A DNA stretch of 64,000 bases from an uncultured Cohaesibacter sp. GTDB taxonomy: Bacteria > Pseudomonadota > Alphaproteobacteria > Rhizobiales > Cohaesibacteraceae. The notes beneath the pieces are model-generated. The model saw only the letters and a program-made list of their open reading frames with translations. It was not told the origin of the DNA and searched no databases. The position numbers were made by a program, and so were the translations under genes. The stretch covers positions 1,364,001-1,428,000 of the forward strand of contig NZ_OY762905.1 in the NCBI RefSeq assembly GCF_963666525.1, read 5' to 3'. Below, piece by piece: positions 1 to 64,000 of this stretch; position 1 is the first letter of the stretch, and each line of letters begins with the position of its first letter.

Positions 1-1134
1 CAGGCACGCACCGACTGGAGGCGTCATGAGTGAAATATTCAGCGCAAGGATGATCATGATCCCTGCATGAACCGGGTTCATCCCGATGCTCTGGGTCAGG
101 GGCACAAGAACCGGAGCCAGGATGATGAGAGTTGCGTTGATGTCCATGAACAGGCCGATGAACAGCAACAGGAGAACGATCATGCCGATAATCACGTTGG
201 GATTGTCGCTGACCGAAAGGAAGAAGGTGGCAATGGCCTGCGGGATCTGGTTGAAGGTGAGCCACCAGCCAAGGATCGAGGCAGACGCGATGATCAGGAA
301 GATGATGCCGGTAATGCGCGTCGTCCGGACCATCATTTCATAGAGATCACGGAAGGTGAGCGCCCGATAGATCACGCCACCGACGAACAGGGCATAGGCC
401 ACAGCGATGGAGGCAGCCTCGGTCGGTGTGGCGATGCCCCCCAGGATCGAGCCAAGAATGAATACCGGCAGAACCAGTGCCAGAAGGCTCTCGCGGAAGG
501 CGCTGAAAATCGCCATCAGGCTTGGGCGCTTCCTGGACTTCGGCAGGTTGAGCTTTTCACCAAGCGCCGCAATCACCGCCATGCAGATAAGACAGATGAG
601 CAGCCCCGGCAGGATGCCCGCAGCGAACAGACCGGCAATCGACACCCCCATGATGGAGCCATAGATGACAGCCAGCGTCGAGGGCGGAATGGTTGGCCCG
701 ATGATCGATCCGGCAGCCGTGACCGCACAGGCGAAGGGCTTGGAATAGCCCTGCTTGACCATGGCCGGCACCAGCGTATTGCCGAAGGCGGCAGCGTCTG
801 CGGTGGCCGCACCGGTGAGCCCGGCGAACATCACCGAGGCCACCATGTTGGAATGGGCCATGCCGCCGCGCATCCAGCCTACCAGCGAGTCGGCGAATTT
901 CACCAGGTTGTTGGTGATGCCGGTGCGGTTCATGATTTCGCCAGCAAGAATGAAGAAGGGCATGGCGAGAAACGGAAACAGGTCAAGCCCGGCGAACATG
1001 CGATCCGGCGCCATCGACAGGAACTTGCCGCCGCCCATATCCATGATTCCCACCATCCCGGCGACCCCGAGAACGAAGCCTACCGGCATACCAATCGCCA
1101 ACAGGCCGAAAAAGGTAACAGCAACCCAGATCAT
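1..1134 (-). CDS. dctM: TRAP transporter large permease (DctM), partial
   Basis: This is the large membrane subunit of a tripartite ATP-independent periplasmic transporter, which carries the sodium-coupled transport path for organic or sugar acids. The start codon lies 2 bases after the stop of the small subunit, and the N-terminus reads MIWVAVTFFGLLAIGMPVGF followed by the FLAMPFFILAGEI segment typical of DctM. The reading frame is open to the left edge, so about 378 of the usual 425 or so residues are present and the C-terminus is cut off by the window. No binding protein (DctP) lies on this side; it may follow beyond the edge. The substrate cannot be told from the permease. The divergent RpiR-type regulator suggests a sugar or sugar-acid substrate. 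Confidence 0.93.
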   Translation of the reverse strand, partial: MIWVAVTFFGLLAIGMPVGFVLGVAGMVGIMDMGGGKFLSMAPDRMFAGLDLFPFLAMPFFILAGEIMNRTGITNNLVKFADSLVGWMRGGMAHSNMVASVMFAGLTGAATADAAAFGNTLVPAMVKQGYSKPFACAVTAAGSIIGPTIPPSTLAVIYGSIMGVSIAGLFAAGILPGLLICLICMAVIAALGEKLNLPKSRKRPSLMAIFSAFRESLLALVLPVFILGSILGGIATPTEAASIAVAYALFVGGVIYRALTFRDLYEMMVRTTRITGIIFLIIASASILGWWLTFNQIPQAIATFFLSVSDNPNVIIGMIVLLLLFIGLFMDINATLIILAPVLVPLTQSIGMNPVHAGIMIILALNISLMTPPVGACL

Positions 1135-1136
1135 GC

Positions 1137-1655
1137 TCAGATCTCCACCCTGTCGGCGGCCGCCACACCGTCTTTTGCAAAAAAGTCATGGATAGCAACC
1201 AGCGCCAACTGGCAACAGGCGCAGGCAGCCGCAAGCGGCACGCCCATGAAGGGCCAACCCTTGGGGATTTCGGCAATCATCGTGAACCGGCCAAAGCCGC
1301 GCTCCACAAAGCCGATGCCGTAGAAGAAAATCATGAAGAAGAAAACAAACGCGATCACGTCGAACAAGACCGCCAGCCATTTGCGCATGACGGGAGGAAA
1401 GCGTTCAAAAATGACCAGAACCCCGATATGCTCGCGATGGGCCACTCCGCAGGACACGGCAAGCAGTGCCATCCAGATCATCAGATACCGCGCCAGTTCC
1501 TCGGTAAAGGTCCAGTCAAGAGGCAGCAAATACCGAACCAGCACACCCAGCCAGACATCCAGCACCAGCAGAATCATGAGCGCAACACACAGGCGCTCCA
1601 CAAACCAGTTCAGGCGTCGACTGAAAAGCGACGCTCTATTCGCGAGAATTTCCAT
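1137..1655 (-). CDS. dctQ: TRAP transporter small permease (DctQ)
   Basis: This is the four-helix small membrane subunit that pairs with the DctM encoded directly downstream. The 172-residue protein has hydrophobic segments near residues 20-40, 50-70, 90-112 and 132-155 and the family segment WTFTEELARYLMIWMALL. A longer reading frame begins at a TTG at 1709, but the ATG at 1655 is preferred because GGAG lies 7 bases upstream. The gene is transcribed away from the RpiR regulator at 1777, so the roughly 120 bases between them should hold both promoters. Confidence 0.92.
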   Translation of the reverse strand: MEILANRASLFSRRLNWFVERLCVALMILLVLDVWLGVLVRYLLPLDWTFTEELARYLMIWMALLAVSCGVAHREHIGVLVIFERFPPVMRKWLAVLFDVIAFVFFFMIFFYGIGFVERGFGRFTMIAEIPKGWPFMGVPLAAACACCQLALVAIHDFFAKDGVAAADRVEI

Positions 1656-1712
1656 GCCAACACTCCAGAAAAGCCTGCCACGCAACCGAGACTGAAACAG
1701 ATGTAACAAAAA

Positions 1713-1722
1713 GTCAATATTG
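1713..1722. promoter_or_regulatory. short perfect palindrome between dctQ and the first RpiR gene
   Basis: TCAATATTGA is a perfect 10-base palindrome in the divergent intergenic region. It could be an operator for the first RpiR regulator, but there is only one copy and it is short, so this is a weak inference. Confidence 0.25.
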
Positions 1723-1776
1723 ATTGATACTCAAGTTTCAAATATTGTCGCTACAAACAAGACCTCTGAGGCTACC

Positions 1777-2625
1777 ATGACTGACACCCGCGTCAAATCG
1801 ATCGAAATCCGCATTCATGAGGAATACGACAACTTGCCCGAATCCGAGCGCAAGCTGGCCGATGCCATCCTCGATTCTCCGGGCGACCTGAGCTCCTACA
1901 CGGCGACCGAACTGACGGCACTGGCTGGCGTATCCAAGGCCGCGGGCACCCGCCTGTTCCGCCGCCTCGGCTTTGCCAGCTTCGAAGAGGCAAAGCTGCT
2001 GGCCCGCGACCGGACCCATTGGGGCTCACCGCTCTATCTCGAACGCAAGAGCCGCAAGAATGTCATCTCGCTGTCCGACTACATGAAGGAGGAAATCAGC
2101 GTCCTGCAGAACAGCCTGATGCGCCTGAACCCGGAAGATATCGATGCCGTATGCGAAAAGATTCTCGCCGCCCGCCGCATCTACATTCTGGGCTATCGCA
2201 ACAGCAACATGCTGGCCAACTATCTGCGCTGGCAGCTTTTGCAGTTTCGTGGCGATGTCCAGCTGATGCCCACCGGCGGCGAAACCGTAGGCGAATACAT
2301 TGGCGATTTCCTGCCCGAGGACCTGCTGATCGTCTTCGCGCTCAGACGACGGCCGGTGCGCCTTGAAGCCATCATGAAGGCCAGCAGGGAAAAGAGGATC
2401 CCGATCCTGCTGTTCATCGACCCCACCGCACGCGGCCAACCGGGGCTGGCAGACTGGACCTTCATGACCCATGTGGAGACCAGCACACCGTTCGACAGCC
2501 TGTCTGCGGCCATTTCTGTTGCCCGCTACATCGCCATCGCCTCGCTCAATCGCGCAGGAGCTCGTGGTCGGGCCCATCTCGAGCGCATCGAACGGCAACA
2601 CGAAGCGCTGGGGGAGTTCGAATAA
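1777..2625 (+). CDS. MurR/RpiR family transcriptional regulator (first of a pair)
   Basis: This 282-residue regulator has an N-terminal RpiR-type helix-turn-helix (about residues 5-80, including the ALAGVSKAAGTRLFRRLGF segment) and a C-terminal SIS sugar-phosphate-binding domain (about 110-245, with ILGYRNSNMLANYLRWQL). The frame is open back to a TTG at 1720, but the ATG at 1777 is preceded by GAGG at a 5-base spacing and gives a normal family length. It is a clear paralogue of the next gene; both share the helix-turn-helix, the WGSPLY linker and the FGFRRRP/FALRRRP motif. RpiR proteins usually sense a phosphosugar or another pathway metabolite. Probable targets are the divergent TRAP genes or the downstream ABC-hydantoinase operon. 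Confidence 0.9.
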   Translation: MTDTRVKSIEIRIHEEYDNLPESERKLADAILDSPGDLSSYTATELTALAGVSKAAGTRLFRRLGFASFEEAKLLARDRTHWGSPLYLERKSRKNVISLSDYMKEEISVLQNSLMRLNPEDIDAVCEKILAARRIYILGYRNSNMLANYLRWQLLQFRGDVQLMPTGGETVGEYIGDFLPEDLLIVFALRRRPVRLEAIMKASREKRIPILLFIDPTARGQPGLADWTFMTHVETSTPFDSLSAAISVARYIAIASLNRAGARGRAHLERIERQHEALGEFE

Positions 2626-2847
2626 GCATCCCCCAGATACCCCTCCCCCGGCCGGTTTCATCACGCACCGGAGCGGGCACCGGATAATTCGCCTCGACAG
2701 ACACATCCGCGACGCGCCCGGATTACGCTCAGAAAGCACAGCCAGTGCGCCTCGAATGCGCGCCTGAGACAAACTATCCCGCCTAAATTTCCGGCTTTCA
2801 ATAGCATGCGGAAAAATGCTAGGTAATGAAGAGAAATTTTTAAATTT

Positions 2848-2863
2848 TGAAAATCTTTTTTCA
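2848..2863. promoter_or_regulatory. candidate RpiR operator, copy 1 (TGAAA-N6-TTTCA)
   Basis: A 16-base inverted repeat with TGAAA and TTTCA arms lies 20 bases upstream of the second RpiR start, in an A/T-rich stretch. The same arms at the same spacing occur upstream of the binding-protein gene at 3793-3808. The inference is that one of the two RpiR proteins, most simply the second by autoregulation, binds both. Confidence 0.45.
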
Positions 2864-2883
2864 CACCGGATAGTGATGCAAAA

Positions 2884-3777
2884 ATGAGCGATCAAGAAAA
2901 ACCCAAGACAATCGACGTCAGAATCTCCGAAATCTACGACCAGTTGACGGGCTCTGAACGGCGACTGGCCGACGTCGTCATGGAATCGCAAAGCAATCTG
3001 GCCAGCTTCACCGCCGGCGAACTGGCCGACCGGGCCCAAATTTCCAAAGCCACTGCGGCTCGCTTCTTCAAGCGGCTTGGCTACGCCAACTACAACGAAG
3101 CCCGCATTCTCAATCGCCAGACCGAGGATTGGGGATCCCCCCTCTACGAATTGACCGGCATCGGCACCAAGCGTCTGTCCCAGGGTGATTTCGGCCTGCA
3201 TATTGCGCAGGACCTGCAGAACCTCACCCGAACCGCCGAAATGCTCGATGCAGGCGCCCTCGAAGAGGCCATAGGCCTGTTGACAAATGCCTCGCGGATC
3301 TGGTCGCTCGGCTTTCGCAACTCCATGGCACTGGCCACCTACGCCCGTGCATTGCTGATCAATCTCAAGCCGGACGTACGGCTAATTCCCAGTGCAGGCA
3401 TGTCCTTTGGCGAGGAACTGGCCAGCATGAACAGCACCGACACCTTCCTCATTTTCGGCTTCCGCCGCCGCCCGGCCCAGCTGCGGGATGTCATGGAAGC
3501 GATCCACGAGGCAGGCGCACCGAGCATTCTCATCACCGACATGACCGCCGGACGAACATCCCAACTGGCGACCCTGACATTGCGCTGCCACTGCAAGGGT
3601 CACACGATGTTTGACAGCTATGCCACCCCCATGAGTCTGATCAATTACATCTGCTCCGGCGTCTCGCAATCCCTTGGAGATCAGGCCGTGGACCGCCTCA
3701 AGGAAATCGAGCAACTGCACAGCAAGCTGGACCAACTGGGAGCCCCCATGGTCGGAAAGGAAATGCATAAAACTTAG
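2884..3777 (+). CDS. MurR/RpiR family transcriptional regulator (second of a pair)
   Basis: This is a 297-residue paralogue of the preceding gene. It has an RpiR helix-turn-helix (about residues 8-85, ADRAQISKATAARFFKRLGY) and a SIS domain (about 125-260, IWSLGFRNSMALATYARALL). It lies 258 bases after its paralogue and 144 bases before the ABC transporter operon, in the same direction. Matching inverted repeats occur just upstream of its own start and upstream of the binding-protein gene, which suggests that it controls itself and the transporter-hydantoinase operon. The effector is unknown; given the neighbours it could be a ureide or amino compound rather than a sugar phosphate. Confidence 0.9.
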   Translation: MSDQEKPKTIDVRISEIYDQLTGSERRLADVVMESQSNLASFTAGELADRAQISKATAARFFKRLGYANYNEARILNRQTEDWGSPLYELTGIGTKRLSQGDFGLHIAQDLQNLTRTAEMLDAGALEEAIGLLTNASRIWSLGFRNSMALATYARALLINLKPDVRLIPSAGMSFGEELASMNSTDTFLIFGFRRRPAQLRDVMEAIHEAGAPSILITDMTAGRTSQLATLTLRCHCKGHTMFDSYATPMSLINYICSGVSQSLGDQAVDRLKEIEQLHSKLDQLGAPMVGKEMHKT

Positions 3778-3792
3778 TCAATTGCTCAAAAA

Positions 3793-3839
3793 TGAAACAT
3801 TTTTTTCATATTGATCTTTTTTTGAAAAAGTATTTTAAT
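3793..3839 (+). promoter_or_regulatory. putative promoter with RpiR-type operator for the ABC-hydantoinase operon
   Basis: The inverted repeat TGAAA-N6-TTTCA at 3793-3808 directly precedes a plausible promoter, TTGATC at 3811-3816 and TTTAAT at 3834-3839 with a 17-base spacer. The coding start is at 3922. An operator touching the -35 region would fit repression. This was read by eye without a statistical test. Confidence 0.4.
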
Positions 3840-3921
3840 CAAGGCGATCGCAATCAACGATGATCGACCTCACCAGAACAAGCAACACTCCCATTCCGAG
3901 TGACTTGAAAGGGAACATTTT

Positions 3922-5004
3922 ATGGCTTTTCACATCAATCGCCGCGACCTTCTGAAGACCGTGGCTGCTGGCGCTGCATTGGGTGCGCTGTCTCCGATCA
4001 ACCGCGCCTTGGCGGCAACCGAGATTTCCTGGATGACCTGGGAAAACCTGGCCAAGCCTGAATATCTCAAGGCATTCCTCGATGCCAACGCTGGCATCGA
4101 CATCGCAAAAACCTTCATCGGCACCGACGACGAACAGTTCGCCAAACTTCGTGCCGGAGGCGCTGAATCCGTCGACCTGATCACTCCGGGCCTCGACAAG
4201 GTGGAATATTATGTCGAATCCGGTCTGCTGCAGCCGATCGACTTCGACAAGGTTACCAATGGCAAGCTGCTTTATGACGCCTTCAAGTCATCGCCGCTGG
4301 GCAAGAAGGACGGCAAGACCTATGGTATTCCGTTCTATTGGGGTATCAACCCGGTCGTCTACCGCGCCGATCTGATGGACGAAGAGCCGGATTGGTCCGT
4401 CTTCTTCGAGGGCGACAAATACAAGGGCAAGCTGGCCATGCGCGACTATGCGCTGGAAGGCATCATGATTGCCGCCATGTATCTGGGCATTCCGCGCGAG
4501 GAAATGTTCGTCATGGACGACAAACAGCTGGCTGAAGTCAAGAAAGCCCTGATGGCCCAGAAGAAGCTGCTGCGCACCTACTGGAACTCCATCTCCGACC
4601 TCACCAACCTGTTCGCTTCGGGCGAAGTCGTCTGCGCCTTCTCCTGGGTACCGCCTTACTATGACCTCAAGGCTCGCGGCCTCGACATGGGCATGGCAAA
4701 ACCGAAACAGGGTGTCATCGGCTGGTGCGATACGCTGGCCGTTCCGGCTGGCGTCGAAGGCGAAAAGCTCGATGCCGTCTTCAAGCTGGTCAACTATCTG
4801 CTCGGTCCGGATTACGGCAAGGAGCTGGCTGTTGGCGGCCCTTACGCTCAGAGCACTTCGTCTGCCCGCGACCTGATCTCCGATGAGCAGAAGGACAAGA
4901 TCTTCATCAGCGATCTGAGCATCATGGACAGCTTCGTCTGGAAGCAGAACCCGCCTCGCTACAATGAGTGGGTCGCGCTCTGGAACGAAGTCAAGGCTAG
5001 CTAA
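3922..5004 (+). CDS. ABC transporter substrate-binding protein, polyamine/PotD type
   Basis: This is a periplasmic solute-binding protein of the spermidine/putrescine-like family (360 residues). The N-terminus carries a twin-arginine signal, N6-R7-R8-D9-L10-L11-K12, followed by a hydrophobic stretch ending near INRALA, so export by Tat is likely. AAGGGAAC supplies the ribosome-binding site. It heads an operon with an ATPase, two permeases and a dihydropyrimidinase-family enzyme. That context argues for uptake of a cyclic ureide or a related nitrogen compound rather than a true polyamine. The ligand cannot be deduced from the sequence. Confidence 0.9.
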   Translation: MAFHINRRDLLKTVAAGAALGALSPINRALAATEISWMTWENLAKPEYLKAFLDANAGIDIAKTFIGTDDEQFAKLRAGGAESVDLITPGLDKVEYYVESGLLQPIDFDKVTNGKLLYDAFKSSPLGKKDGKTYGIPFYWGINPVVYRADLMDEEPDWSVFFEGDKYKGKLAMRDYALEGIMIAAMYLGIPREEMFVMDDKQLAEVKKALMAQKKLLRTYWNSISDLTNLFASGEVVCAFSWVPPYYDLKARGLDMGMAKPKQGVIGWCDTLAVPAGVEGEKLDAVFKLVNYLLGPDYGKELAVGGPYAQSTSSARDLISDEQKDKIFISDLSIMDSFVWKQNPPRYNEWVALWNEVKAS

Positions 5005-5038
5005 AATATTACTTTCCGCATCCTGCAAGGCATCTGAA

Positions 5039-6121
5039 ATGAACAAGAAAACCCCTCCTCTTTTAACGGGGATCGCGGTTCACAAGGAATATGGGCCCGT
5101 GCATGCCGTTCGCGGCATCGACTTCACGATCCAGTCCAACACCTATGTGACACTTCTAGGGCCCTCGGGATGCGGAAAGACGTCCCTGCTGCGGATGATC
5201 GGAGGATTTGAAGACATCTCCTCCGGCGTCATCGAACTCGATGGTGGGTCGCTGGCCGGAATTCCTGCCAACCAGCGCCCCATCAACACCGTTTTTCAGA
5301 GCTACGCCCTATTTCCGCACCTGAGCGTGCGCGAGAATGTGGCATTCGGCCTGTCCTACAAGAAGCTCTCGAAGGACGAGATCGCCAGCAAGGCTGACGC
5401 CGCGCTCGCCATGGTACAGATGCAGGCCATGGCAGACCGACGCCCGCGCCAGCTCTCCGGCGGACAACAACAACGCGTGGCACTGGCTCGTGCCATCGCC
5501 AACGAACCCCGCATCCTGCTGCTCGACGAACCGCTCTCGGCCCTTGACCGGCGCATGCGCAAGGACATGCAGATCGAGCTGAAGGATCTGCAGCGCCGTC
5601 TCGGCACCACCTTCCTGCATGTCACCCACGACCAGGAAGAGGCCTTCGCCCTCTCGGACCATATCATCGTCATGAATGACGGGGCCATCGAGCAACAGGG
5701 CACACCGACAGAAATCTATCGCCATCCCGCCAGCGCCTATGTGGCCGACTTCATCGGCGGGGCCAACCTCATTGCCGGCAAGATCACCACCACCGGCCCC
5801 GATGGCAAGGCTACCATCGAAACGGCAGTTGGCACCTTCACCGCACCGGCAACAGCCCATCTGGCTGCCGGCGACAAGGCGGCACTGGTGCTGCGCCCCG
5901 AACTGATGTCGCTTTCCACCGGCGAAGGCATCCCTGCCAAGGTAACCCATACTGTGTTCCGCGGGGCCGAATGGCTGGTGGAAACGAGCCTTGCCGATGG
6001 CACGGCGCTGGACATGATGGTTCAGGACATCACCCCGCCGGAAGCCGGCAGCAATGTCAGCCTCGCCTTTGATCTTGACCGCGCATGGATCACCGCTGCA
6101 AAGGGGGCGGGAAAACCATGA
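5039..6121 (+). CDS. ABC transporter ATP-binding protein, PotA type
   Basis: This is the nucleotide-binding subunit of the polyamine-type importer (360 residues). The Walker A motif GPSGCGKTS is at residues 41-49, the signature LSGGQQQR is near 140 and the Walker B ILLLDEPLSALD is near 160. A C-terminal TOBE-like region follows (about 280-355). The frame opens further upstream at 4964 inside the preceding gene; the ATG at 5039 is chosen because it lies 34 bases after the binding-protein stop and gives the family length. The stop overlaps the start of the first permease (ATGA), which indicates translational coupling. Confidence 0.93.
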   Translation: MNKKTPPLLTGIAVHKEYGPVHAVRGIDFTIQSNTYVTLLGPSGCGKTSLLRMIGGFEDISSGVIELDGGSLAGIPANQRPINTVFQSYALFPHLSVRENVAFGLSYKKLSKDEIASKADAALAMVQMQAMADRRPRQLSGGQQQRVALARAIANEPRILLLDEPLSALDRRMRKDMQIELKDLQRRLGTTFLHVTHDQEEAFALSDHIIVMNDGAIEQQGTPTEIYRHPASAYVADFIGGANLIAGKITTTGPDGKATIETAVGTFTAPATAHLAAGDKAALVLRPELMSLSTGEGIPAKVTHTVFRGAEWLVETSLADGTALDMMVQDITPPEAGSNVSLAFDLDRAWITAAKGAGKP

Positions 6122-6987
6122 AACGCATCACGATCGGCAATGCGCTTTCGGTTCCGGTGTTCGCCGCAGTCGCAGCCCTGTGCATTGCGCCGCTGGCAAT
6201 CCTCTTTGCCTATTCCTTCTTTTCCGTCAGCTTCGTGGCCATCATCAAGGACCCAAGTTTCAGGAACTACATGCGCATTGCTGGCAGCGGCACCTATCGC
6301 TGGCTGATTTTCAAGGCTTTCCTCTCCGGCGCAGGCATTGCCGTCATCACCGCCATCATCGGCTATCCGGTGGCGTGGTTCATCGCCAAGCGCGTGACAA
6401 TCTACAAATCCGCGCTACTGACCCTGCTGCTTGTCCCGCTCTACACGGGCGATCTGGTGCGCATTTTCGCCTGGCGCGTTCTGCTCGGCGCCGAGGGCGT
6501 TCTCAACAGCCTGCTGATCTGGCTTGGCGTGGTCGACAAACCGATCGACGCCCTGCTCTTCTCGCCGCTCGCCACTCATATCGTTCTGGCCTACAACTAT
6601 CTCCCTTTCATGGTCATCGGTCTCTGGCTGGCCTTCGAGGCACTCGACGATCGCTTGCTGGAAGCGGCCCGAGATCTTGGTGCCGGGTCTCGCAGTGCCT
6701 TTCTGCGGGTGACCATGCCGCTCACCATGCCCGGCCTCATAGCCGGGTCGCTGATGGTGTTCGTCATGGTCGTGGGTGACTATCTCACCCCGCAGCTGGT
6801 TGGCGGTGCGTCCGGCATCACCGTCATCAGCGCCATCAACGACCTGTTCGGTACGGCCTTCGACTGGCCACTCGGCTCGGCCATTGCTTGGACCATGCTG
6901 GCCATTCTGGCACTGTTCTTCGCGCTTGCAGCGATCGTCATCAGTCGCTCGACATTGGGCAAGGCTCTGGTGGGAGGGGAAGCATGA
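6118..6987 (+). CDS. ABC transporter permease, PotB type
   Basis: This 289-residue inner-membrane permease has about six hydrophobic segments and the EAA loop EAARDLGAGSRSAFLRVTMPLTMPG (written as EAARDLGAG and then RVTMPLTMPG), which docks on the ATPase. It overlaps the ATPase gene by 4 bases and the next permease by 4 bases, so the three membrane-complex genes are coupled. It is the first of the two permeases expected for this importer class. Confidence 0.92.
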   Translation: MKRITIGNALSVPVFAAVAALCIAPLAILFAYSFFSVSFVAIIKDPSFRNYMRIAGSGTYRWLIFKAFLSGAGIAVITAIIGYPVAWFIAKRVTIYKSALLTLLLVPLYTGDLVRIFAWRVLLGAEGVLNSLLIWLGVVDKPIDALLFSPLATHIVLAYNYLPFMVIGLWLAFEALDDRLLEAARDLGAGSRSAFLRVTMPLTMPGLIAGSLMVFVMVVGDYLTPQLVGGASGITVISAINDLFGTAFDWPLGSAIAWTMLAILALFFALAAIVISRSTLGKALVGGEA

Positions 6988-7766
6988 TCAGTCGCCAACA
7001 AACCATCCTCGCCTACAGCTGGATCTGGGTCGTCTATATCCTGATGTATCTGCCGATCGCCGTGATCGCGATTTTCTCCTTCAACTCCTCCGAGATCATC
7101 GCCTTTCCACTGCAAGGCTTCACCACCGAATGGTACACACAGGCCCTGACCGATGGCCGCCTGCTCGGCGGCCTGAAGCTCACCTTTCTTGTCGCCATTC
7201 CCACCGCCCTTTTCTCGACAATACTGGGCGCCATGGCAGCGCTGGCACTGACCCGCTACCCGATGCGCTATCGCTTTCTGCTGCTGGTCTTCGTGCTGAT
7301 GCCCTTCCTCATTCCGAAGGTCATTCTGGCGGTTGCCCAGTTGATCCTGTTGGCGGACCTCGGCATCGGCCGCAGCCTCTGGACGATCATCGCCGGACAG
7401 ACCATCGTCATCCTGCCCTTCACCACTCTGGTCAACGCCTCGGTGCTGATGCGCATCGACAAGCGGCTGGAAGAAGCAGCCTTCGACCTTGGAGCCAGCC
7501 ATTTTTCGGCGTTCAAGCGGGTGACCCTGCCGCTGATGAAGAATGGCCTCATGGCCTCATGGTTCATCGCCTTCGTTCTGTCGTCGGCCGAATATGTGCT
7601 GACATCCTTCCTCAGCGGACGCGAACAGCCGCTCTCCATTCTGGTCGCATCGGATTTTCGTTTCAACGTGTCCCCGGCGCTGGATTCCATCGCGCTGATG
7701 CTGGTCGTCGCCAACATCGCCCTGATCGGCTTTGGCGAATTCATCCGCCGGAGATCTCAGAAATAA
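6984..7766 (+). CDS. ABC transporter permease, PotC type
   Basis: This is the second permease of the importer (260 residues), with hydrophobic segments from about residue 12 and an EAA loop reading EEAAFDLGASHFSAFKRVTL. The start at 6984 overlaps the preceding stop (ATGA). The frame is open further upstream, but that would lie inside the first permease. The hydantoinase gene follows 18 bases after the stop. Confidence 0.92.
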   Translation: MISRQQTILAYSWIWVVYILMYLPIAVIAIFSFNSSEIIAFPLQGFTTEWYTQALTDGRLLGGLKLTFLVAIPTALFSTILGAMAALALTRYPMRYRFLLLVFVLMPFLIPKVILAVAQLILLADLGIGRSLWTIIAGQTIVILPFTTLVNASVLMRIDKRLEEAAFDLGASHFSAFKRVTLPLMKNGLMASWFIAFVLSSAEYVLTSFLSGREQPLSILVASDFRFNVSPALDSIALMLVVANIALIGFGEFIRRRSQK

Positions 7767-7784
7767 TTTGGAAAGGACAGTACC

Positions 7785-9200
7785 ATGGCTGATTTTGACC
7801 TGCTGATCCGTGGCGGCACATGCGTCACGGCTGCAGACACCTTTTCCGCCGATATCGCCATCAAGGGTGGCGTGATCGTCGCAACGGGCAAGGATCTGGG
7901 CAGCGCCGAAAAGGAAATCGACGCCTCCAGCCTGCTGGTCATGCCCGGCGGCATCGACAGCCATGTCCATCTGGCCCAGCCGTCCGCACCAGGCACCCCG
8001 CAGATGGTGGACGGCTTTGAAACCGGCACCCGTTCGGCCATTGCCGGTGGCACCACCACGGTTATTCCCTTTGCCCAGCAGCCTCGCGGCGCAGGCCTCA
8101 GGGAAACCGTCGAGGACTATCATTCCCGCGCCCGTGGACAGGCCTATTGCGATTATGGCTTCCACCTGATCATCACCGACCCGACCCCGCAGGTCCTGGG
8201 TCAGGAACTGCCCGCCCTTGTGGCCGATGGCTACACCTCCTTCAAGGTTTTCATGACCTATGATGACATGGTGCTCAATGACCGCCAACTGCTCGAGGTC
8301 TTCGATTGTGCCAAAGACTGCAAGGCCCTCGTCATGGTCCACGCCGAAGGCTATGACGCCATCCGCTACATGACCGAGAAACTGGAACGCGAAGGCAAGA
8401 CCGCGCCCTACTATCACGGCGTTTCGCGCCCGCAGATCGTCGAGCGGGAAGCCGCCCACCGCGCCATCAGCCACGCCCAGCTGCTGGATGTCCCCATCAT
8501 GATCGTCCATGTCTCCGGCCGCGAGGCCATGGAGCAGATCCGCTGGGCCCAGCAGAAGGGCATCAAGATCTATGGCGAGACCTGCACCCAGTATATCGCC
8601 CTCACCGCTGACGACATGAAAGGCCTCAACATGGACGACAGCGGCAGCAAATACGTCTGTTCACCGCCGCCACGCGACCACGACAGTTGGGACGCCATTT
8701 GGGAAGGCATCCGCGGCGGCGTCTTCCAGACCTTCTCCTCCGATCACTGCCCGTTCTTCTATGAAGGTCCGCAAGGCAAGATGTCCGGCAAGGCAAGAAC
8801 CTCCTTCCGCTGGGTACCAAATGGATTGCCGGGGGTCGAGAACCGCATGCAGATCCTCTATTCTGAAGGCGTTGGCAAGGGCCGCATCACGCTCAACGAG
8901 TTCGTTGCCCTCACCTCGACCAATCATGCCAAGATGTATGGCCTCTACCCCCAGAAGGGCTCCATCGCGCCGGGCTTTGACGCCGACATCGTGCTGTGGG
9001 ATCCGAACCGGGAGGAAACCATCACGCAAGCCGGCATGCATCACGCCGCAGACTACACCCCCTATGAGGGACACAAGGTCAAGGGCTGGCCGGTGATGAC
9101 ACTGGTACGTGGCAAGATCGCTTGCGAGGAAGGCAAGATCACCGGCTCGGTCGGTGACGGACACTTCCTCAAGCGCGGCTATTCCGCCTTCGTCAGCTAG
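7785..9200 (+). CDS. dihydropyrimidinase / D-hydantoinase family amidohydrolase
   Basis: This is a cytosolic binuclear-zinc cyclic-imide hydrolase (471 residues) of the family that opens dihydropyrimidines or 5-substituted hydantoins to N-carbamoyl amino acids. Metal-site residues are all visible: H60-V-H62, the lysine expected to be carboxylated (K154 in SFKVFMTY), H186 (VHAEG), H242 (VHVSG) and D320 (SSDHCPF). GGAAAGGA precedes the ATG. It is the last gene of the transporter operon and is followed by a strong terminator. No N-carbamoylase or dihydropyrimidine dehydrogenase is nearby, so the natural substrate remains open; a transported hydantoin-like compound is the simplest inference. Phenylhydantoinase-like or allantoinase-like activity is possible. 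Confidence 0.9.
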   Translation: MADFDLLIRGGTCVTAADTFSADIAIKGGVIVATGKDLGSAEKEIDASSLLVMPGGIDSHVHLAQPSAPGTPQMVDGFETGTRSAIAGGTTTVIPFAQQPRGAGLRETVEDYHSRARGQAYCDYGFHLIITDPTPQVLGQELPALVADGYTSFKVFMTYDDMVLNDRQLLEVFDCAKDCKALVMVHAEGYDAIRYMTEKLEREGKTAPYYHGVSRPQIVEREAAHRAISHAQLLDVPIMIVHVSGREAMEQIRWAQQKGIKIYGETCTQYIALTADDMKGLNMDDSGSKYVCSPPPRDHDSWDAIWEGIRGGVFQTFSSDHCPFFYEGPQGKMSGKARTSFRWVPNGLPGVENRMQILYSEGVGKGRITLNEFVALTSTNHAKMYGLYPQKGSIAPGFDADIVLWDPNREETITQAGMHHAADYTPYEGHKVKGWPVMTLVRGKIACEEGKITGSVGDGHFLKRGYSAFVS

Positions 9201-9207
9201 ACAGTCG

Positions 9208-9240
9208 AAAAGGTGGCAGGGCATCCCTGCCACCTTTTCT
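9208..9240 (+). terminator. rho-independent terminator after the hydantoinase operon
   Basis: A 12-base-pair perfect stem (AAGGTGGCAGGG with its complement) around a CAT loop runs into TTTTC, 8 bases after the stop codon. Confidence 0.9.
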
Positions 9241-9998
9241 TTTGGCATGGCCGCCCTTCTGCGCCCAGCGCCCCGATAGCGTTAGGGATGCCTCACCGCC
9301 CTCCCCCTGCCAAGCCTTGAGAGCGGCAGCCCTCGCCATGCCTCGCTCGCGATACAGCTCTTGCCCCTGCACCAATATCCGGTGGTACAGCCAGACGGAT
9401 TTTCGCCCCCAGAAGAGCCGCGACAGCCCCTCTCGAGCCGCCATCTGCCCGCTTCCTGCCGGGATTTCAACATCCAGCAAACAGGTCTCGCAAGCTCTGA
9501 GACCACACGCCAGAGCGCAGGAATCCGCCGATCACACGCCCTCCACACCGCTGTTTGCCGGCCAGCAAACCGGCGCCATTTCCTTTAGCTGTTCAGAATT
9601 TCAAGAAGTGTATCGCCATGCGAGTAGCCTAGGGCTTTCCCCTATTGCAGTTTTAACCACGATACGATACGACTATCTCGCAAAGTGGGATAGGCCGATT
9701 GTGACAGGTCGGTCGAAGTGGAGGAACCCAAGGTGATTTCTGTCGCGCTCAAGGCCATTTTCCGTGCCGGAACATGGTGTTGATGGACGACCAGGTCACC
9801 TGTCACCGAACGTTTCCTGCGTCAGTTGGTCTGATGCATGGTGCGGATTGTTGATGAGACATTCAGTCATGTCTCTTTGGCTTTTGCTCACGTCCCCAGA
9901 CTAATGCCCGCGTCGCTTCGAGCTTCAGATGCAGATCTGAAGGGCGCGTAATCGTTAAGAATGCTCTCGAGCAGAGAGCCATAATGATGGAGTTAAAA
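9241..9998. other. long intergenic stretch upstream of the cyclase gene
   Basis: About 760 bases with no gene I can support. Short open frames exist on both strands (for example 9193-9480 minus, from TTG) but have no ribosome-binding site and no recognisable domain. Near 9662-9675 the repeated element CGATACGATACGAC resembles the reverse of the GTAYCGT box found at the IclR-cluster promoters. Confidence 0.5.
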
Positions 9999-10931
9999 AT
10001 GGGAAAAAAAGTCTTCGTAGATCTGAGCCATCCGTTTTTCGGTGATATGCCTCTGTGGCCATATTTCTCCAAACCGGAAATCGCCCCGATGCACAGCATG
10101 GCAAAGGCTGGCGTTCTGACCCAGTCGATCAAATGCACCATGCACACCGGCACCCACTGCGACGCACCGCGCCACGTCATGGAACGCATGTTTGACGGCA
10201 GCCGCGCCCTCTACACCCACGAACTGCCGGTCGACGCCTATTGCGGCGATGCAGTCTGCCTCGACATCCGCGTTGATCGCTGGAAGCTGATCATGCCAGA
10301 AGACATTGAAGCTGCTGTAGAACGCGCTGGCATGAAGCCGGAAGAACTGGAAGGCATGGTTGTCTGCCTCAACACCGGCATGCACCGCAAGTTCGACGAC
10401 TCCAAGGATTACTATCACTACTCCCTGGGCACCGGCATCGACGCTGGCAAATGGTTCGTCAAACACAAGGTCAAAGTGGTTGCTCTCGACCAACAGGCCC
10501 TCGACCATCCGCTGCACACCTCCATGGGCAACAACGGCACCTGCATGAACCTGCCTGGCTATTCCGGACGCACCATCGTTGAGGAATTCATCGACGAGTT
10601 CGGCGAAGAAGCCTATGCAGAATTTGACCGCGCCACCTACATCAAGGTGCATGGCCAGGCAAAATATGACGAGAAATTCGGCGAGCTGGAAGCAACAGGA
10701 AACTGCGGCACCTGGGAACCTTGCCACAAATATCTGCTCGGCAACGGCATCGTTGGCGTTGAAAACCTCGGCGGCGACCTCGACAAGGTCAAGAACAAGA
10801 AGTTCCGCTTCTTTGCTCTGCCGATCCGCTGGCACATGGGCGACGGCTCCATGGTTCGCTGCGTGGCCGAGATCGACGAGGACGAACTGGTTCCGGCAGA
10901 ACCACGCCTCTACAAATACGGCGCAATGTAA
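9999..10931 (+). CDS. cyclase family protein (kynurenine-formamidase-like metal hydrolase)
   Basis: This 310-residue protein belongs to the cyclase/arylformamidase superfamily, metal-dependent hydrolases that act on amide, lactam or lactone bonds (kynurenine formamidase, isatin hydrolase). The metal signature HTGTHCDAPRH is at residues 49-59, and the family segment VVALDQQALDHP follows near 160. The ATG at 9999 is chosen over 9984 because GGAG lies 6 bases upstream. At 310 residues it is longer than bacterial KynB (about 210) and closer to the larger cyclase-family proteins. It stands alone, with about 760 bases before it. The substrate is unknown; proximity to the hydantoinase operon is suggestive but not proof. 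Confidence 0.85.
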   Translation: MGKKVFVDLSHPFFGDMPLWPYFSKPEIAPMHSMAKAGVLTQSIKCTMHTGTHCDAPRHVMERMFDGSRALYTHELPVDAYCGDAVCLDIRVDRWKLIMPEDIEAAVERAGMKPEELEGMVVCLNTGMHRKFDDSKDYYHYSLGTGIDAGKWFVKHKVKVVALDQQALDHPLHTSMGNNGTCMNLPGYSGRTIVEEFIDEFGEEAYAEFDRATYIKVHGQAKYDEKFGELEATGNCGTWEPCHKYLLGNGIVGVENLGGDLDKVKNKKFRFFALPIRWHMGDGSMVRCVAEIDEDELVPAEPRLYKYGAM

Positions 10932-11153
10932 GACCCCGTTGCAATGACACCCATTCTGGCGGCCTCTGCAAGAGGACGCCAGTTTCCTGATCGGAACGGT
11001 CCGCGGCATTCGTGCCAACGCAGTTCCGGTGAAAACCGGTCAATCGCCTTCGCCTCCGGCATCAGTCCCCGGAAGCCATGACCATTTTCCGCGGTCATGG
11101 GCCATCGCCCGGTTTCAGCCACGGCCTGCAGTCCAGAACGCAGAAAGTGGCAC

Positions 11154-11171
11154 CTCACTGACCACAGTGAG
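11154..11171 (+). other. hairpin downstream of the cyclase gene
   Basis: CTCACTG-ACCA-CAGTGAG forms a perfect 7-base-pair stem followed by TACTTTT. It could be a first weak terminator for the cyclase gene or part of a small transcript ending at 11240. Confidence 0.4.
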
Positions 11172-11203
11172 TACTTTTCGGTCCAAGACAGTAATGACTT
11201 CAG

Positions 11204-11240
11204 TGCAGCAACCTGCCTCCCTGCGGTTGCTGCATTTTTT
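11204..11240 (+). terminator. rho-independent terminator, plus strand
   Basis: Stem GCAGCAACC with GGTTGCTGC around an 11-base loop, then ATTTTTT. It lies 273 bases after the cyclase stop. It probably ends the cyclase transcript with a long 3' untranslated region, or it ends an unrecognised small RNA. Confidence 0.75.
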
Positions 11241-11265
11241 ATGCTGGAGGCAGAGGCCGTCAGAC

Positions 11266-12273
11266 TCAGCCCCGGGGCCCGTCAAGACCGAGCACCCAGC
11301 TTGGCCCATCCCCCGCCACAAACGTCACCTTCGGCGTCAACCGACCGTCCGCCCCCACGGCATAGACCTCTCCGCTCTGGCCGAAATTGCCAACTGCCAC
11401 GATAAAGCCCCCACCCGGATCGAGGTGAAGCGAGCGGACATGCTCCGGTGATGCCACCCTGCTGGTGGCCGCCATCATCTCCCCGGAAGCATCAAGACGC
11501 AGGCTGACCAGTTGATCACTCGCCCGTTCGGAAGCAAACAACCACGCACCATCGTCGCTGAGAGCCAGATCGCCTGACCAGCGCCGCCCCTCACCGGCGA
11601 GCAGCGGCACCGCCCCAAGCAGACGCGGCTGGGCCGCTTCCTCTCCATCATCCGCGAGCGACAGGGTGGCAATTGTGCCGGCATTCTCGGTGATTACATA
11701 AAGCAACCGGCCATCGGACGAAAAGGCCATGTGGCGAGGTCCGCTGCCCTTGGGAAAAGCGACCTTTGCCGTTTCCTCCAGAGCGCCCGTTTCCGGATCC
11801 AGACGATAGCGCCGCAACAGATCATCGCGACAGGCCGTGCCGTAAACGGTGCCACCCCGTTCGACGACACAGTGAGCCAGTTCACCGAGCGGCATGCGTG
11901 AGACAACACGGTCCAGCACGCCTTCCTTGCCAATCCGGACCACAATCGCATTGGTGCCTCCTGCTGCCAGCAGAAAGCGACCATTGCCGGAAAGGGAGAG
12001 ATAGGGACAACTCTCCTCGATAGCCAGATGACCGACCTGCTCGACACCCGTCCGATCCCTGGTGAGCCGCAGGCTGATGAGTGCCGGAGACTCGCCGCGA
12101 AATGCCACATAGATCATGTCACCGACAACAGCCGCAGGCATCGCCATTGATGAGCCGCCCACCCCCTGCAAGGGATAACGAAAGATCTCGTCAACCGTCC
12201 AGCATTCGGTATCCTGCTGAAACAGACGCAGGTCCAGCCCGTTGGTGTTGCAGCAGATGAGTGTCTTCTTCAT
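11266..12273 (-). CDS. lactonase family beta-propeller protein (6-phosphogluconolactonase-like)
   Basis: This 335-residue protein has repeating beta-propeller blades (SGNGRFLLAAGGTNAIVV, SSDGRLLYVITENAGTI, SDDGAWLFASERASDQLV, DPGGGFIVAVGN) of the YbhE/Pgl-type lactonase family, which hydrolyses sugar lactones. No signal peptide is seen, so it is cytosolic. The start lies 12 bases after the stop of the uronate-dehydrogenase-like gene, so the two are co-transcribed. Uronate dehydrogenase releases an aldarolactone, so a lactonase acting on that product is the natural inference. The same fold also includes carboxy-cis,cis-muconate cyclases. Confidence 0.8.
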   Translation of the reverse strand: MKKTLICCNTNGLDLRLFQQDTECWTVDEIFRYPLQGVGGSSMAMPAAVVGDMIYVAFRGESPALISLRLTRDRTGVEQVGHLAIEESCPYLSLSGNGRFLLAAGGTNAIVVRIGKEGVLDRVVSRMPLGELAHCVVERGGTVYGTACRDDLLRRYRLDPETGALEETAKVAFPKGSGPRHMAFSSDGRLLYVITENAGTIATLSLADDGEEAAQPRLLGAVPLLAGEGRRWSGDLALSDDGAWLFASERASDQLVSLRLDASGEMMAATSRVASPEHVRSLHLDPGGGFIVAVGNFGQSGEVYAVGADGRLTPKVTFVAGDGPSWVLGLDGPRG

Positions 12274-12285
12274 GATCTCTCCGGT

Positions 12286-13113
12286 TCACGATCTCTCTGG
12301 CAGGATGTCTTCCAGCAAACGGGCAAGACTGCCGGTAAAGTCGCGTCCACAGGCATGCCCACCCTGCAAGACATCGACAGGATTGGCCGGATCAACCACC
12401 TCGTGGGCAATCCCATCAGCATAGGCCTCGGCGTTGTCCTCGGGACGATAGCCCAGCGCATGGGCACGGCTGTTGTCATAGCAGGCCCGACTGTTGTCTG
12501 AAATACCAAACACCGTCTCGCAATGATAGTCGGCCTCAAGCCCCAACCGCACCAGAGCCGCCATGTCGCGATGGGAAATCCACATCCGAAGGTGGCGCTC
12601 GCTGGTCGGGCGGGGCAGAAAAGAGCCGATGCGGATGACAAAGGCCTTCACACCATTCTTGTCCGCATGAAGTCGCGCCAGCCCCTCGCCGAACATCTTG
12701 GTCAGGCCATAGCGGGAATCGGGACGATAGCCATCGCCGGTCTTGACTGTCATTCCGACCGGATACATGCCCTGCGCATGGTTGGAACTGCCGTAGATGA
12801 TCCGCTTCACTCTGTTTGCCACGGCGGCCTGCCAGAGATTGATCGAACCGACAAGGTTGGGGCCGATCAATTCGTCCCAGTCCTTCTCTCGCGCTACGGC
12901 AGCCATATGAATGATGGCATCCACATCCTTGCAGAGCGCCATGGCGAAGGCCTGATCGGCCAGATCACCTGTCATCACTTCGAACGCACCCTTGGCGGGC
13001 TGCTCGATCGGACGGCGATCGCTGAGCCGCCAGATTTCCCCTTCCCGCGGCACGAGATCCGCAAGAACAGTGCCGACCATCCCGGCCGCACCCGTCAAAA
13101 GAATCCGCCTCAT
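12286..13113 (-). CDS. NAD-dependent SDR, uronate dehydrogenase-like
   Basis: This 275-residue extended SDR closely resembles Agrobacterium uronate dehydrogenase, which oxidises galacturonate or glucuronate to the aldarolactone with NAD. The Rossmann motif TGAAGMVG is at residues 7-14, the active-site stretch SSNHAQGMYP at 109-118 (Agrobacterium: SSNHTIGYYP) and Y135-xxx-K139. The late FISHRD/FSHDD and DNAEAY segments also match. The ribosome-binding site GGGAGGTGAGG is strong. A lactonase follows after 12 bases and an Ldh-family dehydrogenase precedes it. The assignment to the family is firm. The exact sugar acid is not, and a complete aldarate branch (dehydratase) is not in the window. Confidence 0.78.
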   Translation of the reverse strand: MRRILLTGAAGMVGTVLADLVPREGEIWRLSDRRPIEQPAKGAFEVMTGDLADQAFAMALCKDVDAIIHMAAVAREKDWDELIGPNLVGSINLWQAAVANRVKRIIYGSSNHAQGMYPVGMTVKTGDGYRPDSRYGLTKMFGEGLARLHADKNGVKAFVIRIGSFLPRPTSERHLRMWISHRDMAALVRLGLEADYHCETVFGISDNSRACYDNSRAHALGYRPEDNAEAYADGIAHEVVDPANPVDVLQGGHACGRDFTGSLARLLEDILPERS

Positions 13114-13180
13114 GCGTCCTCACCTCCCGCTTCGAAACACACAGGTCGTCCCGCTTCGCCCCGCCGGCAGCACGTGGCCA

Positions 13181-14266
13181 TCATCTGGCAACCGGCATGG
13201 CAAGACCGAGGGTCTCGGCCCATTCACAAAGCCCACCCAGCACAGCATCCGACAAGGGAACCCCTTGCCCCAGCCGCTCGGCCCGCAAGCGCAGCGCCCG
13301 TTCGCCCGGCACGCGCGGTGCTGGCCCCGCCACCTCGACGGGGAGACAATTGCGAATGGCGTCACCCAGATATCCGGTCTCCGCAACAAAGCTCTCCAAG
13401 CCGCCAAAGCCTGACGGATCGAGCACCTGCAAAAAGACATTGTTCACCCAACCCTGCGGCTTGACCACATGGCGCCCGTTGCCAGACAGGCCGTGGGTCA
13501 GCGCCTCCACGGTCATGCCAAGCCCTGTGCCCTTGTGGCCGGAGGCAAGCCCCCCAAGCGGCATGATCGCTCCGGGTGGTTCGGCAAAGCGCACGGCCGG
13601 ATCCCGACTTGGCCGCCCCTCGGCATCGATCAGCCAGTCGTGGGCAAACGGCTGCTTCTGCTTGTAGAGCCGGTTGACCATGCCGTTGGTTGTCACCGAC
13701 GTGCTCATGTCGAGCAGCACGGCACCTTCCGGCGTCGGATAACCGATGGCAAAGGGATTGGTGGACAGCACCGGCTGACGCCCGCCAAACGGCGCAACGC
13801 ATCGCTCAGTCGGATCGGAGACCATCAGCAATGCCACAAGCCCGCGATCCACCGCCGGTTTCAGATAGGACACCAGCCCTGCCGTGTGGTGGCTGTCGCG
13901 AATGGAAAGCGTATAGCTGCCAAATTCCTCAGCCTTGTCCATCGCCAGGTCAAGACCGCTACGCACCAGCCACGGCCCGGGCAGCTTGCCGCCATCCCAG
14001 AGGGCCGTGACGGGCCGTTCGTTGAGCACCCGCGGCTCGCCTTCTAGCGCCATGTTGCCCGCTTTCGCCGACGCCAGATAGGCCGGCAGCAGAGCAAGGC
14101 CGTGGGTATCATGCCCCAGAAGGTCTCCCTCGACGAGGATATCCGCCACCGCCGGGCTGTGGCGCGGCGAAAGTCCGACACCCTCCAGCGCCGCGCGCGC
14201 AAATGCCACGAGATCCCCCGCATCAAATCTCTCTCTACTGCCCACAATAGTCGTCTGATCCTGCAT
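13181..14266 (-). CDS. Ldh family (malate/L-lactate/ureidoglycolate-type) NAD(P)-dependent oxidoreductase
   Basis: This 361-residue protein is of the type-2 malate/lactate dehydrogenase family (YiaK, AllD, DpkA, Ldh), which interconverts 2-hydroxy and 2-keto (or imino) acids. Visible family segments are GHDTHGLALLPAYL, the catalytic-histidine region SIRDSHHTAGLVSYL, LSTNPFAIGYPTPEGAVLLDMSTS (given as LSTNPFAIGYPTP) and GHKGTGLGMTVEALTHGLSG. The ATG at 14266 has AGGGG upstream and gives the family length; the frame itself opens at 14365. It is followed 67 bases later by the uronate-dehydrogenase-like gene. A role on a keto or hydroxy sugar acid in that pathway is likely. Ureidoglycolate dehydrogenase is the main alternative. 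Confidence 0.82.
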   Translation of the reverse strand: MQDQTTIVGSRERFDAGDLVAFARAALEGVGLSPRHSPAVADILVEGDLLGHDTHGLALLPAYLASAKAGNMALEGEPRVLNERPVTALWDGGKLPGPWLVRSGLDLAMDKAEEFGSYTLSIRDSHHTAGLVSYLKPAVDRGLVALLMVSDPTERCVAPFGGRQPVLSTNPFAIGYPTPEGAVLLDMSTSVTTNGMVNRLYKQKQPFAHDWLIDAEGRPSRDPAVRFAEPPGAIMPLGGLASGHKGTGLGMTVEALTHGLSGNGRHVVKPQGWVNNVFLQVLDPSGFGGLESFVAETGYLGDAIRNCLPVEVAGPAPRVPGERALRLRAERLGQGVPLSDAVLGGLCEWAETLGLAMPVAR

Positions 14267-14782
14267 TTCGTTCCCCTTGCTCTCCTCCAAGCGAACCACC
14301 TGCCACGCTAGGCACCCGATCATAGCGACCGCAGGATACAATGACAAATTGCATCGCGCTGCCACTCAAGCGAGAAAGCCACCGCTTTTGTCCGCCGGGA
14401 TCGCCGACCGCAGAAGAAGTTTTGGACAAACACCGTCAATAAGAGGATGATCACCGGGAAATGAAGCTTTTCGCCTTTTCTTGTGGCCAACATGAGAGTT
14501 TAATGGTGTTCTAAAGTACGAGCCCGGAAGCACGCTGCAACCAGTCTCAGCGCGGAGCAACGCCCCGAACGCCACCGATGCAGATGCGCGGAACGACAGC
14601 GCCCAGCCAGCCAGATGATCGACACATGCTGCTCTGTCATTTCGTGACGAGCGTCGAGGAAGCGCGGACGAGAACCATCGACTCCCTTGCGCCCTGAGCA
14701 TTTGGCAAAACGTCGGCAAAGGCCATTGAGGATCGACAGACGCTTCTGTGAATGACACGAACGAAACCGGAAGAGATAGAAG
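14267..14782. other. divergent intergenic region
   Basis: About 515 bases between the divergent Ldh-family and HAD-family genes. I see no convincing small gene or operator here. It should hold promoters for both sides. Confidence 0.5.
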
Positions 14783-16054
14783 ATGAACAGTCAGGACAGC
14801 AACACAATGACCGAACCGGGCACCAACCCTGCACCGCTTCCTGAAAGAATCGATGCCGCAACAGCCTTGCTCGCAAGACAGCTCGCGCCAATCCTTCTCT
14901 GTGACAAGAACGAACCGTTCGAACCGGCCGTGGTCGGCATCTCCCACCTGAAACGGGGTGAGCCATCGCCCAGCTTCCATCACAAGAATCCGTTCACCCG
15001 CGCCCCCAACCGGACCAACAGCGTGCTGGAATATGCCATCTGGTGGAACGGGGATATCCAGCATCTCTATGAACTGGACCACGTCTGGATCTATCTGAAC
15101 GAGAACAACAGCCCGATCCACATTACCGCCAGCGCCCACGGCGAGATGATCGATATCAGCCAGTCCAACTGGCAGGATCGCCAGATCAGGCTGTTTTGCG
15201 AGCCCGGCAAGCACGCCCTGGCCCCAACATCGGCAGAGATCATCGAAAAGCGCGCCTGGCTGGATGAAGCCTGTTCCGGCAGCGAGCAGATCTACGGCTT
15301 CCAGATCCCTGATGCCTTCAAGGACCATCTGTCGTTCCTCTCACCCTATGACCATTTTCTGGCCTGCGATTATCTGCGCGGGATGCGCTTCCAGCCCAGC
15401 TACCGCTTCGAGAAGAGCTTCGACCTTTCCAAGGTGCCTTTTGTCAGCTGGAATGAGCTGGAAACCCTCATTCCTCGTCTTCTGCGCGACCAGACCGAGG
15501 AGCTGCGCAAGAACAAGCGCGGCATCAAGGCGGTCTTTCTGGATACCGGCGACACTCTCATCGACGAAGGCACTCGCATATACAGCGAAGACAGGGAAAA
15601 TCTCATCCTGTCGGCCAAGCCCATAGAAACCAGCCGGCAACTGCTCGACGGCCTCAAGGAGCGCGGCTACCTGCTCGCACTGATTGGCGACGGTTTGGAG
15701 CAGAGCTTTCACAACGTGCTGAAGAAGAACGGCTTCTGGGACTATTTCGACGTTGTCTCCATTTCGGAGAACTGTGGCATCACCAAACCGAGTCCTCGCA
15801 TCTTCATCGAGGCCATGATGCAACTGGGGTTGCGCAAGGACGATACCGAAAGAATGATCATGCTGGGCGACAATCTCTCCCGCGACATTCGCGGTGCCAA
15901 TGCCCTTGGCATGACCACGGTCTGGATCGACTGGGCACCACGACACGACAAGGAACCGAAGGACGATCTGGAAAGACCGGACTACCGGATCACCCGCCCC
16001 ATCGAGCTTCTGGACATCATAGACAAGCTTGAGTCTGAAGAAACTCTGGACTGA
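14783..16054 (+). CDS. HAD-IA family hydrolase with a large unassigned N-terminal domain
   Basis: The protein has 423 residues. The C-terminal part (about 248-415) is a HAD phosphatase: motif I FLDTGDTLID (nucleophile D254, with G256 in place of the usual second aspartate), motif III lysine in ITKPSPRIF and motif IV GDNLSRDIRGAN. The N-terminal part (about 25-215) is not a HAD cap. It contains LEYAIWWNGDIQHLYELDHV, an SAHGE segment and EPGKHALAP, a pattern that loosely recalls Vps62/DUF946-type beta-sandwich proteins. There is no signal peptide. The gene stands alone between the uronate-dehydrogenase group and the IclR regulator. The substrate is unknown. The missing second aspartate is seen in some HAD families and may alter catalysis. 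Confidence 0.75.
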   Translation: MNSQDSNTMTEPGTNPAPLPERIDAATALLARQLAPILLCDKNEPFEPAVVGISHLKRGEPSPSFHHKNPFTRAPNRTNSVLEYAIWWNGDIQHLYELDHVWIYLNENNSPIHITASAHGEMIDISQSNWQDRQIRLFCEPGKHALAPTSAEIIEKRAWLDEACSGSEQIYGFQIPDAFKDHLSFLSPYDHFLACDYLRGMRFQPSYRFEKSFDLSKVPFVSWNELETLIPRLLRDQTEELRKNKRGIKAVFLDTGDTLIDEGTRIYSEDRENLILSAKPIETSRQLLDGLKERGYLLALIGDGLEQSFHNVLKKNGFWDYFDVVSISENCGITKPSPRIFIEAMMQLGLRKDDTERMIMLGDNLSRDIRGANALGMTTVWIDWAPRHDKEPKDDLERPDYRITRPIELLDIIDKLESEETLD

Positions 16055-16055
16055 C

Positions 16056-16081
16056 GTTGCATTCATCCACTAGAATGCAAC
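16056..16081 (+). other. strong hairpin after the HAD gene (1 of 2)
   Basis: A perfect 9-base-pair stem, GTTGCATTC with GAATGCAAC, and an 8-base loop begin 1 base after the stop codon. There is no T run after it, so it is not a classical terminator; it may stabilise the mRNA 3' end. Confidence 0.55.
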
Positions 16082-16101
16082 CTGTATACGAACAAAGAGT
16101 C

Positions 16102-16124
16102 GCCTCCTGATCCCCTCAGGAGGC
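16102..16124 (+). other. strong hairpin after the HAD gene (2 of 2)
   Basis: A perfect 9-base-pair stem, GCCTCCTGA with TCAGGAGGC, around TCCCC, 20 bases after the first hairpin. No T run follows. Confidence 0.55.
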
Positions 16125-16223
16125 AGTAAAACGGTCCGTTTCACCAGCACGACTATCCGTAAATACTCGTATTATTCAAGATATTCTGCCCAAAACCCCT
16201 TCAAAACCATAGAATGATACACC

Positions 16224-16240
16224 TTGTATCGTATTATGGG
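16224..16240 (+). promoter_or_regulatory. IclR-cluster promoter box, copy at the iclR gene
   Basis: TTGTATCGTATTATGGG lies 61 bases upstream of the IclR start and matches boxes at the thiolase, cupin and CoA-transferase promoters (consensus in gene sense roughly TGTAYCGTWATNTGG). It overlaps a GATAC-N5-GTATC inverted repeat at 16216-16230. The likely role is autoregulation by the IclR protein. Confidence 0.5.
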
Positions 16241-16301
16241 TTGATATTTTTCGCATCTTATTATTCACTTATAAAAACGAAACAAGCCTAACGGAAACGT
16301 C

Positions 16302-17072
16302 ATGTCCACCAATGAGAAAGAAACACATTCACGTGGCGGCATTCAGGTCATAGCAAGGGCCGCAGACATCCTGCGCGCACTCAAGACGAGCCAGTCCGGC
16401 ATGAGCCTCGGGCAGATTGCCCAGCGGGTTGATCTGCCCCGGTCCACTGTTCAGCGCATCGTCAACGCGCTTCAGCAAGAGAATTTCATCATCACGGATT
16501 CTCAGGGCGGCGGCCTGCGTCTTGGCCCGGAACTGAACGCTCTGGCGGAAGCAACGCGCTACAATATCGTCGAGTATTGCCGCCTCTTGCTGACCGAGTT
16601 GACCCAGTCCACGGGTGAGACATCTGACCTGTCGGTGTTCCGCAGAGACGCCATGATCTTCCTTGATCAGGTTCCTGGCACCCACCGTCTGCGCACAGTA
16701 TCGGCCGTCGGCGAGGCCTTCCCGCTTTCCAGCACGGCAAACGGGCGCGCCTGTCTGAGCCTGATGGAGGAATACAAGGCGCAGCAACTGGTTCTGAGCG
16801 AATGGGACCGTTGGGGCGTGAAAGGTGACATGGACGCAGTGATGGCTGATCTGCGCAAGATCCGGTCCGAGGGACTGGCCTTTGACGAAGACCATCACAC
16901 CCCTGGCATCTCGGCCATCGGCTTTGCTTTCCGCGACTGGTTCGGCGATCTCCATGCCATTTCCGTTCCGGTGCCATCAAGCCGCTATCCGGACAAGAAG
17001 GCCGAGATCGAGGAAGCCCTCCGCAAGACTGCAGCCCATGTCAAGAAACGCATGACGCGGCGCAGCAATTAG
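16302..17072 (+). CDS. IclR family transcriptional regulator
   Basis: This 256-residue protein has an N-terminal winged helix (about residues 15-75, SLGQIAQRVDLPRSTVQRIVNAL) and a C-terminal IclR effector domain (about 80-250, including SSTANGRACLSLM and GISAIGFAFRD). It precedes the thiolase gene and has its own terminator. Boxes shared between its own promoter and those of the thiolase, cupin-led operon and CoA-transferase suggest that it controls the whole beta-keto-acid cluster. The effector is probably the pathway substrate or an intermediate. Confidence 0.92.
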   Translation: MSTNEKETHSRGGIQVIARAADILRALKTSQSGMSLGQIAQRVDLPRSTVQRIVNALQQENFIITDSQGGGLRLGPELNALAEATRYNIVEYCRLLLTELTQSTGETSDLSVFRRDAMIFLDQVPGTHRLRTVSAVGEAFPLSSTANGRACLSLMEEYKAQQLVLSEWDRWGVKGDMDAVMADLRKIRSEGLAFDEDHHTPGISAIGFAFRDWFGDLHAISVPVPSSRYPDKKAEIEEALRKTAAHVKKRMTRRSN

Positions 17073-17112
17073 GCGGCCCGACGCCCCAGCACACGACCTC
17101 TGAAAGACCCCG

Positions 17113-17143
17113 AAAAGCCCTCTCATCGTAGAGGGCTTTTTTT
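17113..17143 (+). terminator. rho-independent terminator after the IclR gene
   Basis: Stem AGCCCTCT / AGAGGGCT with a 6-base loop followed by six T residues. Confidence 0.92.
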
Positions 17144-17283
17144 CATGCAAAGGTCTATGCAGACGAAGGCCTAATACCAGAAGGCCCAATACCGATAAAA
17201 TTTCAGCCACACTAATATCGCCGCTCAAGACCCAAACTGGCATGCAGAAAGGCGATTTGGCCGTGGAATTGCCCGGATTCACA

Positions 17284-17319
17284 TTGACCGCATTGCGGTT
17301 CTTATGTACCGTTATTTGG
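17284..17319 (+). promoter_or_regulatory. thiolase promoter with IclR-cluster box
   Basis: TTGACC at 17284-17289 looks like a -35 element. It is part of an ACCG/CGGT inverted repeat, and the box ATGTACCGTTATTTGG follows at 17304-17319. The whole arrangement (TTGACCG, CGGTTC, TGTACCGT, TGG) is reproduced almost base for base upstream of the CoA-transferase genes at 26369-26404 in the same orientation to the gene. Confidence 0.6.
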
Positions 17320-17385
17320 TGCAAAAATCCAAGGCTGCGACATTCCAAACCGCCGCAGTTGAAATAAGTCGGAGGAGCTTCCAAC

Positions 17386-18561
17386 ATGACCAATGTCGTA
17401 ATTGCGTCCGCAGCGCGCACCGCTGTGGGCAGTTTTCTAGGTTCTTTTGCCAATATTCCCGCCCACGATCTGGGCGCAGCTGTACTGAAGGCTGTTGTGG
17501 AACGCGCGGGCATTGATCCGGCCGAAGTATCGGAAACCATTCTGGGCCAGGTGCTCAGCGCTGGCCAGGGCCAGAACCCTGCCCGTCAGGCCCACATCAA
17601 CGCAGGATTCCCGATCGAAAGCGCCGCATGGGGCATCAACCAGGTTTGCGGCTCGGGCTTGCGCGCCGTCGCTCTTGCAGCGCAACATGTCATGTTAGGC
17701 GATGCAAAAATTGTAGTCGCTGGTGGACAGGAAAGCATGTCGCTGGCACCCCATGTTGCCTATATTCGTCAGGGTCAGAAAATGGGCGATCTGAAAATGA
17801 TCGACACCATGATCCGCGATGGTCTGTGGGAGGCATTCAATGGCTATCACATGGGACAGACCGCCGAGAACGTTGCTGAGCAGTGGGAAATCACCCGCGA
17901 GATGCAGGATGCGCTGGCTCTGCGTTCCCAGAACAAGGCGGAAGAGGCTCTGAATGCTGGCCGCTTTGCAGACGAGATCGTGCCTTTCACCGTCAAGACC
18001 CGCAAGGGTGACATCATCGTCGACAAGGACGAATTCATCCGTCCGGGCACCACAATTGAAAACCTGCAGAAGCTGCGCCCGGCCTTCATCAAGGACGGCA
18101 CGGTAACCGCAGGCAACGCTTCGGGCATCAACGACGGCGCAGCTGTTACCCTGTGCATGACCGCAGAAGACGCAGAGAAGCGCGGCATCGAACCGCTCGC
18201 CCGCATTGTTTCCTACGCCACGGCCGGCCTTGACCCGAAAATCATGGGCATGGGCCCGGTCTATGCATCCCGCATCGCCCTCGACAAGGCTGGCTGGAAA
18301 GCGGAAGATCTGGATCTGGTGGAAGCCAACGAAGCCTTCGCCGCCCAGGCCTGCGCTGTGAACAAGGAAATGGGCTGGGATCCGGAGATTGTCAACGTCA
18401 ACGGTGGTGCCATTGCTATCGGTCATCCGATCGGCGCCTCCGGCTGCCGCATCCTCAACACCCTGCTGTTCGAAATGAAGCGCCGCAATGCCAAGAAGGG
18501 TCTTGCCACCCTCTGCATCGGCGGCGGCATGGGCGTTGCCCTCTGCGTCGAGCGTCCGTAA
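17386..18561 (+). CDS. acetyl-CoA C-acetyltransferase (thiolase)
   Basis: This 391-residue thiolase interconverts acetoacetyl-CoA and two acetyl-CoA. The acyl-accepting cysteine C88 lies in [12 protein letters not shown]347 in GHPIGASG and C377 in LCIGGGMG, and the length is typical of PhaA/AtoB. GGAGGAG precedes the ATG. With the CoA-transferase at 24934-26239 it would complete acetoacetate use: activation to acetoacetyl-CoA, then cleavage. It is the only plus-strand enzyme gene of the cluster and has its own promoter and terminator. A role in polyhydroxybutyrate synthesis is possible, but no phaB or phaC is nearby. Confidence 0.93.
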
Positions 18562-18624
18562 GGGACACGTCCCGGACAGGGCAACGAGACAGTCTCGCCA
18601 TAAGGCACGACACAGCATGAATGA

Positions 18625-18660
18625 GGCGGGTTTGACAGGCATGTCAAACCCGCCTTTTTT
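18625..18660 (+). terminator. rho-independent terminator after the thiolase
   Basis: A 13-base-pair perfect stem (GGCGGGTTTGACA and its complement) with a GGCA loop, then six T residues. Confidence 0.95.
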
Positions 18661-18783
18661 GCTGGAAGAAACATCCCACTAGCCTCTCAGGCATCCCCTC
18701 GGCACCTCCCTCGCGATAAGGGGCCATCTTGCATGGGAGCCTCGCGAGCATTCAATCAACGGGAAGGACAGACCCAACACCAC

Positions 18784-18816
18784 AAAAAAGCCCCCCGCCA
18801 CTTCTGACGGGAGGTT
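18784..18816 (-). terminator. rho-independent terminator of the BKACE operon (minus strand)
   Basis: Read on the minus strand, CCTCCCG pairs with CGGGGGG (one G-U pair) and is followed by GCTTTTTTG. It ends the minus-strand operon about 110 bases after the BKACE stop. Confidence 0.75.
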
Positions 18817-18925
18817 TGCGTGTCACTTCATTGTGCCTCGGAAGACCAGCCGGCCATTGCGACCAGCCTCCGTTCGTTCCAACGCTCACCACGCTGATGA
18901 CATCTCATGAGGCGCACATGGGCCG

Positions 18926-19858
18926 TTAGAAGCCGACCTTGTCGCCGCCCTTGAGGTCGAGCAGTTCGCGGGCCTCGTCCGGGGTTGCGATTTCGCAGCC
19001 AAGGTCTTCGATGATCCGGCGGATCTTGGCGACCTGCTGGGCGTTGCTTTCTGCCAGCTTGCCACGCGAGATGAACAGGCTGTCTTCCAGACCCACGCGC
19101 ACGTTGCCACCCATCTGGGTTGCCGTCGTACCGAGCGACATCTGGGCGCCACCAGCGCCGAGCACTGACCAGCGATAGTCGTCGCCGAACAGACGGTCTG
19201 CGGTACGTTTCATGAAGATCAGGTTGTCGACTTCAGGGCCGATACCGCCCAAAATGCCGAAGATGAACTGGATGAAGATCGGTGCCTTGAACAGGCCGAT
19301 GTCCATGCAGAATTTCAGGTTGTACAGATGCCCGACGTCATAGCATTCATGCTCGAACTTGATGTTGTGCGGAGCCAGCTGCTTGGCGGCATTCTCGATA
19401 TCGGCAAAGGTGTTGCGGAAGATGTAGCCGTCGGAATTCTCGATATAGGCCTTTTCCCAGTCGAACTTGAACTCGTCATAGCGCTTTGCCAGCGGATGGA
19501 ACGAGAAGTTCATGGAGCCCATGTTCATGGAGCACATTTCGGGGGAATGGGTCAGAGCCGGAGCAATGCGCTCCTCGATGGTGTTGAGAACCGAGCCTCC
19601 GGTCGAGATGTTGATCACGGCGTCGGTTGCCTGCTTGATACGGGGCAGATAGGTGGCAAAATCTTTCGGATCGATCGAGATATAGCCATTTTCAGCCTTG
19701 CGAGCATGGCAGTGAAGGATCGCAGCACCAGCTTCGGATGCGGCAATCGCTTGGGCAGCCAGATCATCTGGCGTATACGGCAAAGCATCGGACATGGTTG
19801 GCGTGTGAATGCCGCCGGTGATCGCACAGGTAATCACAGTTTTCTTTTGACGTGCCAT
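18926..19858 (-). CDS. BKACE family beta-keto acid cleavage enzyme (DUF849)
   Basis: This 310-residue enzyme belongs to the family of 3-keto-5-aminohexanoate cleavage enzyme (Kce). Members condense a beta-keto acid with acetyl-CoA and cleave it to acetoacetate and a new acyl-CoA. The zinc-binding H49-C-H51 motif (ILHCHAR) is present, as is the late GLEDSLF segment expected to supply the metal-ligand glutamate. Other family marks are NISTGGSV and FIFGILGGIG. It is the last gene of a minus-strand operon with a symporter and two dehydrogenases. Dehydrocarnitine cleavage is one known activity of the family, but no carnitine-specific marker is present, so the keto acid is open. Confidence 0.9.
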   Translation of the reverse strand: MARQKKTVITCAITGGIHTPTMSDALPYTPDDLAAQAIAASEAGAAILHCHARKAENGYISIDPKDFATYLPRIKQATDAVINISTGGSVLNTIEERIAPALTHSPEMCSMNMGSMNFSFHPLAKRYDEFKFDWEKAYIENSDGYIFRNTFADIENAAKQLAPHNIKFEHECYDVGHLYNLKFCMDIGLFKAPIFIQFIFGILGGIGPEVDNLIFMKRTADRLFGDDYRWSVLGAGGAQMSLGTTATQMGGNVRVGLEDSLFISRGKLAESNAQQVAKIRRIIEDLGCEIATPDEARELLDLKGGDKVGF

Positions 19859-19987
19859 TATCGGGCTCCCTGTTCATTCGGCCCCGCAACTGTCAAGACA
19901 ATGCGGAAGCCGTTCGGATTATTCATTTCGGTATAGGATTGGCGCGGCGGGGCAGTTCCTCTTTGACTGCGCCAATTCTGGTTCAGG

Positions 19988-20018
19988 ATCTCCCCGGAGG
20001 TTTGAGGCCACCGGGGAG
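19988..20018. other. strong hairpin between the small membrane protein and BKACE genes
   Basis: TCTCCCCGG pairs perfectly with CCGGGGAGA around a 13-base loop. No T run follows on either strand, so it may moderate read-through or protect mRNA between the transporter genes and the BKACE gene. Confidence 0.5.
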
Positions 20019-20117
20019 AAGGAGACTTTACAGCCGCTTAAGAGGTAAGGAGGGGGGCTGCAAAGCCGGGGAAGGGTGATTTCATATGAAATCCCGTCCA
20101 TGGATGAGGTTTGTGGC

Positions 20118-20225
20118 TCAGCCCTTCTTGCGACCGGCGCGGACAACCATACCCACGACAATCACGGTGGCATAAGCGACCATCAGGCCCATCACCATCA
20201 GCATCCAGTTTGTTTCGAGTCCCAT
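20118..20225 (-). CDS. small membrane protein, 35 residues, symporter-associated
   Basis: This tiny gene starts MGLETNWMLMVMGLMVAYAT, continues with a hydrophobic helix and ends in a basic tail RAGRKKG before TGA. It starts 2 bases after the stop of the preceding 40-residue gene and has GGAG upstream inside that gene, so the two are coupled. One membrane helix with a cytoplasmic positive tail is predicted. Small single-helix subunits are known next to several sodium symporter families; the role as an accessory subunit of the adjacent SSS symporter is inferred from position only. Confidence 0.72.
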   Translation of the reverse strand: MGLETNWMLMVMGLMVAYATVIVVGMVVRAGRKKG

Positions 20226-20227
20226 GA

Positions 20228-20350
20228 CTATTCTCCTTCAGCTTCAGATGATGCGGTCTTTTTGCCTGCCAGAGCCGAGAGCCCGGCACCGACCAGCATG
20301 ACCACGATGACGATTGCCAGTGTTTGGATGAACAAGTTCCAGAAAAGCAT
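20228..20350 (-). CDS. small membrane protein, 40 residues, symporter-associated
   Basis: The 40-residue product begins MLFWNLFIQTLAIVIVVMLV, has a glycine/alanine-rich end to its single helix and an ASSEAEGE acidic tail. A strong ribosome-binding site (GGGAGGAAAC) precedes the ATG, 13 bases after the symporter stop. It is followed at 2 bases by a second mini-gene. Gene order symporter - 40 aa - 35 aa - BKACE on one strand supports co-transcription. It is probably a transporter small subunit; no enzymatic role is likely. Confidence 0.75.
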   Translation of the reverse strand: MLFWNLFIQTLAIVIVVMLVGAGLSALAGKKTASSEAEGE

Positions 20351-20363
20351 GTTGTTTCCTCCC

Positions 20364-21842
20364 TCACTCTGCAGGGACTGCGTCAGCAACGGGCGCAGTT
20401 TCCTTGAGGTCCTTGAACAGACCCGGTTTGCCAGGCAGGATTGCGGTCAGGACAACGCCCAGACCAACGCCGACAACCAGGCAAGGATAGACGTTCGGCT
20501 GGCCTTCCATGCCGACCATGGACGGCAGGGACGAGAAGCTCCAGGCCGAGTTGACAATCCAGGTCACGGCCAGGGTGATCATCGCAGCGACGTTGGAGCG
20601 CTTCCAGAACAAGCCGATGATGATGAGCCAGAATACCGGGGTCATCCAGGCAAACAGCCAGTTCATGGCCGACACGATCGGCGGCAGATAGGCAGCAACC
20701 ATGAAGGCCGCAACACCCAGCACAACGATCATCACGCGGGTAACAAGACGCTCTTCCTTTTCACCGGCATCCGGGTTGAAGAAGTTCTTGTAGATGTCGA
20801 TGGTGAAGATGGTGGCAGGAGCCATCACGGCCATCGCAAAGCTGGACAGAACGGCAGCCAGCAGGGACGCCATCAACCAGGCAACGAGCCAGGCCGGAAG
20901 GCTGTTGAGCAGCATCGTCGGCGCAGCCAGTTTCGGGCCGAGTTCATTAAACGCCGGGTTTGCCTTGGCAGCCAGACCGATGGACGCGATGAACACGCAG
21001 AACAGACCGTTGAGCGGAACAGCGAGCCAGAGGGTACGACGGATGGTCTTTTCGCTCTTGGCAGCCATTGCCGGCTGGATCAGCTGCTGGCTGATGGACT
21101 GGCAGAAGGTGGTTGACAGGATTGTACCCAATGCAAAGGTGAACAGCAGTTCAGGCGACGCAAAGATCGAAAGCATCTGGGCCTGATCCTGATTGATGTA
21201 GAAGTTGGCCACTTCTCCCCAGCCGCCTTCCGGCAGAGCGCCGGACATGAAGACCATGGTCAGGATCAGACCGACATACATGATCGCACAGTTGATGAGG
21301 TTGACCCAGCCGATTTCCTTCATGCCGGCAAGGATCACATAGAGGATCCCCAGAATGCCGCCGATGACAGCCCCCTGCTGAATGCTCAGGCCCGTTACCG
21401 TGGCGAACACGATGCCGATGCCCTGGGATTCAAGGGTCAGAATGCCGAAAATCAGGCCAGCCATGACGCAACCAACCATCAGACGAGGACCTTCACCGAA
21501 AATCAGAGCGATGAACTCGGGCATGGAGGTAACGTTGGCGCGGCGTGCCCAGAGGGCGGTGGTGGTAATGGCAACGACAAGCAGCACAGCATGCGCGATA
21601 CCGAACCAGATGGAGCCGGCTCCGAGGAACCAGGTCATTTCGAACACGCCGAAGATATGTGGCGTGCCAAGCACGGTCAGCGCAAGCGTGACGGCAACAA
21701 CGGCCACCGGCAGGTCGCGGTTCGAGAGCAGAAAGCCGCCCTCACTCTTCTGATGCTCTTGTCTGCGAGCAAAATACAGCCCAAGACCCACGATCAACAG
21801 CACTTCGTAGGCCAAAACGGCAATAAGAATTCCCCAGTTCAC
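20364..21842 (-). CDS. sodium:solute symporter (SSS family)
   Basis: This 492-residue inner-membrane symporter has about 13 hydrophobic segments. Family features include the early FLLSNRDLPVAVVAVTLALT region, GIAHAVLLVV and a central ILSTTFCQSISQQLIQPAMA segment resembling the SSS sodium-site region. The start codon is GTG with AGGAGG 7 bases upstream. It lies 161 bases after the 3-hydroxyacyl-CoA-dehydrogenase-family gene and directly before two mini membrane proteins. It probably imports the organic acid handled by the cluster, using sodium. Confidence 0.9.
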   Translation of the reverse strand: MNWGILIAVLAYEVLLIVGLGLYFARRQEHQKSEGGFLLSNRDLPVAVVAVTLALTVLGTPHIFGVFEMTWFLGAGSIWFGIAHAVLLVVAITTTALWARRANVTSMPEFIALIFGEGPRLMVGCVMAGLIFGILTLESQGIGIVFATVTGLSIQQGAVIGGILGILYVILAGMKEIGWVNLINCAIMYVGLILTMVFMSGALPEGGWGEVANFYINQDQAQMLSIFASPELLFTFALGTILSTTFCQSISQQLIQPAMAAKSEKTIRRTLWLAVPLNGLFCVFIASIGLAAKANPAFNELGPKLAAPTMLLNSLPAWLVAWLMASLLAAVLSSFAMAVMAPATIFTIDIYKNFFNPDAGEKEERLVTRVMIVVLGVAAFMVAAYLPPIVSAMNWLFAWMTPVFWLIIIGLFWKRSNVAAMITLAVTWIVNSAWSFSSLPSMVGMEGQPNVYPCLVVGVGLGVVLTAILPGKPGLFKDLKETAPVADAVPAE

Positions 21843-22003
21843 GTTACATCCTCCTGTTCCCTGAAGTCTTGCCTATATTCTGGCGGGGCGAGACACGGTC
21901 CCGGCCAGCCTGGACATTTGGCTTGAAGCGAGATGACACCCCCCTCGCCTCAAATTTTGTTGCGGCAGGAGACAGCAGTCCCACCGAGAGCCTTGTCTTG
22001 GCT

Positions 22004-22933
22004 CTAGTCCTCCAGAATTCCTTCAAGTCTACGCAGGTGCGTAGCGACGCGCGCACGAACCTTGTCCGCTTCCTCCGGCGTCCACTTGCGGAATCCCTCT
22101 CCCGATTTCATGCCCAGTTTGCCTTCGGCCACGAGTTTTTCGAGATAAGGAGATGGTCCCTTTCGATCCTCCAGATCGGCAAGAACCGTATTATGGATAT
22201 CAAGCGTCAGGTCTGTCCCGACCAGATCGGCATTCTCCAATGGCCCAAGCACCGACAGGCGGCGCCCGAAACAGGACTTGATGACCGTATCCACGCCCTC
22301 TGCATCACAGATGCCCTTCTCGACAAGGCTGATCGCCTCACGCCAGAGGGCATGCTGCAGCCGGTTGCCAATGAAACCCGGCACGTCCTTTTCGACGAGA
22401 ACCGGCGTCTTTTTGGCCTTTTGCAGGATATCCATCATGTCCTGAGCTATTTCATGCTCGGTCCATTCGGTTTTGACCACTTCGACCAAAGGGATCATGT
22501 GCGGCGGGTTCCACCAGTGGGTTCCGAGTGCACGACCCTTAAGCTTCAGATTCTTCATGATGTCGGTGATCGGGATCACCGACGTGTTGGACGCAAGAAT
22601 GCAATGCTCGGGTGCATTGGCTTCCACCTCGGCAAAGATCGACTGCTTGAGCGGCAGCTTCTCGGGCGCGGCCTCGAACACGACATCGGCATTGCCAACG
22701 GCACCTGCCATCGTGTCCGCGACCGAAATCCGGGCTGCGGCTTCGTCAATCTCACCATCGGCAACGCCCATGGCCTGCATGCTCTGCCGGATCCGGTCGA
22801 TGACTGAAGCACGCGCTTCAGCCACCGGATCCGTAATCGTCACATCGTAGCCGGCTCGCGCCATCGTCAGGGCAATACCATGCCCCATCAGACCAGCACC
22901 GATAACGGCAACATTTCGGATTGCGTTGCTCAT
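22004..22933 (-). CDS. 3-hydroxyacyl-CoA dehydrogenase family protein (beta-hydroxy acid dehydrogenase)
   Basis: This 309-residue NAD-dependent enzyme has the Rossmann loop GAGLMG at residues 12-17, the catalytic-histidine segment GTHWWNPPHMIPLVEVV and a C-terminal helical domain with GFIGNRLQHALWREA. The family includes L-carnitine dehydrogenase, lambda-crystallin and 3-hydroxybutyryl-CoA dehydrogenase. The WW in place of the usual FFNP resembles members acting on free beta-hydroxy acids. It is co-directional and adjacent to an SDR (3 bases) and a cupin. The inferred role is oxidation of a beta-hydroxy acid to the beta-keto acid cleaved by the BKACE enzyme. Confidence 0.85.
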   Translation of the reverse strand: MSNAIRNVAVIGAGLMGHGIALTMARAGYDVTITDPVAEARASVIDRIRQSMQAMGVADGEIDEAAARISVADTMAGAVGNADVVFEAAPEKLPLKQSIFAEVEANAPEHCILASNTSVIPITDIMKNLKLKGRALGTHWWNPPHMIPLVEVVKTEWTEHEIAQDMMDILQKAKKTPVLVEKDVPGFIGNRLQHALWREAISLVEKGICDAEGVDTVIKSCFGRRLSVLGPLENADLVGTDLTLDIHNTVLADLEDRKGPSPYLEKLVAEGKLGMKSGEGFRKWTPEEADKVRARVATHLRRLEGILED

Positions 22934-22936
22934 CGA

Positions 22937-23734
22937 TCAGCCCGCCGTATAGCCACCGTCAGCATACAGGATGTGACCGGTGTAGAAATCGCAGGCCTTG
23001 GACGACAGGAACAGCAGAGGACCGGCAAGGTCTTCCGGTTCACCCAATCGACCGATCGGCACGCGGGACAGGAAGCCCGCGCGGACTGCGTTGGCATTCT
23101 CGTTGTCCTCGAACATCCATGCCGTCAGAGGCGAGCGGAACACGGTCGGTGCGATCGCATTGACGGTGATCCCGTCCTTGCCAAGTTCGCAGCCCAGTGC
23201 CTTGGTGATGCCGTCAACGGCAGACTTGGAAGCGCAATAGGCGGTGTAGCCTGCCGGATGACCCAACAGACCGCGAGCGGACGAGACCAGAACGATCTTG
23301 CCACCGTCACCCTGCTTCTTCATCTGCCCGGCAGCCGAACGAGCCAGCAACCAGCTCTGGTTGACGTTGGCGTCCATCACGGCTTCAAACGTAGAGGGCT
23401 CCATGTCGTTGATCAGGGCAACCTTGTTCATGCCCGAAGCGACAACCAGAATATCGAGACGTCCATAGGCTTCGACAGCCTTGGCCACCAGATCATCACA
23501 AACTTCAGCGGTGGTCGGGCGCGTGTTGACCGGGGTCACTTCGGCGCCCATATCCGTGCATTCTTTGGTGATGTCGTCGAGAGCGGACTGGTTGCCGGCA
23601 ACCAGCACCAGTTTGCAGCCAGCACCGGCCAGAATGCGAGATGCAACCATACCGAAGGCACCTGACGCACCGGTGATCAGGGCAACCTTGCCCTTCACGT
23701 CAAACATCGAAAGTGGATTTGCCATTGCGTTCAT
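22937..23734 (-). CDS. SDR family NAD(P)-dependent oxidoreductase
   Basis: This 265-residue classical SDR has the cofactor motif TGASGAFG near residue 20, the active-site serine in VSSARG and Y-xxx-K in YTAYCASKSA, ending DGGYTAG. The ATG at 23734 is used; it lies 4 bases after the cupin stop. The next gene starts 3 bases after its stop. It may oxidise another hydroxyl of the substrate or act on an alternative stereoisomer. The substrate cannot be read from the sequence. Confidence 0.88.
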   Translation of the reverse strand: MNAMANPLSMFDVKGKVALITGASGAFGMVASRILAGAGCKLVLVAGNQSALDDITKECTDMGAEVTPVNTRPTTAEVCDDLVAKAVEAYGRLDILVVASGMNKVALINDMEPSTFEAVMDANVNQSWLLARSAAGQMKKQGDGGKIVLVSSARGLLGHPAGYTAYCASKSAVDGITKALGCELGKDGITVNAIAPTVFRSPLTAWMFEDNENANAVRAGFLSRVPIGRLGEPEDLAGPLLFLSSKACDFYTGHILYADGGYTAG

Positions 23735-23738
23735 TGTC

Positions 23739-24083
23739 TTAAGCCTTCGGTGGGTAAGGAATGACAACCATCATCTTGGCGGTCATGTTGGTACGGTTTT
23801 CAAGCACACGAACTTCGCCGGGCTGAATGACGCATGAATCCAGAGGTTTCAGGACAGTTTCCTCTCCATCAATGATCAAGGTCATTTCGCCCTCAATCAC
23901 GACATAAACTTTCTCGAACGGTGTGGAATCCGGCCCAGCGCCGCCGCCGGGGAAGAACTGGCTGAAACCAATCCATTGATTCTTGGGCCCATTTTCCTCA
24001 AAGCCCTGAAGCCGCAGACCATAGCAACCGAAGTGGTTGGGGGCTTCATAGGCCGAAGCATCTGCAAAACGTTTTAGATGCAT
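23739..24083 (-). CDS. cupin domain protein
   Basis: This small 114-residue cytosolic single-domain cupin has a beta-barrel core near residues 45-105 (EKVYVVIEGEMTLIIDGEE, VIQPGEVRVLEN). The first cupin motif lacks the usual two-histidine pattern, so metal binding is uncertain. GGAGGAAGG precedes the start. It heads the minus-strand operon that continues with the SDR, the dehydrogenase, the symporter, the mini proteins and the BKACE gene. It could be an isomerase or a sensor-like accessory protein; its function is not known. Confidence 0.8.
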   Translation of the reverse strand: MHLKRFADASAYEAPNHFGCYGLRLQGFEENGPKNQWIGFSQFFPGGGAGPDSTPFEKVYVVIEGEMTLIIDGEETVLKPLDSCVIQPGEVRVLENRTNMTAKMMVVIPYPPKA

Positions 24084-24600
24084 TACCTTCCTCCGTTAGT
24101 TTCATTTCGAGAAGGCGCTGCTCAGAAGCAGCAGCCAGATCTCTTTTCGGACCTTCCGCCCGCATCAAGGCGAAACCTCCACTCATTCCGATCGTGGCAA
24201 CCAAACGGATGCAGCCATCACCACGACCAAATCCAAAAGGGGGAACCAGCAAGGAAAGGCACCATCTACAAGCCACAACCAGAGCCCGCCCAGAGCTTGA
24301 TCCAGCCCTGACCTACCCGTTGCCGGTGCATACCAATCCGTTCGATTTCCCTCCGCAGGCCATCCTGTCGAGACATGCGCAAACGCTTTCATCCCGGCGA
24401 ACAGGGGCCAACGCCTTTCCTCTCCTGAAAGGACCCGCACTGAAAACCAAGAAAAAGTGAGGAAATGCGCCTCTTAACACACCTAACCAGGCCAACGAAC
24501 ACCCGCTCAAGGCGCCCGAAATCAAGCCAAAATCCTCCCATCACCGGGCAATCCGATGTTGGTCATTCTCAAATTTTCAGGATGGTCCCTCCCTCCTGTT
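24084..24600. other. intergenic leader upstream of the cupin gene
   Basis: About 500 bases without a gene that I can support. Open frames on both strands have no plausible start signals or recognisable motifs. It separates the cluster boxes from the cupin start, so it may be an untranslated leader. Confidence 0.45.
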
Positions 24601-24619
24601 CCATATTACGGTACAAACG
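24601..24619 (-). promoter_or_regulatory. IclR-cluster box upstream of the cupin operon, copy 1
   Basis: In gene sense it reads CGTTTGTACCGTAATATGG, which matches the CoA-transferase and thiolase boxes in the same orientation. It lies about 520 bases before the cupin start, implying a long leader or additional elements between. Confidence 0.5.
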
Positions 24620-24648
24620 TCTCACAAAAAACACAAGCAACCGTCTCG

Positions 24649-24661
24649 CATTGCGATACAA
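24649..24661 (-). promoter_or_regulatory. IclR-cluster box upstream of the cupin operon, copy 2
   Basis: TTGTATCGCAATG in gene sense is a variant of the TTGTACCGTAATG element, 30 bases upstream of copy 1. Confidence 0.4.
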
Positions 24662-24780
24662 TAATACTGAATTATAAGAGGGAATTTCACCATATTTGCA
24701 CAAGATACGCCCATACACCAAGGAATACCGGGAATATACTGCATAATACTTAGGGTATTACACGCACATCCTATGTATCA

Positions 24781-24794
24781 CATTACGGTATACT
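24781..24794 (-). promoter_or_regulatory. IclR-cluster box upstream of the cupin operon, copy 3
   Basis: GTATACCGTAATG in gene sense is a third related element, about 130 bases upstream of copy 2 and close to the CoA-transferase terminator. Confidence 0.4.
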
Positions 24795-24835
24795 TAAAAA
24801 ATTGCACCGCAAGACTGTCCACTTCGTGGGCCAGA

Positions 24836-24871
24836 AACAAAAAATCCCGACCCCTCGAAGGGCCGGGATTG
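24836..24871 (-). terminator. rho-independent terminator after the CoA-transferase genes
   Basis: On the minus strand ATCCCGGCCC pairs with GGGTCGGGAT (one G-U) around a TTCG-type loop and is followed by TTTTTTG. Confidence 0.88.
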
Positions 24872-24933
24872 GTCAGATCGTGTCGTTACGGACAGAAAAG
24901 CTGGCCGGAGCACAGCACTCCTTTCCGATACAA

Positions 24934-25584
24934 TCAGAGCGCCATGTGCGGAACATTTTCCGGCACGATCAGTTTTGCAGCCGTAGCTTCAATAACCTGC
25001 TCGACCGTCGTATCTGGCCCCAGCTCGCGCAGAACCAGCCCTTCGTCGGTCGGCTCGATCACCGCCATTTCGGTCACGATCAGCGAAACCCGACGGGCTG
25101 CCGTCAGCGGCAGGGTGCATTCGGGAACGATCTTGTGGCTGCCCTTGGCCGTGTGCACCATGGCAACAATCACCTGATTGGCCCCGGCGACCAGATCCAT
25201 TGCACCGCCCATGCCCGGCACCATCTTGCCAGGAACCATCCAGTTCGCCAGATAGCCACGCTCGTCAACCTGCAACCCGCCCAGTACGGTCATATCCAGA
25301 TGACCGCCGCGAATGAGTCCGAAGGAAACGGAGGAATCGATCGATGCAGCGCCCAGCACCGCGCTGACGAAGCCACCACCGGCATCGGTCAGATCCTTGT
25401 TCTCGAAACCGGGCAGTGGTCGGGCAGCCAGACCGACCACACCATTCTCTGCCTGGAACATGACATCCACATCGGGCGACACATAGTTGGCAACCATGCT
25501 CGGCAGACCAATGCCCAGATTGACCAGCATGCCGTCTTTCACTTCCAAAGCCACGCGACGGGCAATAATTTCCTTGGCGTCCAT
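24934..25584 (-). CDS. CoA-transferase subunit B (3-oxoacid/acetoacetate type)
   Basis: This is the beta subunit of a family I CoA-transferase (216 residues), which forms acetoacetyl-CoA or another beta-ketoacyl-CoA using succinyl-CoA or acetyl-CoA. The catalytic glutamate is E46 in FQAENGVVG, and GLPSMVANY is conserved. The ATG at 25584 lies 1 base after the alpha-subunit stop, so the two are coupled. In this cluster it would activate the acetoacetate released by the BKACE enzyme for the thiolase. Exact subfamily (ScoB or AtoA) is not certain. Confidence 0.9.
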   Translation of the reverse strand: MDAKEIIARRVALEVKDGMLVNLGIGLPSMVANYVSPDVDVMFQAENGVVGLAARPLPGFENKDLTDAGGGFVSAVLGAASIDSSVSFGLIRGGHLDMTVLGGLQVDERGYLANWMVPGKMVPGMGGAMDLVAGANQVIVAMVHTAKGSHKIVPECTLPLTAARRVSLIVTEMAVIEPTDEGLVLRELGPDTTVEQVIEATAAKLIVPENVPHMAL

Positions 25585-25585
25585 C

Positions 25586-26239
25586 TCAGGCCTCCCGTTC
25601 CAGAACATAATCCACCAAAACGCCCGGCGTTTTCACCGCATCAGGATGAATGGCACCAATCGGCACGATTTCTTCCGCTTCGGCAATCACCTTGTCGGCA
25701 GCCATCGCCATGACCGGGTTGAAGTTGTGCGCGGTCAGGGAATAGTCCAGATTGCCCTTGTAGTCGGCATGCTTGGCCTTGATCAGCGCGAAATCGCCAC
25801 GAATGGGTTCTTCAAGCAGATATTTCTTGCCCTTAACCTCGACGATCGGCTTGCCTTCTTCGACCGGAGTTCCCAGACCCGTCTGGGTCAGGACGCCGCC
25901 AAGGCCAACGCCCCCGGCGCGAATGCGCTCAATGAGCGTTCCCTGTGGCACTAGCTCAACCTCGATCTCCCCCGCAATCATCTTCTGCTGGGTTTCCGGA
26001 TTGAGACCGATATGGCTTGCAATCACCTTCTTGACCAGTCCGGCGGAAATCAGCTTGCCGATACCGGCACCGACCATGGCCGTGTCATTGGCGACGACAG
26101 TAAAGCCGCCCACTCCCCGTTCGACCAAGGCGTCAATCATACGCTCCGGCGTTCCGACCGCCATGAACCCACCGATAAGCAAAACCGCTCCTTCGGGGAT
26201 CAGCGCAGCAGCATCTTCAAGTTTCGTTGCTGTCTTCAT
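25586..26239 (-). CDS. CoA-transferase subunit A (3-oxoacid/acetoacetate type)
   Basis: This is the alpha subunit (217 residues), with the CoA-binding GGFMAVGTPE segment near residues 23-32 and the VANDTAMVGAGIGKLISAGLV region (first 20 residues VANDTAMVGAGIGKLISAGL). Length and order alpha then beta match ScoAB/AtoDA. A promoter with the IclR-cluster box lies about 130 bases upstream. Confidence 0.9.
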   Translation of the reverse strand: MKTATKLEDAAALIPEGAVLLIGGFMAVGTPERMIDALVERGVGGFTVVANDTAMVGAGIGKLISAGLVKKVIASHIGLNPETQQKMIAGEIEVELVPQGTLIERIRAGGVGLGGVLTQTGLGTPVEEGKPIVEVKGKKYLLEEPIRGDFALIKAKHADYKGNLDYSLTAHNFNPVMAMAADKVIAEAEEIVPIGAIHPDAVKTPGVLVDYVLEREA

Positions 26240-26368
26240 CGGCTACTCCTATTTCCTCCGCTGTAGCTCTTCAGGCCCTGAAAGTCGTATTTCCATCGAT
26301 CCACTAACGGGCCATGCTTCTGACTGCAAGAAGACGACCCGTTGGAATGGCCAGTCTGCAATCAAAGT

Positions 26369-26404
26369 CCACATTACGGTACAAACGAACCGCCATTCGG
26401 TCAA
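26369..26404 (-). promoter_or_regulatory. CoA-transferase promoter with IclR-cluster box
   Basis: In gene sense TTGACC, then CGGTTC and TTTGTACCGTAATGTGG follow in the same order and spacing as at the thiolase promoter. Some 27 of about 36 aligned positions look identical by eye. This is the second clearest copy of the composite element. Confidence 0.6.
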
Positions 26405-26693
26405 CAGGTAAATCTGCTAGTCCCTGCAACAAATCGCCTCAAATCGAAGGCAATTCACCGATTTTCTTCCCGCATTGCATGACCGCATCAGTAAATTTAC
26501 TGAAATGCCATCGAGGTTTGCACATTTTCTATTGCACAGAGACAATATATACATAATTTTACTTATGAGCCCTCACAAGGCAGAGCACAGAAACAACAAT
26601 GCCGCCTCCCACCAACACAAGGCGAAAGACGGCAATCCAGTACTTTTGTTAGAAAAAACACCAATCCGCAGGCAACGCGGCGCTCAGATCGCG
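26405..26693. other. intergenic region between the CoA-transferase promoter and the CYTH gene
   Basis: About 290 bases, A/T-rich near 26520-26570. I see no gene and no clear terminator for the minus-strand CYTH gene. Confidence 0.45.
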
Positions 26694-27194
26694 TCAGGGC
26701 AATCCATTCACAGCAAGAGACTTGTTCTTGTAGCCCTTGTCACTGGTCACATCCTCACCGAACCAGTCCGGAGCAACAAACCGCGACGCCGCTTCGACTG
26801 TGGCAAATTCGACCTCGACCAATTTCAATCCATCCAACCCACCATGGAATACATCGAGCTCGAAACGAAGCCCATCTGCCAGCACTCCCACGTAGCGCGT
26901 CTTCTTGACCCGGCGCCCCTTGGTCGCTGGCCAGAAGCTGTCGAACTGGTCGGCAGAAATCGGCACCTCGATTTCCTTGCGCAACAGGGTGCCATCGGAC
27001 TTCAGCGTCATGAAATGAGCAGCATCCGCACCGCAGCCTTTCCGGCGCACCCGCATTTCAACGGAATCCGTGGCAGACGTCAGATAGCCCTGCGCGACAT
27101 CCCTGGCCTTGAGGGGGGTCAGGTCTGGCAGGGCACGCAACAGGAACTTGCGTTCGATTTCAACGCTTCCCTCCGTCTGCTCGACAACGCTCAT
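26694..27194 (-). CDS. CYTH domain protein (triphosphate tunnel metalloenzyme family)
   Basis: This 166-residue single-domain CYTH protein has the ExExK signature E12-I-E14-R-K16 near the N-terminus. Alternating basic and acidic residues of the tunnel follow (RVRRKG, LRKEIEVP, FELDVFHGG, KLVEVEFATVE). The family binds triphosphates or polyphosphate and includes inorganic triphosphatases and class IV adenylate cyclases. Its ATG overlaps the ParA stop (ATGA), and ParA overlaps the CHAD gene. CYTH and CHAD domains are often fused and act on polyphosphate; here they are separate genes with a ParA between them. Confidence 0.9.
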   Translation of the reverse strand: MSVVEQTEGSVEIERKFLLRALPDLTPLKARDVAQGYLTSATDSVEMRVRRKGCGADAAHFMTLKSDGTLLRKEIEVPISADQFDSFWPATKGRRVKKTRYVGVLADGLRFELDVFHGGLDGLKLVEVEFATVEAASRFVAPDWFGEDVTSDKGYKNKSLAVNGLP

Positions 27195-27943
27195 TTCAGG
27201 GCCACCTTCTTGCGCATCTCGCGATAGAGATCCTGATAGGCCTTTGAGGCTGCACAGCCCGGTGCGCTGGCCAGCACCGGCGCCCGATGCACACCCATGC
27301 GCTCGACATCGGACGTGAAGGGCACATAGGCGGAAAGGAACTGTTTCTTGTATTGGCTCGTCATCTCGTTCATCAACTCGCCATGCAGCGACTTGACATT
27401 CTGGACCATTGAGAAAAAGGCTGCCAGCTTCTTGAGCGGAATGTCGTTTTCCTTAAAAAAGTCAACCAGTTGATCGAATGTTCGCTGTGACAAAGTGGTG
27501 GGAATGACCGGCACCAGCACCATGTCGGACGCCTTGAAGACGCTCTCAGACAGGGTCGAAATATTCGGCGGGCAGTCGAGCAGAATGACATCATAGTCTT
27601 TCTTGACCGTCTTCAGCGACTTCTTCAGGCGCGACCGGCTGTTCTTCATGCGGGACAGGAAGACATCGAAATTGCGAAAGCTCATATTGGCCGGCAGGAT
27701 GTCCAGATCATCATAATTGCTGCCACGGATTGATTTGACGAACCGGTCCTCATCCTTGAAAAACAGCTCGTCCGTCAGCTTCCTGGATGGCTTGACCCGA
27801 AAATAGAAGCTCGAGGCCCCCTGCGGGTCAAGATCACAGAGCAGCACTCGCTTGCCCGCCTCGGCCAGAGCATAGGCCAGATTGACGGAAGTTGCGGTCT
27901 TGCCAACGCCTCCCTTGTTGGAATAGCAGGCGATGATCTTCAT
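27191..27943 (-). CDS. ParA family ATPase (orphan)
   Basis: This 250-residue P-loop ATPase of the ParA/Soj group has the deviant Walker A KGGVGKTA at residues 10-17 with the signature lysine, Walker A' DLDPQG near 39 and Walker B ILLDCPPN near 125. There is no parB and no helix-turn-helix extension, so it is not a chromosome or plasmid partition operon. It is sandwiched with 4-base overlaps between a CHAD gene upstream and a CYTH gene downstream. ParA proteins without ParB position cargoes such as carboxysomes and chemotaxis arrays. The neighbours suggest polyphosphate granules as the cargo, which is an inference. Confidence 0.92.
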   Translation of the reverse strand: MKIIACYSNKGGVGKTATSVNLAYALAEAGKRVLLCDLDPQGASSFYFRVKPSRKLTDELFFKDEDRFVKSIRGSNYDDLDILPANMSFRNFDVFLSRMKNSRSRLKKSLKTVKKDYDVILLDCPPNISTLSESVFKASDMVLVPVIPTTLSQRTFDQLVDFFKENDIPLKKLAAFFSMVQNVKSLHGELMNEMTSQYKKQFLSAYVPFTSDVERMGVHRAPVLASAPGCAASKAYQDLYREMRKKVALK

Positions 27944-29475
27944 TCACTTTCCTCCCGCAACTTGAACAGGGTCTTGAATGTCTGTTGCGTTTCCTCGCTG
28001 TCAAAGCGGGCAAAATTCTCGGCCACGAGCATGCGTTCGGCTGCCTGCCGCTGGTGCAGGATGGCAATCAGCGCCCCAACGCTCTGGGCAATCTTCATTT
28101 GGGTGGGCTTGTCGCGAAACTTGCGCCCGGAGAGAAAATCGGACAGCGCATCGATCTGCACCGAGCAGTCGTTGAACCGGCCCAGATTGTCCTGCAGTCG
28201 CTTCATCGGCTTGATCACCGACCGGATGGCCTCATCGGGGAACAACGGCGCGAAGAATTCCATCAGATAACGCAGCTTCTTGCAGTGAATGCGTAGCGCA
28301 TGCACATCGTCGTCCTTGCTGCTCTCATCGATCGCAGCCGCTGTCTTGCAGATCTTGCGGTAACGCTTCCAGATGAGATGGCGGGCATAGTCATGCGCCC
28401 CCTGCTCGGCACTCGGTCCTTTCTGCAAGTGCTCGGGTGCAGCCAGCAGATCGGACAGCTCCTGCATTTCCTTCTGATAGCGATCGCTGATCAGATGATC
28501 TGCAAGCCGCACGGCGGCCTCCTCCCGATCGCGCAGGAACAAGGCGAACATCTGTTCAAGCCCATCATGCAGCGGCGCCGGGATCAGATCGAAAAATTTC
28601 TGCTTTTCAAGAAGATAGACATCAAGATCCCGAAGCTTTCCCGTCTTGGCCATCAGCCGGGAAAACCGCCGCTTGAGATCCGCAGTCACCTCGTCGGAAT
28701 AGACCCCCTTGAACAGGCTGAGTACGGATCGGATCTTGCGCAGGGCAATCCGGTAGTCATGCAGGAATTCGGTATCGAGATCGTTGACGATACCCTTCTC
28801 GTTTACTCGTGCGGCGGGCAGATAGGCGGCGATGATGTCCGTCGCCACGGCAAAGGCACTTTCCTCCTCACCAATCACGATGGCGGGCTTGATCACCCCT
28901 GCCGGGAAAGACAGGCACAGCCCGGAGAGGAAGCCAACAAGATCACGACTGCCACCAAGGGCATAAAGCGACTCGCGCATCATCTCCAGCGCCCTGTCAT
29001 AGCCACGCACCGGGCGCAAAAAGGCAATCAGTCCAATCTCGCCACCAACCATCTGCACTTCAAGAAACCGGACCTTGAGATGGATCTTGCCATCGTCATC
29101 CACGAGAGCCATCTGGAGCGAGCGGAAGCGAAAGCGGCAGAGCGGCATCAACGCCCTGAGATCAGACAGATCCTTGAGCGCCTTGCGCACATCCCCCTTG
29201 GGCAGCTCCCTGACGGGGCCTCCCTCGACAGGACCTTTCTGCTCCTTTTGCGTACCATTGCGGTCCAGTAGCAGCAATCGCCCCTCAGTGCCGATCAGCA
29301 TCCGGCCAGACCTGATCAAGGGCTGGTGGAACATGTCCAGCAGCGCGGCGTCAACCAGCTCCGTATGGTCGGACAGAACGGGCTTCAACCGGCCGCAATC
29401 AAGCCCGGCGAGGCACTCAAGCGAACGGTTTGCAATAACAACAAGGGGATCATCAATCTCAGCCATGGCACGCAT
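27940..29475 (-). CDS. CHAD domain protein with N-terminal extension
   Basis: The protein has about 511 residues. The C-terminal half (about 215-500) is a CHAD domain, an alpha-helical polyphosphate-binding module; typical conserved histidine and basic segments are FLHDYRIALRKIRSVLSLFKG (first 20: FLHDYRIALRKIRSVLSLFK), KLRDLDVYL, VHALRIHCKKLRYLMEFF and LQDNLGRFNDC. The first 190 residues resemble a degenerate CYTH domain in layout but lack the ExExK motif. The ATG at 29475 is chosen over a TTG at 29502; its ribosome-binding site is weak. The stop overlaps the ParA start. It probably binds polyphosphate. Confidence 0.88.
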   Translation of the reverse strand: MRAMAEIDDPLVVIANRSLECLAGLDCGRLKPVLSDHTELVDAALLDMFHQPLIRSGRMLIGTEGRLLLLDRNGTQKEQKGPVEGGPVRELPKGDVRKALKDLSDLRALMPLCRFRFRSLQMALVDDDGKIHLKVRFLEVQMVGGEIGLIAFLRPVRGYDRALEMMRESLYALGGSRDLVGFLSGLCLSFPAGVIKPAIVIGEEESAFAVATDIIAAYLPAARVNEKGIVNDLDTEFLHDYRIALRKIRSVLSLFKGVYSDEVTADLKRRFSRLMAKTGKLRDLDVYLLEKQKFFDLIPAPLHDGLEQMFALFLRDREEAAVRLADHLISDRYQKEMQELSDLLAAPEHLQKGPSAEQGAHDYARHLIWKRYRKICKTAAAIDESSKDDDVHALRIHCKKLRYLMEFFAPLFPDEAIRSVIKPMKRLQDNLGRFNDCSVQIDALSDFLSGRKFRDKPTQMKIAQSVGALIAILHQRQAAERMLVAENFARFDSEETQQTFKTLFKLREESE

Positions 29476-29599
29476 AGTTCCACGGAACAACCATGGGCGC
29501 AAGCCATCAGCAAACCGACCAATTGCCTATCCTCAAAACTATTTAAGCAGGCCTTCTGAAACCGCCTTCAGCCTTGCCCAGAAGGCCACACGACTGAAA

Positions 29600-29634
29600 A
29601 GCAAAAGGCACCCGATGATCGTCACCGGATGCCC
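29600..29634 (-). terminator. rho-independent terminator after galK
   Basis: Minus-strand stem GGCATCCG / CGGGTGCC (one G-U) with TTTTGCTTTT downstream. Confidence 0.75.
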
Positions 29635-29662
29635 AGAGATTGATGAACCGAAGCTGACAGGC

Positions 29663-30772
29663 TCAGGTCACAGCCAGAATGGAAGTCTTTGCAAAATCGG
29701 CACGCACCTTCTGGCTGAAGGATTCCACGCCCCCCGCTTCGACCAGAGCCACCACGGAGCCCCCCCAGCCACCGCCAGTCTGGCGCGCGCCGAGCGCACC
29801 ATAGGAAAGGCAGGCATCGACCAGTGCATCGGTTTCGGCCACCGTGATCTGATAGTCATCCTTCTGCGAGCGGTGGCTATCGACCATCAAGTCGCCAAAG
29901 CGCAGCATGTTGCCTTCACGCAAGGCAACCACCCCTTCCAGAACCCGCTGGTTGTCCGTCACCACGTGGCGAACCCTTCGGTCAAGCGGTGATGGCAAAT
30001 CCTCAATGCGAGCCAGATCACCCACGCCGAGATCGCTGATCATGTCAATGGAAAGCGCCTTGCAGGCAGCCTGACACTCGGCCACGCGGGTGGCATAGCC
30101 GTCTTCTCCGCCCTCGGTCAGTTGATGGCTGACTCCAGAAGCGATGATGACAAAGGCATAATCCGGCGAGGTCTCCACCAGTTCATAGGCCAGCGTGCGG
30201 GTATTGAGGAACATGGCCACCCCCGGATCACCCACTGATGAGGCAAACTGATCCATGATACCGCAGGGCATACCCACAAAGTCATTCTCGACCGCCCGCG
30301 CCTTGATGGCAACGTCGACTGCATTCATCTCCCGGCCATAGAGCGCCAGTGCCGCCTTGATCGATACCACCTCCAGCGCTGCAGAGCTGGAAAGCCCAGC
30401 CCCCATCGGCAGTGTTGTCTCAAGTGCAACCCGAAGCCCGGTAGAGGCCACCTCCGCTTCTGCTACAGCCTTGAGGCACCCCAGCAGATAATCGGACCAG
30501 CGCCCTTCACGGCTGTCGGTGATCATCCGGACCTCGGTTTGGTCGAAGGTATCCGAATAGGCCTCGATGACGCCGGGCTTGTCACCCTTGCCAAGGGCAA
30601 TGGAAACCCCGAGCCCCCTCAGGGCCATCGGCAGCACAAAGCCGCCGTTGTAATCGGTGTGTTCGCCCAGCAGGTTCACCCGCCCCGGCGAATAGGCGAC
30701 AACGTCGGGCGTCGTGCCGAAATGCTTCTCAAACGCTGCCCTGACGGAAGCCGTCTCATGGTCTGTTGTCAT
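29663..30772 (-). CDS. galK: galactokinase
   Basis: GHMP-family kinase (369 residues) that phosphorylates galactose to galactose-1-phosphate. The galactokinase signature GRVNLLGEHTDYNGG is near residues 30-44 and the ATP loop PMGAGLSSSAALE near 120. A third GHMP motif, QTGGGWGGSVVAL, is near the C-terminus. GGGGAGGGG precedes the start, 15 bases after the galT stop. It is the last gene of galETK. Confidence 0.95.
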   Translation of the reverse strand: MTTDHETASVRAAFEKHFGTTPDVVAYSPGRVNLLGEHTDYNGGFVLPMALRGLGVSIALGKGDKPGVIEAYSDTFDQTEVRMITDSREGRWSDYLLGCLKAVAEAEVASTGLRVALETTLPMGAGLSSSAALEVVSIKAALALYGREMNAVDVAIKARAVENDFVGMPCGIMDQFASSVGDPGVAMFLNTRTLAYELVETSPDYAFVIIASGVSHQLTEGGEDGYATRVAECQAACKALSIDMISDLGVGDLARIEDLPSPLDRRVRHVVTDNQRVLEGVVALREGNMLRFGDLMVDSHRSQKDDYQITVAETDALVDACLSYGALGARQTGGGWGGSVVALVEAGGVESFSQKVRADFAKTSILAVT

Positions 30773-30787
30773 GCGCCCCTCCCCCTG

Positions 30788-31831
30788 TTATTTCGCCTTG
30801 TAATGAACGTCCGACAACGACCGCAGTCGTTCCGCCGCGGTTTCCGCTGTCAGGTCCCGCTGCGCTTCCGAGAGCATTTCATAGCCGACCATGAATTTGC
30901 GCACCGTCGCCGAGCGCAGAAGCGGCGGGTAGAAATGCGCATGCAGCTGCCAGTGATCGAATGCCCCCGCCCGGGTTGGCGCACCATGCCAGCCCATCGT
31001 ATAGGGGAATTCGGCTTCGAACAGATTGTCATATTTCGTGCACAACCGCTTGAGCGCATCGGCAAGACCATTCCGCTCAGGGATGGTCAGATCCGGCAAA
31101 CGCAGCACATGACGCTTCGGCATCAGCAGGGTCTCGAACGGCCATGTCGCCCACCAGGGCACAACAGCAATCCACTCGTCATTCTCGACAACCACCCGCT
31201 CGCGCTTCTCTGCTTCAGAGGCAGCGTAGCGCACCAGCAGAACTTCGCCAGTCTCGGCAAGGAATCGCTTCTGATGGGCATCTTCTGTCGCCACCTCGTT
31301 GGGCAGGAAGTCAGACGCCCAGATCTGGCCATGCGGATGGGGCTGCGAACAGCCCATGACCGCACCCTTGTTCTCGAACACCGCAACCCAGTCATAGCGC
31401 TCGCCCAGATCGGTGATCTGCTCGACCCAGGTATCGACCACCTTGCGAATGTCCGAGACTTCAAGCTCTGGCAAGGTCAGGTCATGACGCTCGGAAAAAC
31501 ACATCACCCGCGCGGTGCCGCGCACATTGTCGGCCCGGAACAGGGGATCACCGGTGGTTCCCCCATGCGGGGTGTCTTCCAGAAGCGCCGGGAAGTCGTT
31601 CGGGAAAACGAACGGCCCCTTGTAGTCGGGATTGGTCGCACCGGAGTTGCGCGTGTTGCCCGCGCAGAGATAACAGCCCGGATCGTGCTGCGGTTTATCC
31701 TCGACCACCAGCTTTTCCTGCTGTCCCTGCCAGGGGCGCTTGTTGCGGTGTGGAGAGACAAGCACCCACTCGCCCTTGAGCGGATTGTAGCGGCGATGCG
31801 GTGCATCGCTGGAAACGGTTTCTTCAGCCAT
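30788..31831 (-). CDS. galT: galactose-1-phosphate uridylyltransferase
   Basis: HIT-superfamily enzyme (347 residues) that exchanges UMP between UDP-glucose and galactose-1-phosphate. The nucleophile histidine lies in [11 protein letters not shown], and [12 protein letters not shown] supplies a zinc-type site. GAGGAG is found before the ATG at 31831. Another ATG at 31849 overlaps the galE stop and would add six residues; either is possible. Confidence 0.95.
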
Positions 31832-31845
31832 GAACAGGCTCCTCG

Positions 31846-32844
31846 TCATTTCCCTGCAAAGGGTCCATATTTGGGTTCGTGATGCCAGCGCCATGCGGTT
31901 TCGATGATGGTTTCGAGGGCATCGAACTTCGGCTTCCAGCCCAGTTCCGACTTGGCCAGACTGCTGTCTGCCACAAGGGAGGCCGAGTCGCCCGCCCGCC
32001 GCGGTGCCATCTCATAGGGAATGTCGCGATTGGTCAGTCGCTTGGCGGTCTTGATGACCTCAAGGTTGGTAAAGCCATTGCCATTGCCCAGATTGAAGCA
32101 ATGGGCACCCGTGTGGCTGTCCATATAATCGAGCGCCAGCAGATGCGCCGAGGCCAGATCGAGCACATGGATATAGTCGCGAATGCAAGTGCCGTCGCGG
32201 GTTTCATAATCGCTGCCGAACACCGACAGCTTCTTGCGAATACCGAGCGCTGTCAGCAGCACCAGCGGCACCAGATGGGTCTCGGGGCTGTGCGCCTCGC
32301 CGATCAACCCGTTGGGATGCGCCCCTGCCGCATTGAAATAGCGCAAGGCAACCGAGCGCAGACCATAAGCCACTGCCATATCGGAGAGGATCTGTTCAAC
32401 CATGCGCTTGGACCAGCCGTAGGGATTGATCGGCCCCAGTGGGTGGGCCTCATCAATCAGGTCATGCTGCGGATTGCCGAACACGGCAGCCGTGGAGGAA
32501 AAGACGATCCGGTCAACCCCTGCCTTGCGCATGGCGTCTAGCAGATTGAGCGTGCCCGTCACATTGTTGCGGTAATACAGATCGGGCAGTTCGACCGATT
32601 CACCGACAGAAATCAGCGCAGCGAAGTGAATGACCGCGTCCACCTTGTGCTTTTTGAAGGTGGCGTCCAGATCCCCTGGATTCAACAGATCGCCACGCTC
32701 CAGCGTCACACCCTTGACGGCCTCAACATGACCGGAAGACAAATTGTCAAAAACAACGACGTCATGGCCAGCTTCCAGCAAAAGCTGAACCATGTGAGAG
32801 CCGATATAGCCAGCTCCACCGCACACCAAAACTTTTCGCTTCAT
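31846..32844 (-). CDS. galE: UDP-glucose 4-epimerase
   Basis: Extended SDR (332 residues) that interconverts UDP-galactose and UDP-glucose. The NAD motif GGAGYIGSH is near residue 9, the active site has FSSTAAVFG and Y-xxx-K in [12 protein letters not shown], and [15 protein letters not shown] is highly conserved. GGGAG is 7 bases before the ATG at 32844. First gene of galETK, divergent from the LacI regulator. Confidence 0.95.
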
Positions 32845-32962
32845 ATCACAGCTCCCCGCAAGAGGCCCGCCTTTGCGACCGACCGTCAATCAAAATGGCT
32901 CAATGCTCGCCGTTAAACCATAGTCCTCACAGATATCATAGCCTAACGCAGAATTTGACATA

Positions 32963-32976
32963 AGTAAATATTTACT
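32963..32976. promoter_or_regulatory. candidate operator for the gal LacI-type regulator
   Basis: AGTAAATATTTACT is a perfect 14-base palindrome in the divergent galE-regulator region, directly after a TTGACA -35 element (32955-32960) for the regulator gene. The form resembles LacI-family operators but with TA rather than CG at the centre. It would allow joint control of both directions. Confidence 0.5.
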
Positions 32977-33115
32977 ACAAAATTATCATCAGCATGCTAA
33001 CAGCATCGTCAAAACAGGCCCTGCATTTGCTGCCACATCACAGCCCCCCCCTTTTCAATGGATGGTTCTTGTGATTGATAGCATTCACTGGAGCGACAGA
33101 ACAGGAAGGCGAGAC

Positions 33116-34123
33116 ATGGCCACAATCAAGGACATAGCGGAACGCGTGGGTGTTTCTCCGACAACGGTTTCCCGCGTCCTCAACTATGACAGCAGCCTGT
33201 CTGTTTCTGAAAGCAAGCGCCGTCAGATCATCGAGACCGCCCAGGATCTCGACTATGCCCCGCCCCGCATGCGCGGCAAGAAAAAGCGACTCAGCGGCAA
33301 CCGCCAGACAACCATCTCCCTGCTGCACACCCTCAACCCCACCGAAGAGCTCGCCGACCCCTATTTCATCACCATTCGCCACAGCATCGAGAAGCGCCTG
33401 TCCGAGGCCGGTCTGCGGATCGACAACCGCTTCAACCTGCCGGGAGACCTGCCAGAAGACTTCCCGCGTAAAGATAGCGCCATTCTGGTGGTCGGGCCCC
33501 ATGGCCGCAAGACCATCGACACGCTGGCAAATCTGGGAAATCCGCTGGTCTGTATCGATTTCCCCCCCGATCGCAAGGACATCGACTGCGTCTATCCGGA
33601 CCTCGAACAGGCCACCGCCGATATCCTCGACGCCCTCTGGGAAAAGGGATACAGGAAGTTCGGTTTCATTGGTGCCTCATCCGGCAAGGAAAACCCGCGC
33701 CGCCCCTATCCGGACCTGCGCAGCCGAACCTTCATGAGCTGGTTTCGCGAGCGTGGGCTGGATGCCCCGGCCAATGTGCGCTGCGAGCGCCTGACGCCGA
33801 TCAGCGGTTTTGAACTGGCCCGACAGCTGCTCGACACCAGCGACCGCCCCGAGATCATCATCGCAGCCAATGACACCATGGCCATCGGCGCCATTCAGGC
33901 CGCCAACAGCTTTGATCTGAAGGTGCCGGACGATGTCCGCATCGTCGGCTTCAACGACATTCCGGCAGCCGGTCTCATCGAACCGGGCCTGACGACGGTT
34001 GCCATCCCGGCCGAGGAGATCGGTCGCACGGCCGTGGATCTGCTGCTTGAACGCATCGCCGGTCGCAGCTTTGCTAAGAAGGTTGTGCTGGGCACCAAGA
34101 TCCGCTGGCGCGAGAGCTGCTGA
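33116..34123 (+). CDS. LacI family transcriptional regulator (galactose-type)
   Basis: This 335-residue repressor has an N-terminal LacI helix-turn-helix (ATIKDIAERVGVSPTTVSRV, residues 2-21) and a periplasmic-binding-like effector domain (about 60-335) with IIAANDTMAIGAIQA and VRIVGFNDIPAAGLIEPGLT. The ATG at 33116 has GGAAGG upstream; the frame opens at 33062. It is divergent from galETK and probably represses it, responding to a galactose-related ligand. Confidence 0.9.
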   Translation: MATIKDIAERVGVSPTTVSRVLNYDSSLSVSESKRRQIIETAQDLDYAPPRMRGKKKRLSGNRQTTISLLHTLNPTEELADPYFITIRHSIEKRLSEAGLRIDNRFNLPGDLPEDFPRKDSAILVVGPHGRKTIDTLANLGNPLVCIDFPPDRKDIDCVYPDLEQATADILDALWEKGYRKFGFIGASSGKENPRRPYPDLRSRTFMSWFRERGLDAPANVRCERLTPISGFELARQLLDTSDRPEIIIAANDTMAIGAIQAANSFDLKVPDDVRIVGFNDIPAAGLIEPGLTTVAIPAEEIGRTAVDLLLERIAGRSFAKKVVLGTKIRWRESC

Positions 34124-34164
34124 TCTGTCCAGACGGTCCACGCAGGCAGGCAGCCTAGACGCCA

Positions 34165-34203
34165 ACAAAAAAGGGCAGAAGCCGGTTGCCCGCTCCTGCC
34201 CTT
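34165..34203 (-). terminator. rho-independent terminator after pyrE
   Basis: Minus-strand stem AAGGGCAG / CTGCCCTT followed by TTTTTTG. Confidence 0.85.
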
Positions 34204-34231
34204 ATATCATGGGTCAATCCGTCCGGCCGTT

Positions 34232-34942
34232 TCAGCCCTTCTGGGGAACCGCCGTGATCTCGGTGACACCACCATGTTCGCCGGACCATTTGAGTGGCTC
34301 GTCAAGGAACCGCTCCACTCCTTCAAGGGTCTTGGTGTCGAAGTAATTCTCAGCCTTGGCGACGGCCAGCACATCGCGCCAAGTGGCCAGATAATGCAGG
34401 TTGAGATTGATCTTCTTCATGTTTTCCAGAGCTTCGGGGAAAATATCGTAATAGAAGAGAACAATCGTATCATTCACCTCGGCCTCGGCCTTGCGCATGG
34501 CTTCAACGAAATTGATCTTGCTGCCACCATCCGTGGTCAGATCTTCCACCAGCAGCGCCCGCTTGCCTGCGATGGGAGCCCCTTCGATCTGGGCGTCGCG
34601 GCCGTAACCCTTCGGCTTCTTGCGCACATAGTTCATCGGCAGGGCCAGTTTGTCGGCGATCCAGGCTGCAAAGGGAATGCCGGCAGTTTCACCACCAACA
34701 ACCACGTCAACCTTCTCGAAGCCGATGTCACGCATGACGGTTGCTGCACAGAATTCCATCAGCGCATTGCGAACGCGCGGATAGGAAATCAATTTGCGGC
34801 AGTCGATATAGGTCGGGCTGGCAATGCCTGATGCCAGCTTGAAGGGCTCATCGGTGCGAAAATGCACAGCCTTGACTTCCAGCAACATCTTGGCCGTCAG
34901 TTCGGCCATCAGCGCGCGATCAGGAAAAGAAGAAGTAATCAT
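34232..34942 (-). CDS. pyrE: orotate phosphoribosyltransferase
   Basis: Type I phosphoribosyltransferase (236 residues) that forms orotidine monophosphate from orotate and PRPP. The PRPP-binding loop is [17 protein letters not shown] (seen as [14 protein letters not shown]), and [14 protein letters not shown] and [15 protein letters not shown] are typical. The ATG at 34942 is preferred. The dihydroorotase gene ends 38 bases upstream, so the two pyrimidine-synthesis genes form an operon. Confidence 0.94.
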
Positions 34943-34980
34943 CAGGACATCCTTTGAGAGGTGCGAACCGACCCAGCGGC

Positions 34981-36048
34981 TCAAGCGTTAACGGCTTCAT
35001 AGCGCCAGAACAGGGGGAAACCGGGATCGAAGACAACCACTTCGTCCCCGTCGACGGAGACCCGCGCCTCATAGGACAGAGGGTCTTCGCCTTTGAACAA
35101 ACGGATACGGGCCTCGTTGGCCGCAAGACCATAGAAGGCCGGACCATTGAGGGACATGAAGGCCTCGAGCTTGTCAAGCGCCCCGTCCTGTTCGAAGACA
35201 TGGGCAAGACAGTTCACCGTATTGCTCGCGTTGAAGACACCGGCGCAGCCACAGGCGCATTCCTTGGCAGACTTCATGTGCGGAGCCGAGTCGGTGCCCA
35301 GAAAGAAGCGCGCATCACCTGAGGTGGCCGCAGCCCGCAGGGCAAGACGGTGCTTTTCACGTTTGGCAACCGGCAGGCAGAAATAGTGCGGCTTGATGCC
35401 GCCGACCAGAATGGCGTTGCGATTGATGATCAGATGATGGGTCGTGATGGTGGCGGCGGTCCTGTCCCCGGCCCCCTTGACGAAGTTGACCCCGTCTTCC
35501 GTGGTCACATGTTCCATCACGATGCGCAAGGACGGGAAGCGCTCGCGGATCGGCGAAAGCACACGTTCGATGAAGACAGCCTCACGGTCGAAAATGTCGA
35601 TGTCGGCATCGGTCACCTCGCCATGCACCAGCAAGGGTATATCGATTTCGCTCATTTTCTCCAGCACCGGATAGACCGCTTCGATCGAGCGGACGCCGCT
35701 GTCGGAGTTGGTCGTTGCCCCCGCCGGGTAGAGCTTCAGAGCCTTGATCAGACCGTATTTGGCCCCGAGTTCCACATCAGCAGGGTCCGTGCCCTCGGTC
35801 AGATATAGCGTCATCAGCGGCTCGAAATCATGCCCTTCGGGCAACGCCGCCATGATCCGCGCCCGATAGGCCTCGGCATCGGCTGTCTTGACCACCGGCG
35901 GCACCAGGTTGGGCATGATGATCGCACGCCCGAAATGGGCACTGGTGTGCGGCAGAACAGCCTTGAGCATCGCACCATCGCGCAGATGCAGATGCCAGTC
36001 ATCAGGACGGCGAACAATGAAATCGGTTGAGCGGGAGTTCGAACTCAT
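34981..36048 (-). CDS. pyrC: dihydroorotase (class II)
   Basis: Zinc amidohydrolase (355 residues) that closes carbamoyl-aspartate to dihydroorotate. The metal site starts with HLHLRDG near residue 19; the carboxylated lysine is in [29 protein letters not shown] and LGTDSAPH follow. GGAGG precedes the ATG. Followed by pyrE. Confidence 0.95.
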
Positions 36049-36139
36049 GGGGGGCCTCCATGGGATTGCAAATTCGCGCTATCTTTAGCAGCATTTCGCA
36101 AAAAATGCCTAGAGCATATTGTCGGAAAAAATCGAAAAA

Positions 36140-36172
36140 TGAAAAAGCCCGGACAGAAAGCCGTCCGGGCTC
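36140..36172 (-). terminator. rho-independent terminator region between araB and pyrC
   Basis: AGCCCGGAC pairs perfectly with GTCCGGGCT around 8 bases. On the minus strand it is followed by TTTTTCATTTTT and ends the transcript from araB, 33 bases after its stop. Confidence 0.85.
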
Positions 36173-36205
36173 GTCAATTTCAGACAAATCGGCAGGAAAC
36201 ACCGA

Positions 36206-37834
36206 TCATCCCTTGGCCAGATCACCAGCAAAGGCACCAATGCGCTTGTAGTCTTCATAAATCGCATTGTAGAGCTTGTGCTTTTCGGGATCGGGAACAA
36301 AACTCTTCTCGATCGGGCTCAGCATGGCAGCCTTGGCCTTGTGAATGTCTTCATAGGCTCCGGCAGCCGTGGCAGCAAAAATGGCCGCTCCGCGGGCGCA
36401 GGCCTGATCGGACAGCACCACATCAACCTGACGGTTCATGACATCGGCACAAACTTGGGAAATGAAGTTCGATTTGCGGGCGATACCGCCGATGGCGACA
36501 ATGCTCTTGACCTGAACACCCTGATCCTCGAACCGCTCGACGATGGCACGGGACCCATAGGCTGTTGCCTCGATGAGCGCCCGATAGATCGAGGGAGCCG
36601 TCGAGCCCAGATGCAGGCCAGCCAATATGGCCTTCACCGTCTGGTCGGCATCCGGCGTGCGACGGCCATTGAGCCAATCAAGCGCCCGCTCACCATAACC
36701 ACCCGGCGGCAGCTCGGCAGCTTCCTTTTCCAGCTCAGGCAGCAGCGACCCGGCCTTGCCGCGGCCATTGCGCCCCCACTGCAGCAGACGCTCGAACCAT
36801 GCGAACACGTCGCCAAACGAGGACTGGCCGGCTTCAAAGCCGATGAAATCAGGCAGAACGCTGCCCGGCACCTGACCGCAGATCCCCTGAACAAGAGTGT
36901 CCTGAACTTCTTCTGGTGGAGCCACGAGAATATCGCAGGTCGACGTGCCCATCACGCGCACCAGCGAATAGGGCTCGATGCCGGCGCCCACTGCACCCAT
37001 GTGGCAGTCAAAGGCACCAACGGCAATCGGAATGCCCGCGTTGAGACCGAACCGGCCAGCCCAATCGGACGACAGCGTACCGGCGACCTGATCGCTGGTC
37101 TTGGTTTCGCTGTAAAGCGGCGTGGTCAGATTGCCAAGGCATGGATCGAGAGCCTGCAGCCATTCGCGGCTCGGCAGTCCACCGAACTCGGGATGCCACA
37201 ACGCCTTGTGGCCAGCAGCGCAGCGCGAGCGCACGATCTTGGCAGCATCCGTCACGCCGGACAGCACGGCTGGCACCCAGTCACACAGCTCGACCCAGTT
37301 GGCAGCAGCGCGGAAAACGGTCGGGTTGCGCCGACCGACATTGAGGATCTTGGCCCAGTACCATTCGGACGAATAGATGCCGCCAACATATTTGGTATAG
37401 TCAGGGAACTTGCCGGAATGGCAGAGATCGTTGATCTCCTGCGCCTCGGCAACGGAGGTGTGATCCTTCCAGAGGATACACATCGCATCCGGGTCTGTGG
37501 AAAATCCATCCTTCAGTGCCAGCGCAGTACCGTCTGCCGTTACTGGCATTGGCGAAGAGCCGGTGGTATCGACACCAATACCGATCACATTCGGCTGTTT
37601 GTCCAGTGCAGCGACAGCTTCGCGCACGGCAGACACCATCGATTCCAGATAGTCTGAAGGATGCTGGCGAAACTGCTGGCGAGCGGGATCGCAGAATTTC
37701 CCCTCGGCCCAACGGGGGTAATTGGCAACGGCAGAGGAAAGCTCTTCCCCATCGGCGACCCGAACAACCACGGCCCGCACACTATCCGAACCAAAGTCGA
37801 GACCAAGAACACAGTTGTCACTGGTTGCACTCAT
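36206..37834 (-). CDS. araB: ribulokinase
   Basis: FGGY-family kinase (542 residues) that phosphorylates L-ribulose. The N-terminal LGLDFGSDSVRAVVV is the ATPase fold start; GIGVDTTGSSPMPVT and GIPIAVGAFDCHMGAVGAG (as GIPIAVGAFDCHMG) are ribulokinase-like, with MGTSTCDILVAP. GGGAGGACAAACGA is before the ATG. It is divergent from the AraC regulator, and the araA and araD genes are nearby but on separate transcription units. Confidence 0.93.
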   Translation of the reverse strand: MSATSDNCVLGLDFGSDSVRAVVVRVADGEELSSAVANYPRWAEGKFCDPARQQFRQHPSDYLESMVSAVREAVAALDKQPNVIGIGVDTTGSSPMPVTADGTALALKDGFSTDPDAMCILWKDHTSVAEAQEINDLCHSGKFPDYTKYVGGIYSSEWYWAKILNVGRRNPTVFRAAANWVELCDWVPAVLSGVTDAAKIVRSRCAAGHKALWHPEFGGLPSREWLQALDPCLGNLTTPLYSETKTSDQVAGTLSSDWAGRFGLNAGIPIAVGAFDCHMGAVGAGIEPYSLVRVMGTSTCDILVAPPEEVQDTLVQGICGQVPGSVLPDFIGFEAGQSSFGDVFAWFERLLQWGRNGRGKAGSLLPELEKEAAELPPGGYGERALDWLNGRRTPDADQTVKAILAGLHLGSTAPSIYRALIEATAYGSRAIVERFEDQGVQVKSIVAIGGIARKSNFISQVCADVMNRQVDVVLSDQACARGAAIFAATAAGAYEDIHKAKAAMLSPIEKSFVPDPEKHKLYNAIYEDYKRIGAFAGDLAKG

Positions 37835-37885
37835 TCGTTTGTCCTCCCTGTCATTATAGCGCCAACGCGTGCAAAACGCTGTCCC

Positions 37886-37915
37886 TATGGATAATTCTCC
37901 TCAAACTCATCCATA
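37886..37915. promoter_or_regulatory. candidate AraC operator between araB and araC
   Basis: TATGGAT and ATCCATA form a perfect 7-base inverted repeat with 16 bases between them. The left arm extends to TATGGATAATTCTCC, which matches TATGGATTATTTTGC (41685) upstream of araD and TATGGATTATTCAGC (46110) upstream of chvE. Confidence 0.5.
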
Positions 37916-37932
37916 ACACAGCTTTTCATTTC

Positions 37933-37960
37933 TGTAGATTTCGTCTACAATATGGACGAT
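37933..37960. promoter_or_regulatory. second operator-like element upstream of araC
   Basis: TGTAGATTTCGTCTACA (37933-37949) has perfect 6-base arms, and TATGGACGAT follows at 37951-37960. The latter resembles a further AraC half-site. Confidence 0.35.
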
Positions 37961-37995
37961 CCTGATATTTCACAATGCAGCATCAGGCTAGAGAC

Positions 37996-39036
37996 ATGGA
38001 CGATCACTCTTATTTCGATCCTGCCCAAGATCCGCAGGTCCAGAGAATATTCAACAAGCTTTCCTATCGCAGTTCAATCAAGAACTACGACAAGGAAGTC
38101 GCTGCCCTGTTTCCGGGTTTCGAGTTCGGAATCAGACTGGTCGCCGGGATCACCCCGATCGAGAAGGGAGGTCCGCTCGACTTCCATATCGACCGGCCCA
38201 ACGGCATGCATGGCTGGATCATCAACCTGACCGTCGACGGTCAGGGAAAGCTGTTCGATGGCAAGAATACAACGATTCTGAGCCCCGGAGACCTTGCTCT
38301 CTTCCCGCCGGATGCCCAGCATTTCTATGGCCGCAACCCCGATGCCGACAAATGGTGGCACCGCTGGATCTACTTTCAGCCGCGCGCCTTCTGGAAGCCC
38401 TGGCTGGAGTGGGATGAGGCGGTCAATGGCGTCTATATCATGCGCCACAAGGACGAAAGCCGCTTCAGCGAGCTGTTCCGTCTGTTCGTGGAAGTGGAGA
38501 AATGGGCAGGCCTTTCCGACAGCCTTTCAGCCGACCTTGCCTTCAACCGACTGGAACATATCCTGCTATTTTGCGCAAGATTGAACAGGGCCGAAAAGAA
38601 GTCCAACATCGAGATCGATGAGCGCGTTCTCGCCGCCTGTACGCTGATTTCCAACAATCTGGACAAACCGCTGACAGTCAACGAAATCGCCAATCACGTC
38701 TGCCTTTCGCCTTCGCGCCTGTCCCATCTGTTTCGCAAATATATCGGCACCGGCATTGTCCAGTGGCGTGATGGCCAGCGCATCCAGTATGCCATGCAGG
38801 TTCTGCGCGTTTCCAACGTGCCCATCAAGGCCCTCTCCCAGATGGTCGGCTACGATGATCCGTTGTATTTTTCACGCGTCTTCCGGCGCCATACCAACAT
38901 GAGTCCGCGCACCTTCCGCGAGCGCAGCCTGTCAATGATCGTCCGCTCCGAGGGCGAAAAGATCGATGACGCACTGGACAAGGCAACAGCAGTCTTTGCC
39001 GCCGAAGTGCCTCTGCCGAAAACTTCGGGATTGTAA
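37996..39036 (+). CDS. araC: AraC family transcriptional regulator of arabinose genes
   Basis: This 346-residue regulator has an N-terminal cupin-like sugar-binding domain (about 30-160; HGWIINLTVDGQGKLFDGK and FPPDAQHFYGR resemble AraC's arabinose pocket) and a C-terminal double helix-turn-helix (about 220-320; CLSPSRLSHLFRKYIGTGIV, MVGYDDPLYFSRVFRRHTNM). The ATG at 37996 has AGG at a suitable distance; an ATG at 37975 would add seven residues. It is divergent from araB. E. coli AraC is 292 residues, so this one is longer at the C-terminus. Confidence 0.9.
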   Translation: MDDHSYFDPAQDPQVQRIFNKLSYRSSIKNYDKEVAALFPGFEFGIRLVAGITPIEKGGPLDFHIDRPNGMHGWIINLTVDGQGKLFDGKNTTILSPGDLALFPPDAQHFYGRNPDADKWWHRWIYFQPRAFWKPWLEWDEAVNGVYIMRHKDESRFSELFRLFVEVEKWAGLSDSLSADLAFNRLEHILLFCARLNRAEKKSNIEIDERVLAACTLISNNLDKPLTVNEIANHVCLSPSRLSHLFRKYIGTGIVQWRDGQRIQYAMQVLRVSNVPIKALSQMVGYDDPLYFSRVFRRHTNMSPRTFRERSLSMIVRSEGEKIDDALDKATAVFAAEVPLPKTSGL

Positions 39037-39104
39037 CCACACCCCAATCAGGCGCGGCCTTGCCCAAAGGCCGCAGCCACCCCATCCTAACCTGAAACAG
39101 AGAC

Positions 39105-39136
39105 AAAAAAGCCCGACCAGTTTCCTGGCCGGGCAA
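39105..39136 (-). terminator. rho-independent terminator after araA
   Basis: Minus-strand stem GCCCGGCCAG / CTGGTCGGGC (one G-U) with a GAAA loop, then TTTTTTG. Confidence 0.92.
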
Positions 39137-39162
39137 GGTTTCATGTGACCTTTGGCTCTACC

Positions 39163-40680
39163 CTAGACGCGAATGCCTTTGGCAAGATGCCAGTAGACCT
39201 CATTCATGCGCAGAGACTGCTTGAAGTCGGGCAGCGTGGTCGTTTCGTCAATCATGGCCAGTTCGATGCCAGCGATGGTGGCAAAGTCCTCAAGCATTTC
39301 AGCTGTTACATCATAGCTATAGGCTGTGTGATGGGCACCACCGGCCAGGATCCAGGCCGCACAGGCAGTCTTGAAGTCCGGTTTGCACTGCCAAACGGCA
39401 CGGGCCACAGGCAGCTTGGGCAGGTCCGGATGATCAACAGCCGTTACGGCATTGGCGATCAGACGGAAGCGGTTGCCCATGTCAACGAGGCAGGCGTTGA
39501 CTGCGTTGCCCTTGACAGAATTGAAGACCAGACGCACCGGATCGGCCTTTCCGCCAATACCCAGAGCATGAATCTCGACCCTAGGCTTGCTTTCGGCGAT
39601 GGTCGGGCAGACCTCAAGCATATGAGCGCCCAGAACCAGTTCCTGGCCCGGCGTGGCAATGTCATAGGTGTAGTCTTCCATGAAGGAGCAGGCACCGCTC
39701 TTGCCATGCCCCATGACCTTGAGAGCACGCACGAGAGCCGGGGTTTTCCAGTCGCCTTCACCTGCGAAGCCGAAACCCTGCTCCATCATTCTCTGAGGAG
39801 CAAAGCCGGGCAGTTGCTGCAGGCCATGCAGGTCTTCAAAGGTATGGGTGAAACCTTTGTAGCCACCTTCCTTGAGGAATGCGGAAATCGCCAGTTCCTG
39901 CCGCGCAGCATCCAACAAGGAGGCTCGTTTGGTGCCACCGGCCTGAAGCTCAGGCACCAGTTCATACTGGTCGTCGTAGGAAGCTGCCAGCGCCTCCACT
40001 TCAGCATCGGAGAACTCGGCCATCTTGGCAACAAGATCGCCAACGGGCCAGTAATCGACCTTGAAGCCGAAGGCCATTTCGGCAGAAACCTTGTCGCCAT
40101 CAGTCACTGCAACGTTGCGCATATTGTCGCCGAAACGGCAGATCCCTGCGCCCTGCCAGTCATCCCAGGCACGAGCGGCGCGCATCCAGCTGTCAATGCG
40201 CTCGTGCACGTCCGGATCGCTCCAGTGCCCGACAACGACCTTGCGGCCAAGGCGCATGCGGGTATGCATGAAGCCGGCTTCACGGTCGCCATGGGCGGAC
40301 TGGTGCAGGTTCATGTAGTCCATATCAATGGAGTCCCAAGGCAGGGCCGCATTGAGCTGGGTGTGCAGATGCAGAACCGGCTTGGTCAGCGCATTGAGAC
40401 CACGGATCCACATTTTGGCTGGCGAGAAGGTGTGCATCCACAGGATCAGACCACCGCACTCGGGGTCGGCAGAGGCGCGACGGCAGACATCGGCAATTTC
40501 CTCACCGGTGGTGGCAACGGTCGCAAACTCGATAGGCAGCACCAGGCGTCCGTCTTTTGTAAGCCCTTCGACAACCTTGCGCGCGTCGTCTGCAACTTCG
40601 GCCAGGGTTTCCGGGCCGTAGAGGTGCTGCGAGCCGCACACAAACCAGAATTTCAACGGTTTCAAACCAAACATTTCCAT
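39163..40680 (-). CDS. araA: L-arabinose isomerase
   Basis: Isomerase (505 residues) that converts L-arabinose to L-ribulose. Hallmarks are the N-terminal [17 protein letters not shown] (inside residues 10-26), [39 protein letters not shown] (20 residues) and [14 protein letters not shown]. Length matches E. coli AraA (500). GAAAGGG precedes the ATG. The gene sits between araC and araD and has its own promoter region (about 40680-40770) and terminator. Confidence 0.96.
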
Positions 40681-40712
40681 GCCCTTTCAATTTTCGACCG
40701 GCGTTTTCGCGC

Positions 40713-40736
40713 ATATGGTCTGGATATGTTTGCGCC
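40713..40736. promoter_or_regulatory. possible AraC half-sites upstream of araA
   Basis: TATGGTCTGGATATGTTTGC contains TATGG and GGATATG elements similar to those upstream of araB, araD and chvE. The match is partial. Confidence 0.3.
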
Positions 40737-40770
40737 AAGGATGCAAAGCCAAATTTCCTCCCCTTTGCGC

Positions 40771-40816
40771 AAAAAAGCGGTTCCGAGATGCTTAGGCATT
40801 CCCCCCTCGGAACCGC
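40771..40816 (-). terminator. rho-independent terminator after araD
   Basis: Minus-strand 11-base-pair perfect stem GCGGTTCCGAG / CTCGGAACCGC with a loop that can itself pair (ATGC/GCAT), then six T residues, 10 bases after the araD stop. Confidence 0.93.
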
Positions 40817-40825
40817 AAGAGTTGA

Positions 40826-41515
40826 CTATTTCTGGCCATACCAGGCGTTTTTGCCGTGTTTGCGCTCATAGTGATAATCGAGCACATACTGCTCCAGCGG
40901 CGGTATGGGATTGGAAATAGTGGCTGTGATGGTTGCCATGTGGGCGACTTCTTCCAGCACAACAGCATTGTGCACGGCGTCGTCGGCATTCTTGCCCCAG
41001 GCAAAAGGACCATGACCGGCAACCAGAACCATCGGAACCGCCACGGGATCAAGCCCCTTGAAGCGTTCAACAATAGCCTCGCCAGTCGTTGTTTCGTAAT
41101 CGCGATTGACCTGCTCTTCGCTCAGCGGCTTTGTGCAAGGCACCGGACCGGCACAATAATCGGCCTGCGTCGTGCCAAGACATGGAATTTCCCGGCGCGC
41201 CTGAGCCCAGGCGACAGCATGACGGGAGTGGGTATGCACCACACCGCCGATCTGCGGGAAAGCCTTGTAGAGTGTGGTGTGGGTCTTGGTATCGGAAGAC
41301 GGCTTCTTGCTGCCCCAGACAACATTGTTGTCCAGATCCACCACCACCATGTCATCGGCAGTCATGGCATCATAGGGCACTCCGGACGGCTTGATGACAA
41401 CCAACCCTTTTTCGCGGTCGATCGCACTCACGTTGCCCCAGGTGTAGATGACAACACCGCGATCATTCAGCTCGATATTCGCACGGAAAACTTCTTCTCT
41501 CAATTCTTTCAGCAT
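40826..41515 (-). CDS. araD: L-ribulose-5-phosphate 4-epimerase
   Basis: Class II aldolase-family epimerase (229 residues) giving D-xylulose-5-phosphate. The zinc ligands H-x-H are in GGVVHTHSRHAVAWAQA, and TWGNVSAID, KPSGVPYDAM and the C-terminal HYERKHGKNAWYGQ are typical of AraD. The ATG at 41515 has AGGAGGATATTCAG upstream; the open frame begins at 41632 but that extension looks non-coding. Confidence 0.94.
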   Translation of the reverse strand: MLKELREEVFRANIELNDRGVVIYTWGNVSAIDREKGLVVIKPSGVPYDAMTADDMVVVDLDNNVVWGSKKPSSDTKTHTTLYKAFPQIGGVVHTHSRHAVAWAQARREIPCLGTTQADYCAGPVPCTKPLSEEQVNRDYETTTGEAIVERFKGLDPVAVPMVLVAGHGPFAWGKNADDAVHNAVVLEEVAHMATITATISNPIPPLEQYVLDYHYERKHGKNAWYGQK

Positions 41516-41637
41516 CTGAATATCCTCCTCAACCGCCCCGATCGCGCCTAGCCGCTCACAATCGCAAGGCTTCCAGTCCAATTCTGCGTAAATCCGTCCC
41601 GCTGGCCTTCTCGCTCTCGCGTCAGAAGCCATCCAAA

Positions 41638-41699
41638 ATATGGACAGATATACCGAGAGCAGTTAGAGCCTATAAGGTTGTACTTATGGATTATTTTGC
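41638..41699. promoter_or_regulatory. candidate AraC sites upstream of araD
   Basis: ATATGGACAGAT at 41638-41649 and TATGGATTATTTTGC at 41685-41699 lie 120-185 bases before araD. The second matches the sites at araB and chvE. Confidence 0.45.
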
Positions 41700-41858
41700 T
41701 ATCCGCATCACCAATGTGATTGCTTGCTACAAGCACTTTTCGACTGCGAACGGACATGATCAAAACGCTTGTCAGATACGGTGCAGATCCAATCTGCCTT
41801 GCAGCTCATCTCGTGCTGCCCGATCTGCAACCCCGGGCACTGCTGCGTCCGGGAGGGA

Positions 41859-41882
41859 GTGGGCCTTGCAAGGCCCACTCGA
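41859..41882. other. perfect 24-base palindrome after gguB
   Basis: A perfect palindrome with 12-base arms (GAGTGGGCCTTG and its complement) begins 19 bases after the gguB stop. No T run follows on the minus strand. It may act as a 3' stabilising hairpin or a weak terminator separating gguB from araD. Confidence 0.6.
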
Positions 41883-41900
41883 TACCTGGTCGCCGGAAAC

Positions 41901-43115
41901 TTAACCGGCCTTCTTCTTGTTGTAGACGTCGAAGATAACGGCTGCGAGCAGAACGACACCCTTGATGACCTGCTGCCAGTCGATGCCGATGGACAGAATG
42001 GACATGCCATTGTTCATCACACCCATCAGGAAGGCACCGATGATCGCACCGGTCACGGTACCGACGCCACCCGTGGTCGACGCACCACCGATGAACACGG
42101 CGGCGATAACGTCAAGTTCGTAACCATAACCGGCTTTCGGAGTTGCCGTATTGAGGCGAGCCGCAAAGACCAGACCGGCGAAGGCGGCAAGAAGGCCCAT
42201 GTTGGCAAAGGTCAGGAAGGTCAGCCGCTCGGTGTTGACACCAGAGAGCTTGGCAGCCTTGACGTTGCCACCCAGAGCGTAGATCCGACGGCCAACCGTG
42301 GTCGAGGAGGTCAGGAAGCCATAGGCAGCAACCAGCACAGCCATGACGATGAGAACGTTCGGGTAGCCTCTGTAACCTGCCATGATGTAAGACAGGTAGT
42401 TGATGGCGAACACGATGAGCAGGTTCTTCAGCACGAAGAAGGTGAACGGTTCTTCAAGGTTGCCGAACTTGTCGCGTTCCTTACGGTCCTTCCAGCTTGC
42501 ATAGAGCAGAAAGACACTGAGAACGACACCCAGAACGATGGTCAGCATATGCGGGCGACCAACACCGAACAGGTCCGGAATGAAGCCCGAGCTGAGCTTC
42601 TGGAAGCCGGTCGGGAATGGCCCGATGGACTGACCGTTCAGCAAAGCCAGCGTGAGACCGCGGAAGCTCAACATGCCGGCCAGCGTGACGATGAAGGCCG
42701 GGATCTTGTAGTAGGCAACCCAGAACCCTTGCAGCGCACCGATGGCAACACCAACGATCAGGCAGATGATGATCGTTACGACGTAGTTCATCTCGTAATT
42801 GACGATCATCACCGCCGCGAGGGCGCCAACGAAGCCCATCACCGAACCGACCGACAGATCGATGTGACCAGCCACGATGACGAGCAGCATGCCAATCGCC
42901 ATGATGACGATATAGCTGTTCTGGAGAATGAGGTTTGTCAGGTTGAGCGGCTTCATCAGAATACCGTCGGTAACAACCTGGAAGAAGACCATAACGACGA
43001 TCAGCGCAATCAAAAGGCCATATTCACGTACGTTAGACTTCAGATAACTGGCGACGCTGGCGACTTGAGGGCCTTCGTCAGAATTTGCCGGAGACGGGTT
43101 TTCCACCTGTGACAT
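41901..43115 (-). CDS. gguB: sugar ABC transporter permease (GguB type)
   Basis: Ribose/xylose-type permease (404 residues) with about ten hydrophobic segments; GHIDLSVGSVMGFVGALAA, GMLSFRGLTLALLNGQSIGP and FIGGASTTGGVGTVTGAIIG are family motifs. It starts 4 bases after the ATPase stop. With ChvE and GguA it forms the multiple-sugar importer known from Agrobacterium, transporting arabinose, galactose and related sugars. Confidence 0.92.
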   Translation of the reverse strand: MSQVENPSPANSDEGPQVASVASYLKSNVREYGLLIALIVVMVFFQVVTDGILMKPLNLTNLILQNSYIVIMAIGMLLVIVAGHIDLSVGSVMGFVGALAAVMIVNYEMNYVVTIIICLIVGVAIGALQGFWVAYYKIPAFIVTLAGMLSFRGLTLALLNGQSIGPFPTGFQKLSSGFIPDLFGVGRPHMLTIVLGVVLSVFLLYASWKDRKERDKFGNLEEPFTFFVLKNLLIVFAINYLSYIMAGYRGYPNVLIVMAVLVAAYGFLTSSTTVGRRIYALGGNVKAAKLSGVNTERLTFLTFANMGLLAAFAGLVFAARLNTATPKAGYGYELDVIAAVFIGGASTTGGVGTVTGAIIGAFLMGVMNNGMSILSIGIDWQQVIKGVVLLAAVIFDVYNKKKAG

Positions 43116-43119
43116 TGTA

Positions 43120-44646
43120 TCAGCCTTTGTCCTTGATGATCATCCGCATGATTTTCTCTTGCGAAGCTTCCTGTGTCGGCATTTCACCAACGATTCTGCC
43201 CTCGTTCATGACGTAGATTCGATCCGTCATACCCAGCAACTCGGGCAATTCCGAAGAAATGAAAATGATACCCTTGCCCTCTTGGGCAAGCTGATTGATG
43301 ATCGTGTAGATTTCGTATTTGGCGTTCACATCGATGCCGCGCGTCGGTTCATCGAGGATGAGAACATCCGGGTTGGCAAACAGCCATTTGCTCAAGACGA
43401 CCTTTTGCTGATTGCCACCAGACAGGTTGACCACCTGCTGCATCAAACCGGAGCATTTGGTATTGAGCTTCTGCTTGTATTCCAGACCGACGCGGGTTTC
43501 CGCATTGTCGTCAATCACGATACCCTTCGACACACCCTCCAGATTGGAAAGCGTGGTGTTGACCTTGATGCTGTTTTCAAGCACCAGACCGTATTCCTTG
43601 CGGTCTTCGGTCACATAGGCAAGACCGTTTGCAACTGCCTTGTTGATCGTGCTGACATCGATCGGCTGACCGCGCAACTGAACTTCGCCCGAGATCTTCT
43701 GGCCATAGGCCCGACCGAAGATACTCATTGCAAGCTCGGTTCGCCCGGCGCCCATCAAGCCGGAAATCCCGACGATCTCGCCTGCGCGCACATTGAAATT
43801 GACATTGCGGATCAGATGACGATCTGCATGGATCTGATGATAGACGTTCCAGCCTTTCACCTCGAGCAGCATGTCGCCAATGTTGGGGGTCCGCTGGGGG
43901 AAACGATTGGTCAACTCGCGACCGACCATATCCTTGATGATCTTGTTTTCCATTTCCTCGGTCTTGTCGCAGTCCAGCGTGCTGACGGTCTGACCGTCGC
44001 GCAGGACCGTGATCTTGTCCGCAACCTTCACAACTTCATTGAGCTTGTGAGAGATCAGGATCGAGGAGATGCCCTTGCTCTTGAATTCCAGCAACAGCTC
44101 CAGCAGAGCCTCACTGTCTTTCTCGTTCAGGGAAGACGTCGGTTCATCGAGGATCAACAGCTTCACTTCCTTGGAAAGTGCCTTGGCAATTTCCACGAGC
44201 TGCTGCTGACCAGTACCGAGGTTCGTCACCAGAGTACCGGTTGGCTTGTTGAGCCCGACGATCTTGAGCAGCATTTCAGCTTCGGAATGAGCCACACGCC
44301 AATTGATGACGCCCTTCTTGGCCCGTTCGTTCCCAAGGAAAATATTCTCGGCAATAGACAGAAGCGGAACCAGAGCCAGTTCCTGGTGAATGATGATGAT
44401 GCCTTTTTCTTCGCTGTCGTGGATCCCGGCGAAGCTCTGGACCTCTCCCTTGTAGACGATGTCCCCTTCGTACGTACCGTGAGGATAAACGCCCGAGAGA
44501 ACCTTCATCAGAGTGGACTTGCCAGCGCCGTTCTCACCGACCAAGGCATGAATTTCACCTTCGCCGACAGTCAGGTTCACATCACTCAAGGCCTTTACAC
44601 CCGGAAAGGTCTTGGTGATTCCTCGCATTTCTAAGATGGTGTTCAT
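43120..44646 (-). CDS. gguA: sugar ABC transporter ATP-binding protein (GguA type)
   Basis: Duplicated ATPase (508 residues). The first half has Walker [10 protein letters not shown] (near 36-44) and Walker [16 protein letters not shown]. The second has a degenerate Walker [25 protein letters not shown] and [13 protein letters not shown]. This two-domain layout is typical of monosaccharide importers. GAGG lies before the ATG at 44646. It lies between chvE and gguB. Confidence 0.93.
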
Positions 44647-44733
44647 GTCAGCCTCAAGCAAACAGTCATTATTGTTCTTGAAGAACGGGATGGAGGGGGT
44701 GGAATGCTCCACGTCCCTCCCCCGGGAGGACCC

Positions 44734-45822
44734 TTACTTGACCTGATCCATTGTGTAGTAACCGCTGCCGATCACGATTTTTTCCCAGTTGGAAGCATCG
44801 ACAGGAACTGGTTTCAGCAGATAGGAAGGAACAACCTTGACACCGTTATCATAGGTTTTGGTGTCGTTGATTTCCGGAGTTCCGCCTTCGAGCAGAGCGT
44901 TCACCATGCCTACGGTCACACGAGCAAGCTCACGGGTATCCTTGAAGATGGTGGAATACTGTTCGCCAGCCAGAATGGATTTGATGGACTGCACTTCAGC
45001 GTCCTGACCGGTCACGATTGGCATTTTCATGTCGCCGGAGCCGTAGCCAACGCCCTTGAGCGAAGACAGGATACCGATGGACAGGCCGTCATACGGAGCC
45101 AATACGCCATGGACAGTCTTGTCGGTGTAGAAGGCAGAGAGCAGGTTGTCCATGCGGGCCTGTGCAACAGCACCGTCCCAACGCAGGGTACCAACTTTAT
45201 CCATGCCGAACTGTTCAGAAGGAACAGCAACTTCACCAGCATCGATCATCGGCTGCAGAACAGACATGGCGCCATTGTAGAAGAAGTAGGCGTTGTTGTC
45301 GTCCGGAGAACCGCCGAACAGTTCAACGTTCCATGGTTTCGCGTCAGGGAAGCGTTCCTTGAGGCCCTGAACGAGGCTGGAAGCCTGCTGTACGCCAACC
45401 TGGAAGTTGTCAAAGGTAGCATAATAGTCGACGTTGCCGGAGTCACGGATCAGACGATCATAGGCAATAACCTTGATGTCAGAGTCAGCGGCCAGCTGCA
45501 GTGCGCCAGAAAGGGTCGTACCATCGATGGAAGCGATAACGAGAACGTTGACGCCCTTCAGGATCATGGTCTCGATCTGACGCAGCTGGTTAGCAATATC
45601 GTCTTCTGCATACTGCAAATCGGTCTGATAGCCAGCGGCTTCAAACTGTTCTTTCATGCTGTTGCCGTCAGTAATCCAGCGAGCTGATGACTGAGTAGGC
45701 ATAGCAATACCAACAAAACCCTTATCGGCAGCAACCGAAGGGGAAGCGGCGAACGAAGCGCCAAGAGCCAAAGCCATGGCCCCCATCGTTACTGTGTTGA
45801 AGAGTTTACCAAGTCCAAGCAT
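44734..45822 (-). CDS. chvE: multiple-sugar-binding periplasmic protein (ChvE type)
   Basis: Periplasmic binding protein of the pentose/hexose class (362 residues). Sec signal peptide at residues 1-32 ([16 protein letters not shown], cleavage after VAA). The mature region follows ChvE closely: [37 protein letters not shown] and [20 protein letters not shown] (20 residues). GGGAGGACAAC precedes the ATG. In Agrobacterium ChvE binds arabinose, galactose, glucose and uronates and cooperates with the ggu genes. Arabinose and galactose pathways flank it here. Confidence 0.93.
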
Positions 45823-46626
45823 GTTGTCCTCCCTTGCTTGAATACACGTATGGTGCAATATCGCGCGCCGCATTGAACGGAACGCAAACTGAGCGGATCA
45901 AAGCGCACAATCGAAATGCAAGTAGATGGGAATAGCAGCCTAGGGTTGCCCTATAGAAATTTGGGCAATAAAAACCCGCACCCGGCGCAAGCGCACCAAG
46001 TCTCCTCCCAAACCAGACGCCCCTAACAGCAATCTGGACTCCTTCAATCCTCCGTGGACCATATTTCCTTGAAATGCCAATTTTGGAAAGGCGGCATTTA
46101 GTCAAAAATATGGATTATTCAGCTTTTCTCTCCCTTTCCTCCTGCGCAGCAACTTTTTACACAGTCGACCGACTACCTAGTCCTAAAGTCAAGCAGCCAA
46201 TAGTATTATTGCGCAGCCGTCAGTTAATCCTCCTTCAAGGTCCGATTTCAAAGCAACCATCAAAGCCGGACAGTCAAGACTGATATACATCCAATGAATT
46301 AAGGGTATTTTTTCTAAAAGCCGGAAACTATCCGCGATCTTCTATTTCGGCAGAAAAGCTACAAGATCGAAATAGCGGAATTTTACAAGAATATACCGAA
46401 CCAAAGACCCATGTCATTTGTCATGTCACTCCACAAATCGGGCGAGAGCCAGGCACATAAATGCTGTTTCCGAAATTATATGCGGCCCATTACATGCACA
46501 AATATGGCGCACATAGCAGACATGCACATTCCTTGACCCTTTCTAGGACCAGACCATTTCGGTAATTTTTTCGTACCACGAATTAAATTGGAGCTCAAGC
46601 CGAGCACCGGCGTTTGTTACAAAATG
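45823..46626. other. long intergenic region upstream of chvE
   Basis: About 800 bases, A/T-rich from 46080 on, without a supported gene. It holds a TATGGATTATTCAGC element (46110-46124) and a reversed GGAAATATGGTCC element near 46055-46067, both AraC-like half-sites, consistent with an arabinose-responsive chvE promoter. Confidence 0.5.
46110..46124. promoter_or_regulatory. candidate AraC half-site upstream of chvE
   Basis: TATGGATTATTCAGC matches the sites before araB and araD and lies in the same orientation relative to its gene, 288 bases before the chvE start. Confidence 0.42.
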
Positions 46627-46629
46627 AAA

Positions 46630-46672
46630 CAAAAAAGGCCACCCGGAATAATTGTATCCGGATGGCCAAAAA
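46630..46672 (-). terminator. rho-independent terminator after kdgA
   Basis: Minus-strand stem GGCCATCCGGA / TCCGGGTGGCC with a 9-base loop, then TTTTTTG. Confidence 0.9.
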
Positions 46673-46698
46673 TGAACTGTCTGATAATGAAAAGGTTT

Positions 46699-47331
46699 TT
46701 ATGCCTGCCCAAGCTTGGCAGCGGCCTTGGCACGCTCGGCGATAACATCCCAATTCTTGGCATTGACGTCGGCAACAGGAGCAATCCAGGTGCCGCCAAC
46801 CGCGAAGCAGTTTTTCTGGGAGAGGAATTCCTCGGCATTCTCAGGCTTCACACCGCCAGTTGGGCAGAAGCTGATATCGCTGACCGGACCGGCAACAGCC
46901 TTGAGCATGCCAACGCCGCCAACGATATTGGCCGGGAACATCTTCAGTTCCTTGAAACCGGCTTCCCGCAGGGTCATCATTTCGCTGATGGTGCCTGAAC
47001 CGGGCAGGAACGGCCAGTCGGTTGCCTTGAGAGCGCTGAGCAGCGTAGCCGAGGTGCCCGGAGACACACCGAAATGCCCGCCAGCCTCGATCGAAGCCTT
47101 CAGCTGCTCTTCGCAGAGGATGGAGCCAACCCCGATCACGCAATCCTTGACCTCGGCAGCGATCGCCTTGATGGAGTCAAGGGCGGCAGCTGTGCGCAGG
47201 GTCACTTCAACGGCAGGCAGGCCGCTTTCGGCGAGGCAACGAGCCAGTGGCACTGCGTCCTCGACATTTTCGATGACGACGACGGGGATGACTTTGGCAC
47301 CTTTACAGATGCTGGAAACCAGATCACGCAT
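46699..47331 (-). CDS. kdgA: 2-dehydro-3-deoxy-6-phosphogluconate aldolase
   Basis: KDPG aldolase (210 residues) that cleaves KDPG to pyruvate and glyceraldehyde-3-phosphate. The active-site segments are VIPVVVIENVEDAVPLARCL, EVTLRTAAALDSI (catalytic glutamate), the Schiff-base lysine in ELKMFPANIVGG and CPTGGVKPEN. It is the last enzyme of the hexuronate route, 12 bases after kdgK. Confidence 0.93.
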   Translation of the reverse strand: MRDLVSSICKGAKVIPVVVIENVEDAVPLARCLAESGLPAVEVTLRTAAALDSIKAIAAEVKDCVIGVGSILCEEQLKASIEAGGHFGVSPGTSATLLSALKATDWPFLPGSGTISEMMTLREAGFKELKMFPANIVGGVGMLKAVAGPVSDISFCPTGGVKPENAEEFLSQKNCFAVGGTWIAPVADVNAKNWDVIAERAKAAAKLGQA

Positions 47332-47343
47332 GATCGATCCTTC

Positions 47344-48273
47344 TTATTTAACGCGGGTCCAAACTGATTTATCGATGATGGCGCCCGGATGCATGATGAC
47401 CTGCCCCGCGACACCGTGCGCCGTTCTTGCGGCTTCTTCCTGTGTGGCTCCCAAAGCGCGCGCACCCAGATAGCCGGCAGCAAAGGAATCCCCTGCCCCC
47501 GTCGTATCCTTCGGCTTCAGCTTCGCCGCAGGAGGAACATTCTTTACCTCTTCTCCGGTGACCAGAAGGCAGCTTGACGCCCCTTCCTTGACCACCACTT
47601 CACTGGCCCCGTAGCCTTTCCACTGCCTGGCAATGGCAAGACCGTCCGCATCACCCCATAGCGCGACATGATCATCGGCGGTCACCAGAGCGAAATCGCT
47701 CAATGCGGCGGCGCGCTCGAAGGCTGCGCGGCAAACATCGGAATCGGGCCACAGTTTCGGACGGTAGTTGGGATCGAATCCCACCTTTACCGTCCCCATG
47801 ACCTTCTCTAGAGCATCAAACAGCGCCTGGCGTTGAGCATCATCAAGAATGGCCAGTGTAATGCCGGAAAAATAGATGACATCGAACTTTTTGAGAAGCT
47901 CTGCGATCTGATCGGCAGACCAACCGGCAAACATCTTCCTGGCTGCGGCATCGTTGCGCCAGTAGGTGAAGAAGCGCTCACCCGTCTCGTCATTCTCGAT
48001 CATGTAGAGACCGGGATTCTTGTCTTTCACCACGGTGACGGAATCCGTCAGGATGTCTTCGGCTTCCAGAGCCTTGCGAATGCCCTGACTCATCGGGTCG
48101 ACACCCAGACCGGTAATATAGGAAACCTCGATTTCCGGAGAGAATTGTCGGCTCAGATATGCAGCCGTATTGAAGGTATCCCCGGCAAATCCCTGTTTGA
48201 ACAGACCGTCACCGGCGGGCGCCAATTCAATCATACATTCGCCGATGCAGGCGATACTGACAGTTTTCGTCAT
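47344..48273 (-). CDS. kdgK: 2-dehydro-3-deoxygluconokinase
   Basis: PfkB-family sugar kinase (309 residues) that phosphorylates 2-keto-3-deoxygluconate. It has the PfkB substrate region GFAGDTFNTAAYLSRQ and the catalytic motif DTTGAGDSFAAGYLG. The ATG at 48273 gives the family length; the frame opens at 48414. Followed by kdgA. Confidence 0.92.
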   Translation of the reverse strand: MTKTVSIACIGECMIELAPAGDGLFKQGFAGDTFNTAAYLSRQFSPEIEVSYITGLGVDPMSQGIRKALEAEDILTDSVTVVKDKNPGLYMIENDETGERFFTYWRNDAAARKMFAGWSADQIAELLKKFDVIYFSGITLAILDDAQRQALFDALEKVMGTVKVGFDPNYRPKLWPDSDVCRAAFERAAALSDFALVTADDHVALWGDADGLAIARQWKGYGASEVVVKEGASSCLLVTGEEVKNVPPAAKLKPKDTTGAGDSFAAGYLGARALGATQEEAARTAHGVAGQVIMHPGAIIDKSVWTRVK

Positions 48274-48622
48274 ACATAAGCGCCGGAGGGAATCCGGGCC
48301 CCCTTGAGCGTCTCCGCGCCCCTTCGATGCCCGCGTACCGCCTGCGACTTGAAAGCCGGTCAGGCAATTCTCGGGCAGATCCGGACATGATCGCAGCCAA
48401 ACGGCCGTGACCATGCTCTAGGTGGCGGGATCACACCTTGTTTCAATGGATACTGCCATCTCCTTGAAAGAAGAAAGCAGCTCAGACATCTGTACAAAGA
48501 GGCCGCGCACGTGACGCGACCTCCAGACCATGTCTGGTTCTTGCAGGACAAGAACTAGACTAAAGTTTATGATTTCGCGACTCTTTTCTTGGCGAAACCG
48601 ATAACTTTTCCTTCAAAGAATC
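48274..48622. other. intergenic region between kduD and kdgK
   Basis: About 350 bases without a supported gene. I see no clear terminator for kduD; kdgK-kdgA may have their own promoter here. Confidence 0.4.
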
Positions 48623-49384
48623 CTAGCGAGCCAGCCAGCCGCCATCAACAGCAATGGTATAGCCGTTGATATAGGCAGAAGCAGGGGAACAAAGGAAGAC
48701 GACCGGCCCGGCAAGATCGGATGGCAGCCCCCAGCGACCGGCAGGAATGCGGTCCAGAATTTCCTTGCTGCGGGCAGCATCTTCACGCAGAGCCTGGGTG
48801 TTGTTGGTGGCCATGTAGCCCGGAGCAATGGCATTGACGTTGATGTCATGCTTGGCCCATTCATTGGCCAGCAGGCGGGTTACACCCATCACACCAGACT
48901 TGGAAGCGGTGTAGGACGGAACGCGGATACCGCCCTGGAAGGACAGCATGGATGCAACATTGACGATGTTACCGCCGTTGCCCTGAGCAATGAACTGCTT
49001 GGCAACAGCCTGAGACAGGAAGAAGACCGACTTGATGTTGATGTTCATCACGTCGTCCCAGTCCTTCTCAGAGAACTGGATTGCATCTTCGCGGCGGATG
49101 ATGCCAGCGTTGTTGACCAGAATGTCGATGCGGCCATATTCGGCAACCGTCTTGGCAACGATGTCAGGAATATCATCCATTTTCATCAGGTTGGCGCGGA
49201 TATCGAGGAACTTGCGACCGAGACCCTCGATCATTTCCTTGGTATCAGTTGGCTCGACGATGTTGACTCCGGCAATATCGCAGCCTGCTTTGGCAAGCCC
49301 GACGGCCATCCCCTGGCCAAGACCGGTGTCACAGCCGGTTACGATTGCAATTTTTCCAGTAAGATCAAATTGTTCTATCATCAT
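48623..49384 (-). CDS. kduD: 2-dehydro-3-deoxy-D-gluconate 5-dehydrogenase
   Basis: Classical SDR (253 residues) that reduces 2,5-diketo-3-deoxygluconate to KDG. TGCDTGLGQGMAVGLAKAGCD contains the cofactor loop (TGCDTGLGQG); NNAGIIRREDAIQFSEKDWD and YTASKSGVMGVTRLLANEWA (20 residues) closely match KduD. It completes the unsaturated-uronate branch with KduI and KdgF. Confidence 0.92.
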   Translation of the reverse strand: MMIEQFDLTGKIAIVTGCDTGLGQGMAVGLAKAGCDIAGVNIVEPTDTKEMIEGLGRKFLDIRANLMKMDDIPDIVAKTVAEYGRIDILVNNAGIIRREDAIQFSEKDWDDVMNINIKSVFFLSQAVAKQFIAQGNGGNIVNVASMLSFQGGIRVPSYTASKSGVMGVTRLLANEWAKHDINVNAIAPGYMATNNTQALREDAARSKEILDRIPAGRWGLPSDLAGPVVFLCSPASAYINGYTIAVDGGWLAR

Positions 49385-49405
49385 AGAGACTCCTTATCTT
49401 GATCG

Positions 49406-50866
49406 TTATTCATCAATCCATTGCACCAGACGATCCATCACGAACGGTTCGCTGGTCAGGAATTCATAGGCGTCGGCCACGGCGGCAACGAGGGTGTCTG
49501 ACGCAAGGGACTTGCCCCAGATGCTCTCTTCGGCGAGATAGGCCTTGACCATCGCGGCAACGCCATCGCTGTCCTTCAGTGCACCGATCCTTGCCATGGT
49601 CGCAATCACGTCCTCGGCATCACGCGGCGGCAGCTCGGCACTGCCCGCAAAGGCACCGGTGTAGAAGGCAAGCCAGGCGGCCAGCGACAGGCTCATGCAA
49701 CGCGGTGCCTTGCCGGTGGCAGCCATCGCGCTCTCGAAACGCGGCAGGTTGCGGGTGTGGAACTTGGCCAGACCGTTGAGCGAGATGTCGTACCAGCGAT
49801 GCACGATGAACGGATTGGCAAAGCGGCGCAGAACCTCGGCACTGAACTCGTTGAGCTCTTCGCGTGGCAGCGACAGATAGGGGATGATTTCCGTTTCCAG
49901 CATGGTGTTGAGGAAGCCGCGAGCCGCCTCGTTGTCCATCGCCTCTTTCACGGAAACCGTACCGGACAGCAGCGCCAGCGGGCAAAGGCCGGTGTGTGCA
50001 CCGTTGAGGATCGCCACCTTGCGTTCCTTGTAGCCGTCAGCGTTGGGAACGATCACCGTACCGGCATCCTTTTCTGCCATCGGCAGGCACAGATCTGGCT
50101 TGCCTTCCCGCTGTTCGATGACAAGGAAGTGGAACAGCTCGCCGGTCACCATCAGTGGATCGAGATAGCCCAGTTCCTTCTCGATGTCGGCGGCCTCGTC
50201 GCGCGGATAGCCCGGCACGATGCGGTCAACCAGCGTGTTGTAGAAGGCGTTCTTCGTCTCCAGCCAGGTGATGAACTCGGCCCCAACATTCCAGTCCTCA
50301 GCATGCTTGTGAACGCATTTTTCCAGCTCGTCGGCATTGTGATCGATCAACTCGCACGGCAGGAAGTGGAAGCCGGGGGCTTCGCTCTTGCCGCAGGAAT
50401 TGAAGCGCTCGAGCAGCAGACGGGTTACCTTGGCCGGATAGGAAGCCGGAGGGGTGTCGGTTGCCTTGCAGTCGGCATTGTAGACAATACCGGCTTCGGT
50501 GGTGTTGGAGATGAAGGCAACAAAATCGGTGTTGCGGGCCAGAGCCAGAACCTCGTCCCACTGCTTGACCGCATTGAGCTCGCGACGCACGGCAGAAATC
50601 AGGCGGGCATCGGAAACAGCCTCGCCATCCGGGCCAACGCCACGAGACAGCACCGTATAGACACCATCGCTGTCATTGAGCGAAATCGGCACGCCGCCAT
50701 CGATCGGGCGCACGATGACCACGCCATAGTCGGACCCGCAGTCTTCATTCATACGGTCGATCTTCCAGTCCATGAAGGCCCTGAGGAAGTTGCCTTCACC
50801 AAACTGGATGATGCGTTCGGTCGGACGGGCCCGCCCGCCAAGATTGCTCTCATTCACGCGTTGCAT
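49406..50866 (-). CDS. uxaB: tagaturonate reductase (altronate oxidoreductase family)
   Basis: Mannitol-dehydrogenase-superfamily reductase (486 residues). The start RIIQFGEGNFLRAFMDWKID (20 residues) and RMNEDCGSDYGVVIVRP, then LETKNAFYNTLVDRIVPGYP and NGAHTGLCPLALLSG mark UxaB. It reduces tagaturonate to altronate with NADH. No separate fructuronate reductase (UxuB) is present, though UxuA is, so this enzyme or one elsewhere must serve fructuronate. Confidence 0.93.
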   Translation of the reverse strand: MQRVNESNLGGRARPTERIIQFGEGNFLRAFMDWKIDRMNEDCGSDYGVVIVRPIDGGVPISLNDSDGVYTVLSRGVGPDGEAVSDARLISAVRRELNAVKQWDEVLALARNTDFVAFISNTTEAGIVYNADCKATDTPPASYPAKVTRLLLERFNSCGKSEAPGFHFLPCELIDHNADELEKCVHKHAEDWNVGAEFITWLETKNAFYNTLVDRIVPGYPRDEAADIEKELGYLDPLMVTGELFHFLVIEQREGKPDLCLPMAEKDAGTVIVPNADGYKERKVAILNGAHTGLCPLALLSGTVSVKEAMDNEAARGFLNTMLETEIIPYLSLPREELNEFSAEVLRRFANPFIVHRWYDISLNGLAKFHTRNLPRFESAMAATGKAPRCMSLSLAAWLAFYTGAFAGSAELPPRDAEDVIATMARIGALKDSDGVAAMVKAYLAEESIWGKSLASDTLVAAVADAYEFLTSEPFVMDRLVQWIDE

Positions 50867-50926
50867 TGCGTTGTTTCCTCTCTCAGTTGTTCGTTTGTCC
50901 CGGCAGAAAGCACGATGACGGATGGT

Positions 50927-52462
50927 CTACATCACCGCGCCGATCTGCCATGGCACAAATTCATACTCGCCTAACCCCAAAAGCTCGGACTTGGTCTTCT
51001 TGCCCGAGGCGACCTCGATGATGTAGTCGAGAATCTCGGCCCCCTTGTCCTCAAGGCTGATGCCCTTGGACAGAACATCGCCGCAGTTGATGTCCATGTC
51101 GTCCGGCATGGATTCAAACAGATGGTCGTTGGTAGCCACCTTGATGGTCGGCGATGGCTTGGAGCCGATGGCCGAGCCTCGCCCGGTGGTAAAGACAATC
51201 ATGTGCGCCCCGCCGGCAATCTGCCCGGCGGCACAGGCCGGGTCGTAGCCCGGGGTGTCCATATAGACAAAGCCCGGCTTGTCGATCTTCTCGGCATAAT
51301 CGAATACGGCGGTCAGTGGCGTCGAACCGGACTTGGCGGTCGCACCAAGCGACTTCTCCAGAATGGTCGTCAGACCACCGGCCTTGTTGCCCGGACTGGG
51401 GTTGTTGTCGAGGCTGCCTTCGTTGACCTCGACATAATGCTCCCACCATTTGATCTGGGACACCAGCTTGTCGCCGACTTCCTTGCTGGCCGCACGGCGC
51501 AGCAGCAGCTGTTCGGCACCATAGATCTCTGGCGTTTCAGACAGGATGGCGCTGGCCCCAAGACCGGCCAGCATGTCCGCCGTCTTGCCAAGCGCCGGGT
51601 TGGCGGTGATGCCGGAAAAGCCGTCAGAGCCGCCGCACTGCAGCGCGATCTTCAGCTTGCTGGCGGAACAGGGTTCGCGGTAGGCCTTGTTGACCTCGGG
51701 CAGCAGCTCCAGCACCTTGGCCTTGATGGCGTCGATGGTCTTGCGGGTGCCGCCGACTTCCTGAATGGCGAGGCTGTGGAAGTGTTCAAGATTCTGCTGC
51801 TTGTCGGCGTCGAAACGGTCTTTCATCCGGCCGATCTGCATCACCTCGCAGCCGAGGCCGACGAAAATCGTTGCCCCGACATTCGGGTGGGTCGCATAGC
51901 CCCAGAGGGTCCTCTCGAGCACCTCGATGCTCTTGGTGCCGCTCATGCCGCAGCCGGTGCTGTGGGCGAGCCCGACAACGCCATCGACATTCTCATACTG
52001 GTCAAGAACGCCGGACGCCAGAATCTCCTGGCTGGCATGCCGGATAACCGTTGCCGAACAGTTCACGGTTGCCAGCAGGGCAATATAGTTGCGCGTGCCG
52101 ACTTCGCCATTCTTGCGGCGGAAGCCCATGAACTCGCGCCCTTCCATCGACGGGATGGCAGCGGTTGCCTTTTCCAGATCACAGCCGATCTGATAGTCCT
52201 GGCCGTGATCGGAGAAAGCCAGATTGTGCGAATGGACATGCTCACCGGCAATGATGTCCTGCGTCGCTCGCCCGATCACTTCGCCAAACTTGATGACTTC
52301 CTCGCCCTTCTTGTGGTCCTTGCGTGCGATCTTGTGCCCGGCGAAGACATTGCCCTTCAGCGGTGCACCAAGGCCAAGCGGGTCATCACCAGCCTTGGCG
52401 CCGGCCGGCAGAATGGCAATGGTATCGGCAGGATTGAGAATGATGGGTGTTGTAGAGGTCAT
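50927..52462 (-). CDS. uxaA: altronate dehydratase
   Basis: Iron-dependent dehydratase (511 residues) converting altronate to KDG. The N-terminal SAF-like region (about 1-100; GHKIARKDHKKGEEVIKFGE) is fused to the large catalytic part, with RNYIALLATVNCSAT, HSTGCGMSGTKSIEVLERTL (20 residues) and LQCGGSDGFSGITANPALG. It overlaps the uxuA stop (ATGA), so the two dehydratase genes are coupled. The ATG is within the last codons of uxuA. Confidence 0.93.
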   Translation of the reverse strand: MTSTTPIILNPADTIAILPAGAKAGDDPLGLGAPLKGNVFAGHKIARKDHKKGEEVIKFGEVIGRATQDIIAGEHVHSHNLAFSDHGQDYQIGCDLEKATAAIPSMEGREFMGFRRKNGEVGTRNYIALLATVNCSATVIRHASQEILASGVLDQYENVDGVVGLAHSTGCGMSGTKSIEVLERTLWGYATHPNVGATIFVGLGCEVMQIGRMKDRFDADKQQNLEHFHSLAIQEVGGTRKTIDAIKAKVLELLPEVNKAYREPCSASKLKIALQCGGSDGFSGITANPALGKTADMLAGLGASAILSETPEIYGAEQLLLRRAASKEVGDKLVSQIKWWEHYVEVNEGSLDNNPSPGNKAGGLTTILEKSLGATAKSGSTPLTAVFDYAEKIDKPGFVYMDTPGYDPACAAGQIAGGAHMIVFTTGRGSAIGSKPSPTIKVATNDHLFESMPDDMDINCGDVLSKGISLEDKGAEILDYIIEVASGKKTKSELLGLGEYEFVPWQIGAVM

Positions 52463-53643
52463 GCTTTGGCCCTTTCATGGTGAATGCCAGCCATCAGCCC
52501 GCGAAGCTCGGCCAATCCGCGCATACGCCCGATCAGCGGATAGCCCGGATGTGTGTCGCGGCGATCATCGTCGAGCATTTCGTGACCATGATCAGGCCGG
52601 AATACGATATCGGAATCGGCTCTGCCTTCTTCCTGACGCCGTTTTTCTTCATCAAGGAGATTGGCGGCCAGCAGAGCCATATCGGTGTCGCCTCCCAGAT
52701 GCGTGGCTTCCTCGAAGGAGCCGTCGGCAAATTTCCTGACATTGCGCAAATGAGCAAAATGGATCTTGTCGGCAAAGCGTCGTGCGATCGCCGGAATGTC
52801 ATTGTCCGGATGGGCACCGAGCGATCCCGAGCAAAGGGTCAGCCCGTTGGCACGGCTCTCATGCGCCGAAAGCACCCAGGCGATGTCTTCTTCGGTGGAA
52901 ACAATGCGTGGCAATCCGAGAATGTCGCGTGGCGGATCATCCGGATGCACGGCAAAACTGAGGCCAAGCTCTTCGGCAGTGGGAATGACCTCATCCAGAA
53001 AGCGCTTGTAGTTTGCCCGCAGGGTCTCCCGGTCGATACCTTCATAGCCCTTGAGGGCTTCCTTGAGCTGCTTGATGTTGTAGCGATCATAGGCCCCCGG
53101 CAACCCGGCCATGACCGAAGCCATCAACCGGTCCCGCTTGGCCTCGTCGGACAGCCGGAACCAGACCCGACCCCGCTCCAGCGCATCGTCGCAATAGTCA
53201 GCCTCAGCCCCTTCGCGCTCAAGCATGAAGACCTCAAGCGCCGCCATGCGCGCAGCATCGAACCTCAAGCATGTACCGCCGCCGTCAACGGGAGCCCGCA
53301 GGTCGGTACGCGTCCAGTCCAGAAGCGGCATGAAATTGTAACAGATGACCTTCACGCCCTCGGCCGCAAGGTTGGCCATGGATTGCCGGTAGTTGGAAAA
53401 AAGGGTCGACAGGTCACCCTCACCTTTCTTGATCCGCTCGTGAATGGGCAGGCTCTCCACGATCGGCCAATTGAAACCAGCCAGTTCGATGCTCTGACGC
53501 ATCTTGGCAATGGTTTCCCGAGGCCAAACTTCACCATAGGGGATCTCATAAAGTGCCGTAACGATTTCCCGCGCCCCGGTCTGCGCAATCTCGGACAGAG
53601 AGATGCGATCAAACGAGCCATACCAGCGCCAGCCTTCTTTCAT
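52459..53643 (-). CDS. uxuA: mannonate dehydratase
   Basis: Metal-dependent dehydratase (394 residues, the usual length) converting mannonate to KDG. WRWYGSFDRISLSEIAQTGA, EIPYGEVWPRETIAKM, AVHPDDPPRDILGLPRI and FRPDHGHEMLDD are diagnostic. The ATG at 53643 has AAGGAGTGGAAC upstream. Confidence 0.94.
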   Translation of the reverse strand: MKEGWRWYGSFDRISLSEIAQTGAREIVTALYEIPYGEVWPRETIAKMRQSIELAGFNWPIVESLPIHERIKKGEGDLSTLFSNYRQSMANLAAEGVKVICYNFMPLLDWTRTDLRAPVDGGGTCLRFDAARMAALEVFMLEREGAEADYCDDALERGRVWFRLSDEAKRDRLMASVMAGLPGAYDRYNIKQLKEALKGYEGIDRETLRANYKRFLDEVIPTAEELGLSFAVHPDDPPRDILGLPRIVSTEEDIAWVLSAHESRANGLTLCSGSLGAHPDNDIPAIARRFADKIHFAHLRNVRKFADGSFEEATHLGGDTDMALLAANLLDEEKRRQEEGRADSDIVFRPDHGHEMLDDDRRDTHPGYPLIGRMRGLAELRGLMAGIHHERAKA

Positions 53644-53994
53644 GTTCCACTCCTTAAGCGAGCAAAAGCGCAGCCATTCTAGCGGCTGCCGGGCCCAACG
53701 AGGCCGCAACAAGCTCTTCCTGACGCCAAGGTAGCGCCAAGAACAGGGAAGAAGCCGGTCTCGATTTCCTGTATCACTGCGCCGTCCTGGTCCTCGCGGC
53801 AGACGCATAACCTTCTGAAAAAAATTCTTTTACCAACCCGCTCGACCATCCTCAGGCAGATAGGTCCAAAGTTCAGCGGGTATTGAAGATCTCAAACAAG
53901 GAAAGCTGGCGCTTCAGTTCCACCCACAGCCACTTTCCTTGTCTGAGCAGGCGGGCCGAAATTCGGCCAGCCACGTTCCTGAACCCAGAGCGCT
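53644..53994. other. intergenic region between kduI and uxuA
   Basis: About 350 bases with no supported gene. A promoter for uxuA-uxaA-uxaB may be here; I see no clear operator. Confidence 0.4.
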
Positions 53995-54819
53995 TTAGCG
54001 CAGGTCTTCCATCGCGACGAAGTCCATGTCGGTATAGTCGACATTGTCACCGGCCATCGCCCAGATGAAGGTGTAGCTGCCAACGCCCGCACCCGCATGG
54101 ATGGACCACGGCGGGGAGACGACCACTTCCTCGTTCTTGACCACCAGATGGCGGGTCTCATTCGGCTCACCCATGAAGTGCATGACGCGGGTCTGCGGCG
54201 CCATGTCGAAATAGCAATAGGCTTCCATGCGGCGATCATGCACGTGAGCTGGCATGGTGTTCCAGACCGACCCGGCGTGCAGCTTGGTGTAGCCGAGCAC
54301 CAACTGGCAGGATTCCATCACCAGCGGATGAATGAACTGATAGATGGTACGCTCGTTGGAGGTTTCGGCAGCGCCCATATGCACGCTGTTGGCATTCTCG
54401 ATCTTGATCAGCCGGGCTGGCAGTTCCCTGTGGGCCGGAGCCGATGTGATGTAGAAGCGGCCCATGCCGGCGAAGGTGACAGCGCCCGAGCCCTTCGGCA
54501 GATAGAGCACATCGCCATGGTCAAGGGCATAGTCGATACCGGCGCAGGAAACAGAACCCGATGCACCGATGTTGACGATCCCCATTTCGCGCCGGTCCAG
54601 AATGCTGGGCGTACCGCATTCCTTGACTTCATCAAGAACGAGGTAGCCGCCATTTGGCACTGCACCGCCAACAATGAAGCGATCATAATGGGTGTAGGTC
54701 AGGCGGATTTCGCCTTCTGCGAAAAGACCTTCGGACAGAAAATTATCACGCAGAGCCTTGGTATCCATGCTCTTTGTGTGGTCTGCATTCACAGCGTGAA
54801 CTGTTTTCACTGTAAGCAT
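53995..54819 (-). CDS. kduI: 5-keto-4-deoxyuronate isomerase
   Basis: Cupin-type isomerase (274 residues) converting 5-keto-4-deoxyuronate to 2,5-diketo-3-deoxygluconate. The zinc site is visible in AHVHDRRMEAYCYFD, and SSPPWSIHAGAG-like PPWSIHAGAGVGSYTFIWAM (20 residues) follows. The preceding gene is kdgF and the product goes to KduD. Confidence 0.94.
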   Translation of the reverse strand: MLTVKTVHAVNADHTKSMDTKALRDNFLSEGLFAEGEIRLTYTHYDRFIVGGAVPNGGYLVLDEVKECGTPSILDRREMGIVNIGASGSVSCAGIDYALDHGDVLYLPKGSGAVTFAGMGRFYITSAPAHRELPARLIKIENANSVHMGAAETSNERTIYQFIHPLVMESCQLVLGYTKLHAGSVWNTMPAHVHDRRMEAYCYFDMAPQTRVMHFMGEPNETRHLVVKNEEVVVSPPWSIHAGAGVGSYTFIWAMAGDNVDYTDMDFVAMEDLR

Positions 54820-54941
54820 TGCAAATATTCCTTGTTTTCAAGCTGCGGCACCGGGACAGCGCCGACCCTTGGCGGTCTCATGGGGTGCCCTCCGGCACTG
54901 GGTGCCATCGCAAAACGGGCTTTGCGGGAGGGAAAACTTGG

Positions 54942-55259
54942 TCAGAGGAAGTCGTCACGGCGAGGCGTGAAACAGTCGATCAGCATTCCGGGTTCAAGAC
55001 AGACACACCCGTGAATGGCATTGGAAGGGATGACGAAACTATCGCCGGGACCAACCTCGAAGCTGTCTTCCCCGATCGTGAAGCGGAAGCGACCTTCCTT
55101 GACAAACGTGGACTGGACATGAGGGTGATTGTGGAGGGCGCCTTCGGCCCCCTCCTCCTTGAACGTGAAAGCCACCACCATCAGCTCGGGACTGTCCGCA
55201 AGAACCTGTCTTGGGGTAGCCGTATCTTCACCAACAATGGGAAATGACTTTACATGCAT
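54942..55259 (-). CDS. kdgF: KdgF-type cupin (unsaturated uronate linearisation)
   Basis: Small cupin (105 residues) of the pectin-degradation protein family, which linearises 4,5-unsaturated galacturonate. Metal ligands are in ALHNHPHVQSTFVKEG, and SFVIPSNAIHGCVCLEPG is the second cupin motif. GGAG is before the ATG. It lies 9 bases after the TRAP permease and 122 bases before kduI. Confidence 0.9.
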   Translation of the reverse strand: MHVKSFPIVGEDTATPRQVLADSPELMVVAFTFKEEGAEGALHNHPHVQSTFVKEGRFRFTIGEDSFEVGPGDSFVIPSNAIHGCVCLEPGMLIDCFTPRRDDFL

Positions 55260-55268
55260 TGAACTCTC

Positions 55269-56549
55269 CTAGTGGAACAGGCTTGGCAGCCAGAGAGAAA
55301 GAAATGGAACATAGGTCACCAGCATCAGCACTGCGAAAGCGGCGCCATAGAATGGCCAGATGGTCCGGATGACGTCCCACACGGGGATCTTGCCCACTGC
55401 ACAGCCAACGAACAGAACCGTACCCACTGGCGGCGTGCAAAGGCCGATACCCAGGTTGAGGATCAGGATCACGCCGAAGTGGATCGGATCGACACCGAAG
55501 GCCGTCGCAACCGGCAGGAAGATCGGCGTGGTGATGACGATCAGCGGTGACATGTCCATGAACGTACCGAGCATCAGCAGCAACAGGTTGATCAGCAACA
55601 GGATGACCAACGGATTATCCGAGATATTCTTGAGCATCTCGACCAGTTGGGTTGGAATGCGCAGATACGCCAGAAGCCAGCCGAACGCTGCGGCACAGCC
55701 GATCACGAGCAGAACCATGGCTGTCGTGCGAACGGCCGATTTGCAGGTTTCGACGAATTCCTTGAAATTCATCGTCCGATAGGCAAACACGGTGACCAGA
55801 ACGGCATAGACTGCGGCGATGCAGGAGCTCTCCGAAGCAGTGAAGATACCGGACCGGACGCCGCCAAAGATGATGCCGATCAGCAGGATGCCCGGGAAGG
55901 CATTGATGAACATGCGACCAAGAGCACGCCAGCCAGCGAATGGCTCGGTCGGGTAGCCCTTTTTCTTGGCAACGAAATAGGCCGTGATCATCAGCCCAAG
56001 TGCCAGCAGCAGCCCCGGCAGGATGCCCGCAGTGAAAAGGTCGGCGATGGACAGCTTGCCGCCCGCCGAGATCGAATAGATGATCAGGTTGTGGGACGGG
56101 GGAAGCATCAGGGCGATCAAAGCCGCAAGAACAGTCACGTTCACGCCGTAGGAAACGTCGTAACCGCGCTTTTTCATCTGCGGCACCATGATACCGCCGA
56201 TTGCCGTGGCGTCTGCCGCAGCCGAACCGGAAATGCCGCCGAACATCACCGACGCCAGAATGTTGACCTGTCCCAGGCCACCCCGTATGTGACCAACCAT
56301 ACCGCCAGCCAGATCCACCAGCCTTCGCGCGATATCGCCGCGCACCATGATTTCACCGGCAAAGATGAAGAAGGGAATTGCCATCAGCGCCAGCACGGAG
56401 ACACCGGCTGTCAGACGCTGGAAAACCACGACCGGGGGAATGCCGAGGTACAGAATGGTCGCAAAGGACGCGACGCCGAGACAGAATGCTACCGGTGTGC
56501 CGATGAGCAGCAGCACCGTGAAAGAACCAAACAGGATCCAGGTTTCCAT
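55269..56549 (-). CDS. dctM: TRAP transporter large permease (DctM)
   Basis: Large TRAP membrane subunit (426 residues), with LLLIGTPVAFCLGVASF, IPFFIFAGEIMVRGDIARRL (20 residues), GGISGSAAADATAIGGIMVP and LGIGLCTPPVGTVLFVGCAV. The ATG at 56549 lies 4 bases after the small-permease stop. With DctP and DctQ it likely imports hexuronates or unsaturated uronate oligomers, judged from context. Confidence 0.94.
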   Translation of the reverse strand: METWILFGSFTVLLLIGTPVAFCLGVASFATILYLGIPPVVVFQRLTAGVSVLALMAIPFFIFAGEIMVRGDIARRLVDLAGGMVGHIRGGLGQVNILASVMFGGISGSAAADATAIGGIMVPQMKKRGYDVSYGVNVTVLAALIALMLPPSHNLIIYSISAGGKLSIADLFTAGILPGLLLALGLMITAYFVAKKKGYPTEPFAGWRALGRMFINAFPGILLIGIIFGGVRSGIFTASESSCIAAVYAVLVTVFAYRTMNFKEFVETCKSAVRTTAMVLLVIGCAAAFGWLLAYLRIPTQLVEMLKNISDNPLVILLLINLLLLMLGTFMDMSPLIVITTPIFLPVATAFGVDPIHFGVILILNLGIGLCTPPVGTVLFVGCAVGKIPVWDVIRTIWPFYGAAFAVLMLVTYVPFLSLWLPSLFH

Positions 56550-56553
56550 CCAA

Positions 56554-57075
56554 CTACTCCTCAATCGTTGTTTCGCCGAAGCGAGCAGTCGGAAGACCTG
56601 CAGCACGGCGCGCAAGGCGCTCAAGCGAAAAGAGAATGACCAGAACACCGCCCATGACAAGCGGCATGTAATCGATCGCACGGGGGAGGCCCAGCGTCGG
56701 GATCTTGATGTGCCAGCCGGAGTTCATCAACTCGCCACCATACCAGACCATGCCGAAGCCGAATGCGATCACGACGAGGTCGGATAGCGTGTAACAGATG
56801 GTTTTTACCGTTTCGGGAACAAAGATCAGCAACACATCGAAGCTGAGATGATTGCCTTCCCGGATACCCACGGCCGCGCCAAGAAAAATGAACCATGCCA
56901 TCAGCACGATGGACACAGGTTCACTCCAGACGATGGAGCTATTCATAACGTAGCGCACGAACACCTGTGCGGCAGTGAAGGCAGTCATCATGACCAGTCC
57001 CAAACTCGCCAACCAGAGTGCCAGATTGCACAAGACGCCCATAACGCCAGCTACAGATTTTAGATGGTTTTGCAC
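56554..57075 (-). CDS. dctQ: TRAP transporter small permease (DctQ)
   Basis: Small TRAP subunit (173 residues, GTG start with GGAG upstream). Four hydrophobic segments with the family region VFVRYVMNSSIVWSEPVSIV. It lies between dctP and dctM. Confidence 0.92.
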   Translation of the reverse strand: MQNHLKSVAGVMGVLCNLALWLASLGLVMMTAFTAAQVFVRYVMNSSIVWSEPVSIVLMAWFIFLGAAVGIREGNHLSFDVLLIFVPETVKTICYTLSDLVVIAFGFGMVWYGGELMNSGWHIKIPTLGLPRAIDYMPLVMGGVLVILFSLERLARRAAGLPTARFGETTIEE

Positions 57076-57131
57076 GTTATTCTCCGCATGAACAGCTCAT
57101 GGCGCAGCGCGCCATGAGCCGCTAACAAGAA

Positions 57132-58106
57132 TTAGTCGGTAGCGCGAATGCGTTTTACGAGGTCTTTGAGCTTGTCAGAGGTGACATGCTTTTCGTAAAC
57201 GGCATCCATGGCAGCCATGAAGGGAGCCTTGTCGATGTCGGTGATAACGTTCACACCGGCTGCACGGACTTTTTCTTCGGAGACTTTTTCGCGGGCGGCC
57301 CAGAGCTCACGCATTTTCGGCGTGGAGTCTTTGGCAGCCTGTTTGACCAGGGCCTGATCTTCCGGGCTCAGCTTGTCCCAGGAAACCTTGGACATCACCA
57401 GAACTTCCGGCACGATCAGATGCTGATCGAGAGTGTAGTTGCCAGCAACTTCATAATGGCCAGACGATTCAAAGGACGGCCAGTTGTTTTCCGCACCGTC
57501 GATCACGCCGGTCTGGATGGAAGAGTAGACTTCGCCATAAGGCAGCGGCGTTGCGTTTGCGCCAAGAGCGGTCATCATGTCGACAAAGATGTCGGACTGC
57601 ATGACGCGGATCTTCATGCCCTTCAGGTCATCCATGCTCTTGATCGGTTTGACCTTGTTGTAGAAGCTGCGAGCGCCACCATCATAATAGGTCAGGCCGA
57701 TGAAGCCTTCCGGCTCGAAGCCCTTCAGGATATCGTCACCGATCGGGCCATCAACGACGCGATGCATGTGATCAACGCTCTTGAAGATGTAAGGCAGGGA
57801 AACCACTTTGGTTTCTTCAACGATGTTGTTGAACGGACCGGTGGAAACGCGGTTCAGGTCAATCACACCGAATTTGGTCTGCTCAATCGTGTCTTTTTCC
57901 TCCCCCAGCTGAGCAGAATGGAAAACTTCAACGCAGATGCGGCCATCAGTACGCTCTTTCAGCAGATCGCCCATGTATTTGACAGCCTCGACAGTCGGAT
58001 ATCCATCAGGATGGGTATCGGAAGACTTGAGGGTGATCTCGCAAGCCGAAGCCGTTGCGATCATTGCGACACTGGCAACCAAAGCAGTGGTCAAAGTCTT
58101 AAGCAT
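57132..58106 (-). CDS. dctP: TRAP transporter substrate-binding protein (DctP)
   Basis: Periplasmic binding protein (324 residues) with a Sec signal peptide of about 21 residues ([20 protein letters not shown], cut before CEITLK). The DctP features are [39 protein letters not shown] (20) and the carboxylate-binding arginine in [13 protein letters not shown] precedes the ATG. The uronate genes on both sides suggest galacturonate or glucuronate as ligand. Confidence 0.94.
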
Positions 58107-58135
58107 TAGTTTGTTCCTCCATGAAGTAGCTCTTC

Positions 58136-59536
58136 TCAGAGCTGATAGGCCTGCTTCACAAGCCGATAGGTGAGGTCAGCAGCGACCTCAGTAGCCTCGT
58201 CCTCACCGAGCCGCCCAGTTGCAACCAGTGTGGCGAGGAATGCACAGTCCACCCGACGCGCCACATCGTGTCGTGCCGGAATTGAACAGAATGCTCTTGT
58301 GTCGTCATTGAAACCGACCGTGTTGTAGAAGCCGGCGGTTTCTGTCGTCATCTCCCTGAACCGGCGCATCCCTTCGGGGCTGTCATGGAACCACCATGCC
58401 GGCCCGAGACGAAGTGCCGGGTAGACGCCAGCCAACGGCGCCAATTCGCGTGCGTAGCTTGTCTCATCCAGCGTGAAGAGGATGATCTTGAGATCCCTCT
58501 CCATGCCAACCGCATCCAGCAGCGGCTTGAGGGCATGCACATAGTCGGTCCGGGTCGGGATATCGAAGCCCTTGTCCAGCCCGAATTTCTCGAAGACAGG
58601 ATTGGAATGGTTGCGGTTACTGCCTGGGTGTATCTGCAACACCAAACCATCTTCCAGGCTCATGCGAGCCATTTCGGTCAGCATCTGACCACGGAAAGCA
58701 TCAGCTTCTTCGGCCGAACACTCTCCCTTCAAAGCTTTCTGGAAAAGCGCTGCCGCATCCTCCTGCGACATGTTTTCCGTACGCGCGGTCAAATGACCAT
58801 GATCCGAAGACGTTGCTCCGAATTCCTTGAAGTATGCACGACGAATGCGGTGGGCTTCAAGATACCCCTGCCATGTCGTCGCATCCACTCCGGCGATTTC
58901 GCCGAATTTCTCTATATTGTCCAGGAAACCCTTGTAGTGCGGGTCAACCACAGGATCGGGGCGATAGGCGGTGACAACGCGCCCTTTCCAGCCGCTTTCC
59001 TTGATCGCGCGATGCCATTTGAGGTCATCAAGCGGCGATTCCGTCGTGGCCAGCACTTCGATATTGAAGCGCTCATAAAGGGCGCGCGGCAGGAACTCCG
59101 GCTTTTCCAGACATTCAGCGATGTGATCGTAGGCCCGATCGGCATTGTCCTCATTCAGCCATTCGGTCCAGCCGAACACATCCTCGAATGCATGGCCAAG
59201 CCACATGCGCGATGGCGTCGCCCGCAGCAGATGGGTGTTCTTGGCGAGCGTGCGCCAGATCTTGCGCCCGTCAGTCTCGGTCCAGCCACCATCAATGCGC
59301 GGCACGCCAACGTCTTCCAGACGAACCCCCTGAGAGCACAGCATGCGGAAAACATAATGATCCGGCGTGATGAACAACTGGGCCGGATTGGGGAACCGCT
59401 CATTCTTGGCGAACCAGCTCGGATCCGTGTGACCGTGCGGGCTGACGATCGGCATGGACCTCACACCCTCATAGAGAGAGCGGGCAATCGCACGAGTTTT
59501 GTCTTCAATGGGAAAAAGTCTGTCTGGATCCAACAT
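58136..59536 (-). CDS. uxaC: glucuronate isomerase (uronate isomerase)
   Basis: Amidohydrolase-fold isomerase (466 residues) converting glucuronate to fructuronate and galacturonate to tagaturonate. The metal site HGHTDPSWF is near residue 34; [33 protein letters not shown] (20 residues) and [17 protein letters not shown] match UxaC. GAGGAGG precedes the start. It is the first gene of the long minus-strand uronate locus and is divergent from the GntR regulator. Confidence 0.95.
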
Positions 59537-59578
59537 GATGTGCCTCCTCAGTGTTTCCTTCAGGGGAAATCTCTGTTC

Positions 59579-59600
59579 ACTGGTAAACTAATATACCAGT
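59579..59600. promoter_or_regulatory. candidate GntR operator 1 at the uxaC-regulator divergence
   Basis: An ACTGGT / ACCAGT inverted repeat (6-base arms, 10-base spacer). Its inner part GTAAACTAATATACCAGT is repeated 29 bases further on. The ends resemble the TGGTATACCA half-sites of hexuronate regulators. Confidence 0.55.
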
Positions 59601-59611
59601 TTTCCTTGCTT

Positions 59612-59629
59612 GTAAACTGATATGCCAGT
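59612..59629. promoter_or_regulatory. candidate GntR operator 2 at the uxaC-regulator divergence
   Basis: GTAAACTGATATGCCAGT differs from the first copy at two of 18 positions. ACTGATATGCCAGT is itself nearly palindromic. It lies 25 bases before the regulator start. Confidence 0.55.
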
Positions 59630-59653
59630 AATATCCGGTGCACGGAGCGAAAT

Positions 59654-60355
59654 ATGCCTAGAACAACAATCGATACAGTCCTGTCCCCACTCAACCGTCT
59701 GTCGGTCGCAGACTCGGTGTTCAACGAACTGCACAGACAGATCCTGACACTCGAGCTCGAACCAGGGGCCAAGATTTCAGAAGCAGACGTAGCCAAGGCC
59801 CTCGGCGTCTCACGACAGCCGGTGAGGGACGCTTTCTATCGTCTATCCAAGCTGGGTTTTCTGTCGATGCGCCCTCAGGTCGCCACGACGGTCTCGCTCA
59901 TCTCGAAGAAATCCGTCGAACAGGCGCGCTTCATACGCTGCGCTCTGGAGACCAAGACGGTGGTCACTGCCTGCGAAAAACTGCAGAGTGAAGATCTTGA
60001 AGCCTTACGCGATCTTATTGAACAACAAAGGAAAACGGTCGTCGCACGGGATGCGGAACTGTTCCATGCGCTTGACGACCAGTTTCACAAGGAGATCTGC
60101 GATCGCTGCGGTGTCGACTTCGCCTGGCAGTTGATCAAGGACAACAAGGCCCACATGGACCGGGTGCGGTTCCTGTCCCTGACCTTTGCAATCGATACGG
60201 CCTTTGCCGCTCACAAGCGTATTCTGACCGCGATTGAATCCAAAAATGCCGCGCAGGCATCCGCCGAGATCAACAAGCATCTGGGCGAGATCCTGCTCAT
60301 CATCCCGCGCATCCGCGAGGAGCATCCGGACTATTTCGCCACAGATGAGCGATAG
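59654..60355 (+). CDS. GntR family regulator (FCD/FadR subgroup) of uronate genes
   Basis: This 233-residue regulator has an N-terminal winged helix (about 15-75; SEADVAKALGVSRQPVRDAF, 20 residues) and a helical FCD ligand domain (about 90-225, with FHALDDQFHKEIC and a late AHKRILTAIES). FCD proteins commonly bind a metal-coordinated sugar acid. Divergent from uxaC, with paired sites between them, so it probably represses the uronate locus and itself. Confidence 0.91.
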   Translation: MPRTTIDTVLSPLNRLSVADSVFNELHRQILTLELEPGAKISEADVAKALGVSRQPVRDAFYRLSKLGFLSMRPQVATTVSLISKKSVEQARFIRCALETKTVVTACEKLQSEDLEALRDLIEQQRKTVVARDAELFHALDDQFHKEICDRCGVDFAWQLIKDNKAHMDRVRFLSLTFAIDTAFAAHKRILTAIESKNAAQASAEINKHLGEILLIIPRIREEHPDYFATDER

Positions 60356-60457
60356 GCACGATCCGCCCACCAGCAGCATTGACTGGGATAACAGGCGGAT
60401 CGTCCATTTTATTCCAGCACTGGCATATCAGTTGCCGTGCCAAAGAGTCGCAGAAAT

Positions 60458-60486
60458 GGGGGGCAAGTCCGGTGACTTGCCCCCCC
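60458..60486. terminator. bidirectional hairpin between the GntR gene and pxpC
   Basis: A 12-base-pair perfect G/C-rich stem (GGGGGGCAAGTC) with a CGGT loop between convergent genes. The T run is poor on both sides, so termination is likely but not of textbook form. Confidence 0.6.
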
Positions 60487-60509
60487 CTACCTGTGACAAT
60501 CAGTCGTCC

Positions 60510-61538
60510 TTAATCAACAATCGGTCCACTGATCAGCGACTTGTTCATCATCAAATAGTCTAGCAACCCCTGCTCGTCAGACGGCATGACCAGCGTCTCG
60601 ATCAGCGACCTCAGGTGAGTCTCCAGCGCAATCGCAGCGGTTTCCGCCTCTTCCACCGACACCATGCGGAACTGCAGGGTGTCTCCGGGCACCATGCGGC
60701 CAAGCCGCGCAAGGTCGGCGCTGGCAACTGTTGCAATCTTCGGATAGCCACCCGTTGTCTGATGATCAGCCAAAAGGATGATCGGCAAGCCGCTGCCAGG
60801 CACCTGAATGGATCCTGTCACAATGCCGTCGGAGTTGATGTCCGCGCCCTTCGCATGAGCTATCGGCTCCCCGAGCAGACGCACCCCCATGCGGTTGGAT
60901 TCGGCAGAGATGTGATAGACCTGCGACTGGAAAGCCTCCTGCGCCGTCTCGTCAAAATAGTCATCCTGCGGCCCCGGCACGACCCGGATCGGACCGGATT
61001 GCCGATAGAGAAGCGGCTCGGAGCAGAGCGCAACCGGCTTGTCACTTGCCTCCCCCAGACACAGCGGAAGAAGATCCCCACGTTGCAGGGTGCGGCCCTC
61101 GAAGCCACCAAAGCGCCCAGACACATAGGTCGACTGGCTGCCGTAGATCATCGGCAGATCGAAGCCACCTTCGACCGCCAGATAGCAGACTGCACTATCG
61201 GACATGCGACCAATACGAAAGCTCTGCCCAGCCGTGAGCACCACCGACTGATAAGCCGGTACGAAGGAAACCGGGCCGCCGGAAATCTCGATCCCACCCT
61301 CTGTCCCCGTCAGGGCGATGCGCACCGTTCCAGCCGTCACCTTGAAGGTTGGCCCGAGGATGCGCATCTCAATCGCCCCAAGCCCTTCGGCATTATGCAC
61401 GAGCGCATTGGCAAGACGCAGGTTGCCCGCATCAAGCGCCCCTGAGGATGGCACGCCCTGAGCCTGATGCCCAAAGCGTCCAAGGTCCTGAATGGTCGTC
61501 ATCAGGCCCGGTTCAATCACTTCCAATGCTGGCATCAT
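60510..61538 (-). CDS. pxpC: 5-oxoprolinase subunit C (biotin-dependent carboxyltransferase-like family)
   Basis: KipA/PxpC-type subunit (342 residues). Conserved segments are TTIQDLGRFGHQAQGVPSSG (20), GTEGGIEISGG, YLAVEGGFDLP and LLADHQTTGGYPKIATVA. With PxpB and PxpA it forms the ATP-dependent enzyme that opens 5-oxoproline to glutamate. The start overlaps the PxpB stop. Confidence 0.92.
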   Translation of the reverse strand: MMPALEVIEPGLMTTIQDLGRFGHQAQGVPSSGALDAGNLRLANALVHNAEGLGAIEMRILGPTFKVTAGTVRIALTGTEGGIEISGGPVSFVPAYQSVVLTAGQSFRIGRMSDSAVCYLAVEGGFDLPMIYGSQSTYVSGRFGGFEGRTLQRGDLLPLCLGEASDKPVALCSEPLLYRQSGPIRVVPGPQDDYFDETAQEAFQSQVYHISAESNRMGVRLLGEPIAHAKGADINSDGIVTGSIQVPGSGLPIILLADHQTTGGYPKIATVASADLARLGRMVPGDTLQFRMVSVEEAETAAIALETHLRSLIETLVMPSDEQGLLDYLMMNKSLISGPIVD

Positions 61539-62257
61539 CAGACCGGCTCCCCTTCCACAACAGGCTCACCCTGCTCGACCCGCGCGGCAATCGCCTCATA
61601 ATCCGCCAGAGTGACTTCCCGGAAACAAACCCGATCTCCCGGCGACAGCAGCACCGGATCAGCCTTGCCAAGATCGAACAGCGGCACCGGGCAACGACCG
61701 ACAACATGCCAGCCGGATGGGTTGACCGCCGGATAGATGACGGTGAGGCCAGTGGCCACAAGCACGGATCCTTTCGGGATCCCCTGCACCGGAGAGCTGC
61801 GTCGCGGAATATTGAGCGCGGCGGGCAGATCGCCCATGTAGGGCATGCCGGGCGCAAAACCGAGCATATAGATGAAATGCTCCGTCCCCGTCATCACGGC
61901 CTTGACCTCGTCTCGCGACAGAGAGGCGAAATCGGCAACGAAGTCGAGATCCGGGGAACAGTCGCCCTCAAAACAGATCGGCAGATGCCACCGTGTTGCG
62001 TGCCCCTTGTCGTCCCCATCGAGATTGGCAAGCAGCGGCTTCAGCCGCTCGATGAGCGCCGCCTGACGGATCTCGATCGGGTCATAGTGGACCAGAAGCG
62101 ACCGGTAGGTCGGCACCGTCTCGATGACACCGGCAATCGCGGCATCATCCACAGCCGCTCGGAGTGCCATGATCTGGCGACTGAGACCACGGTCGATATC
62201 GAAACCGAACTGGATTGTCAGTCCCCTGTCGCCGCTCGGCAGAAACGTGACGGCCAT
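61538..62257 (-). CDS. pxpB: 5-oxoprolinase subunit B (KipI family)
   Basis: KipI/PxpB-type subunit (239 residues). MLGFAPGMPYMGDLPAALNI (20) and NPSGWHVVGRCPVPLF are typical. It overlaps pxpA (TAATG) and pxpC, so all three are coupled. Confidence 0.92.
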   Translation of the reverse strand: MAVTFLPSGDRGLTIQFGFDIDRGLSRQIMALRAAVDDAAIAGVIETVPTYRSLLVHYDPIEIRQAALIERLKPLLANLDGDDKGHATRWHLPICFEGDCSPDLDFVADFASLSRDEVKAVMTGTEHFIYMLGFAPGMPYMGDLPAALNIPRRSSPVQGIPKGSVLVATGLTVIYPAVNPSGWHVVGRCPVPLFDLGKADPVLLSPGDRVCFREVTLADYEAIAARVEQGEPVVEGEPV

Positions 62258-63036
62258 TATTTGGACCCCATGGTCTGCGCCATCGGCTTGATGGCCACAC
62301 CGGCCTCTTCAAGGGCCTTCTTCACCTTGCTCGCCGTGGAAACCGCCTTGGGGCTGTCGCCATGAACGCAGATGGTGTCGATGGCAACCGGGATCCGCTT
62401 ACCGTTGATGCTCTCGATTTCACCCGATGTGACAAAATCCACCATGCGGCGGGCAGCCTCATCGGCGTCCTCGATCATGGCGCCCGGCTTCTTGCGGGAG
62501 ACCAGCATGCCATCATCTTCATAGGCCCGGTCGGCAAAAATCTCACGGGCGACGCAAAGGCCGAGCTTCTCGGCGGCCTTTTCCATCTCGCTGCCCGGCA
62601 GAGCCACATAGATCATCTCGGGATCGACGGCCTTGACCGCCCGCACCGTGGCCATTGCCAGATCAAAGTCTACCGCAGCCATGTTGTTCAGCGCCCCGTG
62701 AGCCTTGAAATGACCAACGCGCATGCCAAGTGCGGTTGCCATGCCCTGGATCGCACCAATCTGATAGATCATCTGCTTTTCGATATCCGCCGGTCGGTCA
62801 CCAAGGATCGGACGACGCCCGAAGCCCCACAGATCATTGAAGCCAGGATGCGCGCCAATGCCAACACCATTTTCCTTGGCCAACCGCAGGGTCTCATGCA
62901 TCACCAGCGCGTCGCCGCCGTGGAAGCCGCAAGCCACATTGGCAGAACTGACGATGGAAAGCATCGACGCGTCATCGCCAATTTCATAAGCCCCAAAGCT
63001 CTCACCCATGTCGGAATTCAGATCGACTACAGCCAT
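62257..63036 (-). CDS. pxpA: 5-oxoprolinase subunit A (LamB/YcsF family)
   Basis: LamB/YcsF-type subunit (259 residues), beginning MAVVDLNSDMGESFGAYEIG (20). SANVACGFHGGD, IGAHPGFNDLWGFGRR and HFKAHGALNNMAA are conserved active-site segments. The ATG at 63036 gives the family length. First gene of pxpABC. Confidence 0.93.
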   Translation of the reverse strand: MAVVDLNSDMGESFGAYEIGDDASMLSIVSSANVACGFHGGDALVMHETLRLAKENGVGIGAHPGFNDLWGFGRRPILGDRPADIEKQMIYQIGAIQGMATALGMRVGHFKAHGALNNMAAVDFDLAMATVRAVKAVDPEMIYVALPGSEMEKAAEKLGLCVAREIFADRAYEDDGMLVSRKKPGAMIEDADEAARRMVDFVTSGEIESINGKRIPVAIDTICVHGDSPKAVSTASKVKKALEEAGVAIKPMAQTMGSK

Positions 63037-63681
63037 GCCGTAACACCTCGTGTTGATTGGTTTTCCATCTTTATAGACCAAAGTCGTCCGGGAGCCAGCA
63101 CCCCGCATCCGAATATGGCGCAAATTTGAGGGATATGCCCTGCATCAAGCATCCCATGTCCCATTGATCCACGGCTCGTTGCCCGGCCGCCCCGCCAATT
63201 TGCCCCATCAACAGGACGCCCACAGCAAGCACTGCGGCCTTTTGCCCACTCTGGGAGAGGAACGGCGACAGAGGCAACCCCAAAGGGACATCTCTGCACA
63301 ATCGGCTCAAAGAAGGTGAATTTGAAATGAATCAAATTACCCCATCGGGGTGCGGAAATTTTACTCATTCAAAACTGCAAATTCGGACAATTTTCGCAGC
63401 AAACCATCACAAGAAGAAATTTTCATCCAGAAGATCGGAGCGCGAAATTTTATTGGACTACCAAATACAAATCATCACAGAAATCACAAACACCACAGCA
63501 ACAACTTTAGTATAACAAATACTATTTCCCCACTCCGAAAACATCCTACGCCGAAAATATAGAATTAATCCAAAATTAGACATTGAATATTTAAACTGAA
63601 CACCAACCAAAAGGTGACCAGATCGCCAATACGCCAGAATGACAATGAACAACAAAGAAGACCAATCTGGAGACAAGCTGA
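63037..63681. other. intergenic region between pxpA and the chemotaxis gene
   Basis: About 640 bases; from 63320 on it is markedly A/T-rich compared with the rest of the window. No supported gene. It should hold divergent promoters. Confidence 0.5.
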
Positions 63682-64000
63682 ATGTTCAACCACCTGAAAT
63701 CCTTGAGTGCAAAAATTGTAGCGGCAGTTTTTGCGCTGGTTGCATTGGCTTTTGTCGCAGATACGATTCTGACCCAGTCGATCAGCAGTCGCGTGTATGA
63801 ACGGACGGAAACCCTGACCGATCAGATGCACGCAATCGTGGGCCAGAAAGACGCCCAGATCGAGCACCTTTTGAGCGGCCTGCTTGATTCCAAGGAGAAG
63901 TCTCAGGCCCTCGGCCACACGCTGGCCAAGAGCGAACTGGCAGCGGCAAGCCAGCAGAAGCAGGCCTATCTTGAAGGCACCCGTCAGGGCATTTCGCTTT
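63682..64000 (+). CDS. probable methyl-accepting chemotaxis protein, N-terminal part
   Basis: The reading frame from ATG at 63682 runs off the right edge (about 106 residues). It begins MFNHLKSLSAKIVAAVFALV with one membrane helix (about 11-28), then a periplasmic helical region (SSRVYERTETLTDQM, LLSGLLDSKEKSQALGHTLA) as in chemoreceptors. GGAG lies before the start. The signalling domain is beyond the window, so a histidine kinase or diguanylate cyclase with the same start is possible. Confidence 0.6.
   Translation, partial: MFNHLKSLSAKIVAAVFALVALAFVADTILTQSISSRVYERTETLTDQMHAIVGQKDAQIEHLLSGLLDSKEKSQALGHTLAKSELAAASQQKQAYLEGTRQGISL

Follow-up and report, generated by a model that had tools for sequence, protein, structure and literature searches.

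Three genes, for a CHAD protein, a ParA-type ATPase and a CYTH enzyme, follow one another on the minus strand of the window, that is, of the whole 64-kb stretch of DNA that was analysed. The CHAD protein gene (27940..29466) encodes 508 aa from the ATG at 29466 and matches Pfam CHAD with E=2e-59; alternative starts are the ATG at 29475, which was chosen in the initial annotation, and a TTG at 29502. The ParA-type deviant Walker A ATPase (27191..27943) has 250 aa and matches Pfam AAA_31 with E=1e-42, and the CYTH/TTM enzyme (26694..27194) was identified by a genus-profile search as a relative of Nitrosomonas europaea NE1496. Both junctions are 4-base ATGA overlaps, at 27940..27943 for CHAD/ParA and at 27191..27194 for ParA/CYTH, as had been described before. 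The neighbours of parA in the window are CHAD, CYTH, galK and a CoA transferase gene. Terminator-like hairpins on the minus strand lie in the galK/CHAD interval (29606..29634, 13 pairs) and 3′ of the CYTH gene (26600..26634, 14 pairs); three such hairpins were found, compared with 3.8 expected from shuffles.

The trio is not unique to this strain. It was present together in 11 of 18 genomes of the genus, while the remaining 7 lacked orthologues of all three genes, and a family sample of 20 genomes divided into 11 with the trio and 9 with no orthologue of any. The trio of G009 and G010 is located apart from the gal and CoA-transferase genes. Two peptide patterns recovered 373 ParA relatives, of which the best 80 were analysed, and all counts out of 80 given here refer to this set. 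These relatives span the alpha-, beta- and gammaproteobacteria, with a bias in that at least 51 of the 80 are Roseobacteraceae or Paracoccaceae. CHAD lies directly upstream of ParA on the same strand in 80/80, with a gap of −7 to +10 nt (−4 in 42/80), and this constancy and compactness indicate that the adjacency is more than chance. CYTH lies downstream of ParA in 58/80. The CHAD-ParA pair is kept also in the 22 loci without an adjacent CYTH gene and in the 34 without a match to a ribbon-helix-helix gene, so that CHAD is the partner common to all 80. The CHAD-ParA(-CYTH) order that the initial annotation proposed to look for is thus conserved well beyond the strain, in three proteobacterial classes.

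Beyond these core genes, no constant neighbour was found across the 80 loci. Polyphosphate kinase genes were rejected as such neighbours (PPK2 near 1/80 loci, PPK1 near 0/80), and a 31-locus cluster was judged from its sequences to combine various ABC-type ATPases with Ruegeria flanks and to represent no single gene. All 50 genomes searched, of which 49 are distinct, have PPK1 or PPK2, and PPK does not discriminate, being present as well in members of the genus that lack the trio.

The CHAD domain covers residues about 204–501 (27964..28857, minus strand), and the closest fold of the protein is 6qva, the C. tepidum CHAD with polyphosphate (polyP), with a TM of 0.91 by target. Six residues that match the polyP contacts of CtCHAD are nearly invariant among 81 aligned CHAD proteins: H236 (78), R239 (79), R243 (79), R279 (80), R399 (81) and Y400 (80). 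These conserved basic contacts place the protein in the predicted polyP-binding CHAD family, and it is a putative polyP-binding cargo adaptor. The initial annotation had recognised the domain and its ligand but overlooked the N-terminal part (28906..29466, minus strand), for which a triphosphate-tunnel (CYTH-like) fold is predicted. The fold matches are weak: ygiF 5a60 (E=2.7e-8) for the whole protein, and ThTPase 5a65 (E=1.2e-3) and class IV cyclases for the N-terminal part, which gave similar scores with Mediator Med18/20 chains. The ExExK motif was found in 0/81 aligned N-termini. The tunnel-like part is thus apparently without catalysis, which separates the protein from ygiF-type TTM-CHAD fusions with an active tunnel, and the description as a plain CHAD protein was revised to a CHAD domain preceded by a tunnel-like part without ExExK. 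ParA activators often carry a long disordered basic N-terminal tail, and no such tail was present in the structure model of the CHAD protein. An apparent natural CHAD-ParA fusion in G772 was rejected, as the long frame is merely open upstream and CHAD lies in another frame.

The ParA gene carries the deviant Walker A motif SNKGGVGKT (27896..27922, minus strand). Residues K10, K15, D123, K184 and R220 occur in 81/81 aligned sequences, so the ATPase, with both Walker lysines, is as intact as had been thought. KGGxGKT with the signature lysine and the Walker B aspartate mark it as a predicted member of the ParA/MinD family, and its model has a Soj fold (TM about 0.80). A membrane-bound, MinD-like protein is disfavoured, since only four residues extend beyond the last helix in the model. 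BcsQ and FleN, ParA-like proteins that act on other complexes, are among the structural matches, and the operon joins ParA to a polyP-binding protein and a triphosphatase. Both observations would suit an ATP-dependent switch or chaperone for CHAD and CYTH that governs polyP turnover without movement. However, the top fold and sequence matches are Soj/ParA-type and not BcsQ, and the ParA-CHAD pair is intact in the 22/80 loci where CYTH does not adjoin, and we consider such a switch unlikely.

The CYTH motif E12-x-E14-x-K16 (27147..27161, minus strand) is intact, as reported earlier, and is kept in 57/59 aligned sequences, the other two having gaps. The Pfam CYTH score of the window protein was 19.6 bits, below the 23.2 cut-off, and a profile built from the CYTH proteins of the genus matched N. 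europaea NE1496 with E=2e-59. ExExK together with the tunnel Arg, Lys and Glu residues points to a triphosphatase of the NeuTTM type. In N. europaea, ParA is followed by a CYTH gene that encodes NE1496, a protein that matches 3TYP at every one of 152 aligned positions but the first. NE1496 (PDB 2FBL/3TYP) is the crystallised triphosphatase NeuTTM. The available text of the 2012 paper reports NeuTTM to be tripolyphosphate-specific (PMC3440374). Because of this kinship, the CYTH enzyme is more likely to clear short chains than to trim the polymer, one of the two roles that the initial annotation had suggested for it.

No ParB-type gene was found among the window neighbours tested, and no ribbon-helix-helix partner of the type Ib ParF-ParG kind lies beside parA in the window. 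The term orphan ParA is thus appropriate for the window but not for many relatives: in 46/80 of these, and in 2 of the 11 trio-bearing genomes of the genus, the gene before CHAD encodes a ribbon-helix-helix protein whose tail is Lys-rich. Neither the window nor G000 yielded a match to this gene. The encoded protein has a long disordered basic N-terminal tail, and the palindrome TGACGTCA precedes its gene in 38/41 intact cases (two loci were left out of this operator test). Gene and palindrome have been lost together in many loci, including the window, whose 64 kb also lack the palindrome core. Both are newly recognised here, and the ribbon-helix-helix protein is a frequent fourth component.

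Type Ib plasmid partition (ParF-ParG) combines a small ParA, a ribbon-helix-helix partner and a palindromic site. The relatives share these three elements, but their order is RHH-CHAD-ParA-CYTH, and the window lacks the ribbon-helix-helix gene, as do 34/80 relatives by profile. The operon could have originated as such a module and still act on DNA, with CHAD and CYTH tuning it to the phosphate state. Besides the gene and its site, this would be in line with a weak Pfam ParG match of one ribbon-helix-helix member (E=0.014) and with six Paracoccus plasmid records that carry the ParA. We nevertheless regard it as very unlikely: the small gene and the site are jointly missing from many loci, whereas CHAD is present in 80/80; a single site was found in the 1.2 of 5.1 Mb of G009 that were scanned; and ParB was missing from the window neighbours tested. 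Partition of its own plasmid is tentatively disfavoured, as 8/72,556 plasmid records, the six from Paracoccus among them, match ParA at E<=1e-40.

The close ParA was confined to this genus among 397 genomes of the order. In a phylum sample of 398 genomes, 59 encoded a ParA that scored 200 bits or more against the family profile, and the flanks of the best match were read in all 59. CHAD adjoins 7/59 and not the other 52, which indicates that the wider ParA subfamily has other partners or none. When the top 30 Pfam CHAD matches of this sample were taken irrespective of ParA, 4 (the window and three others) belonged to this CHAD subfamily and ParA adjoined in 4/4; the other 26 showed no such ParA in the 2.6–3.7 kb read. 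A Bacteroidota plasmid ParA member (41% identity) had no CHAD in the stretches read, and ORFs neighbouring sister ParA genes without CHAD were unrelated in 10/10 tested. The 52/59 and the ten unrelated ORFs are what would be expected if phosphate homeostasis were the only reason for co-expression of the genes and the ParA cargo were unrelated. This is quite unlikely, however, given the compact CHAD-ParA junctions throughout the closest clade in three classes. The trio seems to be transferred as a unit, since, in both Nitrosomonas copies, CHAD, ParA and CYTH point to largely the same set of closest relatives among the alphaproteobacteria.

The reading that we prefer, in which CHAD is the cargo adaptor, ParA its ATPase and polyP granules the cargo, is close to evenly poised on this sequence evidence. 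The earlier proposal that ParA may distribute polyP granules through CHAD is partly supported by the synteny, the intact residues and the presence of CHAD in 80/80. The apparent transfer as a unit and the ppk1-parA-CHAD linkage published for Acidithiobacillus also favour this reading, whereas the 7/59 in the wider subfamily, the restriction of the close ParA to this genus within the order, the lack of a basic tail on the CHAD protein and the rarity of PPK genes at the 80 loci count against it. The near-invariant contact residues, together with published CHAD proteins, suggest that the CHAD domain would coat the granule; the Soj-like fold without a C-terminal extension suggests that ATP-bound ParA dimers would occupy the nucleoid. 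An encounter of ParA with granule-bound CHAD would trigger ATP hydrolysis and ParA release, and the resulting ParA gradient would space the granules and divide them between daughters. The tunnel-like part of CHAD, which has no catalytic motif, may be the docking site. CYTH, where present, would hydrolyse tripolyphosphate from polymer turnover, an activity published for the N. europaea enzyme, and the ribbon-helix-helix protein, where present, would most likely be an autorepressor of the operon through the palindromic site. More tentatively, CHAD-ParA may be a horizontally mobile machine dedicated to the active partitioning of polyP granules over the nucleoid, with the tripolyphosphatase and the autoregulatory ribbon-helix-helix protein as accessories.

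If true, CHAD-ParA would be the first system to position a phosphate-polymer condensate at the expense of ATP. The accessible part of a 2025 review states that energy expenditure on polyP granule placement remains to be seen and that the proteins placing these granules in C. crescentus are unidentified (PMC13052382). The conserved pair offers named genes for this question in harmless bacteria such as Paracoccus denitrificans (L074), Ruegeria and N. europaea (L075). The pair would also place the triphosphatase activity of N. europaea in a context; the available text of the 2012 paper calls the significance of this activity "by no means clear" and does not mention a CHAD/ParA link to NeuTTM, the close relative of the window CYTH (PMC3440374).

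The initial annotation knew of no described system with this composition. Clusters of folD-ppk1-parA-CHAD in Acidithiobacillus are in print, although without a positioning reading (PMC6416229, PMC10892726). By published gene content they are alike in that parA adjoins a CYTH-CHAD gene, with ppk1 within the cluster; they differ in order and neighbours and were read as cAMP signalling or plasmid partition (PMC6416229, PMC10892726). According to the portions available of two further sources, McdA-McdB of carboxysomes likewise combines a ParA-type ATPase with a cargo-bound partner for a non-DNA cargo, whereas here the partner is a CHAD protein and the putative cargo a polyP granule; S. elongatus McdA is without the signature lysine that the window ParA has (PMC6328274, PMC13052382). 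AlgP of Pseudomonas aeruginosa, as described in the text available, joins polyP granules to DNA and is required for their even spacing, but it is a histone H1-like DNA-binding protein and, unlike ParA, no ATPase (PMC9239181).

All three genes are encoded on the window's minus strand, with CHAD at 29466..27940 (Pfam CHAD, E = 2e-59), ParA at 27943..27191 (Pfam AAA_31/ParA, E = 1e-42), and CYTH at 27194..26694, where the Pfam CYTH match of 19.6 bits falls below the cut-off of 23.2. The overlaps claimed in the initial annotation are present as ATGA at both the CHAD/ParA and the ParA/CYTH junctions. The genome is a single 5.18-Mb contig, and the trio is flanked by gal genes upstream and a CoA-transferase pair downstream. 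One terminator-like hairpin lies on each side, with no excess of such hairpins (3 versus 3.8 in shuffled sequences), and a search for a sigma-70-like promoter found none.

The gene order is not peculiar to one strain, the case that would have spoken against the proposed system. In a family sample of 20 genomes, including the window's own (18 of the same genus and 2 from other genera), orthologues of ParA, CHAD, and CYTH were each found in the same 11 genomes, and in all 11 the trio is adjacent and its order unchanged. Weaker CHAD matches in genomes G001 (28% identity) and G015 (25%), and weaker ParA matches in G002 and G008 (38–39%), were set aside as different proteins rather than orthologues. 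The nine genomes without the set include G007, with a completeness of 64%; contamination in G001 is 8%. Gal genes adjoin the trio in 8 of the 10 other holder genomes, and in G009 and G010 both the gal and the CoA-transferase genes are absent from the 18 kb read around it. A sample of 397 genomes from the order gave ParA at E ≤ 1e-35 in the window's genus alone, and the distribution is therefore patchy.

The ParA residues K10, K15, D37, D39, D123, K184, and R220 are identical in all 81 aligned proteins, and the ParA model (pLDDT 82, pTM 0.83) has a Soj-type ParA as its best structural match (TM about 0.8). The CHAD protein model (pLDDT 84, pTM 0.60) matches the polyphosphate-bound CHAD domain of C. 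tepidum (6qva, TM 0.91 by target, 33% identity). The residues described as polyphosphate-binding in that domain, H253, R256, R260, R296, R418, and Y419 (PMC6537752), align in order with H236, R239, R243, R279, R399, and Y400 of the window protein, which are conserved in 78, 79, 79, 80, 81, and 80 of 81 sequences, respectively. The N-terminal part of the CHAD protein gave far weaker matches to triphosphate-tunnel folds (ygiF 5a60, thiamine triphosphatase, class IV cyclases), Mediator Med18/20 chains scored similarly, and the ExExK motif was found there in none of the 81 aligned proteins. In CYTH, the motif residues noted earlier, E12, E14, and K16, are kept in 57 of 59 aligned proteins, with two gaps. 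The only solved CYTH relatives at E ≤ 0.001 are 2FBL and 3TYP, both N. europaea NE1496, the protein that CYTH encodes in the N. europaea operon (L075; across 152 aligned positions, only the first differs from 3TYP). We take NE1496 to be the enzyme named NeuTTM. NeuTTM is highly specific for tripolyphosphate, which it hydrolyses (PMC3440374).

When GTDB genome contigs were scanned with the ParA alignment, 373 relatives came up, of which the best 80 were retained; the scan was built on two peptide patterns and is therefore biased to close kin. These 80 comprise 65 alpha-, 9 beta-, and 5 gammaproteobacterial loci and one record named Enemella evansiae (Actinomycetes, Actinomycetota; L068, JAFKDC010000001.1), whose operon is of alphaproteobacterial type and is possibly contamination; L055 and L056 duplicate genomes G003 and G005. 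CHAD directly precedes ParA in all 80, both genes being on one strand and separated by -7 to +10 nt (-4 nt in 42). CYTH lies immediately downstream of ParA in 58, in two of which (L058, L079) it is split between reading frames; of the 22 CYTH-negative loci, 4 had less than 900 nt of sequence remaining. A search of the 80 loci for a further constant flank gene found none besides those named here. Within the closest clade examined, it is CHAD, and not CYTH or a small DNA-binding protein, that adjoins ParA without exception, which supports the reading in which CHAD would be the cargo adaptor of a ParA system for polyphosphate granules. In two Paracoccus plasmids the operon runs on into a NUDIX gene, followed in one by a second CYTH gene (L218:5255-6249, L219:5261-5707).

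Many loci carry, directly upstream of CHAD, a gene for a protein of about 50–65 aa with a Lys-rich tail and a ribbon-helix-helix (RHH) match (L062:4267-4464, L091:2766-3002, L030:7067-7264, and about 40 further loci). Pfam RHH_1 was above cut-off for two of four typical members tested. A profile built from 22 members matched at E < 1e-3 in 46 of the 80 loci (41 above 60 bits); G009 and G010 also had a match, the window none. A search of 39 genomes, mostly lacking the adjacent gene, found it in four (G009, G010, and the Ruegeria loci L117 and L127, with broken or divergent copies) and not in G000. In L103 and L109 another small charged protein (103–107 aa) occupies the usual RHH position; that of L103 had no significant Pfam match.

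The palindrome TGACGTCA, with the fuller form GTGACATCATGACGTCAT, precedes the RHH gene. In the stretch before CHAD it is present at 38 of the 41 loci whose RHH gene is intact, at 3 of the 8 where the match is weak, and at none of the 29 lacking a match (intact versus no match, Fisher P about 1e-16, uncorrected for kinship); L092 and L093 have no upstream sequence and stand outside the count. Its core turns up 10 times in the remainder of the 80 loci (0.96 Mb in all), about as expected by chance. The RHH gene and the palindrome tend to go missing together, and at the sequence level the two are paired. A site matrix (42 sites, 20 informative columns, a threshold retaining about 90% of known sites) marked 40 of the 80 loci, with a single extra place in L078, 6 kb off. 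In the 1.2 of 5.1 Mb of G009 scanned, its one hit lay before the RHH gene, and the reversed sequence gave no hit. A single site there is more in keeping with an operator than with a series of centromere sites, and the RHH protein would probably act as a repressor at the palindrome.

In the wider phylum sample, 59 of 398 genomes had a ParA that scored 200 bits or more against the profile. CHAD adjoins the best match in 7 of the 59, including the window and G1032 (the L130 contig); the flanks of all 59 were read, some stretches being short because contigs end, and its non-adjacency in 52 is evidence against the link being obligate across the wider ParA family. Ten ORFs neighbouring such ParA genes were unrelated genes. 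A CHAD gene occurs anywhere in 52 of the 59 genomes versus 150 of the 339 others (Fisher P about 1e-10, uncorrected for kinship). Sister ParA genes of the same subfamily (L161–L185, L297–L325) have no adjacent CHAD, which lies elsewhere in most of their genomes. In a tree of 76 ParA proteins, made by a quick method and with some long branches, the subfamily (63 rows) splits from the rest with full SH-aLRT support; it holds a 34-row clade that is entirely CHAD-linked, 7 more CHAD-linked rows at several deeper forks, and 22 that are not CHAD-linked. In three of those seven deep loci CYTH adjoins ParA on the opposite strand. When the phylum sample was ranked by Pfam CHAD match, four of the top 30, the window included, scored high to the window CHAD subfamily (274–704), and ParA adjoins all four; none of the remaining 26 scores above 133, and the 2.6–3.7 kb read shows no such ParA. 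The window's own genome carries another, weaker CHAD match away from the trio, at G000:C1:250334-250645 (L020).

For ParA, CHAD, and CYTH of the two Nitrosomonas loci, the closest relatives elsewhere by identity come from much the same set of alphaproteobacteria (Paracoccus, Shinella, Falsochrobactrum, and a Hyphomicrobiales MAG). The distances of the three proteins correlate with one another (r = 0.75, 0.63, and 0.64; 59 loci), which would also be expected from shared descent alone.

Fifty genomes were searched, the 20 family members plus 30 from the 80 loci (L055 repeating G003): PPK1 was found in 42, PPK2 in 48, and at least one in all 50. Genus members without the trio also have PPK, which is therefore a precondition rather than support. 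One of the 80 loci has a PPK gene in its flanks (PPK2, L082). The dynamic steps of the proposed mechanism would follow those of the ParA family, from which all are drawn. In the available text of a 2025 review, AlgP is the sole entry for polyphosphate granules, and energy use is left open (PMC13052382). The initial annotation knew of no described system. This stands for the CHAD-ParA-CYTH order, which, like the N. europaea linkage and a ParA for polyphosphate granules, was not found described in the open-access literature searched (subscription papers and preprints aside), but not for every related arrangement: two papers had already reported a conserved folD-ppk1-parA-CHAD group in Acidithiobacillus, interpreted there through cAMP signalling or plasmid partition (PMC6416229, PMC10892726).
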